Source: a bacterium (lineage in GTDB: Bacteria; Patescibacteriota; Minisyncoccia; Portnoybacterales; JAKAHB01). Taken from it: a stretch of 54,569 nucleotides of DNA. A program made the position numbers and the translations under genes. The stretch spans positions 1 to 54,569 of the forward strand of contig JAKAHB010000001.1 of NCBI GenBank assembly GCA_021815315.1, written 5' to 3'. The notes below the pieces were generated by a model. That model had not been told where the DNA came from and searched no databases. It saw only the letters and a program-made list of their open reading frames with translations. Shown here piece after piece: positions 1 through 54,569 of this stretch. Every line of letters begins with the position of its first letter. Within the stretch, counting starts at the first letter, position 1.

Positions 1-2
1 AC

Positions 3-674
3 GCGCAATTTTTAGACGGTTGGCAACTATCAGACAGCGGCACCAAAAGCAAACCTTTTGTTTTTCCTAAAAAAACTTTAATCGCTCCTAAAAGCTACCT
101 AGTCGTTTCGCGCTCCGTCACCAACATCGCGCTGAATAACAACGGCGACACGCTCAAATTGCTTTTTCCCAATGGCTCCTTGGTACAAGAAATAAAATAC
201 GCCAAGGCCAAAAAGGGTTTCTCAGCCGCGATGGATGAAGATAATAATTTTTTCTGGACTGCTTTAAAAACGCCGGGTGGCCCTAATTTTTCTCAAGTTC
301 CGGCTGAAGATACCGCCAATCAGAAACCGGTTTCTTTGCTAACTCCACGGAAATTAGCCTTGGAAGTTTTTGTGAAAAAGCAAGCTTTTTCAAACTTAAT
401 CCCTCCGGTCCAAGCCGCCCAGGTGCAAGAGCAAAAAACGGACGAAGCTTCTCTCCTCCAAGCAGAAGAGCCGACAAAGGGTAGTTTTTTAAATGATAAA
501 AAGGCAGGCGACAATCAAACTGGCAGCGTCGCGCCAACAACACAAAAGAACGGGGTCTTGAAAACCCCGCCCGAAAAAAATAATTTGCCGCTGATAATTT
601 TATTTGTTTCTCTTGTTTCCAGTCTGACAATTTTTGGCGTCTGGCTGGGAAAAATCACGAAAAATAAAATCTAA
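3..674 (+). CDS. Lamin-tail-domain (LTD)-like surface protein, 5' end outside window, C-terminal TM anchor
   Basis: Frame is open from the window edge: AQFLDGWQLSDSGTKSKPFVFPKKTLIAPKSYLVVSRS...NNNGDTLKLLFPNGSLVQEIKY is LTD-like; C-terminal hydrophobic helix LPLIILFVSLVSSLTIFGVWLG followed by basic residues. The listed ORF start (159) is internal. Confidence 0.65.
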   Translation, partial: AQFLDGWQLSDSGTKSKPFVFPKKTLIAPKSYLVVSRSVTNIALNNNGDTLKLLFPNGSLVQEIKYAKAKKGFSAAMDEDNNFFWTALKTPGGPNFSQVPAEDTANQKPVSLLTPRKLALEVFVKKQAFSNLIPPVQAAQVQEQKTDEASLLQAEEPTKGSFLNDKKAGDNQTGSVAPTTQKNGVLKTPPEKNNLPLIILFVSLVSSLTIFGVWLGKITKNKI

Positions 675-739
675 AAAGTCGGGTTTTAACGAGTGGCCAA
701 GGCCCGGTTTTTGCTTCGCAAACGATTACAATTTTTTTC

Positions 740-1522
740 CTATTTTTTCAACCAACCGAAGAGCCAGCCGAAAATTCCTTTGATAGCGGCTTCTTTATCC
801 GCTTTTGCCTGTAAACGATCTTGTTCCTGTTGCAAAGTTTGAATTTGTTGCTGGAGCATCTGCTTGACATCATCTTTCAATTGCGTTTGCTGGCCCAGCT
901 TCAACAACTGCTGGATTCTTTCTTTGTTTTGTTCCGTTTCCTGCTTTAGCGCTTTTGCTGCTTCACTGTCGCCGCCAAAAAAGAGGCGCTTCAGAAACCC
1001 CCTGGCTTCTATTTTGTTTTCATTCTCTACCGTTTTTTGCACCGAATTATCAACTTCCCGAGCAATAGCAGAAACTTGTTTCCCGATACCGCCGGTTAGG
1101 TTTTCCATAGCCAACAAATTGTGGACCGCCAAGCGGACCTCGTTTTGATTTTCTAAAACCTTCTGCTCTTTTTTGTCTCCCAACTGCTCCGCTTCTTGCT
1201 GCACTTCCTGGGTCCGCTCTCGCGCCTTTTCCTTCAGTTCCTGTACCGATTTAACTACTTGCTGAATTTCATTTTTGATTTTTAGTTGCTTCTGCTCTCC
1301 TTTGTCTTTGGTTTGCTCCTGGTTTTTGTCTTCTTGCTCTTGGCTGGCCGTGCTTTCGTCTTGGTCTTGGGGGTCGCTTTTTTTATCCCCAGAATCGCTA
1401 CCTTTAGTATTGCTTTGAACCACGGCGTTTTGGTTTCCCGAGGTTTGCGTTTCCTTGGCCCAGATTAAAGAAACGGGTATTAGGGTTGAAAAAATCGTTA
1501 AGATAAAGATTATTTTTTTCAT
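740..1522 (-). CDS. Secreted/anchored Q/E/K-rich coiled-coil protein of unknown function
   Basis: N-terminal signal-like MKKIIFILTIFSTLIPVSLIWA, then long charged heptad-like segments. Confidence 0.6.
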   Translation of the reverse strand: MKKIIFILTIFSTLIPVSLIWAKETQTSGNQNAVVQSNTKGSDSGDKKSDPQDQDESTASQEQEDKNQEQTKDKGEQKQLKIKNEIQQVVKSVQELKEKARERTQEVQQEAEQLGDKKEQKVLENQNEVRLAVHNLLAMENLTGGIGKQVSAIAREVDNSVQKTVENENKIEARGFLKRLFFGGDSEAAKALKQETEQNKERIQQLLKLGQQTQLKDDVKQMLQQQIQTLQQEQDRLQAKADKEAAIKGIFGWLFGWLKK

Positions 1523-1598
1523 GTTTTTTAATTATTGCTTCTATCTTTTTCTAGTATAGCATCTTTTAGCAAATTCTGGAAATTCCACCAAATTTTAA

Positions 1599-1627
1599 TT
1601 GACGGCTGTGCCCTTAAATGCTAATCT
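1599..1627 (+). promoter_or_regulatory. Sigma70-like promoter upstream of yebC
   Basis: TTGACG (1599-1604), 17 bp spacer, TAATCT (1622-1627). Confidence 0.5.
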
Positions 1628-1677
1628 TTCACTAGTTAATCTGCCTTATTTTGTGTTTTTAATGATCGCTTACCACT

Positions 1678-2409
1678 ATGTCTGGGCATAATAAATGGAG
1701 TCAAATAAAACATAAAAAAGCCGCTTCTGATGCCAAAAAAGCCCAGAGCTTTTCCAAGTTGGCCAAACAAATTTCTTTGGCAGCCAAAGAAGGCGGCGGG
1801 GATCCTTCGGCCAACGTGGCCTTGCGCATGTGGATGGAAAAAGCCAAGACCGTTAATATGCCTATCGCCAACATCGATAAGGCTGTCAAGCGCGGCACCG
1901 GCGAGCTGGCTGGAGCAGAGATCAAACCTTTTCTATACGAAGCCTATGGTCCCGGAGGCGTGGCTCTGTTGATTGAAGGCGCCACCGACAATACCAACCG
2001 CACCAATTCGGAAGTTAAACACCTGCTAAATAAACTGGGGGCCAAGTGGGCCGAGTCCGGGAGCGTGAGTTACCTTTTTGAAAGAAAAGGTCTTATTTTT
2101 GTTGATAAAACTAAAACTAAAAAATCGGCTGACGATTTGGAAATGGCTGTTATTGAAGCCGGTGCCAGCGATACTCAATGGGTGGAAGAAAACGTCTTGC
2201 AGGCAATCACCGAGCCGGACATGCTAGACCTAGTTCAGGACGGCCTGAAAGAGGCCAAGCTAACAATTGAAGACTCTTTGCTAGGCTATCTGGCCAAAAT
2301 GGAAATCGAGGTTGACGACGAAAAAACGCGGCAACAGCTGGCCAACATCTTTGAAGCATTGGAAGAACACGAGGATGTTAACAGTGTTTATTCAAACGCG
2401 AAGTTTTAG
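1678..2409 (+). CDS. yebC: YebC/PmpR family transcriptional/translation regulatory protein
   Basis: MSGHNKWSQIKHKKAASDAKKAQSFSKLAKQI and YGPGGVALLIEGATDNTNRT are YebC hallmarks. Confidence 0.95.
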   Translation: MSGHNKWSQIKHKKAASDAKKAQSFSKLAKQISLAAKEGGGDPSANVALRMWMEKAKTVNMPIANIDKAVKRGTGELAGAEIKPFLYEAYGPGGVALLIEGATDNTNRTNSEVKHLLNKLGAKWAESGSVSYLFERKGLIFVDKTKTKKSADDLEMAVIEAGASDTQWVEENVLQAITEPDMLDLVQDGLKEAKLTIEDSLLGYLAKMEIEVDDEKTRQQLANIFEALEEHEDVNSVYSNAKF

Positions 2410-2418
2410 ACTTAAAAA

Positions 2419-2898
2419 TTGCCGCCTATGCTCATTCTCGGTTTTGACCCCGGCACGACTCTAATCGGTTTTGGACTAATAGTTAAAGACTGCCAGCAGT
2501 TAAGCGCTGTTGATTACGGTTGCATCAACACCACTGCTTGCGCGCCGCAAGACAGGTTGCGCCAGCTGGAAAAACAAGTTTCTGATTTAATTGCCAAGCA
2601 CCAACCGGATTTTATTTCTATCGAAAAGCTGTTTTTTTCAAAAAACGTCAAAACCGCCATGTCCGTCAGCGAGGCCCGCGGAGTTATTGCTCTGTGCGCC
2701 CAAAAAAGTCAGAGCTCAATTTTTGAATACACTCCGCCGCAGATCAAACAAGCCGTCGTTGGTTACGGCCAAGCTACTAAAAAACAAGTGCAACAAATGG
2801 TAAAAGCTATCTTAAAATTAAACGAGGTCCCCACGCCCGATGACACAGCCGATGCTCTAGCCGCGGCCATCTGTTGCGCCCATTCGGAAAGGTTTTAA
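2419..2898 (+). CDS. ruvC: Crossover junction endodeoxyribonuclease RuvC
   Basis: LGFDPGTTLIGFGLI, SIEKLFFSKN, PDDTADALAAAICCAH; RuvC acidic residues retained. Confidence 0.93.
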   Translation: MPPMLILGFDPGTTLIGFGLIVKDCQQLSAVDYGCINTTACAPQDRLRQLEKQVSDLIAKHQPDFISIEKLFFSKNVKTAMSVSEARGVIALCAQKSQSSIFEYTPPQIKQAVVGYGQATKKQVQQMVKAILKLNEVPTPDDTADALAAAICCAHSERF

Positions 2899-2903
2899 TC
2901 TTT

Positions 2904-3548
2904 ATGCACGAATTTACCCAGGCAATTCTCGCCGTTGGTGTTCCTAGGGACACCATCGTCTATTTAATCGGCTTGCCGGTGCTGGCAACCCTGATCGCTT
3001 TCGCCCGTCAGATTGTCGGCATTAAAGGTTTTGGTATTTATACTTCTTTGTTGCTGGCGCTTTCGCTGGTGGCTTTGGGGGCTAAATATGGATTGGCCAC
3101 CTTTGTGACCATCTTAGTGGTGGGCACTTTTACTCGTTTTTTAATTAAAAAATTACGCCTGACTTACCTGCCCCGCATGGCGCTGTTGATAACCGTCGTG
3201 TCACTGGCTTTGCTGGTTATGTTTTACGCCGCCGGATATTTTGCCCGAGCCGGTATCTTCGCCACTTCGATTTTAGCTGTTTTGATTATGCTGTCGTTGA
3301 TAGAAAAATTCATTTCCGCTCAAATTGAAAAGGGCGGCAAGGCGGCCATTCTTTTAATCTTAGAAACTCTAGCTCTGGCCTTGACTTCTTATTATCTGAT
3401 TACCTGGAAATCTTTTCAAAAAATAATTTTGGAGTTTCCCGTATTAATTATTACCGGATCTATTGTCTTTAATATTTTGTTAGGCAAGTGGACCGGCTTG
3501 CGTCTGTTTGAGCGTTGGCGCTTTCGCGAAATTTTGAAGAAAATCTAA
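2904..3548 (+). CDS. 7TM-domain membrane protein of the transglutaminase-7TM (PF14402-like) type, without transglutaminase domain
   Basis: About 7 hydrophobic helices; RQIVGIKGFGIYTSLLLALSLVALGAKYG resembles 7TM_transglut. ATG at 2904 avoids the overlap with ruvC. Confidence 0.65.
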   Translation: MHEFTQAILAVGVPRDTIVYLIGLPVLATLIAFARQIVGIKGFGIYTSLLLALSLVALGAKYGLATFVTILVVGTFTRFLIKKLRLTYLPRMALLITVVSLALLVMFYAAGYFARAGIFATSILAVLIMLSLIEKFISAQIEKGGKAAILLILETLALALTSYYLITWKSFQKIILEFPVLIITGSIVFNILLGKWTGLRLFERWRFREILKKI

Positions 3549-3549
3549 T

Positions 3550-4875
3550 ATGATCTGGCAAGCTTTTATTCGCAACCGCAAAAAAGTGCTGGGCATAAAC
3601 GCTCGCTCTCTTCTCTACACTCGACCCTCTAATAAAAAGAGGGCAATTGAAATTGCCGATAACAAATTACTAGCCAAAAAAATCCTTAAGAAAGCCGGAC
3701 TCCCGGTTTTGGAAACCTATCAAATTCTCAAAAGCAACCGGGAGGTTAAAAGCTTTGGCTTTTCTATTTTGCCAAAAAGTTTTGTTTTAAAACCAAACGC
3801 CGGTTTTGGCGGAGATGGTATTCTGGTTGTTTACGGGAAAAAGAAAAACAAGGACGATGTTTGGGTTAAGGCCGATCGCGACTTGGTGAAGGTTGCCGAT
3901 TTAAAAAGTCACTGCTTCAGTATTGTAGATGGAGATTTTTCTCGCCTGGGATTGCCGGATGTCGCCTTTTTTGAAGAAAGATCGAAAATTTCCAAATTGC
4001 TGAAGCCTTATTGCTTTCGCGGCGTCCCTGACATTAGGATAATTGTCTATAATTTGGTGCCAGTAATGGCCATGCTTAAATTGCCCACCAGGGAATCTGC
4101 CGGCCGCGCCAATATGCATCGCGGCGGTATTGCCATTGGCATTGATCTGGGCACCGGCGTGACCACTACCGCCACTTACAGGGGCCTTCCGGTTGAAAAG
4201 CTTCCCGGTACCCGCTTGCTGCTTTCCGGCCTTAAAATCCCTTTTTGGAAAGACTTTTTGATCATCGCTGGCCGCGCTCAAGAAGTTACCGGCATTGGCT
4301 ATTTGGGAATTGACTTGGCGTTGGATCGGGACAAAGGCCCGGTAATTCTGGAACTTAACGCCCGACCGGGGCTGGGCATCCAGCTGGCCAACCAAACAGG
4401 GCTAGCCGAACGACTTAACCGCGTCAAAGGACTTAAAATCAATTCTGTCAAGAAGGGTGTACGCGTTGGCCAAGATCTTTTTGGTGGAGAAATTGAGGAA
4501 GAGCTGGAAGAAATTTCCGGCCGCAAGGTTATCGGCATTAACGAGCCGATAAAAATTTTCCCCCCCGAAGGCTTACCCCTGGAAACCGTCGCTAAGATTG
4601 ACACCGGGGCGTATCGCTCCACCATTTGCACTAGTATCGCTGAAAAGCTGGGGCTAAACAAGATTGTTAACTACAAGAAAGTAAAAAGCGCCCTGGGAGA
4701 AGCCGAGCGTCCGCTGGTGGAAGCCTCTTTTTCTCTGGATAAAAGAACTGTCAGCACCGAGGTCTTCCTAGCCGATCGATCGGAGATGAAATATGACGTT
4801 ATTGTTGGCCGCAAGGACTTAAAAAGGTTTCTGGTTGATCCGGCAAAAAATGTGTTTATGGGAAAGAGAAAGTAA
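3550..4875 (+). CDS. Alpha-L-glutamate ligase-like ATP-grasp fused to a C-terminal retropepsin-like (RimB / PF05618-type) domain
   Basis: N-terminus: INARSLLYTRPSNKKRAIEIADNKLLAKKILKKAGLPV, VLKPNAGFGGDGILVV, GIDLALDRDKGPVILELNARPGL. C-terminus: ETVAKIDTGAYRSTICTSIAEKLGL (DTGA motif), YDVIVGRKDLKRFLVDP. Confidence 0.85.
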   Translation: MIWQAFIRNRKKVLGINARSLLYTRPSNKKRAIEIADNKLLAKKILKKAGLPVLETYQILKSNREVKSFGFSILPKSFVLKPNAGFGGDGILVVYGKKKNKDDVWVKADRDLVKVADLKSHCFSIVDGDFSRLGLPDVAFFEERSKISKLLKPYCFRGVPDIRIIVYNLVPVMAMLKLPTRESAGRANMHRGGIAIGIDLGTGVTTTATYRGLPVEKLPGTRLLLSGLKIPFWKDFLIIAGRAQEVTGIGYLGIDLALDRDKGPVILELNARPGLGIQLANQTGLAERLNRVKGLKINSVKKGVRVGQDLFGGEIEEELEEISGRKVIGINEPIKIFPPEGLPLETVAKIDTGAYRSTICTSIAEKLGLNKIVNYKKVKSALGEAERPLVEASFSLDKRTVSTEVFLADRSEMKYDVIVGRKDLKRFLVDPAKNVFMGKRK

Positions 4876-4901
4876 TTAAATTATGATTTTTAGTTTAGCC
4901 T

Positions 4902-6407
4902 GTGTTAATCAAAGACCTTAAGACAACCAAAGAGTTTTTTGCCAAACAGGTTAGCCAGCCGATTTTTGGCGTGGGAGTTTGGGCTTTTAACCGCTTGGGG
5001 TTGGAGGAGGTTTTTGACGACTATCGCCTTCTTTGTCTACGTCACAGCCCCGACACCGAGCTGATGGAAAAAGATTTAAAAGTCTTGTCTCTGGAAAAAG
5101 GGCTCGGGAACAAGCACCTGGATGTTCCCCGAAATTCAACTAGTATTTTACGGCACGAAAGAACCATCGCTCTTTTAAAGTCTTTTAAGAATCCCTTAAT
5201 CATCCCCTATAAGTCATCGAGCGGCATAGAATCGGTTTGCCAAGAATATAACTGGCGACTGGGCATCGCGCCGGTCAAGTTTGGCAAAAAAATGTTTGAA
5301 AACAAAGTTTTTTTTCGCCGAGTTTTGGACGGCCTGGGCATTGCCGTCCCTTCCGGCCTGATTATTCCTTTCTCTCAATTGAGCTTTAAGCTGGGTAAAG
5401 AAAAATTGGGGTTGCCTTTTGTTATCCAACATCCGACTCGGGGCGGAGGCAAGGGCACTTTTTTCATCCACACCCAAGAAGATTTTGCTTTAGCTTTTTT
5501 GAAGCTAATCAAGCCGCCCCAAATTGAAGAGGGCGAAGAGGCAAAAGCAGACGATGTCCCGAAAGAAATTGTTATCGCCAAGTTTATTAAGGGACCATCT
5601 CCTAGTATTACCGCTTGTGTAACTCGCCAGGGAATTTTGAGCACCAATCTCCAACAACAAGTTTTAGACATTCCGGAACTTTTCAGTCCCAAAAAAGGTT
5701 CTGGTCTTTTCTGCGGGCACGATTGGACCACGTCCGACTCCTTGAGCCACAGCTTAAACCAGCAAGCCAATCAAATCGCCCAAAGGGTCGGCTATTATTT
5801 TCAAAAACAAGGCTATCAAGGAATATTCGGCCTGGATTTTATCGCGGACGAAAGAGCGGAAAAACTGTATTTAGTGGAATGCAATCCGCGCATGACCGGG
5901 GTTTTTCCCACGCTGGAGATGGCTTTGACGGAATCGGGCGCGCCTCCGCTGCTGGCTTTTCACGCTCTTGAATATTTAAACGCCGATTACGAGCTGGATG
6001 TCGTAGCCATAAACAAGCTGCTGCAACAACCCAAAAAAGGCGCGCATCTCTTTCTGCATAATTTAACCGAACGCTGGGCTTATAATTTTGGAGTTCTAAA
6101 GCCCGGCGTCTATACATTGGTTAAAAATCGCCCGCAATTTCAGCGCTCTGGTTACAAATTGCGAGACATTCAAGCGTCCGGAGAGTTTTTAATAACTGAA
6201 GGTGTCCCGACTTACAAAAATTATTTCAGTCCTAACCGTCGACTCTGCCGCATCCTTACCAAAGACGCAGTCTTAGAAAAACCAGGGAGCCTTAATGCTT
6301 GGGCACGTCAGGTTGCCGGGGCAGTTTATAAAGAGTTTAAAATAAGACCTATTCACTTCGCCAAAATAAAAAAATTATTCAATAAAAATTTTCTTATAAA
6401 AGGATGA
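4902..6407 (+). CDS. ATP-grasp domain protein (D-Ala ligase/carboxylase-like), GTG start
   Basis: FVIQHPTRGGGKGTFFIHTQEDF (Gly-rich loop), GIFGLDFIADERAEKLYLVECNPRMTG (metal-binding strand). In-frame TAG at 4896 places the GTG at 4902 first. Confidence 0.75.
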   Translation: MLIKDLKTTKEFFAKQVSQPIFGVGVWAFNRLGLEEVFDDYRLLCLRHSPDTELMEKDLKVLSLEKGLGNKHLDVPRNSTSILRHERTIALLKSFKNPLIIPYKSSSGIESVCQEYNWRLGIAPVKFGKKMFENKVFFRRVLDGLGIAVPSGLIIPFSQLSFKLGKEKLGLPFVIQHPTRGGGKGTFFIHTQEDFALAFLKLIKPPQIEEGEEAKADDVPKEIVIAKFIKGPSPSITACVTRQGILSTNLQQQVLDIPELFSPKKGSGLFCGHDWTTSDSLSHSLNQQANQIAQRVGYYFQKQGYQGIFGLDFIADERAEKLYLVECNPRMTGVFPTLEMALTESGAPPLLAFHALEYLNADYELDVVAINKLLQQPKKGAHLFLHNLTERWAYNFGVLKPGVYTLVKNRPQFQRSGYKLRDIQASGEFLITEGVPTYKNYFSPNRRLCRILTKDAVLEKPGSLNAWARQVAGAVYKEFKIRPIHFAKIKKLFNKNFLIKG

Positions 6408-7114
6408 AAATATCCGTTCTTGTCGTCGCCCACAACGAAGAAGAATATATCGCCAAGTGCATTGACTCGTTGTTGGTCCAAACTTTAGTTCCGGACGAAA
6501 TTATTATTGTCTGCCACAATTGCTCCGACTCAACTCCGGAAATCGTCAGGAGCTATGGCGCCAAAGTTAAACTCGTAGAATACGCGGGTCCGGAAGGAAT
6601 TATCCCTGCTCGCATCCGAGCTTTTGCAGAAGCGCGAAACGAAATGATCGCTTGCCTTGACGGCGACTCAAGCGCTTGCAAAAATTGGCTTAAACGGTTA
6701 GTCGAACCCCTAAAAAATTCGGCCATCTCAGGCGTTGGCGGGTGTATCCAGCTAACCGGAAACTTGCGCGCCCGCCTGACAAGTATCGGGTTTTTCTTTC
6801 TTGACCGGTTTGTTAACAAGCAATATAAATTTTATTTTTGGGGCGCAAATTTCGCTTGCCGCAAATCAGACTATCTCAAGCTGGGCGGTTTTGAAAAAAT
6901 AGCAAACCTCAAAAAAAGCTTGCAGTTAAATTACACCGCCGAAGATCTTATTTTTTCCTTGTCGCTCGAAAAATTAGGAAAAGTTGTCTTCGCGCCAACG
7001 GCTTTGGTTTGGTCCCCGGCCGCCGAAATTGGCTCTTTTGGTTGGGAGGAAAGAAGAAAAAAGCAAAACGAAGATCGAAAAAAGGTTTTTGAATATTTCG
7101 GCCTTGCAAAATAA
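6404..7114 (+). CDS. Glycosyltransferase family 2
   Basis: ISVLVVAHNEEEYIAKCIDSLLVQTLVPDEIIIVCHNCSDST, IACLDGDS. Confidence 0.88.
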   Translation: MKISVLVVAHNEEEYIAKCIDSLLVQTLVPDEIIIVCHNCSDSTPEIVRSYGAKVKLVEYAGPEGIIPARIRAFAEARNEMIACLDGDSSACKNWLKRLVEPLKNSAISGVGGCIQLTGNLRARLTSIGFFFLDRFVNKQYKFYFWGANFACRKSDYLKLGGFEKIANLKKSLQLNYTAEDLIFSLSLEKLGKVVFAPTALVWSPAAEIGSFGWEERRKKQNEDRKKVFEYFGLAK

Positions 7115-7130
7115 TAATTTTTGGACTCAT

Positions 7131-7164
7131 AAAGGCCTGGCCTCGTAAAACGGGCCAGGCCTTT
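7131..7164. terminator. Bidirectional intrinsic terminator between convergent GT2 and tyrS
   Basis: Perfect 12-bp stem AAAGGCCTGGCC / GGCCAGGCCTTT, 10-nt loop, between convergent stops at 7114 and 7183. Confidence 0.8.
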
Positions 7165-7182
7165 GTCATCTCTAAAAGAGAG

Positions 7183-8373
7183 TCATTCCACCTCAAAAAA
7201 TTTTCTGGGACCGACTTGAATAACGTCTTTGCTTTTAACCTCTCCCGGTTCTTTCCAGTCGGTTATTTTTTTATCGTTTAATTTTACTCCGCCCTGCTCC
7301 ATTAACCGGCGCGCCTCTCCCTTCGAGCCAGCCGCTCCGATGGCTATCAGAGCATCAAGAGACAGTTCAGCAATCTTTACCTTGGGCATCTCTGTTGGCT
7401 TCTCTCCTTTTTGAAAGACTTTTTTAAATTCTTCTTCTGCTTCCAACGCTGCTTTTTCTCCATGATAAAGTTTGGTCAACTCAAAAGCCAGTTTCATTTT
7501 AGCGTCGCGCGGATTAAGGCTTTCGTTCTTCAACGCCTCTTCAATCTCTTTTATCTCTTCCAGCGACATTTTGGTCGTCAGCCTGAAGTAATCTGTGATA
7601 TATTCGTCCTTCATGGACATTATCTTGCCATACTTTTCTTGCGGCTCATCCAGAATGGTGATGATATTTCCCCAGGAAGTGCTCATTTTGCGACCGTCCA
7701 GACCATAGAGCATTTCGTAGGTCATGATGTCCTGCGGCTCCTGACCGAATCTCTTTTGAATGATTCTTCCGGCTTTCAGGTTAAAAAGCTGGTCCGAACC
7801 CCCTGTTTCCACGTCGGCTTTAATCGCCACCGAATCGTAGCCCTGCATCAGAGGATACATAAACTCGTGTAAACCGATTTCCTCGCTTCGCTCGTCTCTC
7901 TCTTTAAAATTGCGACGATTAAGCATTTGGCGGACGGTAAACAGCGAAGCCAGGCCAATAACACCGCCGAAATTCATTTGTCCCAACCATTCGGAATTGC
8001 GGCGCAACTCCACTTTATCCAGGTCCAAAATCATCGCCAGTTGCCGGTTATATTCTTCGGCGTTGCTTTCCAGCTCCTCTTTGGTTTTCATCGGACGCTG
8101 TGAAGTCTTGTCCGAAGCATCGCCGAGTTGCCCGGTAAAATCACCGATAATCAAAACTACTTGATGTCCTAAGTCTTGAAATTCTCGCAGCTTCCAAAGC
8201 GCGATCGCGCGACCTAGGTGCAGTTTTGGTCCGGTTGGATCAATGCCTAATTTTACCCGCAGCTTTTCTCCGGCCATCAAACGCTTTTTCAGGTGGTCAC
8301 GATCAATAACATCCTCTACGCCGCGGGTTAAAATTTCTTCTATTTTTTTTTCGTCAACGATAATGTTAGACAT
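7183..8373 (-). CDS. tyrS: Tyrosyl-tRNA synthetase
   Basis: LGIDPTGPKLHLGRAIALWKL, KMSTSWGN, C-terminal S4-like segment GSKGEARRLMEQGGVKLNDKKI. Confidence 0.95.
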   Translation of the reverse strand: MSNIIVDEKKIEEILTRGVEDVIDRDHLKKRLMAGEKLRVKLGIDPTGPKLHLGRAIALWKLREFQDLGHQVVLIIGDFTGQLGDASDKTSQRPMKTKEELESNAEEYNRQLAMILDLDKVELRRNSEWLGQMNFGGVIGLASLFTVRQMLNRRNFKERDERSEEIGLHEFMYPLMQGYDSVAIKADVETGGSDQLFNLKAGRIIQKRFGQEPQDIMTYEMLYGLDGRKMSTSWGNIITILDEPQEKYGKIMSMKDEYITDYFRLTTKMSLEEIKEIEEALKNESLNPRDAKMKLAFELTKLYHGEKAALEAEEEFKKVFQKGEKPTEMPKVKIAELSLDALIAIGAAGSKGEARRLMEQGGVKLNDKKITDWKEPGEVKSKDVIQVGPRKFFEVE

Positions 8374-8399
8374 TATGCTAAATTTTTATAAAACTAGAC

Positions 8400-9683
8400 T
8401 CAAGGCTCCAATCTTTTGACGTCTCTGGGGAAGAGGATGGCTTCTTTGACCGAATCCAGATTAAACAATTTGTAAAGTAGTCTTTCCGACCCCATGCCCC
8501 AACCACCATGCGGCGGCATAGCGAATTTAAAGGCTTCTAGATAAAAGGTAAAGTCGTCGGGATTAAACCCAAACTTTTTAATGTTGTCCACTAACATGTC
8601 GTATTCGTGAATACGTTGGGCTCCAGTGGCAATCTCAATCCCTCGAAAAAGCAAATCAAAACTTCTGGTTTTGTCGCCGTCAAAAAAATGGTAAAAAGGT
8701 CTGTCGCCAACAGGATACTTGGTTAAAAAAATAAAGTCCGACCCGAGTTCTTCCTTCGCGTATTGGCCGGCCAGCTTTTCTCCTTCCGGATCAATGTCGG
8801 TGTCAGCCGGGACTTCGTAATTATATTTTTCCTTGATTATCTTTTTTATCTCCGTCAACTCCAGCGCCGGAAACTTACCTCCGGGAAATAAAACCGGTTC
8901 AACGGTTCTGCTTTCTAAAATTTCTGCTTGTTCCTCGGCTACAAAATTAAATAGGCTTCTTAGACAGTTTTCCAGCATCTCCATCACGTCCTGCTCGTTT
9001 TCAATGAAGCCCATTTCACCGTCCAAAGAAACATATTCGTTTACGTGACGGCTGGTGAAGTGTTTTTCTGCCCTAAAAACGGTACCAATTTCAAAAACTC
9101 TTTCATAGATACCGGTAGCAATCTGTTTGTAAAATTGCGGACTTTGGGCCAAGAAGGCTCGCTTGCCGAAATAATTAACCGAAAAGACATTGGATCCCCC
9201 TTCCGAAGCCGCTCCTAAAATCTTGGGGGTTTTTATTTCAATAAAACCGTTCTCTCTCATAAAGCGGCTGTAGCCTTCCAGAATAGAACCGTAAACCCTG
9301 AAAATGTCTCTTTGCGTTTCGTGGCGCAAAGAGAGCGGCCGGTGGTCCAACAGAGTGTTGATGTTTAAGTTGAGCTCTTTTTTAGAAAGGTCAAAGGGGT
9401 AATCTTCTTTCACCGCGGTTATTGTCTCCAGTTTTTGACCCTCCAGCTCAACTCCGCCGGGAGCACGTTCTTCTCTCTTCACTTTCCCGGATAATTTAAC
9501 GATCGAGCCAACTTTAATTTCCGCTGGTTCTTTTTCAAAAACGGCCTGAACCAGCCCTTCTTTGTCCTGCAAAACCGCAAAGGTAATACCGCCCATTTTG
9601 CGTAGAGCGTAAAGCCGGCCAAGCAGCGATACTTCTTGACCAATTTTTTCTTCAAGCTGGTTTGACAAAATTCTTGGTTGCAT
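8400..9683 (-). CDS. aspS: Aspartyl-tRNA synthetase of the archaeal/short type (possibly non-discriminating)
   Basis: FEIGTVFRAEKHFTSRHVNEYVSLDGEMGFIE, GGWGMGSERLLYKLFNLDSVKEAILFPRD; about 427 aa without the bacterial GAD insertion. ATG at 9683 (MQPRIL) preferred over the listed start. Confidence 0.88.
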   Translation of the reverse strand: MQPRILSNQLEEKIGQEVSLLGRLYALRKMGGITFAVLQDKEGLVQAVFEKEPAEIKVGSIVKLSGKVKREERAPGGVELEGQKLETITAVKEDYPFDLSKKELNLNINTLLDHRPLSLRHETQRDIFRVYGSILEGYSRFMRENGFIEIKTPKILGAASEGGSNVFSVNYFGKRAFLAQSPQFYKQIATGIYERVFEIGTVFRAEKHFTSRHVNEYVSLDGEMGFIENEQDVMEMLENCLRSLFNFVAEEQAEILESRTVEPVLFPGGKFPALELTEIKKIIKEKYNYEVPADTDIDPEGEKLAGQYAKEELGSDFIFLTKYPVGDRPFYHFFDGDKTRSFDLLFRGIEIATGAQRIHEYDMLVDNIKKFGFNPDDFTFYLEAFKFAMPPHGGWGMGSERLLYKLFNLDSVKEAILFPRDVKRLEP

Positions 9684-9744
9684 AACAGGTTTATGGTAGC
9701 AAAAAAGACGCCCCAAAGCAAGAAGCGAAAATGATTTTTTGACC

Positions 9745-9772
9745 TTGAAAAAAAGCTTATTTGTGACATAAT
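9745..9772 (+). promoter_or_regulatory. Sigma70-like promoter for PBP1A gene
   Basis: TTGAAA (9745-9750), 16 bp spacer, CATAAT (9767-9772); ATG at 9783. Confidence 0.4.
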
Positions 9773-9782
9773 TAAGGCTGTT

Positions 9783-12380
9783 ATGAGAAAAGTCACTAAG
9801 CTATTCGCCCGTTTTAAATTAAAGCGTTGGCAGAGCAAAGAGCTAAACCGCTTTCCCGCCTCAAAAAAGGGCCGCCGGAAAACCCGTTTTAAAAAAGTTG
9901 TTAAAATCTTCGGTTTTTTCTGCCTGGGATTTTTTATTGTCGTCCTCGCTCTTTTTGTTTATTTTGCTAAAGATTTGCCGGATCCTAAAAAAATCCAGGA
10001 AAGAAAAATGTTGGAGTCAACAAAAATCTACGACCGCACCGGCGAGATTCTGCTTTATGAAATCCACGGCGAAGAAAAGAGAACTGTTATTCCTCTGGAA
10101 AAAGTTTCTCCCAATCTGATTAACGCCTCTTTGGCCACCGAAGACGCTAATTTTTATCATCACTTCGGGATAGACTTAAAAGGTTTACTACGAGGCGCTT
10201 TTCTTTCTTTGACCGGCAGTTCTCTGCAAAGCGGCTCCACCATCACTCAACAGTTTGTGAAGCAGTCTATTCTCTCTTCCGAACAAACTTTTTCTCGCAA
10301 GATAAAGGAAATTATTCTTTCCATCGAACTGGAGATGAGGTATTCAAAGCACGACATTCTGGAGCTCTATCTCAACCAAATTCCCTACGGCTCTAATCTT
10401 TACGGCGTTGAAGCGGCCGCCCAAGGTTTCTTCGGCAAGAATGCCAAAGATTTAACTATCGCCGAAGCCGCCGTTTTAGCCTCTCTCCCTAAGGCGCCGA
10501 CTTATTACTCTCCTTATGGCTCTCACCCGGAAAAGCTGCAGGCCAGGAAAGAGTATGTCATCGACCGAATGGCCAAGCTGGGAATGATCACTTCGGAACA
10601 AGCCGAGGAAGCCAAAAAGCAAGAGCTGGTTTTTTCCGAAAATCGTTCCGGCATCAAGGCTCCTCATTTTGTCATGTTTGTGAAAGAATATCTGGAGGAA
10701 AAATACGGGCAAGACTACCTGGAACAATCCGGTCTGTCTGTTTACACGACGCTTGATTGGGATTTGCAACAAGCCGCCGAAAAGGCCGTTACCGAGGGAG
10801 CGGCGAAAAACGAAAAAAGATTTGGCGCACATAACGCCTCGCTGGTTTCTCTTGATCCCAAAACCGGTCAAATTCTGGCTATGGTTGGTTCCAAAAATTA
10901 TTTTGATTTAAAAAATGATGGCAACGTTAACGTTGCCATTCGCCCCCGACAACCAGGATCGTCTTTCAAGCCCTTCGCTTACGCTACTGCCTTTAAAAAG
11001 GGTTTTTCGCCGGATACCGTTTTATTTGACGTTCAAACCAACTTTTCCGACGATCCCGCCAACCCCTATATCCCCCAAAACTACTCCGGGACTTTTTCGG
11101 GCCCGGTAAGCATGCGCAACGCTTTGGCCAAACCGCTTAATATTCCCGCCGTAAAAACGCTTTACCTGGCAGGCCTGAAAGACACCATAAAACAAGCCAC
11201 CGCCATGGGCATTAGCACCCTGGACAATCCAGACCGTTTTGGCTTGGCTTTAGTTTTGGGAGGCGGAGAAGTCAAGCTTCTTGAAGAGACTGCCGCTTAT
11301 GGCGTTTTTGCCACCGAGGGAATAAAAAATGAAACCGCTTCCATTCTAAAAATTGTCGACCGCCAGGGAAAGATCGTTGAAGATCTAAAACAGACTCCCA
11401 GGCGGGTGCTTGACCAGCAGGTTGCCAGACAAATCAGCAGTGTTTTGTCCGACAACACTGCCCGCGCTCCAGTTTTTGGACCCAATTCCGCCCTTAACCT
11501 AGGAAACATAACCGCCGCCGTAAAAACCGGGACCACCGATGAATATCGCGACGCCTGGACGGTTGGCTACACCCCGTCAATTGTTGCCGGTGTTTGGGTT
11601 GGCAATAATAATAACGCCAAGATGAACAAAGCGGACGGTTCATACGCTGCCGCGCCCATTTGGAATGATTTTATGAAAAGCTCCTATGCTCTAAAGCGCA
11701 AACAGGAAGAGACGAAGAAACAAAAAGAAAACTATTTCAGCCTGCCCCAAGACGACGAGGGCTTCGCTCCCCCCGAAACCAAACTCCTGCCTAACAAGCC
11801 CATGCTGAACGGACAGCCCGTCGCAGAAAAGGTTCTTAATATCGATGCCTCTTCCGGAGAGTTGGCCACCGAAAATACGCCGCCGGAGTTAATTCAACAA
11901 AAGACGTTCAAAGAGGCGCACTGTATTCTCTATTACGTCGACAAAAACGACCCCCAAGGGGAACGCCCGAAAAATCCAGCCAGTGATCCACAGTTTAATA
12001 ATTGGGAAGTCGGCGTTGCCGCTTGGGCGCAAAGCGCCGGTTTGCTCGGAGAACAACCACCGACAATTTCCGACACCACCCATACCGACGCTGCCAATAA
12101 ACCAGTCTTAACAATAACCAAACCGCTTGATAACGAAGAAATTACTCAAGAAATTTTGCACACTGAATTTTCGCTTGTTTCCAAAACAGATATTAAACAA
12201 ATTGATTTTTTTATTGACGACTCTTTCATCGCCAGTAGGTCGGGCCTCGTTTCTACCATTGACCTATCTTTAAGAGGTCTTGGACGCGGTTCCCATACTT
12301 TAAAGATCAAAGCCTATGATAAAAATTTAAACAGCGGCCAAGCCAGTGTTGACTTCTCGTATAAACCGCCTATTAAATGA
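9783..12380 (+). CDS. Class A penicillin-binding protein (transglycosylase/transpeptidase) with C-terminal Ig-like domain
   Basis: ATEDANFYHHFGIDLKGLLRGAF, GSTITQQFVKQ, RQPGSSFKPFAYATAF, KTGTTDEYRDAWTVGYTP; C-terminal FFIDDSFIASRSG...GSHTLKIKAYDKNLNSG is Ig-like. Confidence 0.94.
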   Translation: MRKVTKLFARFKLKRWQSKELNRFPASKKGRRKTRFKKVVKIFGFFCLGFFIVVLALFVYFAKDLPDPKKIQERKMLESTKIYDRTGEILLYEIHGEEKRTVIPLEKVSPNLINASLATEDANFYHHFGIDLKGLLRGAFLSLTGSSLQSGSTITQQFVKQSILSSEQTFSRKIKEIILSIELEMRYSKHDILELYLNQIPYGSNLYGVEAAAQGFFGKNAKDLTIAEAAVLASLPKAPTYYSPYGSHPEKLQARKEYVIDRMAKLGMITSEQAEEAKKQELVFSENRSGIKAPHFVMFVKEYLEEKYGQDYLEQSGLSVYTTLDWDLQQAAEKAVTEGAAKNEKRFGAHNASLVSLDPKTGQILAMVGSKNYFDLKNDGNVNVAIRPRQPGSSFKPFAYATAFKKGFSPDTVLFDVQTNFSDDPANPYIPQNYSGTFSGPVSMRNALAKPLNIPAVKTLYLAGLKDTIKQATAMGISTLDNPDRFGLALVLGGGEVKLLEETAAYGVFATEGIKNETASILKIVDRQGKIVEDLKQTPRRVLDQQVARQISSVLSDNTARAPVFGPNSALNLGNITAAVKTGTTDEYRDAWTVGYTPSIVAGVWVGNNNNAKMNKADGSYAAAPIWNDFMKSSYALKRKQEETKKQKENYFSLPQDDEGFAPPETKLLPNKPMLNGQPVAEKVLNIDASSGELATENTPPELIQQKTFKEAHCILYYVDKNDPQGERPKNPASDPQFNNWEVGVAAWAQSAGLLGEQPPTISDTTHTDAANKPVLTITKPLDNEEITQEILHTEFSLVSKTDIKQIDFFIDDSFIASRSGLVSTIDLSLRGLGRGSHTLKIKAYDKNLNSGQASVDFSYKPPIK

Positions 12381-12407
12381 TCGGGCAGTTGAGTCAACAG
12401 TCTTTTT

Positions 12408-12449
12408 AAATTAATAAACCCCCGCCTTTGGGCGGGGGTTTATTAATTT
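12408..12449. terminator. Intrinsic terminator between convergent PBP1A and holin-like genes
   Basis: Perfect 19-bp stem AAATTAATAAACCCCCGCC / GGCGGGGGTTTATTAATTT, TTTG loop, flanking A/T tracts. Confidence 0.9.
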
Positions 12450-12458
12450 TTAGAAAGA

Positions 12459-12800
12459 TTAATTGCCTTTCAAAAATGTCCCCATCAAAGCGTTAACTAC
12501 CGCCAGCACAACACCAAAAATTAACGCCGACCAGAAAGAAGCGACTACCAGGCCGGGGACAACAGACCCCGCCAGCATAATTAGCAAAGCGTTAACCACC
12601 AAAGTAAAGAGACCCATCGTCAGAATATTTATTGGCAGAGTCAAAAGAAGCAAAAACGGCCTTAGAAAGAAATTGAACGCCCCCAAAACAACCGCGAAAA
12701 CTAACGCTGGAAAAAACCCCGCCACTGTTACGCCGTGAACCAAATAAGCGGAAAGTAGAACCGCTAATATTCTGATAATTAGATTGATCAACAGTTTCAT
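12459..12800 (-). CDS. Phage_holin_4_2 family 4-TM membrane protein
   Basis: LVHGVTVAGFFPALVFAVVLGAFNFFLRPFLLLLTLPINILTMGLFTLVVNALLIMLAGSVVPG is typical of the family. Confidence 0.85.
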   Translation of the reverse strand: MKLLINLIIRILAVLLSAYLVHGVTVAGFFPALVFAVVLGAFNFFLRPFLLLLTLPINILTMGLFTLVVNALLIMLAGSVVPGLVVASFWSALIFGVVLAVVNALMGTFLKGN

Positions 12801-12821
12801 TAAGGTTATTTAAAATAATTA

Positions 12822-13868
12822 TTAAGGATGGAAAAAGAAGGCCACCGCAATAATTGCGTAGGCAACAATTAACTGCAAGCCTTCCAGCCAATTGCTTTCT
12901 CCATCTTCCACCACTAAATTCGCGATTAGAACCGAAAGCACAATGGCTATTAGCTCAAAAGTATTAAAGACCAAACTCATTTGCTCCTTAAAGAATAAAC
13001 TAAATAATACCAAGACTGGGGCAACGAACATCACAATTTGGCTAGCCGAACCGACAGAAACAGCCAGCGCCAAGTCCATTTTATTCTTTCGCGCCATAAT
13101 GATGGCCGATGTGTGTTCCGCAGCGTTGCCAATAATGGCCACCACCACCACGCCGATAAACAGCTCTGTCCACCCCAGATTTTTTACTAACGGCTCGATA
13201 GAATCAACTAAAATTTTAGACATCCCGGCCACAGCCAAAGTGGCGCCGATTAAAATACTGATGCTTTTTAATTTGCTCCATTTAGCCTCCAGCTTGCCGA
13301 CTTCTTGAGCATAGAGATGTTTATGCGTGAATAATGAGAAAAAAATACTGGCCAAGTAAACCAACAACATAAAAATAGCGACAAAAACACTTAGCTTTTC
13401 CACCACCAGACTGTTTGCCCCGGGAGCAGTCTGTAAAAATATGGCTGGTATAACCAGGGCAATCACAGCTAAAAGCAAGGTCGCGGCGTTGGCCAGAGCA
13501 CCAGTTCTATTAAAAGTCTGCTTTTCCTTCCCCCACCCACCGACCAGCATGGACATTCCCATAACCAACAAAAGATTACCCACAATGGCGCCCGTGATGG
13601 AGGCTTTTACCACCTCCAACAACCCAGCCTGGATAGCAAAAACACTAATAATAAGCTCGGTGATATTCCCGAAGGTGGCGCTCAAAAAGCCTCCAAGAGC
13701 TGGGCCGGCATAAACGGTTATTTCCTCCGTCGCTTCCCCAATATATTTTGCCAGGGGAATAATGGCTAAGGCAGCTAACAAAAAAATAACCGTTGCTGAC
13801 CAGTGAAAAAAATTGGCCGCCAGAGCCAGAGGAATAAAGACAAACATTCCGACAAAAAATTTGTTCAT
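12822..13868 (-). CDS. Calcium/proton exchanger (CaxA/ChaA family)
   Basis: Two repeats: GGFLSATFGNITELIISVFAIQ and VVVAIIGNAAEHTSAIIMARKNKMDLALAVSVGSASQI. Confidence 0.92.
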   Translation of the reverse strand: MNKFFVGMFVFIPLALAANFFHWSATVIFLLAALAIIPLAKYIGEATEEITVYAGPALGGFLSATFGNITELIISVFAIQAGLLEVVKASITGAIVGNLLLVMGMSMLVGGWGKEKQTFNRTGALANAATLLLAVIALVIPAIFLQTAPGANSLVVEKLSVFVAIFMLLVYLASIFFSLFTHKHLYAQEVGKLEAKWSKLKSISILIGATLAVAGMSKILVDSIEPLVKNLGWTELFIGVVVVAIIGNAAEHTSAIIMARKNKMDLALAVSVGSASQIVMFVAPVLVLFSLFFKEQMSLVFNTFELIAIVLSVLIANLVVEDGESNWLEGLQLIVAYAIIAVAFFFHP

Positions 13869-13878
13869 AGCCTTGGCC

Positions 13879-13916
13879 GTTTTCTTAGTTTTTAAAAATT
13901 TAAAGACTAAGAAAAC
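13879..13916. terminator. Long stem-loop between the DciA-like gene and the antiporter gene
   Basis: GTTTTCTTAGT..AAA / ACTAAGAAAAC near-perfect inverted repeat of about 18 bp; no clear U-tract, so the terminator role is tentative. Confidence 0.5.
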
Positions 13917-13939
13917 CGAATTAAAAAATCGAAAACCAA

Positions 13940-14233
13940 TTAACTAATAAATCTTATTTTACTAATCTTGTCTCTGCCAATTTTTTTCCTCAACCAAGTC
14001 AAGATTTTTTCTTGTCGCAGATTAAACTCGCAAGCCCAAGATGAGTTTAAACAATCCACCACTAAGGTTTTATCCTTAAACGATACCGGTTTTGATTTTT
14101 TAACAAAAGGTTGGCCGAAACAACCGCTTATCTGCTCGTCCCATTGCGTGAAAATCTCGCTTTCTTCCAGCCCTTCTTTTACTTTTAAACGGCTGGCTGC
14201 TTGAGGAATTATTCTTTTTAAATCAATCCACAT
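13940..14233 (-). CDS. DciA-like (DUF721) protein, predicted helicase-loading factor
   Basis: ISGCFGQPFVKKSKPVSFKDKTLVVDCLNSSWACEFNLRQEKILTWLRKKIG matches DUF721 architecture; adjacent to dnaN/dnaA. Confidence 0.75.
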   Translation of the reverse strand: MWIDLKRIIPQAASRLKVKEGLEESEIFTQWDEQISGCFGQPFVKKSKPVSFKDKTLVVDCLNSSWACEFNLRQEKILTWLRKKIGRDKISKIRFIS

Positions 14234-14234
14234 C

Positions 14235-15350
14235 TTAAACAGCCTTTATGGGCATAATTAAATAAAGGTAGCTGCTATCAACCGAAGAACGTATGATGCC
14301 AGGAGATGTTTCATTACTAAAACCCAAGAGCGCTTTTTTGCCGGTTAAGTTGCTTAAGCCCTCCAGCAGATAACGGTAATTAAAGCCAATTTCAAAAGCT
14401 TCTTTTTTATTCGCTTTCTCTATCTCTATTTCTAGCTCTGATTCGTTGGTTCCTAAGTCGGGATCCGCAGCTAAAATAACCAGCTTTTTCTTTTTTAAAT
14501 TAAAAGATAATTTTACCTCATTTATTTTACTGCCAAAAACACTAGCCAAACGTACGCTGTTTATGAGCTGGTCTTTGTCTAGTTTAAAAATAAATTCTGT
14601 TTCGCCGGGGATAATCTGCTGGTAGTCCGGATAGGAACCGTCAATAAGCCGGGACACAAGCTGAATCTCGCCTGTTTCAAAGAAAACCTGGTTATTTTCA
14701 AAGGTTATTTTTATCTTATTATTGGGGTCGTCACTTAAAATTTTTATTAATTCTTGGATAGTGCGCTGAGGGATAATTTGACTAATATCTTCTGTCCCCT
14801 CGGGCCTTATTATTCTTTTTTCAGCCAAACGAAAACTATCCGTGGCTACAAATTTTATTCCAGACTTGTCACTATTAAAAAGAATTCCAGTTATCTCCGG
14901 CCGAGAATCCGACAAAGAAGTTATTCCTACCACAGACAAAAGCGCGTCTTTCAAAGTTTTATTTTCTATAATTGAAAAGTTTTTTTGGGTCGTTTTGGGA
15001 ATAATAGGAAATTCTTCTGCGGTTAAACCATTAATTTCAGCTTTAAAATTATCGCTATTAATTTTAAGAACGCTCTTTTTTACCTCCAATTCTACTTTTT
15101 TATTAGGTAGGTTATTAATAAAAGAGGTGATAGTTTTTGCTGGAATTGTTATTTTACCCTCTTTGTCTATTTTTCCAGAAACATTTGCGCTAATACCAAC
15201 CTCCAAATTAGTTGAAAATATTTTTATTTTACCCCCAGACACATCAATTAAAATATTATTTAATATTGGTAAAATTAAATTCTTACCAATAATATTACTA
15301 GCTATATTTAAAACTTTTTTTAAATTTTCTTGAAGACAAGTTATTTTCAT
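14235..15350 (-). CDS. dnaN: DNA polymerase III subunit beta
   Basis: Beta clamp length and motifs: NLILPILNNILIDVSGGKIKIFSTNLEVGI, ATDSFRLAEK, SSYLYLIMPIKA. Confidence 0.96.
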   Translation of the reverse strand: MKITCLQENLKKVLNIASNIIGKNLILPILNNILIDVSGGKIKIFSTNLEVGISANVSGKIDKEGKITIPAKTITSFINNLPNKKVELEVKKSVLKINSDNFKAEINGLTAEEFPIIPKTTQKNFSIIENKTLKDALLSVVGITSLSDSRPEITGILFNSDKSGIKFVATDSFRLAEKRIIRPEGTEDISQIIPQRTIQELIKILSDDPNNKIKITFENNQVFFETGEIQLVSRLIDGSYPDYQQIIPGETEFIFKLDKDQLINSVRLASVFGSKINEVKLSFNLKKKKLVILAADPDLGTNESELEIEIEKANKKEAFEIGFNYRYLLEGLSNLTGKKALLGFSNETSPGIIRSSVDSSYLYLIMPIKAV

Positions 15351-15615
15351 GAAACTAATTTTTAATAATAGTTATATTTATTTATTAAAAAAATTATTAG
15401 TATAATTAGTTAAAACTTTTCTGTTTAAAACTCGGTAAAGTTATTATTAGTCATAATAAAATAAATAATAACTCGTATAAAAAACTGTGAAGAAGTGGGT
15501 GGAAAAGGTGTTATTAATTTTTTCAATAAAATTAGTTTTAAAGTTATTATATATTTATAGTCGGCCACTCAACAGGTTTTTCCCACTACTATCCACGGGT
15601 TTTTTAAATAACTAA
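15351..15615. other. AT-rich dnaN-dnaA intergenic region, candidate part of oriC
   Basis: Highly AT-rich; 9-bp palindrome GTTATTATT/AATAATAAC (15440-15472); DnaA-box-like CTATCCACG (15589-15597). Confidence 0.45.
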
Positions 15616-16986
15616 TTAGGAATTATAAATCCTTTCTTTTATTAAATTAATTTCTCGTTGAATGTTTTCGTTTATTTTCACTTCAGCCCCAATTTTTTCG
15701 CAGGCGTAGATAACGGTTGTGTGATCACGGCCGCCAAGCTTCTCGCCAATAAACGGATAAGAACTGCGCAATTCTGTCCGCATAAGATACATAGCAATTT
15801 GTCTGGGCCAGACAACCTCTTTGCGCCGGCACTTTTCAATTAAATTATGAGCGCCGATGTCGTAGAATTCAGCGACAGATTTTAAAATTACTTTATGGTT
15901 GGTCAATTTTTTTGGAGCGTTGATAATAGTTCCAAGAATCCTTTTAATTTGGTTGGAGTCAGGTAAAACATTATTTATTTGATAATGAGCCTTAATTCTA
16001 TTAAGGGCACCCTCCAATTCGCGAATATTGGTTTGAATATGGCTAGCGATATACGTCAAAATATCTTCTTCTAGGGCTAGTCCCTGCTGAACGGCTTTGC
16101 TTTTTAGAATCGCGATGCGAGTTTCTAAGTCGGGAAAAGAAATATCGGCGATCATTCCTCCTTCAAAACGAGAGCGGAGCCTTTCTTCCAGGGTGGCAAT
16201 GGCTTTTGGGGGGCGGTCAGAACTAATAATAATTTGCTTGTTGGCTTGGTAGAGGGTATTAAAAGTGTAAAAAAATTCTTCTTGGGTCTTTTCTTTTCCA
16301 GCTAGAAATTGCACGTCATCAATAATCAGCATGTCTATTTGCTGATACTTCTTTTTAAACTCTTCCATCTTTCCTTGGTGTAGAGCATTAACCAGCTCAC
16401 CTGTAAATTTGTCGGAGCTTATATATTTAACCTTGAAGCCTTTATGGGTATTGGCGATAGCGTTGCCTGTGGCCTGCAAGAGGTGGGTTTTTCCCAGCCC
16501 CACCCCACCGTAGATAAAGAGTGGATTATAGACTTGGCCCGGTTTCTTTATAACCGCTTGAGAAGCTGCTTGGGCTAATTCGTTGAAGGGGCCAACCACA
16601 AAATCGTCAAAAGTATATTTGCTATTAAGGTTGGTTTCTTTGTTCGCCTCCAGTTCTTGAAAACCGGGTTGTTGGGGAGAAGGTTCTTTTTTGGTTGGCT
16701 TGGTCTTTTCTTTAGAAGCAGAAACTTCTTTTAAGGAGCCGATAGAGCCGATAATGAAATTGACATCTTTGATTTCCGGCGAGAGATTACGTAAAGACTT
16801 TAGAATAAGTTTATTATATTTATTTTCCAGCCACTCTTTACTAAAGCCGTTGGGGGTGACAACAATTGCTACCCCATCTTTTATTTTTTGGATAGCCGTG
16901 TTTTTAAACCAAGTGATAAAATTGGCCTTGGAGACATTGAGCTCCACCTCACCCAGAGCGGTTTTCCATAATTCTAATTTATCCAT
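15616..16986 (-). CDS. dnaA: Chromosomal replication initiator protein DnaA
   Basis: NPLFIYGGVGLGKTHLLQATGN, LLIIDDVQFLAGKEKTQEEFFYTFN, C-terminal GGRDHTTVIYACEKI. Confidence 0.98.
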   Translation of the reverse strand: MDKLELWKTALGEVELNVSKANFITWFKNTAIQKIKDGVAIVVTPNGFSKEWLENKYNKLILKSLRNLSPEIKDVNFIIGSIGSLKEVSASKEKTKPTKKEPSPQQPGFQELEANKETNLNSKYTFDDFVVGPFNELAQAASQAVIKKPGQVYNPLFIYGGVGLGKTHLLQATGNAIANTHKGFKVKYISSDKFTGELVNALHQGKMEEFKKKYQQIDMLIIDDVQFLAGKEKTQEEFFYTFNTLYQANKQIIISSDRPPKAIATLEERLRSRFEGGMIADISFPDLETRIAILKSKAVQQGLALEEDILTYIASHIQTNIRELEGALNRIKAHYQINNVLPDSNQIKRILGTIINAPKKLTNHKVILKSVAEFYDIGAHNLIEKCRRKEVVWPRQIAMYLMRTELRSSYPFIGEKLGGRDHTTVIYACEKIGAEVKINENIQREINLIKERIYNS

Positions 16987-17115
16987 GGTGAAAGAAGTTT
17001 AGACTCAGTTTTAATTTAGACGTTAGCGAGGGCGAGCCTCAAGATAGGCGCTTATCCCAAAAAGGTCTTTTAGCGACTTTGACCGCTAAAAGAGCGAGAA
17101 GATGGGGACTTCTTT

Positions 17116-17124
17116 AGTATAGCA
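17116..17124 (-). promoter_or_regulatory. Extended -10 promoter candidate for dnaA
   Basis: Minus strand TGcTATACT; no strong -35. Confidence 0.35.
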
Positions 17125-17186
17125 GTTTTTTGGAGCGTTAAGTGTTTAAAGACGAGACCAAAACTGTTTATGAGCAGGGGATAATC

Positions 17187-17195
17187 GGTGGATAA
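17187..17195. promoter_or_regulatory. DnaA-box-like site
   Basis: GGTGGATAA, one mismatch from TGTGGATAA, in the dnaA-rpmH intergenic region. Confidence 0.4.
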
Positions 17196-17270
17196 ATATA
17201 ATTTAAGCAATTATTTAAAAAAATACAAGCTTCCTGGTCTTTCCTTACCGGATGGGTTAAAAATGGCGGA

Positions 17271-17299
17271 TTGACTAGTCTAACATTTATTGCTAGAAT
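17271..17299 (+). promoter_or_regulatory. Sigma70-like promoter for rpmH operon
   Basis: TTGACT (17271-17276), 17 bp spacer, TAGAAT (17294-17299). Confidence 0.65.
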
Positions 17300-17434
17300 A
17301 ACCACGTTATCCTCCCAGGCTTTAGGCTAGGGAGGATTCACTCTTTTCAGACGCGGCTACGGGCTCAAACCGGTATTTAGCGGTAAAAAATAAGGGTTAA
17401 AAAACCACTTGATTATTAAAAGTAAATTCAGTTT

Positions 17435-17569
17435 ATGTCTATTACCTATAAACCCAAAAAGAAAAAAAGAAAAACAACCCACGGCTTTTTGGTAAGGATG
17501 CAAAGCAAGAATGGCGCCAAGGTCATCCAGCGTCGTCGGGCTAAGGGCAGAAAAAAATTATCCGTATAG
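17435..17569 (+). CDS. rpmH: 50S ribosomal protein L34
   Basis: Below the ORF-track size cutoff but clear: [44 protein letters not shown]. Confidence 0.95.
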
Positions 17570-17571
17570 TT

Positions 17572-17907
17572 TTGGCTATTTCCAGTTTTAAAAAACAGGA
17601 AGACTTTTCCTTATTGTACAAGAAAGGAAAAAGATTCCAAACCAAGAATCTTAGTTTCTGCTTTGTTCCGTCCCAACAAAAACAAGCGCGCTTTGGCATC
17701 GTCGTTGGCAAAAAATTGTCAAAAAAGGCGGTGACGCGTAACTTGGTAAAAAGAAGAATCCGCGCCTTGATAAGAGAAAACCAGCAACAGCTTGAAAAGT
17801 GTCGGCAAGACGTTTTAATAACAGTCAACCCCACTGCCGCTACGGTCAAAATGGATGAGCTGAAAAAAGATTTTCTCTCTTTTTTATCCAGAAGCCACCA
17901 GTCATGA
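17572..17907 (+). CDS. rnpA: Ribonuclease P protein component
   Basis: ARFGIVVGKKLSKKAVTRNLVKRRIRALIRE; TTG start just after rpmH. Confidence 0.95.
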   Translation: MAISSFKKQEDFSLLYKKGKRFQTKNLSFCFVPSQQKQARFGIVVGKKLSKKAVTRNLVKRRIRALIRENQQQLEKCRQDVLITVNPTAATVKMDELKKDFLSFLSRSHQS

Positions 17908-18146
17908 AAAATCTCTTCATAAAACTGATCAAGATGTACCAGATGACTGTTTCCCCGGATAAGGGAATTTTTGTTAAAAGAAGAAACACCTGTCGTTTCT
18001 GGCCCACTTGTTCCGAGTATTTGATTGAAGCCTTGGAAAACTATCCTTGGCCTCAAGCAATGTGGCTGGGGCTAAAGAGAATTTCCAGGTGCCGCCCGGG
18101 TGGCGGTTGGGGCTACGACCCTGTTCCCCTGGCTGGTAAAAAATAA
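17904..18146 (+). CDS. yidD: Membrane protein insertion efficiency factor YidD
   Basis: CRFWPTCSEYLIEALENYPWPQAMWLGLKRISRCRPGGGWGYDPVP. Confidence 0.96.
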   Translation: MKNLFIKLIKMYQMTVSPDKGIFVKRRNTCRFWPTCSEYLIEALENYPWPQAMWLGLKRISRCRPGGGWGYDPVPLAGKK

Positions 18147-18158
18147 TTTTTCAAACAA

Positions 18159-18887
18159 ATGATCGGTAATATTTTTAATTTAATACTGGTTAAACCACTT
18201 CTTAATCTCTTGGTAGGCATTTACAACGTAATACCAGGCCATGATTTTGGCGTGGCCATTATCATCCTGACCATTCTAGTGCGCTTGATTTTATATCCTT
18301 TGGCGCAAAGCGGGATTAAATCGCAGAAAGCTTTAAGCGAAATTCAGCCGGAGATAAAAGCTCTGCAAAAAAAATATAAAGACAATAAAGAAAAACAATC
18401 CCAAGAGCTAATGAAGTTATATAAAGAAAAACACATAAATCCGGCTGGCGGCTGTTTGCCGTTGCTAATTCAGTTGCCGGTCCTGATCGCCCTGTTCCAG
18501 GTCTTGCGTAAGGGCGTAACTGGCGAGGGTGGGGCCCTACTATACGGTTTTGTTAGCCACCCCGCAGCAATTAACCCCCTGTTTATTGGCCTGATTAATC
18601 TGGGAACGGCCAGCATCGTCTTGGCCATTTTGGCCGGAATAACCCAATTCATTCAAGGCAAAATGCTAGCGCCTGCTTCCGCGAGCCAAGGTAGCGGAGA
18701 TAAGGGAGATTTTTCTTCCAGCCTGAATAAACAAATGGTCTATACTATGCCTATCTTTACTTTATTGATCGCACTTCGCTTTCCCGCCGGCTTGAGCCTT
18801 TACTGGGTGGTTAGCAATGTTTTCACTATTTTCCAGCAATATTTAATTATTAGCAAGAAACAAAAAGATGAAAGAGCGAGAAATTAA
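18159..18887 (+). CDS. yidC: Membrane protein insertase YidC
   Basis: GVAIIILTILVRLILYPLAQSGIKSQKALSEIQPEIKALQKKYKDNKEKQSQELMKLYKEKHINPAGGCLPLLIQLPVLIALFQ. Confidence 0.97.
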   Translation: MIGNIFNLILVKPLLNLLVGIYNVIPGHDFGVAIIILTILVRLILYPLAQSGIKSQKALSEIQPEIKALQKKYKDNKEKQSQELMKLYKEKHINPAGGCLPLLIQLPVLIALFQVLRKGVTGEGGALLYGFVSHPAAINPLFIGLINLGTASIVLAILAGITQFIQGKMLAPASASQGSGDKGDFSSSLNKQMVYTMPIFTLLIALRFPAGLSLYWVVSNVFTIFQQYLIISKKQKDERARN

Positions 18888-19326
18888 AGAATTGATAGAC
18901 AAGATTCTAGAGATAACCAAGTTTGACGGTCAAGCAGAGGTCACCAAAGAAGAAGATATTTATCGCGCCCAAATTACAACCGTTGAGGCCAACCGTTTAA
19001 TTGGAAAATATGGCCAGGTCTTGCTGGAGCTAGAGCACATTATCAGGCAAATTCTTTTTAAAAAAATTGGCGAACCATTTCGTTTTTTCTTGGATATCAA
19101 TGATTATCGCAAGGACAAAGAAGCCATAATTAAGGGTTTGGCCAGGGAGTACGCCCAACGGGCTAAAAATGAAGGGCGGGTTGTGGCCATGCAGCCAATG
19201 AACGCTTATGAGCGAAGACTAGTGCATATGATTTTGGCCGAAGACGATCAGGTGGAAACTTTCAGCGAGGGCGAGAACGAAGAGCGCAAAGTTTTGATTA
19301 AGCCTAAAAAGGAATTTAGTCTCTAA
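18868..19326 (+). CDS. Jag/KhpB-like RNA-binding protein (KH-R3H)
   Basis: LIGKYGQVLLELEHIIRQILFKK (KH-like); GRVVAMQPMNAYERRLVHMILAEDDQVETFSEGENEERKVLIKPK (R3H); downstream of yidC. Confidence 0.9.
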   Translation: MKEREIKELIDKILEITKFDGQAEVTKEEDIYRAQITTVEANRLIGKYGQVLLELEHIIRQILFKKIGEPFRFFLDINDYRKDKEAIIKGLAREYAQRAKNEGRVVAMQPMNAYERRLVHMILAEDDQVETFSEGENEERKVLIKPKKEFSL

Positions 19327-20765
19327 TGAGCGTCAAAAAACAAATTGCCTTTAACTCTTTTATTTCTGTTTTCTCCAGGATTGTTTATACTCTGGTTTCT
19401 TTAGTAATCATCGGGGTGATGACACGGTATCTAGGCGAAAAGGGGTTTGGCGAATACTCAACTGTTTTGGCCGTCGTTTATGTCTTTACTGTGCTGGCCG
19501 ACTTGGGGCTTTATGCCATTACTATCAGGGACATTTCTCGCAGTGGTGCCGATGAAATAAAAATCGTCAGCAATAGTTTCACTCTAAGGGCCGTAGCCGG
19601 TCTTTTTTTGTTTACTGCTGGTTCGCTGATTATTTGGTTTCTCCCTTATTCCACGGAAGTGAAACGGGGAATAGCGATCGGGTCTTTGGCCTACTGGCTC
19701 TTTTCCAATATTAATGTTCTCTTGGGAGTGTTCCAAAAGAATTTAAAAATGATTTTGGTGGGTCTGGCCGAGCTGATTGGCCGGTTGGTGCAACTGGGGC
19801 TAATGTTACTGGCGGTGAAACTGAGACTTGGCTTCGTGACCTTTATTTGGGCGATGACAATCGGAGCCCTCGTGCATGCCTCTTTGGTTATAATCTTTTC
19901 CCGAAGAATTGTTCCTTTCCATTTGGAATTTGACTTTGTCTACTGGAAAAAATTGCTAAAAGAAAGTTTTCCCCTGGCCGCTTCCTCGGTTTTAGTGATG
20001 TTTTACTTTAAGTTTGATACCTTGATGCTGTCATTAATGAAACCCCAAGAAGACGTGGGCATTTACAGCGTAGCCTATAAAGTTCTGGAAAATTTAATTT
20101 TTTTACCAGCGATGTTTGTGGGCCTGATTATGCCTTTAATTTCTAAATCTTTTTTTGATAATTTAGCTTATTTTAAGAGAATTATTAACAGCACGCAGCG
20201 CATCTTTATTGTTGTGGCTACCCCGCTTTTTTTTGGCGGAGCGTTATTAGCCAAGAAGATAGTCATGCTTTTGGCTGGGCGCAATTTTTTACCAGCTACC
20301 GGGGTTTTGGTTATTTTGCTGGCGGCTTTAACGGCTATCTTTTTTGGAACTATTTATTCCAGTGTTCTAATCGCTATTAGCAAGCAAAAACTTTTAACAT
20401 TGACCTATGGCCTGGGGGCGGTGTTTAATTTTGGGCTAAACCTGTTTTTTATCCCCCGCTTTTCTTATACTGGGGCGGCGATTACCACCTTTCTGACCGA
20501 ATTACTGGTAACAATAGTTATGGCTTGGCTTCTTTATCGGGAAATTAAGTTTGTCCCCAGTTTTCGTCCGGTTTGGCCGGTCTTAGCGGCCAGCTTGCTT
20601 ATGTCATGGATTATTTATTGGTTGCGCGCTCTTAACCTGCTGGAGCTGGTGGCCTTGGGTGGATTGACTTATTTTTTAAGCCTCTACGCTTTCGGTGGCA
20701 TTAAAAAAGAAGATTTGAAACTTTTCTTTAAAGATGAAACAATTGCCATGCCCAACATTCCTTAA
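19326..20765 (+). CDS. MOP-superfamily polysaccharide flippase
   Basis: About 12-14 TM helices; VIIGVMTRYLGEKGFGEYSTVLAVVYVFTVLADLGLYAITIRDISR. Confidence 0.88.
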   Translation: MSVKKQIAFNSFISVFSRIVYTLVSLVIIGVMTRYLGEKGFGEYSTVLAVVYVFTVLADLGLYAITIRDISRSGADEIKIVSNSFTLRAVAGLFLFTAGSLIIWFLPYSTEVKRGIAIGSLAYWLFSNINVLLGVFQKNLKMILVGLAELIGRLVQLGLMLLAVKLRLGFVTFIWAMTIGALVHASLVIIFSRRIVPFHLEFDFVYWKKLLKESFPLAASSVLVMFYFKFDTLMLSLMKPQEDVGIYSVAYKVLENLIFLPAMFVGLIMPLISKSFFDNLAYFKRIINSTQRIFIVVATPLFFGGALLAKKIVMLLAGRNFLPATGVLVILLAALTAIFFGTIYSSVLIAISKQKLLTLTYGLGAVFNFGLNLFFIPRFSYTGAAITTFLTELLVTIVMAWLLYREIKFVPSFRPVWPVLAASLLMSWIIYWLRALNLLELVALGGLTYFLSLYAFGGIKKEDLKLFFKDETIAMPNIP

Positions 20766-20766
20766 A

Positions 20767-22035
20767 ATGATGAACAAAAAATCGCTTTTTTGGCCGGTCT
20801 TGTTTTTTCTTGCTCCCTTCCTCCCCTATCTTAACCCGGCTTACGACCTTGACCTCTCGTCATTAAGAATTATCTTGGTCTTGGCGGAGCTGGTAATTTT
20901 CTTATTGATATTGCGGCAAAAAAAATACAGAAACTGGCAATTGAGCGCAACTTCTTTTCTTTTATTTGTTTTTTTATTTTGGTCTTTGGTTTCTTTGTCT
21001 TGGGCGCCCAACCTGTTTTGGGGTGCCAGAAAGCTGATTTTGTGGATTAACTTTTTTTTACTTGTTTTTTTGGCACCAGCCTGGTTCATCGGCGGCAGAC
21101 TGTTTGGCCTGAAGCTAAGCAAGGCGGTAGCCTGGTCCGGAGCCGTGGCGAGCTTGGTGGGCCTGGGGCAATTTGGAGCGCAGTGGATTTTGCCCCCGGA
21201 AAAAGTTTTTAGTTTCTTGGTTCAGAACATTTCCCCCATTTTTACTGGGGCCTCTCTTAGCGGTTTGGTAACAGATTTTCCCAGCTGGTTTTTTGAATTC
21301 AACGGGACGACGCTAATGAGGGCCGTTTCTGTTTTTCCCGACCCCCACATGTTGGGATTTTTTTTGGGGATGGCCACCTTTTTGTCTTGGGGAATCTTTA
21401 TGGTCACAAAAGAGAAGAAATACCTGGTGATTGAGGTTTTATTATTAGCGGGGCTAGTTTTGACCTTCTCTCGAGGCGCCTATCTCGGTCTGCTTGCGGC
21501 CCTGGTGGTTGTCGTGCCGGCTTCTTTTAGCCGCGTTGATTTCCGGTTCAAAAAAATGATGGTGGGAGTGGTTACGCTTGCTTTTTTGGTGCTGCTTTTT
21601 TTTGGCGGGCCGGTTATTAGCAGGCTTTCTTCGTCTTTTGACGCTGCCGAGGGTTCCAACCAAGGGCGGATAGCTATTTGGACAGAGGCTCTGGGTTTAT
21701 CCGGAGAAAAAATATTTATAGGGCATGGTCTGGGAAGCTACTCGGCCTTGGTCGCTCCCGCGACAGAGTATCGCTCTCCAATTAGTGCGCACAATCTTTA
21801 TTTGGAAATTTTGGTAGAATTGGGGTTGGTAGGGCTAACAACCTTCTTGTTACTAATGGTGGTCGTGTTTTGGCGCGGTTGGCGACGACAAAAAACCGAC
21901 CCGCTGTTTTTGGGAGTGATTGGAGCTTTGGTCTTTTTTTTGGCCCACTCTTTTTTTGAGGTGAGCGTTTATAACCCGATAATTTTGTTGGTCTTTTGTC
22001 TGTTGTTGATTCTGCCTGATTTTTCGGAGAGTTAG
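20767..22035 (+). CDS. O-antigen ligase/polymerase-like (Wzy/WaaL) membrane protein
   Basis: Multi-TM; VLTFSRGAYLGLLAALVVV and GHGLGSYSALV...PISAHNLYLEILVELGLVGL motifs. Confidence 0.83.
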   Translation: MMNKKSLFWPVLFFLAPFLPYLNPAYDLDLSSLRIILVLAELVIFLLILRQKKYRNWQLSATSFLLFVFLFWSLVSLSWAPNLFWGARKLILWINFFLLVFLAPAWFIGGRLFGLKLSKAVAWSGAVASLVGLGQFGAQWILPPEKVFSFLVQNISPIFTGASLSGLVTDFPSWFFEFNGTTLMRAVSVFPDPHMLGFFLGMATFLSWGIFMVTKEKKYLVIEVLLLAGLVLTFSRGAYLGLLAALVVVVPASFSRVDFRFKKMMVGVVTLAFLVLLFFGGPVISRLSSSFDAAEGSNQGRIAIWTEALGLSGEKIFIGHGLGSYSALVAPATEYRSPISAHNLYLEILVELGLVGLTTFLLLMVVVFWRGWRRQKTDPLFLGVIGALVFFLAHSFFEVSVYNPIILLVFCLLLILPDFSES

Positions 22036-22058
22036 GATCAACAGAAAAAAATAACCTT

Positions 22059-23366
22059 ATGTTTTATCAACTAGTTGGTCCGGTCGAATATTTTTTAGCT
22101 AGTTTTGTTTTTGCGGCTTTTGGAGTCTTGTTTTGGCGTTATCCGCAAAAAGCTTTGGCGCTGACAATTTTTTTACTGCCTAGTTATTTGTTAAAAATCA
22201 GAGTGAGAGCTTTATCCTTTACTTTTTTGGATGTTTTTTTGTTGCTGATAATTATTATTTGGTTGCTGGGTAATTGGAAAACACTTGAAAGACAGTTCAT
22301 AAAACCCGCCATCGTTTTATTCGCGCTGGTGGCTTTTTTGGGGCTGGCGGCTGTTTGCCCGTCAGCTGACTGGATTCATTCTTTGGGCCTTTTTAAGTCG
22401 TTGATCTTCCTCCCCCTTTTGGCGGCTTCGATCTTCGCAACATTTTTGGAGAAGACCGGAGCTTGGAAAAATTTTTTTCTTCAGCCCATCTTCTGCTCTG
22501 CTTTAACAGTTAGCGTTATCGCCTTTGCCTATAAATTGAGAGGGGCTGTCACTTTTGACAACCGCCTGGCTGCTTTTTGGCAATCTCCAAATCAGCTAGC
22601 GATGTATTTGAGTTTGGGGTTTTTGGCTGGAGTATCGTTGCTGTTGAGCCAAAAACAACCAAGGCCCAAAAAAAGCTTAATTTTGATTGGGCTGGCCTGG
22701 TTGCTCGCTGTGATGTCGTTCGCCTCCTCCTGGGGGGCGACGCTGGCTATCTTTGGGTCGTTGGGTTGCCTGGCGGTTGGCAAGGTAATCTCCAGAAACA
22801 AACGGCTTTTGGGGATGGTTTTTTTAAGCGGTTATCTTACAGCTGGATATTTTCTGCTGTTTCGGGGAGAATTTTTGAGACCCCTATTTAGGGGTTCTTT
22901 TGATTCCCGACTGGTTATTTGGCAAGTAGCCAAAAGCCTGATTGGGCAACGGCCAGGGACGGGCTTTGGGCTAGGGGCCTTTCAGACCAATTACCTGGCC
23001 TCCCAGGGTCACTATCCCCCTTATCTTGAATGGGCGGTGCCGCACGCGCATAATCTTTGGCTTGATCTTTGGTTGAACTTTGGTTTTTTAGGGCTGGCCT
23101 TTTTTGGGCTTCTATTGGCTGGGCTCGGGTGGCGATTACTAAAAAAAATAAGACCGACAGAGAGCAGTCTTATTTTTGGACAACTATTTTTTTATTGGCT
23201 GCTTATTTATGGCTTGGTGGACGAGCCTTTGTGGCGTAACGATTTAGTGGTGATTTTTTGGTTGGTGTTGGCTTACAGCTTGATGCCGTACAATTGGCTA
23301 TCGTATTGGTTAACGAAAAAGAGATATTTATTATCATCGGAGACCAACAAAGAAGAAGCGTCATAA
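22059..23366 (+). CDS. Second O-antigen ligase-like membrane protein
   Basis: Multi-TM; GTGFGLGAFQTNYLASQGHYPPYLEWAVPHAHNLWLDLWLNFGFLGL. Confidence 0.8.
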   Translation: MFYQLVGPVEYFLASFVFAAFGVLFWRYPQKALALTIFLLPSYLLKIRVRALSFTFLDVFLLLIIIIWLLGNWKTLERQFIKPAIVLFALVAFLGLAAVCPSADWIHSLGLFKSLIFLPLLAASIFATFLEKTGAWKNFFLQPIFCSALTVSVIAFAYKLRGAVTFDNRLAAFWQSPNQLAMYLSLGFLAGVSLLLSQKQPRPKKSLILIGLAWLLAVMSFASSWGATLAIFGSLGCLAVGKVISRNKRLLGMVFLSGYLTAGYFLLFRGEFLRPLFRGSFDSRLVIWQVAKSLIGQRPGTGFGLGAFQTNYLASQGHYPPYLEWAVPHAHNLWLDLWLNFGFLGLAFFGLLLAGLGWRLLKKIRPTESSLIFGQLFFYWLLIYGLVDEPLWRNDLVVIFWLVLAYSLMPYNWLSYWLTKKRYLLSSETNKEEAS

Positions 23367-24391
23367 AATTGAGTATCGGTTGACTCAAAAAGTTTAATTT
23401 GTTGTCCGGTGGCAAAATTAATTTCGTAGAAATCGTCTTTAGTGGAAACAGTGCCCTTGTAGTAATCGTCAGGCCAGACGGCGCCTTGGTTGATGGTCTT
23501 GGGGACGGCGCAAAAAGCGCTGTTATTGTTAACGCTCCAGACGCACTTATCAACTAGAGTGGCCAGGGCCAGCTCTTTTTTATTAGCGCCTTTGTCATCA
23601 CTAATAAAAAGAGTTAGATTCTTGCCTTGGGCCTGGGTGGCGGAAAATAGAACCTTGTCTCCGCTAGGCGACCAAAGCGGCTTGAGCCCGAAGTAGTCGC
23701 TTAAAACCTTGGAAAAGTCGGTGGTGTCCGGATTCAAAGTATAAACCAACCCCTGCACGGTTCCGCTTGGAGGAGACGCTAGCGAGATCTTGTTCTTGGT
23801 CACCCAACTTGCCTGCCAATCGGGCAAACGAGTTGGAAAGATATTTTTCCATTTTGTCCCGTCGGGGTCGGCGACACTGATGTTATTATCGCTATCCTTA
23901 CCTAAAAATTCATAAACAATTTTTTTCCCTTCGGGATCCCAACTGACCCAGGCAGTGTTTTCGTTAAGCAAGGTTGACTGTTTAGCCTTATAATCATAGA
24001 AATACTTTTTCACTTTTGTTTTGGTAGCGGGGTCGCTAAAGAGGCCTATAACCTTGGAAGTATCTTTATTCCAGAGCGCTTTGATAAATCCGGTCAGAAC
24101 GTTATCGGAAATCGTCTTTTTATCTTTACCTTCAAAACTAACGGAAAAAACCCGGCCATCGGAGGCCCGATAATATTTTATTCTGTCACTGCCGGAGTCA
24201 ATCACAGGAGAAATAACCGGCTCCTGGCTCAAGTTAAAAACGCTTCCCGTGACAATCTCTGTCTTTGACGCGGCTGGCTGGTTGTTGGCCGGGGCGGAAC
24301 GAGGTTTGATAAAAAAGTTGTAGATTATTAAAGAAACAACGATAACGGTCAGCACAACAGCTGAAACAATGAATAACTTTTTGGGATTCAT
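23273..24391 (-). CDS. Single-TM protein with probable beta-propeller (TolB/WD40-like) ectodomain
   Basis: N-terminal TM KLFIVSAVVLTVIVVSLIIYNFFI; repeated WDPEGKKIVYEF / WSPSGDKVLFSA / SDDNKYLFFV blade-like motifs. Confidence 0.65.
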   Translation of the reverse strand: MNPKKLFIVSAVVLTVIVVSLIIYNFFIKPRSAPANNQPAASKTEIVTGSVFNLSQEPVISPVIDSGSDRIKYYRASDGRVFSVSFEGKDKKTISDNVLTGFIKALWNKDTSKVIGLFSDPATKTKVKKYFYDYKAKQSTLLNENTAWVSWDPEGKKIVYEFLGKDSDNNISVADPDGTKWKNIFPTRLPDWQASWVTKNKISLASPPSGTVQGLVYTLNPDTTDFSKVLSDYFGLKPLWSPSGDKVLFSATQAQGKNLTLFISDDKGANKKELALATLVDKCVWSVNNNSAFCAVPKTINQGAVWPDDYYKGTVSTKDDFYEINFATGQQIKLFESTDTQFYDASSLLVSDDNKYLFFVNQYDSQLYGIKL

Positions 24392-24401
24392 GGTTTTTTA
24401 A

Positions 24402-25331
24402 TTAAGATTTATAGGCGGACGCTTTGGGGGAAAACTTTAAATCCCAATGAGAAGGGACATTGGACAAATTTCTTTCGTCAGCTACCACAACGGTACAGCA
24501 AGCGGTGTCATAAGAATAAAGAGGGGCGCCGTCGCTTCTGGTGCCAGCGCTGGGCAAACTTGAAAAAAAAGTATTAGAAGCGGTGTCTTTCGCGCTAAAA
24601 TCGCTTTTGTAGCCATTGGCGTGCGATTCAACCCCACTGGTTGAATGAGTTCCTTCGGTAACGCTGGTGAGCTTCAGCTTGCAATCCGGGCACCCTTGAG
24701 CCAACTCTCTGATTCCTTCAACCGTTGAGGCTTGGACTCCCTCAAAACCGACACAACCACTGGTGCTACTTCCAGAGCAAACATTGAAAGAAACATTACT
24801 TTGGTCCCCCAGCCGGGCAATGGCAGTTTGCTGGTCAAGCTTTTGGTCAATATTTGTCGGAAGCAACCCAGGCGTCTCCGGAATGGTGACAGCCCCGGGG
24901 GCGTTTGCGGTGGTGGTCGTGGTAGAAGAAGTCTCTCCCGAAGAGCCGGCAGGTAAAGTAATGTCTAGTTTTAACAGATTGGGGTCAATGGTTTGCAAGA
25001 TTAAAGCGGCGGCTATAAGCAATAAAAGACCCAAAATGGCCCCAGTAATCATTCCCCGGGCCTTACCGACTTGGCTTTGGCTGACACCGCCAACCATATA
25101 TAAAAATCCTCCGGCGACGATCATGCCTACCGCCAAAACCCCAGCAACGCCCAGAGCAACATTATAAAGATTAACAAGGTATTCTCCCGGCGAACTGACG
25201 CTTTCGGCGTTGCCGATAGGATACTGCAATTTGGTAGAAGTGTCTGCCGCCAGAACTGGACCCGCAAAAAAAGGCAAGAGGCCGGCGGCAAACAATACCA
25301 AGAAGCAAAAAATAATGGCGCGTTTTTTCAT
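24402..25331 (-). CDS. VirB2/TrbC-like two-TM protein with C-terminal M15-like (HxxGxxxD...HWD) domain
   Basis: LYNVALGVAGVLAVGMIVAGGFLYMVGG...KARGMITGAILGLLLLIAAALIL is pilin-like; C-terminus THSTSGVESHANGYKSDFS ... VPSHWDLKF. Confidence 0.65.
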   Translation of the reverse strand: MKKRAIIFCFLVLFAAGLLPFFAGPVLAADTSTKLQYPIGNAESVSSPGEYLVNLYNVALGVAGVLAVGMIVAGGFLYMVGGVSQSQVGKARGMITGAILGLLLLIAAALILQTIDPNLLKLDITLPAGSSGETSSTTTTTANAPGAVTIPETPGLLPTNIDQKLDQQTAIARLGDQSNVSFNVCSGSSTSGCVGFEGVQASTVEGIRELAQGCPDCKLKLTSVTEGTHSTSGVESHANGYKSDFSAKDTASNTFFSSLPSAGTRSDGAPLYSYDTACCTVVVADERNLSNVPSHWDLKFSPKASAYKS

Positions 25332-26050
25332 AGCCAGACAAGATTAATTTTTTGTTTTAAGGTTTCGCCGGTTTTTAAAATTACGTCAGCTTCCATTCCT
25401 TTTGGCTCTTTTTTGGGGAGGGACTTGGGGATGGTAAGAGTGAAAGAATCATCTTGAGTGGTCAGAGTATTAACCGCTCCAACCTGCCAGAAAAAAGAAG
25501 GGTTATTATTCGAAGCTAGATAATGGACCAGCGCCTTGAAAGAAAAAGCAGTATCAAGCTTCAGGGGGAAATCTTCCTGGATTGCTTTTTTAAAATAGAA
25601 AGAAGTTTCCGCTCGGTCAGGTTTTTGGTAGACAAAAACAGCGGGTTCTTGGGGGAGAAAAGAAAGATTCTCTGTTTGAATAATCTGGTCACCTTTTTTT
25701 ATTTGGAGCACCACTTCATAGATAATTCCTGGCGAGGGGCTTATTTGCAGATAATTTTTTCCAAGACCGTTGGCCGCTTTTTGCTCTTGTTTATTTAAAT
25801 ACCAGGAAAAATTGTAATCGTTTAAAGTTAGTTTTTGATCAGGCTGAGCGACAAAAATAATGCTGGCTCCCGGGATAATCAAAGCTTTTCCCGGAAAGTC
25901 GTCGGCCTCGCTTACCTGGTCTTGGCGAGACCAGGTAAGATCAAAAGTCTTAACGGTCTGGCCTTGGGCGAATGAAATAAGTCCCTGGTTTAAGGGCGAA
26001 GACAAACCGATGATTATAGTTATTAAATTGACTAAAATAATTTTTTTCAT
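25328..26050 (-). CDS. Secreted protein of T4SS-like locus, unknown function
   Basis: Signal-like N-terminus MKKIILVNLITIIIGLSSPLNQGLISFAQG; translationally coupled to its neighbour. Confidence 0.6.
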   Translation of the reverse strand: MKKIILVNLITIIIGLSSPLNQGLISFAQGQTVKTFDLTWSRQDQVSEADDFPGKALIIPGASIIFVAQPDQKLTLNDYNFSWYLNKQEQKAANGLGKNYLQISPSPGIIYEVVLQIKKGDQIIQTENLSFLPQEPAVFVYQKPDRAETSFYFKKAIQEDFPLKLDTAFSFKALVHYLASNNNPSFFWQVGAVNTLTTQDDSFTLTIPKSLPKKEPKGMEADVILKTGETLKQKINLVWL

Positions 26051-26059
26051 CCTAAATAC

Positions 26060-26485
26060 CTAAGTTTTTTTCCCGACAAGTTCAATCGTTTGCTCCAGAC
26101 TGGCCGGACCAAAAGATTGAACGGTCTTCTTCACCATTAAAGAAACAACGAAAGCTGTCCAGGCGGGCAAGGCGTCCAGAATGGGAATGAATTTTAATCC
26201 GGCTGTCGCTAAAAATCGTTTGGTTGGAAATTTGTGCAACCGGAACAAACACCAAAGCCAAAAGATGGCAACGATAAAAAAATTGGTGATTCTGTTAAGA
26301 ACAATTCCGATGCCAAAAGCTAAATCCAAGGCTGCGTCCAAGGAGTCCTTCCCAATTGCCAAAAGAAGCATCATGCCCAACTCCGCGAAACCGGGGCCGG
26401 CGTTGGTGTCGTCTTCACTTTGTTGAGCCGGAACGGGAGTCTGTCCTCCCGCTTGCCCGGCGTTATTTTGCGGGTCTTCGTTCAT
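26060..26485 (-). CDS. Small membrane protein of T4SS-like locus
   Basis: Hydrophobic segments FFIVAIFWLWCLFRL and LPAWTAFVVSLMVKK; start overlaps the VirB4 stop. Confidence 0.6.
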   Translation of the reverse strand: MNEDPQNNAGQAGGQTPVPAQQSEDDTNAGPGFAELGMMLLLAIGKDSLDAALDLAFGIGIVLNRITNFFIVAIFWLWCLFRLHKFPTKRFLATAGLKFIPILDALPAWTAFVVSLMVKKTVQSFGPASLEQTIELVGKKT

Positions 26486-28266
26486 TTCAATTCTTCTTTA
26501 GCTCTTTCTATTTCTAAAAGCTGGGCGGGGTCGGAGGTGATAATTTGGTCTTCGGTATAGGAAGCGATAATCTTAATGGCGGCGTGTTTTAGGCCGGCGA
26601 AAAAGATTCCCTCCCCCACGGTGCTTTCCAGCAACAGCATTTTTTCTTGGTCGGTCAAATTAAAAGTTTCTTGGATGATATCAATGGTAGCCGGCGATTG
26701 ACGCAACAACAACTGAAGCGAGGAGTTGGTGACAATTGGTTTGCCATAGGGCGAGGCCATAAAGTCGGCGACGTCCTGGGTAATAGTAGAAAGTCCCAGG
26801 TAATATTTGCGGCAACGTTTGGCGATACTGTACATAAAAGAGCCGGCATCTTCATAGCGCATCATGGTCCAAGCCTCGTCTACCACTAAAATTCTTTTTT
26901 TAAGTTCCTGGCGAATAATGTTCCAAATATAGTGTAACACAATATACATCGCCGCCGGGCGCAAACCTTCCTCCATGTCTCTAATAGAGAAACAGACCAT
27001 GTTGTTCTTCATCTCTACGTTTGTTTGTTGGTTGAAAAAATTTGAATAGGTACCTCGGGTATATTTTTCCAGTCTTATAGCCAGGTCTTGTCCGCCTTCC
27101 ATATTTTGTAGAACAGTTTGCAGGTTGCCCAAAGTGGGAGGGGTTTTGGTAGAGACATCTGTTTCCGGATTAATATCCCGAGAGGCATATGTTTCGGTGA
27201 TTGCCCTGTCTAAAATGGCGTCTTCTTGCGGCGTTAAACCTCCAAGCAGAATGCGCAACAGCCCAACCAAATCAGCAATATTAGATCTTAAAATATCGGC
27301 CGGTTTCTCGTCTTTTCCCGGGACTGGCAAATCAAAGGGGTTTAAGTGATGAGGCGAATTTAAAGAAATTTTTATATAAGTGCCACCCACCGTTTCGGTT
27401 AGATATTGATATTCGTTTTCTGGATCAATCACAATCACGTCTGTCCCCAGCATCAGTGAACGCAAAATCTCCAGCTTAACAGAGTAACTCTTACCGGCTC
27501 CGGACTTGGCGAAGATTACGGAGTTGGCGTTTTCCAAGCTGAAACGATCAAAAAGAATGAGACTGTTGTTGTGGCGATTAATGCCGTATAAAATCCCCTT
27601 ATTGGAGGTTAAGTCGGCGGAAACAAAAGGAAAGGAGCTGGACAAGGGAGAGGTGTTTAGCGGGGTGCTGATACCCAGCCTATCCAGCTGCAGAGGCAAG
27701 GTGGAGGCAAAGCCCTGTTCTTGTTGAAAAGTCGCTGGCTTGCTGAAAATAATTTTTGTTTCCAACAAAGAGCGGATTTCATTTTCAACATCGTTTAAAT
27801 CTTTTTCAGAATTGGCGACAAGAGTGATGTAAAAACCGAAGCGAAAAAGCTTCTCCACTCCTTGTTGAAGTAAGTCTCTCAAGTTCTCCATATCTTGGAG
27901 AGATGTCTCCAGCACCGGGTCGCGCACTTGCCCACCTGCGGCTTTTTCGCCCATTTGAGATTGCACCTGGGCGACTCTTTTTTTGAGTTGTTTTAGGGCG
28001 TAGGAGGTTTCGACCGGATATAAGTGCATGGAAACGCGCATTTCTTTGTCTAGGGAAATTATAGGTGAAAGCCAGTTGGCGCTTAAATAACGAGGAAAAC
28101 TGTAGACAAAGAGGGTCCTGGCCATTCTCTCCCCCAGTTGAAGAGAATTGGGATTAATGCGCAAAGCCGGTGGAGCGATCATGTCTTTCACGCGCGAATA
28201 GCCCCTATCTTTAGGCAAGTCATTTAGAAAATTACCAGGCTGCTTCTTTTGAAAAAAATCAAACAT
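26482..28266 (-). CDS. VirB4/TraC-like conjugative ATPase
   Basis: Walker A FAKSGAGKSYSVKLE, DPENEYQYL, Walker B RILVVDEAWTMM, STITQDVADFM. Confidence 0.92.
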   Translation of the reverse strand: MFDFFQKKQPGNFLNDLPKDRGYSRVKDMIAPPALRINPNSLQLGERMARTLFVYSFPRYLSANWLSPIISLDKEMRVSMHLYPVETSYALKQLKKRVAQVQSQMGEKAAGGQVRDPVLETSLQDMENLRDLLQQGVEKLFRFGFYITLVANSEKDLNDVENEIRSLLETKIIFSKPATFQQEQGFASTLPLQLDRLGISTPLNTSPLSSSFPFVSADLTSNKGILYGINRHNNSLILFDRFSLENANSVIFAKSGAGKSYSVKLEILRSLMLGTDVIVIDPENEYQYLTETVGGTYIKISLNSPHHLNPFDLPVPGKDEKPADILRSNIADLVGLLRILLGGLTPQEDAILDRAITETYASRDINPETDVSTKTPPTLGNLQTVLQNMEGGQDLAIRLEKYTRGTYSNFFNQQTNVEMKNNMVCFSIRDMEEGLRPAAMYIVLHYIWNIIRQELKKRILVVDEAWTMMRYEDAGSFMYSIAKRCRKYYLGLSTITQDVADFMASPYGKPIVTNSSLQLLLRQSPATIDIIQETFNLTDQEKMLLLESTVGEGIFFAGLKHAAIKIIASYTEDQIITSDPAQLLEIERAKEELK

Positions 28267-28310
28267 ATTTTTATTTTATCAAGCTTCGTTTTTTACCTTC
28301 TATTCTCGGT

Positions 28311-28949
28311 TTATGCCGAACCCTCAACCACCGGCCTTTCCTTGGCTTCGGGATTGTAGAGTCGATAGAACAGCTCAATTAACTCTTCGGTGTTCAGTGG
28401 CGCGGCGCGCAGACCAACAGCATTAAGTCCGGAAATGACGTAATCCACTCTTTGCCAAAGTTGGGTCTTTTGTTGCTGAAAGGTTTGTTTCGAAGTTTCG
28501 GGCGCTCCCTTTTCCTTAAAAAGGTCCAAAATTTTGTCTCCAAAATTTTGCACGGTTTGTTCAATAGCGGCGAAGGGAATAACCACGTAGAAACTTTTAG
28601 ACATAATATTGGTCATATCGGCCAAGTTTTTTATAAAGTCAATATACTCGGCAATCTGGATCTTCATCAGTTCCGCTTTTTGCTCTTTAGATTTTTGTTG
28701 GAGCATTAAGATGTATTCGGTAATATCGTATTTCTTCGATTCAATCATAATTTCCAAGGGAAAATCCAAAGAATTGAGAAATTCTTGGTACCTGGTGATA
28801 ATGGCTTGTTGTTCGTCAAGCGATTTCAAGGAAAAGTTAATGGAAGAAACCATCAAAACAGCCCTTAAGCTTTTGTCTTTAAGAACGGCCACCCCCTCTT
28901 GGATGTCTTCAATTTCTATTTTCTGTTGGATACTGGTTGGATCATCCAT
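28311..28949 (-). CDS. TraC/VirB4 N-terminal-like standalone protein
   Basis: EIEDIQEGVAVLKDKSLRAVLMVSSINFSLKSLDEQQAIITRYQEFLNSLDFPLEIMIESKK; lies between PrgI-like and VirB4. Confidence 0.6.
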   Translation of the reverse strand: MDDPTSIQQKIEIEDIQEGVAVLKDKSLRAVLMVSSINFSLKSLDEQQAIITRYQEFLNSLDFPLEIMIESKKYDITEYILMLQQKSKEQKAELMKIQIAEYIDFIKNLADMTNIMSKSFYVVIPFAAIEQTVQNFGDKILDLFKEKGAPETSKQTFQQQKTQLWQRVDYVISGLNAVGLRAAPLNTEELIELFYRLYNPEAKERPVVEGSA

Positions 28950-29226
28950 TTTTTTCTTTCCAAATATAAGTTCTTGGCTTTAGCAGATAATTAATCATCG
29001 AGCCTAAAAAATTAGCGAAAGGGCGACCGTTTATTTTCAAAAAAGCCAAAGAAAAAGATAGCGTTAAAACGGGAATGGCCACGATTAAAAATAGCCAAAG
29101 TTTTAAAATGTACCAGAGCAAGAAAACCAATCCAGCCCCGCCGGCCAAGTAAAGAAATTGCTTCAGGGTTAGCGGGCCGATAATCTTGTCTTCTATCTCT
29201 ATAAATTGGGGAACGGAAAATTGCAT
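28942..29226 (-). CDS. PrgI/VirB3-like membrane protein
   Basis: MQFSVPQFIEIEDKIIGPLTLKQFLYLAGGAGLVFLLW...INGRPFANFLGSMINYLLKPRTYIWK. Confidence 0.85.
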   Translation of the reverse strand: MQFSVPQFIEIEDKIIGPLTLKQFLYLAGGAGLVFLLWYILKLWLFLIVAIPVLTLSFSLAFLKINGRPFANFLGSMINYLLKPRTYIWKEKNG

Positions 29227-29271
29227 AAATGAAACTGAAGTGTTGAAAAAGCCTATTTCCCAACTTTTGGC

Positions 29272-30144
29272 TTAGTGGTTGTCTCTCAAATCAACCACAT
29301 TGGCCGGGTTGGAAAAGCCCTCGTCCATTGAAAGCGGCTTTCTCTGGGGCGCTTCTATTTTGAACTTATTTTTTAAATCTTTGGGGTCAACCGGTTGGCG
29401 GTATTTGTCGGCCAATAATGCTTCGGGAGCGTTTGGGGGCGGGGCGAGACTCGTCAGCTGTTGGGACGCGGCAACGCCCGATTCAGGGGCAAGGAACGGT
29501 TGCTTATCTTCAGCCTGCAAGATTTCTTCGGCGGCTTCTTCGTCAAGGTCTAGGGTAAAAGTCAAGACGGTGTCGTATAGTTTAAAAATATTTTCTAAGA
29601 CCTTTCGCTCCTCTTCGTTCAAATTCCGAGCCGACTGACTTTGATTAAGAAAATTGATAATACTAAGGTCGTCTCGGCCCATGAAATCTTCAAATTGGTT
29701 ATAGAGGGCCAACCACTCACTGACTCTTTTTTCTCCCAGTTTTTCCGTGTTTGATTCCACGGCCTTTAACATTCTACGGCGCAACTCATCTCGACCGGCA
29801 TAAGGAAGGAAAAAAAGCTTGGCGACTATTTTGCCTTGAATAGCCACTCCTTGTTTTAGGGCCAAAAGCAAGGCAGTTCTTAAAAGTTCAACGGCATCTT
29901 CTTCAGCTAGGCGGACAAAGGCTGTCCAAAGCAAAGAAATTTGCAGCGGACGATAATTTTCGTAAGCGCCCCCGTCTTTGTTTGTTTCCAATAGTTTGGC
30001 TAACGCGAGTCGCATTTGTTCGGACATTTCAAAAGCCCGATCCTCTTCGGAAAACCGCGCGATTTCTTCAACCAGGTTTTTTACTTTGTCAAAAACCTGC
30101 GGGCTGGCCAATTGTTCGGCTGTTAATTGATCAATAGTTGGCAT
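29272..30144 (-). CDS. Cytoplasmic helical protein of T4SS-like locus, unknown function
   Basis: Long ORF co-directional with neighbours; no TM; no recognised motif. Confidence 0.6.
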   Translation of the reverse strand: MPTIDQLTAEQLASPQVFDKVKNLVEEIARFSEEDRAFEMSEQMRLALAKLLETNKDGGAYENYRPLQISLLWTAFVRLAEEDAVELLRTALLLALKQGVAIQGKIVAKLFFLPYAGRDELRRRMLKAVESNTEKLGEKRVSEWLALYNQFEDFMGRDDLSIINFLNQSQSARNLNEEERKVLENIFKLYDTVLTFTLDLDEEAAEEILQAEDKQPFLAPESGVAASQQLTSLAPPPNAPEALLADKYRQPVDPKDLKNKFKIEAPQRKPLSMDEGFSNPANVVDLRDNH

Positions 30145-30165
30145 AGTTTGGTGTTTCTAAATGGA

Positions 30166-32304
30166 TTAAGTCGTGGTCCCGCCGCCGGCTGCCCCGCCAC
30201 TCTTTTGGGCGGTGGGCGGTTTGGCCATTTTCTCTAAAACAGCTAATTCTTTTCCCTCAATTTTGTTGGACTCTCGCAGTTGCCGGGTCAGCTTGCCAAT
30301 TTCTTCCACAAACCGCGGCGACATATTATTGGCGGTAACAAAATTTTGATGAGCTTGAGAATTAGCGATTTGAGTCAAAATTTCTTTGCCCGAACCGGTT
30401 AAAGAATATTGACCACCCTTGCCTTGAGCGGCAAGTTGGTCAATAGAAAGCTTGTTGATAGCCTCTTTCGGTTTTTGAGCGGCGAACTTATTAACAGCGG
30501 CTTCTTGCTGCTTAGCGGAGTCTGGATTAACGACGAACGCCTTTCTCCTGGCGTCATAGGCGGTAGAACCGGCAAACTGGTATTCCCCGTTGTTAACCGC
30601 GGCAATTTGCAGATCGCGAAGAGTCTGGCCCGAATACCTCTCGCCGGCCTTGTCGCTCCGGAGCCTGACGTCAATCGCTTTCATTAGCGCCTGCGGCGAG
30701 GTGTTCTCGGCGCCCAAAGAATCTTTAAGTTTGGTATAGGACTTGGTTTCCATCAAGTGGCGGATAGCAGCTTCTTTTTGGGTGGCGGTGGACTTCGCAT
30801 TTTTCAAAATATTTTCGCTGTGATCCGGGTCGCCGATTTTCTTTAGAGTCTCCATTTCTTTGGCTACGTCCGTTTGACGCCTTCTTTCTGTTTCGGTCAA
30901 GGCGCCGGCTTGCTCGGCTCTCTTACGAGCCCTGGCGCTGGAATCAAGCATCTCAAACTTTTTCTGCATCGCGCCTTCGCCTCCTTTCTTGATTGCTTCC
31001 TGGGTTCGCGCTAATCTGCCCGCCCCGATTGTTTCCGGCCTGAACATGGAACCACCCATGCGGACTAGTTTGTTGTCGGACTGTAACATCTTATTCCCGG
31101 CAAGCTGGCGTCGTTCGTCAAGACGCTTTCTGGCAAAACCGAGAGTCGCGTTATAGGCGCCCTTGCCGACAAATTCCAGCTTACTTCCAACCACCACGGC
31201 CATAAAAAGCAGACCGATAATGGCGATGTAGGACATTAAGATGCTGGGAACGAGAAAGTCGCTGATATATTGGGATAATCCGGTTAATGACTGATTACTG
31301 GTTACTCCGATTTTATCCGTGTTTCTGGCGACGCGGAGAGCCAAGAAGACAAAGAAAGTGGCGGCTGGAGCGGTAAAAGTCCATTTCAAAAAAGCGGTTC
31401 GCCACTTGGTTGTGAGGCCAGCTCCGCCGGGGACAAGATAAAAAACCCAAGCCAGTGGCGCCAGTATTAAAACAATCCAAAGAATAATAACCCGGACCAC
31501 AAAAATTAGGAATAAAAAAAGAAAGACAACAAAAGCGATAGAAGTAACAATAATAGAAAAAAACTTATTTACTATAAGTCTTAGCGGAGGGCCAACAACG
31601 CCCCAGCTATTAGCGGCTTGAGCGATTTTAAAATCCTCTACGAACTTGGCCCACCAGCTTTTGCCGGAGTCCCGATTGGATAGATCGGTCTTTTCAACAG
31701 TTTGCAGTTGCAGTCCTTTCATGAGATCCTCGGAAATTGATTTTCCGGGAGTGACGGCGTTATTTAGAAAATAGCTGGAAATTACTTGGGAGAAATCTAT
31801 AATGGCGCCGCAAATAAAAAGACTAAAGTTGATTGAAAGAGCGACAACAATCAATTTGGGGAGCATCTTTTTGGCATTATAGGCTCCGATATTGAGAATA
31901 GTGGAAAAAGCCATAATCAAAAGAGCGAGGGCAAAGATAAAATTAACAACGCTACGCGTTATTTGCCAGCCTACGATAACGACATCCGCTTTGGCGATAT
32001 TATCAAAAAAAAGTGCCCAATCGGCCAGTTTGGCGGCCATAAAAACCAAAAAATCAACAATCCCCCCAACGATAACCAGGAGGCCATAAACAACAAACCC
32101 GACAACAGAGGTTGGAACATTTGAAGTGTTCGAGGCTTTTTGTTCTGCTACAGATGTTCCCGTGGTCGTATCGCCGGATGCCGGAGGGTCAGCTGCTTGG
32201 GAAAAATCAATCCGAGAAGCAAAAACAAAGAATGAAGAACAAACAACCAAAAAAGCCGTCAGCCCCACGATCATTTTTCTTTTTTTATTCGATTTGGCCA
32301 TCAA
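30166..32304 (-). CDS. VirB6/TrbL-like polytopic membrane protein with long cytoplasmic C-terminus
   Basis: Signal/TM N-terminus, many TM helices, LAPLAWVFYLVPGGAGLTTKWRTAFLKWTFTAPAATFFVFLALRVA; helical C-terminal 300 aa. Confidence 0.75.
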   Translation of the reverse strand: MMAKSNKKRKMIVGLTAFLVVCSSFFVFASRIDFSQAADPPASGDTTTGTSVAEQKASNTSNVPTSVVGFVVYGLLVIVGGIVDFLVFMAAKLADWALFFDNIAKADVVIVGWQITRSVVNFIFALALLIMAFSTILNIGAYNAKKMLPKLIVVALSINFSLFICGAIIDFSQVISSYFLNNAVTPGKSISEDLMKGLQLQTVEKTDLSNRDSGKSWWAKFVEDFKIAQAANSWGVVGPPLRLIVNKFFSIIVTSIAFVVFLFLFLIFVVRVIILWIVLILAPLAWVFYLVPGGAGLTTKWRTAFLKWTFTAPAATFFVFLALRVARNTDKIGVTSNQSLTGLSQYISDFLVPSILMSYIAIIGLLFMAVVVGSKLEFVGKGAYNATLGFARKRLDERRQLAGNKMLQSDNKLVRMGGSMFRPETIGAGRLARTQEAIKKGGEGAMQKKFEMLDSSARARKRAEQAGALTETERRRQTDVAKEMETLKKIGDPDHSENILKNAKSTATQKEAAIRHLMETKSYTKLKDSLGAENTSPQALMKAIDVRLRSDKAGERYSGQTLRDLQIAAVNNGEYQFAGSTAYDARRKAFVVNPDSAKQQEAAVNKFAAQKPKEAINKLSIDQLAAQGKGGQYSLTGSGKEILTQIANSQAHQNFVTANNMSPRFVEEIGKLTRQLRESNKIEGKELAVLEKMAKPPTAQKSGGAAGGGTTT

Positions 32305-32309
32305 CCTTT

Positions 32310-34154
32310 TTATTTAGAAGTGGTGTAGTAGTTGTTGTTGGTAATTTCCTCTTTGGGGTAATCGCTGGCGAAACAACGATTGTATTGATCTTGCAATTTG
32401 GCATTGTCGCTATTGGCTTCGCTAATCCACGCATCAATCATTGCCTGGCTAATCCCGATAGAGGCCAAAATTTCGTTGGAAATTTCTTTTTTATTACTCA
32501 TGACGTTAGAGCTTAGATTGGTTGTTTGAGAATCAACGTCCTCGGCCAGTTTAGTCAAGGCCGATTTGGTCGCCTCGCCCGTTTCTTCCGAGACATCATC
32601 CGTGTAATCCTTGTTAAGAGCAGCAAAGTCTTTGACCTTGCTGATGATATCCTCTTTGGTGGCGGCCAGCTGTTCAAGTTTGGCGTTGATTTCGTCATCG
32701 GTGGAAGCGTCCAAAGCGGCCAGATCGTTTAGATAGTTTTCTACGGACTGGCTATAGTTATAAGTCGTTGTTTCGGTCGTAGCAATCTTGCCTAAACGAG
32801 AATCAGTATTTTCATAGTTGTAGGTTCCCAAGAGTTCCAGGTAATGGTTGACCTCGTCAATCTTGGTGCTGATGGTATCGGCGGGAGGGTTTGGCGAGTC
32901 ACAACCATCTCCTTTGCCCTTAATTTGTTCGGCCAGTCGTTTGTTGTCTTCCAGTCTATTTTTCAACGATTCCAAGGAATTGTTGTTGGTGGCAACTCCT
33001 TGACTGCCAATGCCAGTGATGGCCGACTTGAAGCTAGCCAGGCTAGCCAGCAGCTTATTAGCCGCGGTCACCTCTAGACCCAAATTTCGTTGTCCGGCCG
33101 TGAGACTGCTGGAAGAAACATAAAAAGAAGAGAGGGTTGTTTTTGGGAGGCTACTGACGGAAGGCTCACTGATCTGGGTTTTCTTTAGAGTCGCCATCGT
33201 TTCTTTTGTCAACCGCCAGATTAAAGCGTCGCCAATGGCGGTTAAGTACGGGCTCATATCAACCTTTGATTTAAACAGGGAGATCTCCATGTTTTTACGG
33301 TCAAAATCGGCGGTTAAAGCTTTGCCGGTCATATTCAAAAGGATGCTTCCTGGAGTAATGACGTTGCCCTTGTCGCTAGCGCTACACATACCAGAACTGA
33401 TTTTATCGTCGGTGCATTCAAGAGGCTTGAATCCTCCGCTGACTTGGGTTTTAAGCCTTTGCGCCTCGGCTGTTTGGTTTTTGATCGCGTTCAGCTCGTC
33501 ATAGGTGGCCAGATAAGCACCGTGAATGGTGTTTTGCGGTTGTTCGGCCATGCGGATCCAGGCATCCCAGCCTCCCTTGGAAAAATCGTTGAAAAAACTG
33601 GTCAAATTAGCGCCGATATCCGAAATAGAACAGCGCGCTTTTTGGGAAAAAGGGCTGGTTTTAAAAGCCAACTGCAGAAATGGCCTAAAGGGTTCGCAAA
33701 GAAAGCCTAGGCCCAAGTATTTATCCAAAAAATCTCCGGCGGCCTGGTCAACAGCGTCGGTTATGTAAGAACTGAAATCGGTAATAAACTTTGGGCCGCC
33801 ACCTGATTCTCCCTTGATATATTTAATCATGTCATCGGTGATTTTGTTCATTAGGCGCTCCCCGATTTTCCCCATCAGATAGTTAAGGGCGTTAGAAAGC
33901 ATTTTATTGTTTTGCGACCAGAGACTGTAAGCCGCGGTAACCCCCTGAAGATTTGTGGAAACAAAACTGTTGGCCGAGGTTAAAGTTTGCTGCGCCGCCG
34001 CCCAAAGCTGGGTTGGTTCTGTCGCTCCTCCGGTTGCCGCTCCGCCACCTCCAGCCTTGACCGGATCGACAAAAATGACGATTTGCAGGGGTGACAAAAT
34101 AAGCGCCAGAGAAGTGACGGCAGCGACTATTTTTTGATAAAGCTTTTTGTTCAT
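32310..34154 (-). CDS. Large secreted helical protein of T4SS-like locus (TrbJ/VirB5-like position)
   Basis: Signal-like N-terminus; cysteine-containing central part (LECTDDKISSGMCSASDKG); between VirB6-like and TSP3 proteins. Confidence 0.55.
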   Translation of the reverse strand: MNKKLYQKIVAAVTSLALILSPLQIVIFVDPVKAGGGGAATGGATEPTQLWAAAQQTLTSANSFVSTNLQGVTAAYSLWSQNNKMLSNALNYLMGKIGERLMNKITDDMIKYIKGESGGGPKFITDFSSYITDAVDQAAGDFLDKYLGLGFLCEPFRPFLQLAFKTSPFSQKARCSISDIGANLTSFFNDFSKGGWDAWIRMAEQPQNTIHGAYLATYDELNAIKNQTAEAQRLKTQVSGGFKPLECTDDKISSGMCSASDKGNVITPGSILLNMTGKALTADFDRKNMEISLFKSKVDMSPYLTAIGDALIWRLTKETMATLKKTQISEPSVSSLPKTTLSSFYVSSSSLTAGQRNLGLEVTAANKLLASLASFKSAITGIGSQGVATNNNSLESLKNRLEDNKRLAEQIKGKGDGCDSPNPPADTISTKIDEVNHYLELLGTYNYENTDSRLGKIATTETTTYNYSQSVENYLNDLAALDASTDDEINAKLEQLAATKEDIISKVKDFAALNKDYTDDVSEETGEATKSALTKLAEDVDSQTTNLSSNVMSNKKEISNEILASIGISQAMIDAWISEANSDNAKLQDQYNRCFASDYPKEEITNNNYYTTSK

Positions 34155-34163
34155 GAGTAAGGC

Positions 34164-35156
34164 TTAGAAGGTCGCGCTGACCAAGGCTAGCTGGTTATAA
34201 GCTGCAAGAATCATTTCTTGTCCCATTTCTATTTCTTTTAGGGCAATAGCCGATTTGGCCGGGTCGGTGCTTGCGTCTTGCAAGGCTCCATAGCCCTTGC
34301 CCAGAGTATAAAAACTTTCAAGACCGGCAAGGTGGATTTGAAGCAAGGTGGAGGGAACCTTGATTTCTTTGCCCCGTTTATAGGCGTCCAACCAGTTTTG
34401 CGACAACTGCGAAGCATAAAAAGGCTGATTCTGTTGGACGGCCAGCAGAATCACCTGCTCGTCTGTCAGGTCTATTTTGTTTTTTGGGCTGGAGAAAACC
34501 TTGGAAAAATCCTCAATATATTGATGCAAAGATTCTTTACTGTTGTCCTGGCTGACGGGGAGGTCTTCGGACTTAATTTTTGGAGGCATAAAATCCATTA
34601 AGATCAGGAGCAGATGTTTTCTGGTGGCGTCGGTCAAAAAGTCCTTCCCGGTGCTGTTTTGAATGGAGTCCACCAACTGCGTGGGGTCGGCTGGAGCGTT
34701 GGGATTAAGAGAAATTTGGGCAGCATTATCAACAATTGCCTCGGTCAGATTTTTTGGTTCTTGCAGTTTCTCGCCGATGGCCTTATTCATTTTGATATCC
34801 GCCACTTTGTCGTTGGGCCCCTTAACAAGCGGGTCGTGGCCGGAAGCTACCTCTTCGCCGTCTTTAAAACCGTCGCCGTCGGTGTCGGGGTTATGAGGGT
34901 CCGTGCCGATGAGCTCTTCTTCCCAATCGGGCAGACCGTCGTGATCGGAATCCAAGGTTTTACTCTGGAGAGCGGGGTCGCTTTTGGTCGTATCAAAAGC
35001 GTCTTTTTGTTGGCTGGCGCGGGTAACGAAAGTCAGAAAAACAAAAACCCCCACCAGCAAAATAGCTCCGGCAATAATTTTTGGACGCTTTAGGAATTGT
35101 CCAATTTTTTGTTTCATTTCCTGCTTTATTTTACCATAAATCATGATTAGCGACAA
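34164..35156 (-). CDS. Membrane-anchored protein with thrombospondin type-3-like Ca2+-binding repeats
   Basis: TM AGAILLVGVFVFLTFV then DSDHDGLPDWEEELIGTDPHNPDTDGDGFKDGEEVASGHDPL. Confidence 0.8.
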   Translation of the reverse strand: MSLIMIYGKIKQEMKQKIGQFLKRPKIIAGAILLVGVFVFLTFVTRASQQKDAFDTTKSDPALQSKTLDSDHDGLPDWEEELIGTDPHNPDTDGDGFKDGEEVASGHDPLVKGPNDKVADIKMNKAIGEKLQEPKNLTEAIVDNAAQISLNPNAPADPTQLVDSIQNSTGKDFLTDATRKHLLLILMDFMPPKIKSEDLPVSQDNSKESLHQYIEDFSKVFSSPKNKIDLTDEQVILLAVQQNQPFYASQLSQNWLDAYKRGKEIKVPSTLLQIHLAGLESFYTLGKGYGALQDASTDPAKSAIALKEIEMGQEMILAAYNQLALVSATF

Positions 35157-35220
35157 AGCGGTTTGGCTCGGGACTGTGGAATACTAACAAGACAACAAAA
35201 AAGAAAAGAAAAAACCAGCG

Positions 35221-36849
35221 TCAACCAAAAAACGGAGGAAAGAAAGACTTGTTTTGAGGCTGCCGCCCGCCTTTTCTCTTGAGAAAACAACACCCCCGGG
35301 CAATCAAAAGCAAGACACAAACCAAGGGGACAAAGTCGCCCGTCAAAGAGTACAGACTTTTGTTTTTTATCATGCGAGCTTCCGCTCGCAGGTAGGTTGT
35401 TTTCAGATCAGTGCTTTTTTGAACGATACTCCCGCGATTATCCAAAATAAAAGATGAGCCGAAATTGGTTGTCTGGATAAAATAGCGGTTATTCTCGGCG
35501 GCACGAATTTGAGCCATGGCCAAGGTTTGAGCTTCCAGGACGGGAGAACCCTTAAAAATACTATGGCTAGCCAAATTAAAAAGCACTGTCGCTCCCCTGG
35601 CGGTGGCTTGCTGGTAGATTGAAGGAGCCATAACGGCGGAACAAAGCTCGCCTCCCAAGTTAATGTTTTGCCAAGAAGCTATTTTTAGGGCGGGCCCCGA
35701 AAAGTATTGACGCGAAGAATCAAAATTGCCGATAAAATCTTTTTGTCCAAAAAGAACAGCCGTTAATTTTACCAAATAAGGCAAATATTCTCCTCCGGGC
35801 ATAAGAAAAATCTTTGGTGATTGCGCCAGTATTTTTTGCTGGGAGAGATCATAAAAACTAATAAGGTCTAAAGCATTTTTTTCGGTTTGAGTTCTTGAAG
35901 AGTCAACAAGCAGAACGTTCTTATCGGCAAAGTTTTTTTGCAGGACAATCTTTGCCGCGAGCGGATAGTTGCGCAAAAAACGGCTATCTTCGGGCATAAA
36001 AATTGCGGCTTGTTGAAAATTTTCTTGAGCAATCTTTTCCAGCAAGAGAGATTGCTGCACAAAGTTGGCCGTACTGGACTCGGGAGTCTCTCGGAGAGAA
36101 GAAGGAATTTTTGTTTGAAGGGCAAAAACCGTTTGGCCCCAGCCGTTATTTTGGGCAAACAAGTAAGGAGCGGTGTTTATGGCCAGAAGCGACAAAAAGA
36201 CCGCCAGAAAAAGATAAGTTTTGTTTTTTTTAAAATTTCTTTGTAGAAGAAAAAAAAGAGCGCAATTGATAAAAATTATAAAAAAATCAAGCAAATAAAT
36301 GCCGCCAATACTTGACAGAAAACGCCACTTGGGGAAGGCCGCTAAAGCGTAAGCGGGGCTGATAAACGTCCAATAGCCTCCAACTGCGGCTTCTTTCCCC
36401 GCCCACAGCAAAGCTGGTCCCCAACTTCTTAAATATTCGGTCACGGTGAAAAGCGGAACCAGCCAGAAAAAGGCAAGGTTGTTCTGAAAGAAAAACCTCT
36501 TGGCTCCATAAGTAAAAAGTCCCCAAAAAACAGCTAGACTGAAAACGGTTACCGCCCAGACGGCAAAAATTAAAAACCGGCCGAGCAAAAGGCCGTCAAT
36601 CCCGGCCCAGTCAAGCGGGACCGCGGTAAAGAACCAACGCAACCCCCAACCAAAATAAATTATTCCCGAGATTGTCCCCAGCCAGAAGCTGTTTTTGGGA
36701 GCGGGACTTTTTTTTAGGGCGCTGAAGAGAGGAAGAAAAGCGAATAAAATTAACCAGCCAAGAGAAGAAGGAGGGAAAGTAACGGCCAGAAGAAGGCCGG
36801 AAGCAATGGCCAAAAAATAATGTAAATTTTTTGAAAAAAGTTTTTTCAA
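35221..36849 (-). CDS. lnt: Apolipoprotein N-acyltransferase (Lnt)-like
   Basis: N-terminal multi-TM; nitrilase-like catalytic set in order: FMPEDSRFLR (Glu), SPKIFLMPGGEYLPY (Lys), GGELCSAVMAPS (Cys), NLASHSIFKGSP. Confidence 0.82.
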   Translation of the reverse strand: MKKLFSKNLHYFLAIASGLLLAVTFPPSSLGWLILFAFLPLFSALKKSPAPKNSFWLGTISGIIYFGWGLRWFFTAVPLDWAGIDGLLLGRFLIFAVWAVTVFSLAVFWGLFTYGAKRFFFQNNLAFFWLVPLFTVTEYLRSWGPALLWAGKEAAVGGYWTFISPAYALAAFPKWRFLSSIGGIYLLDFFIIFINCALFFLLQRNFKKNKTYLFLAVFLSLLAINTAPYLFAQNNGWGQTVFALQTKIPSSLRETPESSTANFVQQSLLLEKIAQENFQQAAIFMPEDSRFLRNYPLAAKIVLQKNFADKNVLLVDSSRTQTEKNALDLISFYDLSQQKILAQSPKIFLMPGGEYLPYLVKLTAVLFGQKDFIGNFDSSRQYFSGPALKIASWQNINLGGELCSAVMAPSIYQQATARGATVLFNLASHSIFKGSPVLEAQTLAMAQIRAAENNRYFIQTTNFGSSFILDNRGSIVQKSTDLKTTYLRAEARMIKNKSLYSLTGDFVPLVCVLLLIARGCCFLKRKGGRQPQNKSFFPPFFG

Positions 36850-36894
36850 CTCCTAATTTTAAATTGTTGCAAGGGTAGCTATTTTCTCCTCCCG

Positions 36895-37671
36895 CTAATC
36901 CAGAAAATTTCTAACCAGACAAACCCACTGCTCCAGGTTCAATTCTTGCGCTCGATTTAATTTGTTCAACTCGCATTGAGCCAGCCAGGACTCTGTCTGT
37001 ATTTTATCAAGCTTTAAAATATTAACAAAATTGTTGAATAAAGTTTTACGCCGAGAAGCAAACCCGGCTTTTAAAATCTTAAAAAATAACGGTTCGTCGG
37101 CGAAAGCCGGTTGTTGGGGCGAGATTTTTATCACAGCAGAATCAACCTTGGGTTGGGGTTGAAATTTTTCTTTGGGCACGGACAACAAAATTTGCGGTTG
37201 GCCGTAAAACCGCACAGACATGCCCAACAGATTGCCTTGCGGCGGCAGGGCGATAATCCTTTGGGCCACTTCTTTCTGAACCATTAAAATAATTTGTCTG
37301 GGTTGGGGTTTGTTCTCTAGCAGTAATCTAATAAAACGACTGGTCAAATAGTACGGGATATTGGCAACAACGAAAAAAGACTCTAGGGCGGCGGTTAATT
37401 GGGGCAACGCCTTTAGAATGTCCCCTCTTTCCAGTTGCAACCGGGGGTTTCCTTTGAATTTTTCTTGCAAAAGAGTAAACAGCTGGGGGTCTTTTTCAAT
37501 TGCTATAATTTCGGCCCCACTGGCTAACAACTTTTCAGTCAAGACTCCTTTGCCCGGGCCAACTTCCAGCACTACATCTTGGTTGCTTAAATTAGCCGCG
37601 GCCACCATGCGGGTGGCAACGGTTTTATCTTTCAAAAAATTTTGACCAAGCAGTTTGTTGGGCATAGTCAT
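36895..37671 (-). CDS. rsmA: 16S rRNA dimethyladenosine transferase
   Basis: LGQNFLKDKTVATRMVAAANLSNQDVVLEVGPGKGVLTEKLL, VVANIPYYLTSRFIRLLLE. Confidence 0.95.
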   Translation of the reverse strand: MTMPNKLLGQNFLKDKTVATRMVAAANLSNQDVVLEVGPGKGVLTEKLLASGAEIIAIEKDPQLFTLLQEKFKGNPRLQLERGDILKALPQLTAALESFFVVANIPYYLTSRFIRLLLENKPQPRQIILMVQKEVAQRIIALPPQGNLLGMSVRFYGQPQILLSVPKEKFQPQPKVDSAVIKISPQQPAFADEPLFFKILKAGFASRRKTLFNNFVNILKLDKIQTESWLAQCELNKLNRAQELNLEQWVCLVRNFLD

Positions 37672-37683
37672 TTAAAATTGTTG

Positions 37684-39630
37684 TCAGTCGTACTCAATCT
37701 CTTCCACCTCGTCTTCCCAATCTTCGCCAATCATCCAGGCGCTTTTTATTTTTTTACTCTGTTTTTTTTCAACCAGCTCTTGGGGAATTTCTTTAAGAAA
37801 GCGGGAAGGAGGATTTACCTGAATTACGCCATAGAGGTTTCGCTGTCTGGCGTGGAGCAAAAAAAGATGTTTTTTGGCTCGGGTAATGCCGACATAACAG
37901 AGGCGGCGCTCTTCTTCCAGCTGGCCGTTTTCTCCCAAGCTTCTTTGGTGAGGGAAAATGCCCTCTTCGCAGCCGATAATAAAAACCGCGGGAAATTCCA
38001 ACCCCTTGGCGCAATGAAGGGTCATCAGATTCACTTGGTCTTTTTGTGTCTCAATCCCGTCTTGGTCGGTTAATAAAGAAACCTCCTCCAAAAACAGTTC
38101 CAGCCCGCGAGGCGGAATTTCCTCGTCATATTTTTTGGTCACGGTTAAAAGTTCTTGAATATTTTCAAAACGATTGATTCCCTCTTCGGTGCCATCCAGC
38201 AAATAGTTTTTAAGGCCAGCCAGTTCCACTATTTTTTTAACTAAAAAACTTAATTTTTGTCGGGAGGCCGTGGCACGCAATTCATCAGTCAATTCTTTGA
38301 AGTTTTTTAAAGCCGGTAACGGCAAATCCAAATCCCAAGCCCTGGAAGCCAATTTTTCAATCGTTTTTTGGCCGATTCCGCGGGGCGGCGTGTTTATAAT
38401 TCTCTCCAGGCTGATTTGGTCATTGGAATTTTGAAGAAATTTCAAATAGGCCAGCAGATCTTTGATTTCTTTTCGCTCATAGAACTTAAAACCGCCAATG
38501 ATTTTGTAGGGAAGGCCGACGCGCAGGAAAGACTCTTCAATGCTTCTTGATTGGGCGTTGGTGCGATAAAGCACCACAAAATCTTTCAGTTTTAATTTTT
38601 CTTTTTCTCGCAAGAAGCTTATCATCTGGACAACGAAATCGCCCTCTTCCCGCTCGCTGGCCGCCTCAAAAATTGTCAGGAGCTCATTTTCTTTGTTGTC
38701 TGTCCAAAGTTTCTTATCTTTTTTTTGCCGCGCGCCTTGGATAATGTGATAAGCGGCATCTAGGATGGTTTGAGTGGAACGATAGTTTTGTTCCAGCAAG
38801 ATTATTTTGGCTTCGGGATAATCATTCTCAAAGTTTAGAATATTGCGAAAATCGGCGCCGCGCCAACTATAGACAGATTGCGCTTCATCGCCGATCACAA
38901 ACAGGTTTTTGTACTTGCGAGCCAGCAGATTGATCAAGGTGTATTGGGCGTGGTTGGTATCTTGGTATTCATCCACCAAGAGATAGCGGTAGCGATTTTG
39001 ATACTTGGCCAAAATTGCTGGATAATCCTGTAGGATTTTAACCATGAGCAAAATAAGATCGTCAAAATCAAGAGCGTTTGTTTCTTTGAGCCGTTTTTGA
39101 TAGAGGGTATAGATTTTGCTGATTGTCTCCGGAAAATAGTCAAGGGCCGAAAGCCGGTATAGCTCTTCGTCAACCAGCTCGTTTTTTGCTCGAGAAATTA
39201 TTTCTTTGACCAAATTAAGTTTGAACTGTTCTTCTGCAATTTGTAATTCTTTCATCACTTTCTTTAACAAACCACGAGAATCGTCGGCGTCGTAGATGGT
39301 AAAATTTCCCGCGTAACCGAGAACTTTAATTTCACCGCGCAGCCAGCGCGCGCAAATAGAATGGAAAGTTCCGATCAGGGGCAATTCCGAAGTTTCCGCG
39401 CTAATCAGCTGGCGGATTCTTATGCGCATTTCTTCGGCGGCTTTATTGGTGAAAGTCACCGCCATAATGTCCCGCGGACCGACTCCCTTCTCCAACAGGC
39501 GGGCAACTCGATGGGTCAACACTTTGGTTTTACCCGAGCCAGGGCCGGCCAAAATCAAAACAGGGCCATTCAGGGTGGTAACGGCCTCTTTTTGCTTTGA
39601 GTTTAGTCCTTCAAGAAGCTTTTCAGACAT
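37684..39630 (-). CDS. UvrD/PcrA-family superfamily I DNA helicase
   Basis: LAGPGSGKTKVLTHRVARLL, VDEYQDTNHAQY, GDEAQSVYSWRGA, LMTLHCAKGLEFPAVF. MSEKLLEGLN start at 39630 has an upstream GGAGG; the listed start is 5'-overextended. Confidence 0.95.
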   Translation of the reverse strand: MSEKLLEGLNSKQKEAVTTLNGPVLILAGPGSGKTKVLTHRVARLLEKGVGPRDIMAVTFTNKAAEEMRIRIRQLISAETSELPLIGTFHSICARWLRGEIKVLGYAGNFTIYDADDSRGLLKKVMKELQIAEEQFKLNLVKEIISRAKNELVDEELYRLSALDYFPETISKIYTLYQKRLKETNALDFDDLILLMVKILQDYPAILAKYQNRYRYLLVDEYQDTNHAQYTLINLLARKYKNLFVIGDEAQSVYSWRGADFRNILNFENDYPEAKIILLEQNYRSTQTILDAAYHIIQGARQKKDKKLWTDNKENELLTIFEAASEREEGDFVVQMISFLREKEKLKLKDFVVLYRTNAQSRSIEESFLRVGLPYKIIGGFKFYERKEIKDLLAYLKFLQNSNDQISLERIINTPPRGIGQKTIEKLASRAWDLDLPLPALKNFKELTDELRATASRQKLSFLVKKIVELAGLKNYLLDGTEEGINRFENIQELLTVTKKYDEEIPPRGLELFLEEVSLLTDQDGIETQKDQVNLMTLHCAKGLEFPAVFIIGCEEGIFPHQRSLGENGQLEEERRLCYVGITRAKKHLFLLHARQRNLYGVIQVNPPSRFLKEIPQELVEKKQSKKIKSAWMIGEDWEDEVEEIEYD

Positions 39631-39754
39631 AGAAGCTATCCTCCAGTATAGGCTTAAAGCGGCTATTAGCCAAGGGTTGATTTCAAGCGATGAAAACGGG
39701 GAAAAGCACCCCGCTGGAAGCCGTTTTTCGGATAGACATTTGTTCACTAGAGGC

Positions 39755-39783
39755 TTGACATTAGCCGCCACCAAAGGTAGAAT
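39755..39783 (+). promoter_or_regulatory. Near-consensus sigma70 promoter for LysM-M23 peptidase gene
   Basis: TTGACA (39755-39760), 17 bp spacer, TAGAAT (39778-39783). Confidence 0.7.
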
Positions 39784-39811
39784 AAACGAGTAAGATCACT
39801 CATCAATATTT

Positions 39812-40996
39812 GTGAGTACAACCTCAAAAAATTTCTGGCGCAAGGCCAAAAAATTTGCCGGAAGTTTAATATATAAAGTCGCCGATACCCTGCGCGGATT
39901 CCTAAATAACAGGAAGTGGATTTTGGGAATAGTAGCAGCGGTTTTGTTTTTTCTCTGCTTTTCGGACTGGTCCGGCGGTCTTTTCGGGCAACGGGACGTT
40001 GTTTCTCCTTTGGCGTTTCTTGAGGGGGTGATAAATCCAAAGGGCGGAGAAAGTGTCCAGGGTTCAATCGCGACTAACAAAAATGCGATTCTGGCCACAA
40101 CCGGGCCGGTGCTCTCCCAGGGAGGTCCTCTTTCCAGCGGGCAATTAGTTGATCCCTCAGCCGGTGAAGGTGAAAATCAACCTCTCTGTCTGGTCCAAGA
40201 CAACAGTTTTTTGGCGGTTACCGCTCCCGACCCCAACTGTTTCCCCAGCGGGGATAATCGTGAAGTTAAAACCTATACGGTTAAATCCGGAGATACCTTG
40301 GAAGGAATTGCGATTTCCCACAACATAAACTCGGACACTTTGGTTTGGGCTAACGGATTAAGTAGTGATTCGGTTATAAAACCCGGGCAAGTTTTAACCG
40401 TTCTGCCAATTAATGGCGTGCGCGTCAAGATAAATTCCGGTGATAACATTGAAGCGGTGGCTAAAAAATATTCGGCGGATGTGAAGGAAATCATCACCTA
40501 CAACTCTTTGCCGGCTGACGGTACCCTGCCGGCTGGTAGCTATATAATTTTGCCCGGAGGTGAAATAGCTGCTCCCCCTGTCCCTGTTGCTCCGCCAAAG
40601 AAAAACGTTTACACGGCTCCTAAATTTGCCCAAAACCAAACTTCTGCCGGTTGGTTGATAATGCCGGCTTCGGGAATAAACTGGGGAAGACTGCATGGAA
40701 ATGGCGGCGTGGATATCGCCAGCCAGTGCGGAACTCCAATTTACGCGGCGGCGGCGGGAGAAATTTCTTTGGCCGATGGCGTCGGTTGGAATGGCGGCTA
40801 CGGAAAATATATAAGAATCAAACACGGGAGCGGCTTGGAAACCCTGTATGGCCATTTATCAGTTATTTCTGTTGAGGTCGGGCAAGGCGTTGCCCAGGGA
40901 CAACTAATCGGCTACATGGGGACAACCGGCAGATCAACTGGCTGTCATGTCCACTTTGAAGTTCACGGGGCCAGAAACCCCTTTGTTTGGCAGTAA
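39812..40996 (+). CDS. LysM-domain M23 family metallopeptidase
   Basis: N-terminal TM; two LysM (YTVKSGDTLEGIAISHNINSDTLVWANGL; VRVKINSGDNIEAVAKKYSADVKEIITYN); M23 HGNGGVDIA and HVHFEVHG. Confidence 0.94.
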   Translation: MSTTSKNFWRKAKKFAGSLIYKVADTLRGFLNNRKWILGIVAAVLFFLCFSDWSGGLFGQRDVVSPLAFLEGVINPKGGESVQGSIATNKNAILATTGPVLSQGGPLSSGQLVDPSAGEGENQPLCLVQDNSFLAVTAPDPNCFPSGDNREVKTYTVKSGDTLEGIAISHNINSDTLVWANGLSSDSVIKPGQVLTVLPINGVRVKINSGDNIEAVAKKYSADVKEIITYNSLPADGTLPAGSYIILPGGEIAAPPVPVAPPKKNVYTAPKFAQNQTSAGWLIMPASGINWGRLHGNGGVDIASQCGTPIYAAAAGEISLADGVGWNGGYGKYIRIKHGSGLETLYGHLSVISVEVGQGVAQGQLIGYMGTTGRSTGCHVHFEVHGARNPFVWQ

Positions 40997-41000
40997 AAAC

Positions 41001-41036
41001 AATGAAAATAACCCCCAACCGGGGGTTATTTTCATT
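41001..41036. terminator. Intrinsic terminator between convergent M23 and YifB genes
   Basis: Perfect 16-bp stem AATGAAAATAACCCCC / GGGGGTTATTTTCATT, AACC loop. Confidence 0.85.
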
Positions 41037-41064
41037 AGGTAAGCTTTCTAGCGCCAAGACAAAA

Positions 41065-42609
41065 CTAGGCAGACTCTTCTTTGGGCCGATACTGCAGGGC
41101 TTCGGCGATATGGGCGGCTTGGATTATCTCCGCCTGGCCCAGATCGGCAATCGTGCGGCCAATTTTTAAAACGCGGTGATACGAGCGAGCCGACAAATGC
41201 AAACTGTCAACGGCAGTCTTTAGTAACTCGTGAGCTCTACTCTCCAGCTGGCAATACTGCTTCATTTGCAAGATATTCATTTGGCTGTTGGTTTGAATTT
41301 GGTTGTTAGCGAATCGTTGTCGCTGGCGTCCTCGAGCCGCTAACACTCTTTGCAAAACCGTTTTGCTATTCTCCGCTATTTTTTCGGCCGCCAGTTTGTC
41401 GTATTTAATCAGGGGCACTTCCAAGTGCAAGTCAATTCGGTCAAGTAGTGGCCCCGAAATCTTCCGCTGGTATTTAGTCACTTGTCCGGGGGTGCAAACA
41501 CAATCTTTGTGCGGGTTGGTTAAGTGCCCGCAAGGACAGGGATTCATGGCGGCCACCAACATAAAATCGGCTGGGAACTCAATCGTTCCGGCGGCTCGAG
41601 AAACTGTGATAACCCCGTCTTCCAGCGGTTGTCGCAAGGCCTCTAAAACATCGCGGTGGAATTCCGGAAGTTCATCCAGAAACAAAACTCCTCGGTGAGA
41701 TAAAGTAATTTCTCCGGGTTTGGGATGATTGCCTCCGCCAACCAGCGCCACGGCCGAAGCGGTGTGATGCGGATGGCGGAAGGGACGCTTTATAACAAGA
41801 GGCCTTTCCGGTTTTAGCTGTCCGGAAATACTAAAAATTTTAGAGACTTCCAGAGACTCGTTAAAAGTCAGCGGCGGTAAGATGTTGGCTAGAGCTTTGG
41901 CCAACAAGGTTTTTCCCGAACCGGGTGGGCCGCTCATCAAAACGTTGTGACCTCCACTGGCGGCGATTTCAAGGGCTCTTTTGGCTTGTTCTTGGCCGCG
42001 GATATAAGCCAAATCATAAACTTCGCTGCCTTGTTGGTTGTCGGTAAGGGCATTAAAGTTAATTGGTTCTTGCGCGGTTAAAAGACTGGCGCCCTTGAGA
42101 TGTCCAATCGCTTCTCCTAGGGTCCGCAAGCCAAAGACTTGCAGGTTGCCCGCGATCGCGGCTTCCGGGGCGTTGGCTTGCGGGAGATAGAGTTCGTCAA
42201 AACCAAGCTGTTTGGCCATCAAGGCTATAGGCAGGGCGCCATTAACCGGGCGCAAGTTTCCCTCCAATGAAAGTTCGCCAATAAAAAGTTTTTTTTCCAA
42301 AAATTCAAAAGGAAGCTGCTTGGAAGCCGTCAAGAAAGCCAGAGCGATAGGCAGGTCAAAAATCGGCCCCTCTTTTTTGATGTCGGCTGGAGCTAAATTA
42401 ACTACAATCCGTCGGTGCGTGTGGTGCGGCGGTGAATAACCGGAATTGCGAACCGCGGAGTTAACCCTCTCTTTGGATTCGTTCACCGCGGCGTCCGGCA
42501 AACCAACAATCTGGAAAGAATGCAACTGGCCGGGGATAGTGTCTACTTCCACCTCAATAGGTTGAGCCTCCAAGCCGATAATGGCGGCCGAGAATGTCTT
42601 TGAGGGCAT
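41065..42609 (-). CDS. YifB/ComM family Mg-chelatase-like AAA+ ATPase
   Basis: IVGLPDAAVNESKERVNSAVRNSGY, MSGPPGSGKTLLAKALANILPPL, AAMNPCPCGHLTNPHKDCVCTPGQVTKYQRKISGPLLDRIDLHLEVP. Confidence 0.96.
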   Translation of the reverse strand: MPSKTFSAAIIGLEAQPIEVEVDTIPGQLHSFQIVGLPDAAVNESKERVNSAVRNSGYSPPHHTHRRIVVNLAPADIKKEGPIFDLPIALAFLTASKQLPFEFLEKKLFIGELSLEGNLRPVNGALPIALMAKQLGFDELYLPQANAPEAAIAGNLQVFGLRTLGEAIGHLKGASLLTAQEPINFNALTDNQQGSEVYDLAYIRGQEQAKRALEIAASGGHNVLMSGPPGSGKTLLAKALANILPPLTFNESLEVSKIFSISGQLKPERPLVIKRPFRHPHHTASAVALVGGGNHPKPGEITLSHRGVLFLDELPEFHRDVLEALRQPLEDGVITVSRAAGTIEFPADFMLVAAMNPCPCGHLTNPHKDCVCTPGQVTKYQRKISGPLLDRIDLHLEVPLIKYDKLAAEKIAENSKTVLQRVLAARGRQRQRFANNQIQTNSQMNILQMKQYCQLESRAHELLKTAVDSLHLSARSYHRVLKIGRTIADLGQAEIIQAAHIAEALQYRPKEESA

Positions 42610-42667
42610 GAAAAATTTTTAATTTTATAATTTTTTTAAATAATACTCTAAATGCCAAATTTTAAAA

Positions 42668-43024
42668 CTACGCGCTGCACGTCTTTGATATTTTAGCGAA
42701 AATAAGAGTTAGCTCGTGGGCTTCTCTCCACAGTTTCTTGCAAACGTCTTTTTCTTCTTCTCTTGCTTTGGCAATCATTCTTAACCAATGCTTTGTTTCG
42801 TTTACTTCTTTCTGGCAGATACGTATTTTGTTTTTAAAATCCTTTTTCGAGCTTGCCTGGTTTGCCTCCATATAATTGGCTCCAACGCTTGTCCCAGACC
42901 TTATTATCTGACCGATTAGGGGTCTAACAATTTCATTTTTGGGTAAGGATTTTGCAAAATTTATAATTTATTCACCAAATCTAGCAGTTCTCTCTTCTAG
43001 ATCGTAGTTCGTGTTTTTAAAATT
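42668..43024 (-). pseudogene. Four-helix-bundle protein (23S rRNA IVS-like family), disrupted by an in-frame TAA
   Basis: Reading the minus strand through one TAA (42968-42970): NFKNTNYDLEERTARFGE*IINFAKSLPKNEIVRPLIGQIIRSGTSVGANYMEANQASSKKDFKNKIRICQKEVNETKHWLRMI...; no ATG at the 5' end. Confidence 0.8.
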
Positions 43025-43117
43025 ACAAATTTAGATTTATTTTAAAATTACAAAAATTAAAAATTTATTTTACAAGTGCTTATTGTCGATGTTTTTAATT
43101 TCATTCCGGTTTCTTGT

Positions 43118-44701
43118 TCAGGCTTCCAGCGGCAACGCAACCACAAACTCACTCCCCCTTCCTTCCCCGTCTGAATAGGCGGTAATCTTGCCCTGGTGTT
43201 CTTCAAGAATAATGCGAGCGACATAAAGACCCAGCCCCGTACCATCTGTCCAGACGCGCGGCGAACGCTCACCGCGAGAGAATTTTTGAAAGAGTCGGGA
43301 AAGTCCATCCAGAGAAATCCCTATGCCGGTGTCAGCCACTTTTAAAATGGCCGATTGGCTTTCTTCTATTAGGCTTACGGTTATGCTTCCCTTCTCGGTG
43401 TATTTAATGGCGTTATCAATTAAATTCATTACTACTTGTCGCAATTTGTTTTCGTCGGCTCTTACCAAGAGATCTCGCGGGGTGATTTCAAGATTAAGCG
43501 CCAGTTCTTTTTTCTTGGCCTGTTGTTCCAGTTCTTCGGCGACGCTTTTAACCATAGTGGTAAGGTTGACTCGATCCTGCCATTCATATTTCATGCGCCC
43601 TTGTTCAATCCGAGAAATGGTTAAGAGGTCGTCAACCAAAGCCATTAGTCGAGTGGAGCTTTGCATGATTTTATCCACCTTGTCTTTGATTTCCGGAGAA
43701 GTCGGGCCATAGTCGCCTTCAAGAATCATGGAAGAAAATCCGCGAATAGCGGTTAAGGGAGTGCGCAGTTGATGGGAGGCGATGGAGATAAATTCCGACT
43801 TGGCCTGGTCAAGCCTTTGTAATTTCTCGTTGACCGCTCGCAATTCCAAAGTCAGTTTCTCCAGGCGCTCTTTGGACTCTACCTCTTTGATAACGCTACG
43901 AACCAGTAAGAAGCTGAAAATGGCGATAAGGATGAAAATGAAAGAACTAAGCGCCCACTGGCTCGGAGTTTTTGAAACGAAAATATTAAACAAAAAAACG
44001 AGAGAAATCGCTCCGGCAAAGAATTCGGTGGTTATAACCTTGGTGTTAAAGAGATTATGTTTTAGAACCGGATAGCTCATAAAAAAGATATAGAGGATGA
44101 CAAAATAGTTGCCGAAGGGGTAAGAATTGAATAATTGCGGAAAAAAGTTAGTTGCTCCGGCGCTAAAACCAAAGACCAAAGAAAGAAGAACATATTTTAT
44201 TTGTTGCTTGGCTACTCCCGTTTCTTCCCGGTAACGCTTAAATAGAAGGGTGGCCGAGTAGCCAAGATAAAAAACAAAAATTAGCGGAAAAAGATAATAA
44301 AGCGGACCGGGATCAACCCAATGAAACCCGAACTTGAAAGTCATGCCCTGCTTAAAAAGGCGAGTAAAACTTAGGGCAAATAGCAATATTCCGGCAAAGA
44401 AAGCCGACAGCCTGGCCAACCCCTTTTCTTTTTCTAGGTTTAAAAAATTAAGAGTAAAATTAAAATATAAAACAGGGATGAAAACGCCGGCCGCATCCAA
44501 AAAATATTGCCACAACAAAGCATTTTTTTCGCTCAAACTGTTAGTAACGCCCCAAAGGCCCAGCCCCCAAAGGGCGATAACGACAGACACCAAAAACCAA
44601 GAATGATTGAGTTTTGATTTTCTGTTGTCGGCATAGATTATCAAACCCAGACCCAAGCTGGCGAAGAAGATAATTATGCTGGAAACAGAAAAGAGGTTCA
44701 T
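43118..44701 (-). CDS. Membrane-bound sensor histidine kinase
   Basis: N-terminal multi-TM; SEFISIASHQLRTPLTAIRGFSSMI (H-box), NLIDNAIKYTEKG (N-box), DTGIGIS, GTGLGLYVARIILEEHQGKI. Start at 44701 overlaps the HAD stop (ATGA). Confidence 0.93.
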   Translation of the reverse strand: MNLFSVSSIIIFFASLGLGLIIYADNRKSKLNHSWFLVSVVIALWGLGLWGVTNSLSEKNALLWQYFLDAAGVFIPVLYFNFTLNFLNLEKEKGLARLSAFFAGILLFALSFTRLFKQGMTFKFGFHWVDPGPLYYLFPLIFVFYLGYSATLLFKRYREETGVAKQQIKYVLLSLVFGFSAGATNFFPQLFNSYPFGNYFVILYIFFMSYPVLKHNLFNTKVITTEFFAGAISLVFLFNIFVSKTPSQWALSSFIFILIAIFSFLLVRSVIKEVESKERLEKLTLELRAVNEKLQRLDQAKSEFISIASHQLRTPLTAIRGFSSMILEGDYGPTSPEIKDKVDKIMQSSTRLMALVDDLLTISRIEQGRMKYEWQDRVNLTTMVKSVAEELEQQAKKKELALNLEITPRDLLVRADENKLRQVVMNLIDNAIKYTEKGSITVSLIEESQSAILKVADTGIGISLDGLSRLFQKFSRGERSPRVWTDGTGLGLYVARIILEEHQGKITAYSDGEGRGSEFVVALPLEA

Positions 44702-45360
44702 AAAAGGTCTTTGAAATGAAGGACGGGCCAACTTCTTTTTTGAGCTTCCCGCAAAAGTTTTTTACCGGGGTTTACGACAAAAGGGTGCGCTACACTTTGC
44801 AACATGTCCAGATCGGAGAAATGGTCGGCATAGGCCCAAGCCGACTTAAGGGAAAACCCTTTTTCATTCGCGAATTCATGAAGGGAGCTAGTTTTGTTCT
44901 TGCCATAAACAATTTTGCTAATCTTTCCGGTAAACTTACCGTTCGCAACTTCCAGGTGAGGAGTTTTATACTCGGTAATCTCAAGGAATCTAGCAATTTC
45001 TTTTACCAAGACATCCGGCACGCTGGAAACAATCAGCAATTTTCGTCCTTTGGCTCGGTGTTCGTTTATCAGGGCGACCAAGTCTGAAAAAATAATTTTT
45101 TTTAGAACCGTCTCAAAAAAATCAGCCGCCAATTTTTGGACTTCTTCGCTCCCCCTGCCTTTTAAGAACCCATAGGCAAACTCCATCATTGCTTCCGGGT
45201 TTTTAGCCAGATTAAGTTTGTAGAGGACAAACCAAAGAGACAGTTTGAGATAGAATCCCAGAGTGATAAATTTTTTTTGCAGAAGATACTTCAAAAAGAG
45301 CTGCTGGCTGTAGCCGTTAATAAGAGTGTTGTCCAGGTCTATAACCACAAGTTCATTCAT
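44698..45360 (-). CDS. HAD-superfamily IB hydrolase (SerB-like)
   Basis: VIDLDNTLINGYSQQLFLKYLL, RKLLIVSSVPDVLVKEIA, WAYADHFSDLDMLQ. Confidence 0.88.
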   Translation of the reverse strand: MNELVVIDLDNTLINGYSQQLFLKYLLQKKFITLGFYLKLSLWFVLYKLNLAKNPEAMMEFAYGFLKGRGSEEVQKLAADFFETVLKKIIFSDLVALINEHRAKGRKLLIVSSVPDVLVKEIARFLEITEYKTPHLEVANGKFTGKISKIVYGKNKTSSLHEFANEKGFSLKSAWAYADHFSDLDMLQSVAHPFVVNPGKKLLREAQKRSWPVLHFKDLL

Positions 45361-45372
45361 TTTATTTGTTAT

Positions 45373-46092
45373 TTAATGAAGTTCGGACAAAGTGTTTTTA
45401 TCGGCGAAAGGATATTCTTGGCCGATTAGTTCGGCGATTTTGACCATCACATAATCGGTAATCCGACGATAGTCTTCTTCGGTTGTGTCCAGCTCGTTGT
45501 ATTGGTCGAGATAGATTGGTTCTCCGATTTTTATCCCAATCCTCTTTGCCAGTTTGGGCTGGTGTTGCCCGGGCGGCCAAACTTCGTAAGCGTTTATAAT
45601 CCCGACCGGTAAAATCGGCGCCCGGCTTTTGACGGCGAATTTAGCTATCCCAGTGAAGGATTTTTGCAGTTTACCCGATCGACTTCTTGTTCCTTCGGGA
45701 AAAATGCCGAAAGCGCGGCCCTGTTTTAGGACGGATAGGGCTTGACTGTGCACCTCGGCCTTGTTGGGATTATCGCGATCAACCCGTATTTGCCCGGTCA
45801 TTTTCATTAAAAGTCGCCACAGCGGTTTTTGAAAAAATACTTCGGCGGCCAGGTAATGTACCGGGCGGCCAGCAATGGAAGAAAAACAAAGAAAATCCAG
45901 ATAACTCTCGTGGTTGGAAGCGATAATTACCGGACCGGTTTTGGGAATTCTTTGCTTCCCCGAAACAGATTTTATAAAGATAGCTTTGATTAACGGGACC
46001 AAGGTTATCCTCAGTAGCCGATACCCCCACTTAGAAGTAAAAGTTTCTTTATATTCAAGTTCGTGATTATTCTTTTGCTGTGAGTTAGACAT
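45373..46092 (-). CDS. 1-acyl-sn-glycerol-3-phosphate acyltransferase (PlsC family), copy 1
   Basis: SNHESYLDFL (HX4D), GIFPEGTRSRSG, APILPVGI. Confidence 0.92.
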   Translation of the reverse strand: MSNSQQKNNHELEYKETFTSKWGYRLLRITLVPLIKAIFIKSVSGKQRIPKTGPVIIASNHESYLDFLCFSSIAGRPVHYLAAEVFFQKPLWRLLMKMTGQIRVDRDNPNKAEVHSQALSVLKQGRAFGIFPEGTRSRSGKLQKSFTGIAKFAVKSRAPILPVGIINAYEVWPPGQHQPKLAKRIGIKIGEPIYLDQYNELDTTEEDYRRITDYVMVKIAELIGQEYPFADKNTLSELH

Positions 46093-46117
46093 TATTGATT
46101 TGGAGAATTTATTACAA

Positions 46118-46148
46118 AAAAACCAGTAAGTTCATTATACTGGTTTTT
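46118..46148 (-). terminator. Intrinsic terminator downstream of RNHCP gene
   Basis: 11-bp stem AAAAACCAGTA / TACTGGTTTTT, 9-nt loop, U-tract on the minus strand. Confidence 0.7.
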
Positions 46149-46167
46149 GCGGAATTTGTGAAAATTA

Positions 46168-46635
46168 TCAATCTTTTCCTAGTAACTGTTTTTTTATTTC
46201 TTCTCTGTCCCCCTCATCCAAGAGCTTAATCTCTTGCTCCGCAAACTTTTTTTTGGCTTTTGCGTTAAGATTTCTTGAGGTTTTCAGCAAATCTAAGATT
46301 CTTTCCGGATCGTCATCTCCCGCCAGGCGGTTGATGCGGACCTTGTCGCAATGTCGGCATTGATGAACCAGCATAATTTCACCCTGTTTTTTGTGACCAT
46401 ATTTGTCAAAGCCCGCGTGTTTGAAGGTCAAGGCAATTGGCGCCATATCGTCGTGACAGAGCGAGGCCCGGTCCCCCGAAGTTTCGGCATCAACGTGCCT
46501 GGACCACAAACAAGACGGACAATGATTGCGGTTTTTAGTGCCGATTAAATTTTGGCAATTTACTTTTTGTCCGCAGTGGGAGCAAACAAAAAAAAGCTCT
46601 TTCCCGTCCGTTGCCTTATTTTCTGATTTCCGCAT
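46168..46635 (-). CDS. RNHCP-domain zinc-binding protein, copy 1
   Basis: CSHCGQKV...KNRNHCPSCLWSRHVDAETSGDRASLCHDDMAPIAL...HQCRHCDKVRINRLAGDDDP. Confidence 0.88.
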   Translation of the reverse strand: MRKSENKATDGKELFFVCSHCGQKVNCQNLIGTKNRNHCPSCLWSRHVDAETSGDRASLCHDDMAPIALTFKHAGFDKYGHKKQGEIMLVHQCRHCDKVRINRLAGDDDPERILDLLKTSRNLNAKAKKKFAEQEIKLLDEGDREEIKKQLLGKD

Positions 46636-48961
46636 GGAATTTTTGCTTGAGAACCTCGATTATTTTAGCAATGATTTCATCCGCTTCTTTGGCTTCTAGC
46701 GTTCTCTCGGGCGAACGAAATTCCAGATGAAAAGCCAAACTTTTTTTATCAGCACCGATTTTGTTTCCCTCAAAAATGTCAAAGAGCTCAATTCTAGTAG
46801 TCAAACCCGGAGCAACGCTGGCCAAGGCTTGTTCCAAATCAGCATATTTTATCTCTTTACTGATGATAAAGGCTAAGTCGCGCTCAACGCCGGGAAACCT
46901 CGGTATGTCCCTAAAGACTTTAGTCTTGGGGTCAACTTCAAGAAGTTTTTTCAGATTAATTTCAAAAAATACGGCCAGTTTGTCCCCATGAGTTTCAGAT
47001 TGATAGGCAATCAAGTTTTCCCGATAAGCAAGCCCTAGGCGCCCAAAAAGGCTCTCCAAGATTCCTTTGGCCTGCAAGAATAAATTATTGTTATTCCCTA
47101 CCAAAACTCCGGCCAAGTGTTTCTCTTGACGCGGCAGCTTGGCGCTACCGGAATTATCAGCCGGAATGTCACCCGGCTCTTTGAAATAGACTGAACCGAT
47201 TTCAAATAAAGAAAACTTATCAAAAAATCTCAAATTATCCGTAACATTTTTTCTCAAATTGGAAACAAGATTTTGGCGCAATAGGGCTTGTTCTTGGCTG
47301 ACCGGGTTTTTGAGTTTCAAAAATCCGGTGGAATTTTTCTCCGCCACCTCAACCTGCTCGGAACCGACAAAAGAGTAATTTAAGACCTCGTTCATGTTCG
47401 CTCCCAGGGCCAGAAATTCTTTAATTTTTTCAATTAGCTCTCTTTCTCTGTCTTGTTCGGGGGCTCTCATTTGTAAAGTCGGCAGGCTTGGTTTGATATT
47501 ATTAAAGCCATAGAGCCTGGTTAGCTCTTCAACAAGATCGTCCGGGATTGAGACATCGCCCGTGGATCGCCAGGTCGGGACTGTAACAATTAAATTTTTA
47601 CCAGAACCGGAAACGGCAAACCCCAGCGGTTTTAAGGCAGACTTGATAGCGGCGGGAGCGAAATCAACACCGGATTTTTTGCGAACGTAATCTTGGTCCA
47701 ATTTTATCTTTAAATTATGGTTTTTGAAGTTCTGGATGTCGGTAATTTGGCTGGCGATTTGCGCTCCCGGGGCTGTTTCTGCCAGAAGCTCCAAGAATCT
47801 CAAGAGGCCAAACTCCGCCAAATTGGGATCTTGGCCCTTTTCAAAACGCATGGAAGCTTCAGTGCGCAGATTAAGGCGCAGGGAAGTTCGGCGGATGGTT
47901 TGAGCGTCAAAATTAGCTGCTTCCAAAATGATGGAGGTGGTCTTTTCATCAATTTCCGAATTACCGCCGCCCATTATGCCAGCCAAAGCCACCGGTTTCT
48001 GCGCGTCGCAGATTAAAAGATCGGTTTCTTCAAGTTTGATTTCCGACCCGTCAAGCAATTTCATAGCTTCGCCGTTTTTGGCTTGACGGACAATAATTTC
48101 CTGGTCGGCCAATTTATCGGCATCAAAAGCGTGCAGGGGCTGGCCCAAATCAAGCATCACAAAATTGGTCAAGTCCACAATATTGTTGATTGAACGGTTG
48201 CCGGTAGCGGCCATGGCGCGTTTGAGCCACAAGGGCGACTCGGTGACTTTGATGTTATCAATTTTAACCGCTAAATATCTTGGGCAGGCCTGTTTGTTTT
48301 TTATTCCCACGGACACCTTGTTTGGCGAGGCGCCAAGCCGTTTTTGGGGCGAAGCTTCTTTTAGTTTCGCGTCGGTAAGCGCGGCCAGCTCGCGAGCAAA
48401 TCCGGAATGGCTCCAAAGGTCCGGCCGGTGAGTAATGGTTTTGTTCTCTATTTCGTAAACAGCATCGTCAAGTCCCAAGGCTTCCCCCAGGCCGGCGCCG
48501 ACTTTTAAGCCGTAAGGCGTTAAATCCAAAATCTCTTTCTCCCCCACCATGAATTGTCGTTCCAGGCCAATCTCTTGGGGGCTGCAAATCATTCCCGAAG
48601 ATTTGATACCACGAATTTCTGTTTCTTGAAGCTCGATCAAACCTTCTTCTCCGTGCCATTTTACTTGGGCGCCTATTTTTGCCAAGGGCACGAGCATTCC
48701 TGATCGAACATTCACCCCACCGCAAACGACTTGATATTCGTTTTTCCCGTCGGTTAGTTTGGCGACCACTAAACGATCGGCGTTAGGATGTTTTTCTACC
48801 AAGAGGACTTGAGCGACAACGACTCCAAGCATGCTTTGGGCTGGGTTTTTAATCTCTTCCACTTCAGCAGTATGCAAAGTCAAAAGTTCTCCGATTTGTT
48901 CGGGAGTATGTTTGCTTGGGATATCAACGTGTTTTTTCAGCCAGTTAAGGGATAAATACAT
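46616..48961 (-). CDS. pheT: Phenylalanyl-tRNA synthetase beta subunit
   Basis: VEKHPNADRLVVAKLTDGKNEYQVVCGGVNVRSGMLVPLAKIGA, NIVDLTNFVMLDLGQPLHAFDADKL, FPGVERDLAFIIS. Confidence 0.97.
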   Translation of the reverse strand: MYLSLNWLKKHVDIPSKHTPEQIGELLTLHTAEVEEIKNPAQSMLGVVVAQVLLVEKHPNADRLVVAKLTDGKNEYQVVCGGVNVRSGMLVPLAKIGAQVKWHGEEGLIELQETEIRGIKSSGMICSPQEIGLERQFMVGEKEILDLTPYGLKVGAGLGEALGLDDAVYEIENKTITHRPDLWSHSGFARELAALTDAKLKEASPQKRLGASPNKVSVGIKNKQACPRYLAVKIDNIKVTESPLWLKRAMAATGNRSINNIVDLTNFVMLDLGQPLHAFDADKLADQEIIVRQAKNGEAMKLLDGSEIKLEETDLLICDAQKPVALAGIMGGGNSEIDEKTTSIILEAANFDAQTIRRTSLRLNLRTEASMRFEKGQDPNLAEFGLLRFLELLAETAPGAQIASQITDIQNFKNHNLKIKLDQDYVRKKSGVDFAPAAIKSALKPLGFAVSGSGKNLIVTVPTWRSTGDVSIPDDLVEELTRLYGFNNIKPSLPTLQMRAPEQDRERELIEKIKEFLALGANMNEVLNYSFVGSEQVEVAEKNSTGFLKLKNPVSQEQALLRQNLVSNLRKNVTDNLRFFDKFSLFEIGSVYFKEPGDIPADNSGSAKLPRQEKHLAGVLVGNNNNLFLQAKGILESLFGRLGLAYRENLIAYQSETHGDKLAVFFEINLKKLLEVDPKTKVFRDIPRFPGVERDLAFIISKEIKYADLEQALASVAPGLTTRIELFDIFEGNKIGADKKSLAFHLEFRSPERTLEAKEADEIIAKIIEVLKQKFHAEIRK

Positions 48962-49017
48962 ATAGTTTCAAATTCCAAATTTCTAATTTCCAGATATTGA
49001 GCTTTTGGATTAAAAAC

Positions 49018-50010
49018 TCAAAACTGTTTTAAAAAACGCAAATCGTTTTGATGAATCATCCTCGTGTCTTCAAACCCGAATTTAAGTTGTGCCAGGCGGT
49101 TAAGGCCAACGCCGAAAGCAAAGCCAGAATATTTTTTTGGGTCAATTTTCCCGTAAGCAAGCACCTGGGGGTGCACCATGCCGGCTCCGATAGATTCTAC
49201 CCAGCCGGTCCCCTTGCACAACCCACAACCTTTGCCGTGGCAGACGGCACATTCAACATCAACCTCAACTCCCGGTTCCACAAAAGGAAAGTAGCCCGGA
49301 CGGATGCGCATTTTTATTTTGTCACCGACAATTTTTTCAACCAGCAGTTTCAAAAAAGCGTTCATATTGGCGACAGAAATGTTTTCATCTACCACCAGCC
49401 CTTCCAGCTGGTAAAAGGTATGATCGTGGCGATTGTCGGTGGCTTCATAGCGAAAAACGCGGCCTGGGGCGACAGCGTATAGCGGCGCGCCGTATTTGAG
49501 CATCGAGCGGATTTGGACCGGACTTGTTTGAGTGCGCAAAAGCACTCCCGGCTGTTCTGTCCAGATGGTGTCTTGCATCTCTCGAGCCGGATGCCAAGCC
49601 GGAACATTCAAGGCTTCAAAATTAAAAAATTCGGATTCTACTTCCGGGCCATCAAGGACCATAAATCCCATAGCGGTAAAATAGTTGGATAGTTCTTGGG
49701 TAATCTGGGTAATAGGATGTAGCGTCCCGGTTTGGAGTTCAAGGCCCGGGAGGGTTTCATCAAAACTTCCATCTGTTTGTTTCTCTCCCGTTGTCATTTT
49801 CTCCAGTGCCTCCTCTACGTTCTTCTTGAGTCGGTTTATTTCCGGGCCCCACTGCTTTTTATCGGCCTCGTTCATTGTCGCCAACTCTTTCATCAAATTA
49901 GTGACCAGGCCGTTTTTGCGTCCCAGATATTTCACCTTCAAGTCAAAACCAGACTTGGTTGTCAGGTCTTGCTTGAAATCTTTTTCGGTTTGATTGAGTT
50001 TTTCTTGCAT
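49018..50010 (-). CDS. pheS: Phenylalanyl-tRNA synthetase alpha subunit
   Basis: HPITQITQELSNYFTAMGFMVLDGPEVESEFFNFEALNVPAWHPAREMQDTIW, FAFGVGLNRLAQLKFGFEDTRMI. Confidence 0.97.
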   Translation of the reverse strand: MQEKLNQTEKDFKQDLTTKSGFDLKVKYLGRKNGLVTNLMKELATMNEADKKQWGPEINRLKKNVEEALEKMTTGEKQTDGSFDETLPGLELQTGTLHPITQITQELSNYFTAMGFMVLDGPEVESEFFNFEALNVPAWHPAREMQDTIWTEQPGVLLRTQTSPVQIRSMLKYGAPLYAVAPGRVFRYEATDNRHDHTFYQLEGLVVDENISVANMNAFLKLLVEKIVGDKIKMRIRPGYFPFVEPGVEVDVECAVCHGKGCGLCKGTGWVESIGAGMVHPQVLAYGKIDPKKYSGFAFGVGLNRLAQLKFGFEDTRMIHQNDLRFLKQF

Positions 50011-50118
50011 CTAATATCGTGTTAACCAGCGAACTGGAAATTAAGAGGTGGCTTTATTTTATACCAATTACGGTTTTTGGTTAAGGCTCCTGCCTTCCTG
50101 GTCTCCCTGTCTTGCGTC

Positions 50119-52296
50119 TCAAATCTTGCTTGGCCAATCTTCAATAATCAAGGCTTTTTTTGGTCGGCTAGGCAGTTTTTGGTAGATTTCTTCGGTGATA
50201 AAAGGCATAAAGGGATGTAACAACTTTAGAGAATCATAGAGAACTGTCCACAAAACCAGTTGGGCGGTTTGTTTGTCTTCTTTTGAACTGGGCTCATAAA
50301 TTCTCTTTTTGGCGTCTTCAATGCAGCGGTCGCAAAAACTATGCCAGAAGAAATGATAAATGGCCTGCGCCGCTTCATGAAACTTATATTTTTCAAGATT
50401 TTGCGTTACCTCTTTGGCTGTTTTTTTCAATTCCTCCAAAATCCACTCGTCTTCTTGGGTGTATTTCGGTTTTATTTGGGTTGGGTTGAACTCGTCGGCT
50501 GATGAGTCTTCCAATTGCGACAGGGTAAACCGCGAAGCGTTCCAAATTTTATTAGCGAATTTGCGGTGAGCGATAATCTTGTCTTCGCTTAAAACAATAT
50601 CGCTTTCATTGGAAGATCCAAAAACCAGGCTCATGCGCAGGGCGTCGGCGCCATATCCATCCACCACTGCCAAAGGATTAATCACGTTGCCTTTTGACTT
50701 ACTCATTTTCTGCTTGTCTTTATCGCGCACCAAGCCGTGCATGTAGATATTCTTGAAAGGCACTTGGCCGGTGCGATAGAGGCCCAGCATTAACATCCGA
50801 GCTACCCAGAAAAAGAGAATATCCCAGCCGGTTTCCATGACGCTAGTCGGGTAAAAGGCTTCAAAGTCACCCTCTTTAGTTGTTTGCAAGGTGGCAAAGG
50901 GCCATTGGCCGGAAGAAAACCAGGTGTCAAAAGTATCTTCTTCGGCGACAAATTCAGTGGCGCCGCACTTTTGGCACTTGTCCGGTTTTTTATCGGAAAT
51001 GACATAGCAGGTTTTATCTTGATTGCAATACCAAACGGGGATGCGGATACCCCAGACAATTTGACGGGAGATATTCCAGTCGCGAATATTATTCATCCAG
51101 TGCATAAAAATTCTTTCATACTTGCTGCTGGTGAATTTGGCCTCGCCTTTTTTGACGGCGGCAATCGCCTTCTCCGCCAAGGGAGCGATTTTAACAAACC
51201 ATTGCTTGGAAACCAGGGGTTCAATGGTGCGACCGCATTTGTAGCAAACACCGACCGAATGTTTGTAGGGTTCTTCTTTCTCCAAAAAGCCTTGAGCCTT
51301 TAAGTCAGCGACAATCTTTGTTCTGGCTTCTTCAACTTTCAGTCCGGCATAGTCCCTGCCTGCCTCCTCGGTCATTTTGGCAGTTTTTCCGACAACAGTA
51401 ATAAGAGGCAGATCGTGCCTTTGGCTAATTTCAAAATCGGATTGGTCGTGCGCCGGTGTGACTTTAACGGCGCCAGTGCCGAACTCCATCTCCACGACTT
51501 CGTCGGCCACAATCGGGATTTCTCGATTGGTCAAGGGTAACCTAACCGTGGCGCCGATTAAGTCTTGGTACCTTTTGTCTTTGGGGTTAACCGCAACCGC
51601 TGTATCCCCCAACATGGTTTCTGGCCTCGTTGTGGCCACAACGATAGATTTGGGATTGGGGGCGTGCCTGCCCTCCGATGCGGCGGGAGACTTGAGGTCA
51701 TATCTTATATACCAGAGCTTGTCTTCGCGGTCTTCGTATTTTACTTCCAGCTCCGAAAAACCAGTTTGATGCTTGGGGCACCAATTGATAACCCGTTCAC
51801 CGCGATAGATTAGGCTGTCTTTGTGCATCTGCTCAAAAGTTCCATAGACTATTTTTATAATGTCTGGGTCCAGAGTAAATTTAGCGCGCGACCAGTCGCA
51901 AGACGCTCCCAGGCGTTTGAGTTGGTCCTTGGCCACATCTTTGTTCTCTTGGACGTAGTCCCAGATCATTTTAAAGAGAGTCTCTCGATCAAAGTCAAAA
52001 CGGCTTTTACCTTGCTTTTCTAGCTTTTTTTCAAAAACAACTTGAGTTTCAAAGCCGGCGTGGTCCGCTCCGGGCAGCCAGAGAGCTTTCAGCCCTTTCA
52101 TTCGGTGGTAGCGAATGAGGGCGTCTTCAATCGTGACAAAAACAGCGTGCCCGGCATGTAGGGCCTCATTGGCGTTGGGAGGAGGCATAACGATGCAATA
52201 GGGTTCCCCCGTCCCTTGCGGTTCAAAAAAACCACCCTCTTCCCAGAGCTGGTAAATTTTTTGCTCAATTTCTTGGGAACTGTAAGCCTTGTTCAT
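50119..52296 (-). CDS. valS: Valyl-tRNA synthetase (short C-terminus)
   Basis: PPPNANEALHAGHAVFVTIEDALIRYHRMKG, KMSKSKGNVINP; ATG at 52296 (MNKAYSSQEIEQKIYQLWEEGGFF) preferred; the upstream part of the listed ORF is a palindromic non-coding element. Confidence 0.95.
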   Translation of the reverse strand: MNKAYSSQEIEQKIYQLWEEGGFFEPQGTGEPYCIVMPPPNANEALHAGHAVFVTIEDALIRYHRMKGLKALWLPGADHAGFETQVVFEKKLEKQGKSRFDFDRETLFKMIWDYVQENKDVAKDQLKRLGASCDWSRAKFTLDPDIIKIVYGTFEQMHKDSLIYRGERVINWCPKHQTGFSELEVKYEDREDKLWYIRYDLKSPAASEGRHAPNPKSIVVATTRPETMLGDTAVAVNPKDKRYQDLIGATVRLPLTNREIPIVADEVVEMEFGTGAVKVTPAHDQSDFEISQRHDLPLITVVGKTAKMTEEAGRDYAGLKVEEARTKIVADLKAQGFLEKEEPYKHSVGVCYKCGRTIEPLVSKQWFVKIAPLAEKAIAAVKKGEAKFTSSKYERIFMHWMNNIRDWNISRQIVWGIRIPVWYCNQDKTCYVISDKKPDKCQKCGATEFVAEEDTFDTWFSSGQWPFATLQTTKEGDFEAFYPTSVMETGWDILFFWVARMLMLGLYRTGQVPFKNIYMHGLVRDKDKQKMSKSKGNVINPLAVVDGYGADALRMSLVFGSSNESDIVLSEDKIIAHRKFANKIWNASRFTLSQLEDSSADEFNPTQIKPKYTQEDEWILEELKKTAKEVTQNLEKYKFHEAAQAIYHFFWHSFCDRCIEDAKKRIYEPSSKEDKQTAQLVLWTVLYDSLKLLHPFMPFITEEIYQKLPSRPKKALIIEDWPSKI

Positions 52297-52300
52297 AGCT

Positions 52301-52484
52301 GTTACTTTCTTGTAACCAAGAAAGTAACCAAAGAAGTTCCGCTCAAGCGATAAAAATCCAAGCCAATCAAGTCTCGCTCCGCTGAAAAATTGCCTCCCGA
52401 GCTCGTCGCTTCGCTCCTCTATCGGCAATTGTTTCTACGGCTCCGCTCGGCTGATTGGCTGATAGATTTTTTCGCAATGAGCGG
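52301..52484. repeat. Nested palindromic element directly upstream of valS
   Basis: Hairpin 52301-52328 (12-bp perfect stem); outer arms 52339-52358/52465-52484; middle arms AGCCAATCA/TGATTGGCT (52361-52369/52452-52460); inner arms AATTGCC/GGCAATT (52388-52394/52424-52430). Confidence 0.8.
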
Positions 52485-52562
52485 GAGTTGTCAACTGTTC
52501 GATTAATTCGCCTCTTAACTTGACTGCTAATTGGTTGCTGAAGCGTTTATAGTATGCTCATT

Positions 52563-52889
52563 CTAGCCGCTTTCTTTGCTTAAGGCAACCAATTTATCAA
52601 AATCATCGTCTTTTTGCGCCTTATTTCGTTTTAGCGCGCCGCATTTTTGGCATTGCTGGACAATTATATATTCCTTGCTTTCGGCCTCAACGTTAACGGG
52701 CTTCATTAGTCCGCCGCAAGCATGGGCCCGATCACCCGGATTGATGTCCACATGACGCGACCATAAACAATTCGGGCAATGATTGGTGTAGCCATCACCA
52801 GAAACGGAAGCGCCGCAATGTTGGCAGACAAAATTTTCAATTCTTCTTTGAAACTTTTTGGGCATAACGATAGAGCTTATCAATTTCAC
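52563..52889 (-). CDS. RNHCP-domain zinc-binding protein, copy 2
   Basis: FVCQHCGASVSGDGYTNHCPNCLWSRHVDINPGDRAHACGGLMKPVNV...VQQCQKCGALKRNK. Confidence 0.9.
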   Translation of the reverse strand: MKLISSIVMPKKFQRRIENFVCQHCGASVSGDGYTNHCPNCLWSRHVDINPGDRAHACGGLMKPVNVEAESKEYIIVQQCQKCGALKRNKAQKDDDFDKLVALSKESG

Positions 52890-53520
52890 CCATTATTTGA
52901 GGAGTTTGGGCCACGGCATCTTCCTCAAGCAATTTTCTGCTCCTCTCGAGTTTAAGAGGGTGGCCAACCAAAATTATTAATTTTTTTCTGAAGAAGAAAA
53001 ATTCCCAGGCACTGGTGTTATATATTCCGTAGAGCGCGACGGGCAAAATAGGTTGGCAACTTTCTAGGGCCATGGCGGCGGCGCCTTTTCGGCCCTCGTT
53101 AACGTCAAAAGACGGTCGACGCCAACCTTGGGGAAAAATAATAACCGAGCTGTTATTTTTCAGGCACCGCAAAGGCGCTTCCAAGGATTTTTGCAGTCCC
53201 TGCCCCTTCCTCTTCGGGTAAGCCCCTAGAAGGCGCAGCAGTGTTCCCAAAAATGGAATTTCAAAGAAGAAGTCTTCGGCTACAAAATTTATGGGATAAA
53301 TTTTCCAACGCAACGGCAGGAGTAACCCCAGGCAGAGAGAGTCAAGGTAGCTTAAATGGTTGGGAGCAATAATATAGGGCCCTTTGTATTTAAAGCTTTT
53401 ATCGTAAATTATCTTTGGCCGCAGAAATAGCAAAAAAACAGGCCGGAGCAAGCTCCAGCCTATTATAAATAGCGTGCGCTGTGTTATTGATTGATATGTT
53501 TTGCGGTGTTTGGTAAGCAT
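52837..53520 (-). CDS. PlsC-family acyltransferase, copy 2 (divergent motif)
   Basis: APNHLSYLDSL (HX4D), VIIFPQGWRRPSFDVNEGRKGAAAMALES, PILPVALYGI. Start MLTKHRK (53520) preferred; overlaps the dksA-like 3' end. Confidence 0.82.
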   Translation of the reverse strand: MLTKHRKTYQSITQRTLFIIGWSLLRPVFLLFLRPKIIYDKSFKYKGPYIIAPNHLSYLDSLCLGLLLPLRWKIYPINFVAEDFFFEIPFLGTLLRLLGAYPKRKGQGLQKSLEAPLRCLKNNSSVIIFPQGWRRPSFDVNEGRKGAAAMALESCQPILPVALYGIYNTSAWEFFFFRKKLIILVGHPLKLERSRKLLEEDAVAQTPQIMGEIDKLYRYAQKVSKKN

Positions 53521-53882
53521 TTCATGCAATATTTTGCTTCGGGAAGCACTTCTAGCCGCTCTTTCTTGATAAAGTCGTCGCACCCATCTTGTTGGCATCG
53601 ACCGTAAGTTCCGTTTTCTATTCTTTCGAGAGCCTCGTCAATATCTTTAAGTTGCAGTTCCAGGTTATGCTCCAAGGATAGACTGCTTTCATAGTCGGCT
53701 ACCTCCAGCGCGCCTTCGTCAATGCTTTGGTGAGAGCCAAAGTCTGGGAAGTTAGTATCATAATCTCCCCCCAGTTTAGGATCTTTTTTAGCAAAGCGTT
53801 CCAGTTCGCGTTCTATCTTTACTTTTTTCTCAAGCAGGAGTTTTTTAAATTTCTCCAACTCTTCTTTGGTGAATTTTTCCAT
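53484..53882 (-). CDS. DksA/TraR-family C4 zinc-finger protein
   Basis: LQLKDIDEALERIENGTYGRCQQDGCDDFIKKERLEVLPEAKYCMKC. Confidence 0.9.
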   Translation of the reverse strand: MEKFTKEELEKFKKLLLEKKVKIERELERFAKKDPKLGGDYDTNFPDFGSHQSIDEGALEVADYESSLSLEHNLELQLKDIDEALERIENGTYGRCQQDGCDDFIKKERLEVLPEAKYCMKCLPNTAKHINQ

Positions 53883-53888
53883 GCCTTA

Positions 53889-53916
53889 AGTATATAGTTT
53901 TTTGGGCTAAAAGCAA
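53889..53916 (-). promoter_or_regulatory. Sigma70-like promoter for dksA-like gene
   Basis: Minus strand TTGCTT (53911-53916), 16 bp spacer, TATACT (53889-53894), six nt before the ATG. Confidence 0.5.
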
Positions 53917-54066
53917 GATTGGCCTCTTGTCAGGCGGTTAGGCGAGAGACCGAGTCTTCATCAATTCCCCTACAAACCAAGACTCAAACACGGGAACAAA
54001 CAAAAAAACACCCAGCGGTGCTTCCAGTTTTCTGCTATTTAGTTGTAGCTCTCTTTACCTGTCTAA

Positions 54067-54124
54067 GGTGAGGGGCATTGAAGCAGCCCCAATATGTTAT
54101 TTCAAGGGCTCAACGCCCCTCACC
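54067..54124. other. Strong intergenic stem-loop with alternative inner pairings
   Basis: Perfect 10-bp stem GGTGAGGGGC/GCCCCTCACC; alternative GGGGC (72-76)/GCCCC (86-90) hairpin; TTGAA/TTCAA and AGCCC/GGGCT complementarities. Confidence 0.7.
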
Positions 54125-54344
54125 CCTTCCAATCGGCTGTTCGTTGACAGCATCCTGACTCTGGCGAACCTTTTTGTTTAATAGCTCGAAAGATCAGCAT
54201 GCGATTGGGAGGAAAAGAGAATCTTGTAATCACGGAAAGGTCTTACTTATAATAGAACTTTTTTCTGCGTCGCCAAAAGCAACGACAGAACTCTACGTTA
54301 AATTGTGGAAAGAACACGAAAAATCCTTCTGCGATTACAATCCT

Positions 54345-54373
54345 ATTTTAAAAATTTTTGACAATAGTGTCAA
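54345..54373 (-). promoter_or_regulatory. Sigma70-like promoter reading leftward into the structured intergenic region
   Basis: Minus strand TTGACA (54368-54373), 17 bp spacer, TAAAAT (54345-54350). Confidence 0.55.
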
Positions 54374-54569
54374 ATTAATTTATACACAAATTGTCCACAG
54401 CCGGGAGAATGGCTTCTTGAGACCGAGATTTTCAGTATTGGTCTTCGGCCATTTTTAGTTTTTTTAACACAGAGAAAGACTTAGACGAGGGATGTAACAT
54501 TAAACAACTATTACTGCAAAAAATTTGGTCGGTTGGGGTTTGAGCCTTAATCCGGCGGCTTTGCCAGTG

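What the first reader, a model, noticed from the sequence alone, without database searches (positions are those of the whole stretch)
52301..52484. Nested ~185-bp palindromic element immediately upstream of valS
Seen: a perfect 12-bp hairpin (GTTACTTTCTTG-TAAC-CAAGAAAGTAAC) ends 5 nt from the valS ATG, followed by three nested inverted repeats (CCGCTCA..GCGA..AAAAATC; AGCCAATCA; AATTGCC) enclosing a GC-rich loop with repeated CGCTCC/CTCCGCT blocks. It can fold as one long stem on either strand. It could be a dispersed REP/MITE-like repeat or a valS leader RNA; the 3'-most hairpin could hide the ribosome-binding region.
Basis: seen in the sequence. Interest (0 to 1): 0.65.

Follow-up and report, generated by a model that had tools for sequence, protein, structure and literature searches.

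The report
Dispersed repeat with triple-helix pseudoknot
The folded sequence in front of valS is one copy of a mobile-looking DNA repeat, shared by very different bacteria, whose end is predicted to fold into a pseudoknot clasped by a third strand; it appears to be an unnamed family.

Summary
The palindromic element at 52301-52484 is real (fold z about -6.5 on either strand). It is not a conserved valS leader: none of 22 related genomes has it there. It is one of two copies in this genome of a dispersed repeat with about 1-20 copies in most genomes of the sister family and none in three further families sampled. It has sharp ends, and one copy is present in one genome and absent in another of the same genus. 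Its terminal module occurs in Proteobacteria, Bacteroidota, Firmicutes and Fusobacteria.

On the valS-sense strand the typical copy has a long hairpin followed by an H-type pseudoknot. A pyrimidine strand (TTCTTT here) mirrors the stem's purine tract (AAGAAA), which predicts a triple helix. Both the pseudoknot helix and the third strand co-vary across copies (0/500, 0/5000 and 0/3000 permutations). Orientation follows GC skew, hence replication, in 33 of 33 copies, including all five where the 3'-side gene points the other way.

Best reading: a non-autonomous repeat spread through a single-stranded, replication-linked intermediate. The enzyme is unknown: Y1 transposases and reverse transcriptases are each missing from carrier genomes. 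Closest known: BoxC/PIT triplex repeats of E. coli and REPINs. Any effect on valS is untested.

The parts
52301..52484 (-). whole element; folded strand F is the minus strand (valS sense)
   Evidence: fold z -6.35 on F; homologous copies with sharp ends in sister genomes
52317..52328 (-). S2 stem, 5' arm on F (GTTACTTTCTTG)
   Evidence: perfect inverted repeat; two-sided changes in 5 of 12 pairs among Patescibacteria copies
52301..52312 (-). S2 stem, 3' arm on F (CAAGAAAGTAAC); purine tract AAGAAA = 52306-52311
52313..52316 (-). S2 loop on F (GTTA); X' = GTT at 52314-52316
   Evidence: complementary to X; X-X' covariation
52336..52338 (-). X (AAC on F), second pseudoknot helix, 3 bp here
   Evidence: covarying helix in 28 and in 14 aligned sequences, 0/500 shuffles
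52329..52335 (-). L1 third strand on F (TTCTTTG), predicted parallel triplex with AAGAAA
   Evidence: mirror match tracked through many purine-tract variants, 93/97 perfect, 0/5000 permutations; 0/3000
52339..52484 (-). long variable hairpin domain
   Evidence: nested inverted repeats; same architecture in sister-genome copies
52399..52419 (-). apical module (GAGGAGCGAAGCGACGAGCTC on F), alike in G006 copies and to one of two interchangeable modules of the sister family
   Evidence: 84% identity over 66 nt to a G006 copy; alignment
50119..52296 (-). valS, starts 4 nt after the element
   Evidence: Pfam tRNA-synt_1 and Anticodon_1
52563..52889 (-). RNHCP-domain gene upstream; ends 78 nt before the element
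   Evidence: PF12647

Best explanation
It is a copy of a dispersed, non-coding, non-autonomous repeat (about 165-200 bp in Patescibacteria) that has inserted into the RNHCP-valS spacer. SHOWN by sequence comparison: copies at many unrelated sites with sharp ends, presence/absence within a genus, one orientation relative to GC skew, and a conserved single-strand architecture (long variable hairpin plus an H-type pseudoknot at the 3' end of F) in which the second helix and a third-strand match both co-vary. INFERRED: the third strand forms a parallel pyrimidine triple helix in the stem's major groove, as in telomerase RNA and SAM-II pseudoknots (own knowledge). INFERRED: this end structure is what a trans-acting enzyme recognises on single-stranded DNA at the replication fork, which explains the replication-linked orientation. 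INFERRED: at valS the element sits in F sense because replication direction placed it so; any effect on valS translation is a side effect.
For: Dispersed copies and covariance-model matches confined to related families; sharp ends and unrelated flanks; occupied versus empty site in one genus and presence, internal deletion and absence at one Caballeronia site; pseudoknot covariation; third-strand covariation, mirror 5.96/6 against direct 4.03/6, 0/5000 and 0/3000; GC-skew orientation 17/17 in G011 and 16/16 in G006, with all five copies whose 3'-side gene is discordant following skew; the core is found across several phyla.
Against: No mobiliser found: Y1_Tnp missing from G006, G007, G008, RVT_1 from G004, G008, G284. 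No target-site duplication seen at the empty site. Some positions are shared between genera, which a cis function would also predict. Orientation bias could be survival, not insertion. The strand exposed on the lagging-strand template would be S, whereas G.T wobbles and the pyrimidine triplex favour F. The window copy's own local GC skew is about zero.
Confidence: 0.62

Rival explanations
1. A cis-acting RNA module: transcribed with the neighbouring gene, it acts in the 3' UTR (the usual position) or 5' UTR (valS, and what reads as dnaE in G006) to block exonucleases, end transcription or slow ribosomes.
For: The S2 end lies 4-13 nt from a stop codon in about 31 of 60 sister-family copies; 3'-side gene on the opposite strand to F 44:8; structure kept by compensatory change; G.T over A.C 40:3 on F; several positions shared between genera.
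Against: Flanking genes share no function. Orientation follows skew, not gene strand, in the five discordant copies. F, the better-supported folded strand, is usually antisense to the genes. Spacing to the stop is explained by tiny spacers (12 nt at the empty site). No U-tract after the stem.
Confidence: 0.2
2. A selected chromosomal structural site (replication, recombination or nucleoid site, as proposed for BoxC-type repeats) whose orientation is kept by replication-linked selection or by orientation-dependent loss of palindromes rather than by insertion.
For: Skew-linked orientation 33/33; internal palindrome deletion in Caballeronia; inverted S2 loops in some copies (L339, L355, L356), which suggest template switching.
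Against: Presence/absence within a genus and very patchy distribution fit an essential site poorly.
Confidence: 0.14
3. A valS-specific leader RNA (T-box-like or autoregulatory).
For: Its position 4 nt before the valS start codon.
Against: Absent upstream of valS matches in 22 relatives; copies beside unrelated genes; no Rfam match.
Confidence: 0.03
4. A chance palindrome.
For: Only two copies in this genome.
Against: 0 of 200 shuffles fold as well; homologous copies and covariation.
Confidence: 0.01

Closest known systems
BoxC / PIT intrastrand-triplex repeats (Holder et al. 2015, PMC4666352)
   Same: Dispersed repeats with a pyrimidine arm, a purine arm and a mirror-image third tract on one strand; sometimes in inverted pairs; no known mobiliser or function.
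   Different: BoxC is G/C-rich, purine motif (class II), 34-37 nt. Here the tract is A/T-rich, F has class IV order (Hoogsteen - Y - R), and there is an extra covarying pseudoknot helix, a 5-bp stem extension and a long hairpin domain.
REP / REPIN elements with RAYT transposases (PMC3116915, PMC2817692, found by search, not read)
   Same: Intergenic palindromic repeats, sometimes as inverted pairs.
   Different: Larger, with a pseudoknot/triplex end; Y1_Tnp absent from three element-rich genomes.
IS200/IS605-derived miniature elements
   Same: Terminal hairpins and replication-linked orientation, which suggest single-stranded DNA transfer.
   Different: No Y1 transposase in G006, G007, G008; no relation to IS ends was established.
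Telomerase-RNA and SAM-II type triple-helix pseudoknots (own knowledge)
   Same: H-type pseudoknot with a U-rich loop 1 predicted to form U.A-U and C+.G-C triples in the deep groove of stem 2.
   Different: Those are single-copy functional RNAs; this is a dispersed repeat of unknown chemical form.
Integron attC sites (own knowledge)
   Same: Conserved end boxes with a central palindrome whose sequence varies while structure is kept; act as folded single strands.
   Different: No cassette array or attC core boxes were noticed; not examined systematically.

Membership tests
Intrastrand triplex repeat (PIT class, PMC4666352) | Three tracts (third strand, Y, R) of at least 6 nt in one strand with matching triplets | tested here: met
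   TTCTTT / TTTCTT / AAGAAA in the window; 93 of 97 copies perfect over 6 nt
Intrastrand triplex repeat (PIT class, PMC4666352) | Triplex forms physically | not testable with these tools
   needs CD, NMR or chemical probing
BoxC (TMECO) | CCCTCNCCC-N3-6-GGGNGAGGG-N3-GGGNGAGGG consensus | tested here: not met
   sequence at 52301-52338 is A/T-rich; consensus
REP/REPIN-RAYT | RAYT (Y1) transposase in the genome | tested here: not met
   none in G006, G007, G008; one in G000
REP/REPIN-RAYT | 20-40 nt hairpin with 5' GTAG/CGTC-type tag | not tested
   not searched for; the element is about 185 bp with a 12-bp terminal stem
MITE | Terminal inverted repeats with target-site duplication | tested here: not met
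   sharp ends but no duplication seen at one empty site
MITE | Parental transposase sharing the ends | not tested
   only Y1_Tnp and RVT_1 were looked for
Retro-element (RT-mobilised) | Reverse transcriptase in every carrier genome | tested here: not met
   absent in G004, G008, G284
T-box / known Rfam family | Match to any of 4227 Rfam models | tested here: not met
   none on the element
Intrinsic terminator | GC-rich hairpin followed by a U-tract | tested here: not met
   the S2 stem is A/T-rich and is not followed by a U-tract; the scan finds only a weak site inside the long hairpin
H-type pseudoknot | Loop pairs with flank, supported by compensatory changes | tested here: met
Mobile element | Occupied and empty orthologous sites | tested here: met
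   G010 L341 versus G011; Caballeronia

The most novel reading that the evidence does not exclude
A previously undescribed, cross-phylum class of non-autonomous mobile elements that spread through single-stranded DNA at replication forks and are recognised through a triple-helix pseudoknot by an enzyme that is neither a Y1 (IS200/RAYT) transposase nor a reverse transcriptase.
Probability: 0.4. Interest if true: 0.88.

Novelty: new variant of a known kind. Interest (0 to 1): 0.74.

Why it matters
Natural triple helices in bacteria with evolutionary support are rare. Here the third strand changes together with the stem in many copies, which is genetic evidence that the triplex is selected. The family reaches ultra-small Patescibacteria and at least four other phyla without an identified mobiliser, and its orientation marks replication direction. 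It also makes the long-open role of BoxC/PIT-type triplex repeats testable in a system with covariation, an orientation bias and occupied/empty sites.

Tried and rejected
valS leader or T-box: absent in 22 relatives, no Rfam hit. RAYT/IS200 mobilisation: Y1_Tnp missing in G006, G007, G008. Retro-mobilisation: RVT_1 missing in G004, G008, G284. Shared neighbouring gene: clustering ORFs around 119 genome stretches gave mainly Caballeronia-specific or spurious GC-rich clusters and no common transposase. Phage or plasmid cargo: no phage record, plasmid hits only on records typed non-mobilizable, only 17 of 68 viral-contig matches have the hairpin. Conserved sequence of the long hairpin across phyla: a k-mer search found none. 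Direct-repeat explanation of L1: 4.03/6 against 5.96/6 for the mirror. A first triple test over both strands was diluted by wrong-strand hairpins and was repeated on F only. BLAST alone found a single own-genome copy; the covariance model found a second. Literature: sequence searches gave only unrelated matches; one relevant paper was found. 64 kb of G011 C3 read N.

Full report
OBSERVATION. The region folds far better than shuffled sequence on both strands, as RNA (z -6.8 and -6.35) and as DNA. Genes around it, all on the minus strand: a dksA/TraR-like ORF (its Pfam hit is slightly below the curated cut-off), an acyltransferase, RNHCP, [element], valS, and two downstream ORFs that I read as pheS and pheT from their sequence, without a search. 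I call the minus strand (valS sense) F and its complement S.

NOT A valS LEADER. Upstream of the valS match in 22 other genomes of the order there is no such hairpin. In one of them (L195) the match is weak and may not be true valS. No Rfam model matches the element.

IT IS A REPEAT FAMILY. BLAST finds one copy in the own genome, but dispersed copies at 70-84% identity in G006 and two matches in G007. A covariance model of the terminal module finds a second own copy at G000:C14:88990-89031, and 14-42 matches in six of the sister-family genomes. Hairpins ring on both strands, so copies are roughly half of that. There are none in the five genomes searched from families f5-f7 and a few in a distant patescibacterium, G284. 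The second own copy has the pseudoknot module but no comparably strong upstream hairpin. Across 380 Patescibacteria genomes a strict pattern hits only 2, so the family is patchy. In the sister family the copies have sharp ends (on F: 5' CGCGCAT..., 3' ...GCGGC-AAA), unrelated flanks and two interchangeable apical modules; the window carries the type with GAGGAGCGAAGCGA. In one genus (G010/G011) a site is occupied in one genome and is a 12-nt spacer in the other.

CROSS-PHYLUM CORE. The 18-mer AAGAAAGTAACCAAAGAA taken from the window occurs in at least 119 genome stretches, with the scan stopped at its limit. Of 138 occurrences, 127 have the hairpin. Carriers include Beta- and Gammaproteobacteria, Desulfuromonadales, Bacteroidota, Selenomonadales, Oscillospiraceae and an Uhrbacteria genome, and Ilyobacter of the Fusobacteriota. 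There was no match in E. coli or in phage records.

THE FOLD. On F the module reads X - L1 - S2 5' arm - X' - S2 3' arm. X is complementary to X' in the S2 loop with near-fixed spacing. In 28 aligned sequences from several phyla, 4 of 5 X-X' pairs show two-sided changes; the covariation score is 0.182 against 0.098 +- 0.012, 0/500 shuffles. In 14 Patescibacteria-type copies it is 0.385 against 0.175 +- 0.019, 0/500, with 25 two-sided cells. The distinctive feature is L1: it is the mirror image of the S2 pyrimidine arm and so matches the S2 purine tract in parallel, as a pyrimidine-motif third strand must. When the tract changes (AAGAAA, AGAAAA, AAAAAA, AAAGAA, GAGAAA, GAAAAA), L1 changes with it: 93 of 97 perfect, mean 5.96/6, permuted maximum 5.65 in 5000, direct-repeat alternative 4.03/6. 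In 44 distinct Patescibacteria copies 22 are TCTTTT/AGAAAA and 17 TTTTTT/AAAAAA, with no swap between these two; both the triple and the pseudoknot test give 0/3000. In the window: X = AAC (52336-52338), L1 = TTCTTT, purine tract AAGAAA, X' = GTT. Permutations treat copies as independent, and related copies are not, so the counts overstate the significance; the number of independent switches across genomes and phyla is the stronger point. The triple helix itself is a prediction; no structure was measured.

STRAND. On F, G.T wobbles outnumber A.C mismatches 40 to 3 in S2, pointing to F as the folded strand. The search pattern fixes the 5' arm, so this is supportive only.

POSITION AND ORIENTATION. 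In the sister family the 3' end of F often lies 4-13 nt from the stop codon of a gene on the other strand. Gene orientation is not the driver. In G011 (17 copies) and G006 (16 copies) F is on the strand of negative GC skew in every case, including the five copies whose 3'-side gene points the other way. For the window copy the long-range skew agrees (plus strand +0.053 over 20-90 kb) while the local value is about zero; of two G284 copies one disagrees. So orientation follows replication, as for elements that insert into single-stranded DNA at forks; orientation-dependent loss of palindromes is the main alternative.

EVOLUTION. Some positions are shared between genera but carry genome-specific subfamilies, pointing to repeated insertion at favoured sites or to concerted evolution. 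In Caballeronia two units form a palindrome of about 560 bp (predicted -400 kcal/mol). At one site most species carry it, one keeps only the two ends after an internal deletion, and two lack it.

MOBILISER. Unknown. Y1 transposases are missing from three element-rich genomes and reverse transcriptases from three carriers. Other transposase families were not searched.

COMPARISON. The closest described kind is the intrastrand-triplex BoxC/PIT repeat (PMC4666352), which that paper links to genome instability. Ours shares the Y-R-mirror logic and the occasional inverted pairing, but differs in sequence class, in the covarying pseudoknot and in the attached hairpin. That paper's database would probably list individual copies, and earlier work on Haemophilus PIT elements (cited there, not read here) might include relatives, so I score a new variant, not a new category. 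At valS the element probably now forms the 5' leader, since its 12-bp stem ends 4 nt from the start codon; whether this lowers translation is untested.

Noticed in passing
L022, L026, L027 (G006 copies): Another GC-rich palindrome (CCTGCCTGCCGGCAGGCAGG type) has landed inside or replaced a stem of the element, i.e. nested repeats.
   Followed up: no
L339, L355, L356 (S2 loops); L141: In some copies the S2 loop appears inverted (GGCGGC for GCCGCC), which breaks X-X' pairing; suggests template switching or cruciform-linked inversion.
   Followed up: partly
L264-L276 (Caballeronia orthologous site): Composite palindrome of about 560 bp made of two inverted units; one species keeps only the ends TGGTCTATTAGC...GCTAATAGACCA.
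   Followed up: yes
L033 6713-6820: Rfam sRNA family RF02421 (Bp1_684) matches right beside, and partly overlapping, a copy of the repeat, so that predicted sRNA may be repeat sequence.
   Followed up: partly
G000:C14:88990-89031 (L327): Second own-genome copy: pseudoknot module without a comparably strong long hairpin.
   Followed up: yes
G006:C4:37267 (L019): A G006 copy sits about 10 nt before what reads as the dnaE start codon, in F sense, like the window copy at valS.
   Followed up: partly
52466-52494 (minus strand): Promoter-like TTGACA-17-AAAAAT at the outer edge of the element, which could drive valS; consensus match only.
   Followed up: no
L309-L368, linker between L1 and S2: The linker is mostly G or GG when S2 begins GTTAC/GCTAC and CC or AC when S2 is GCCGC; a further co-variation not explained.
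   Followed up: no
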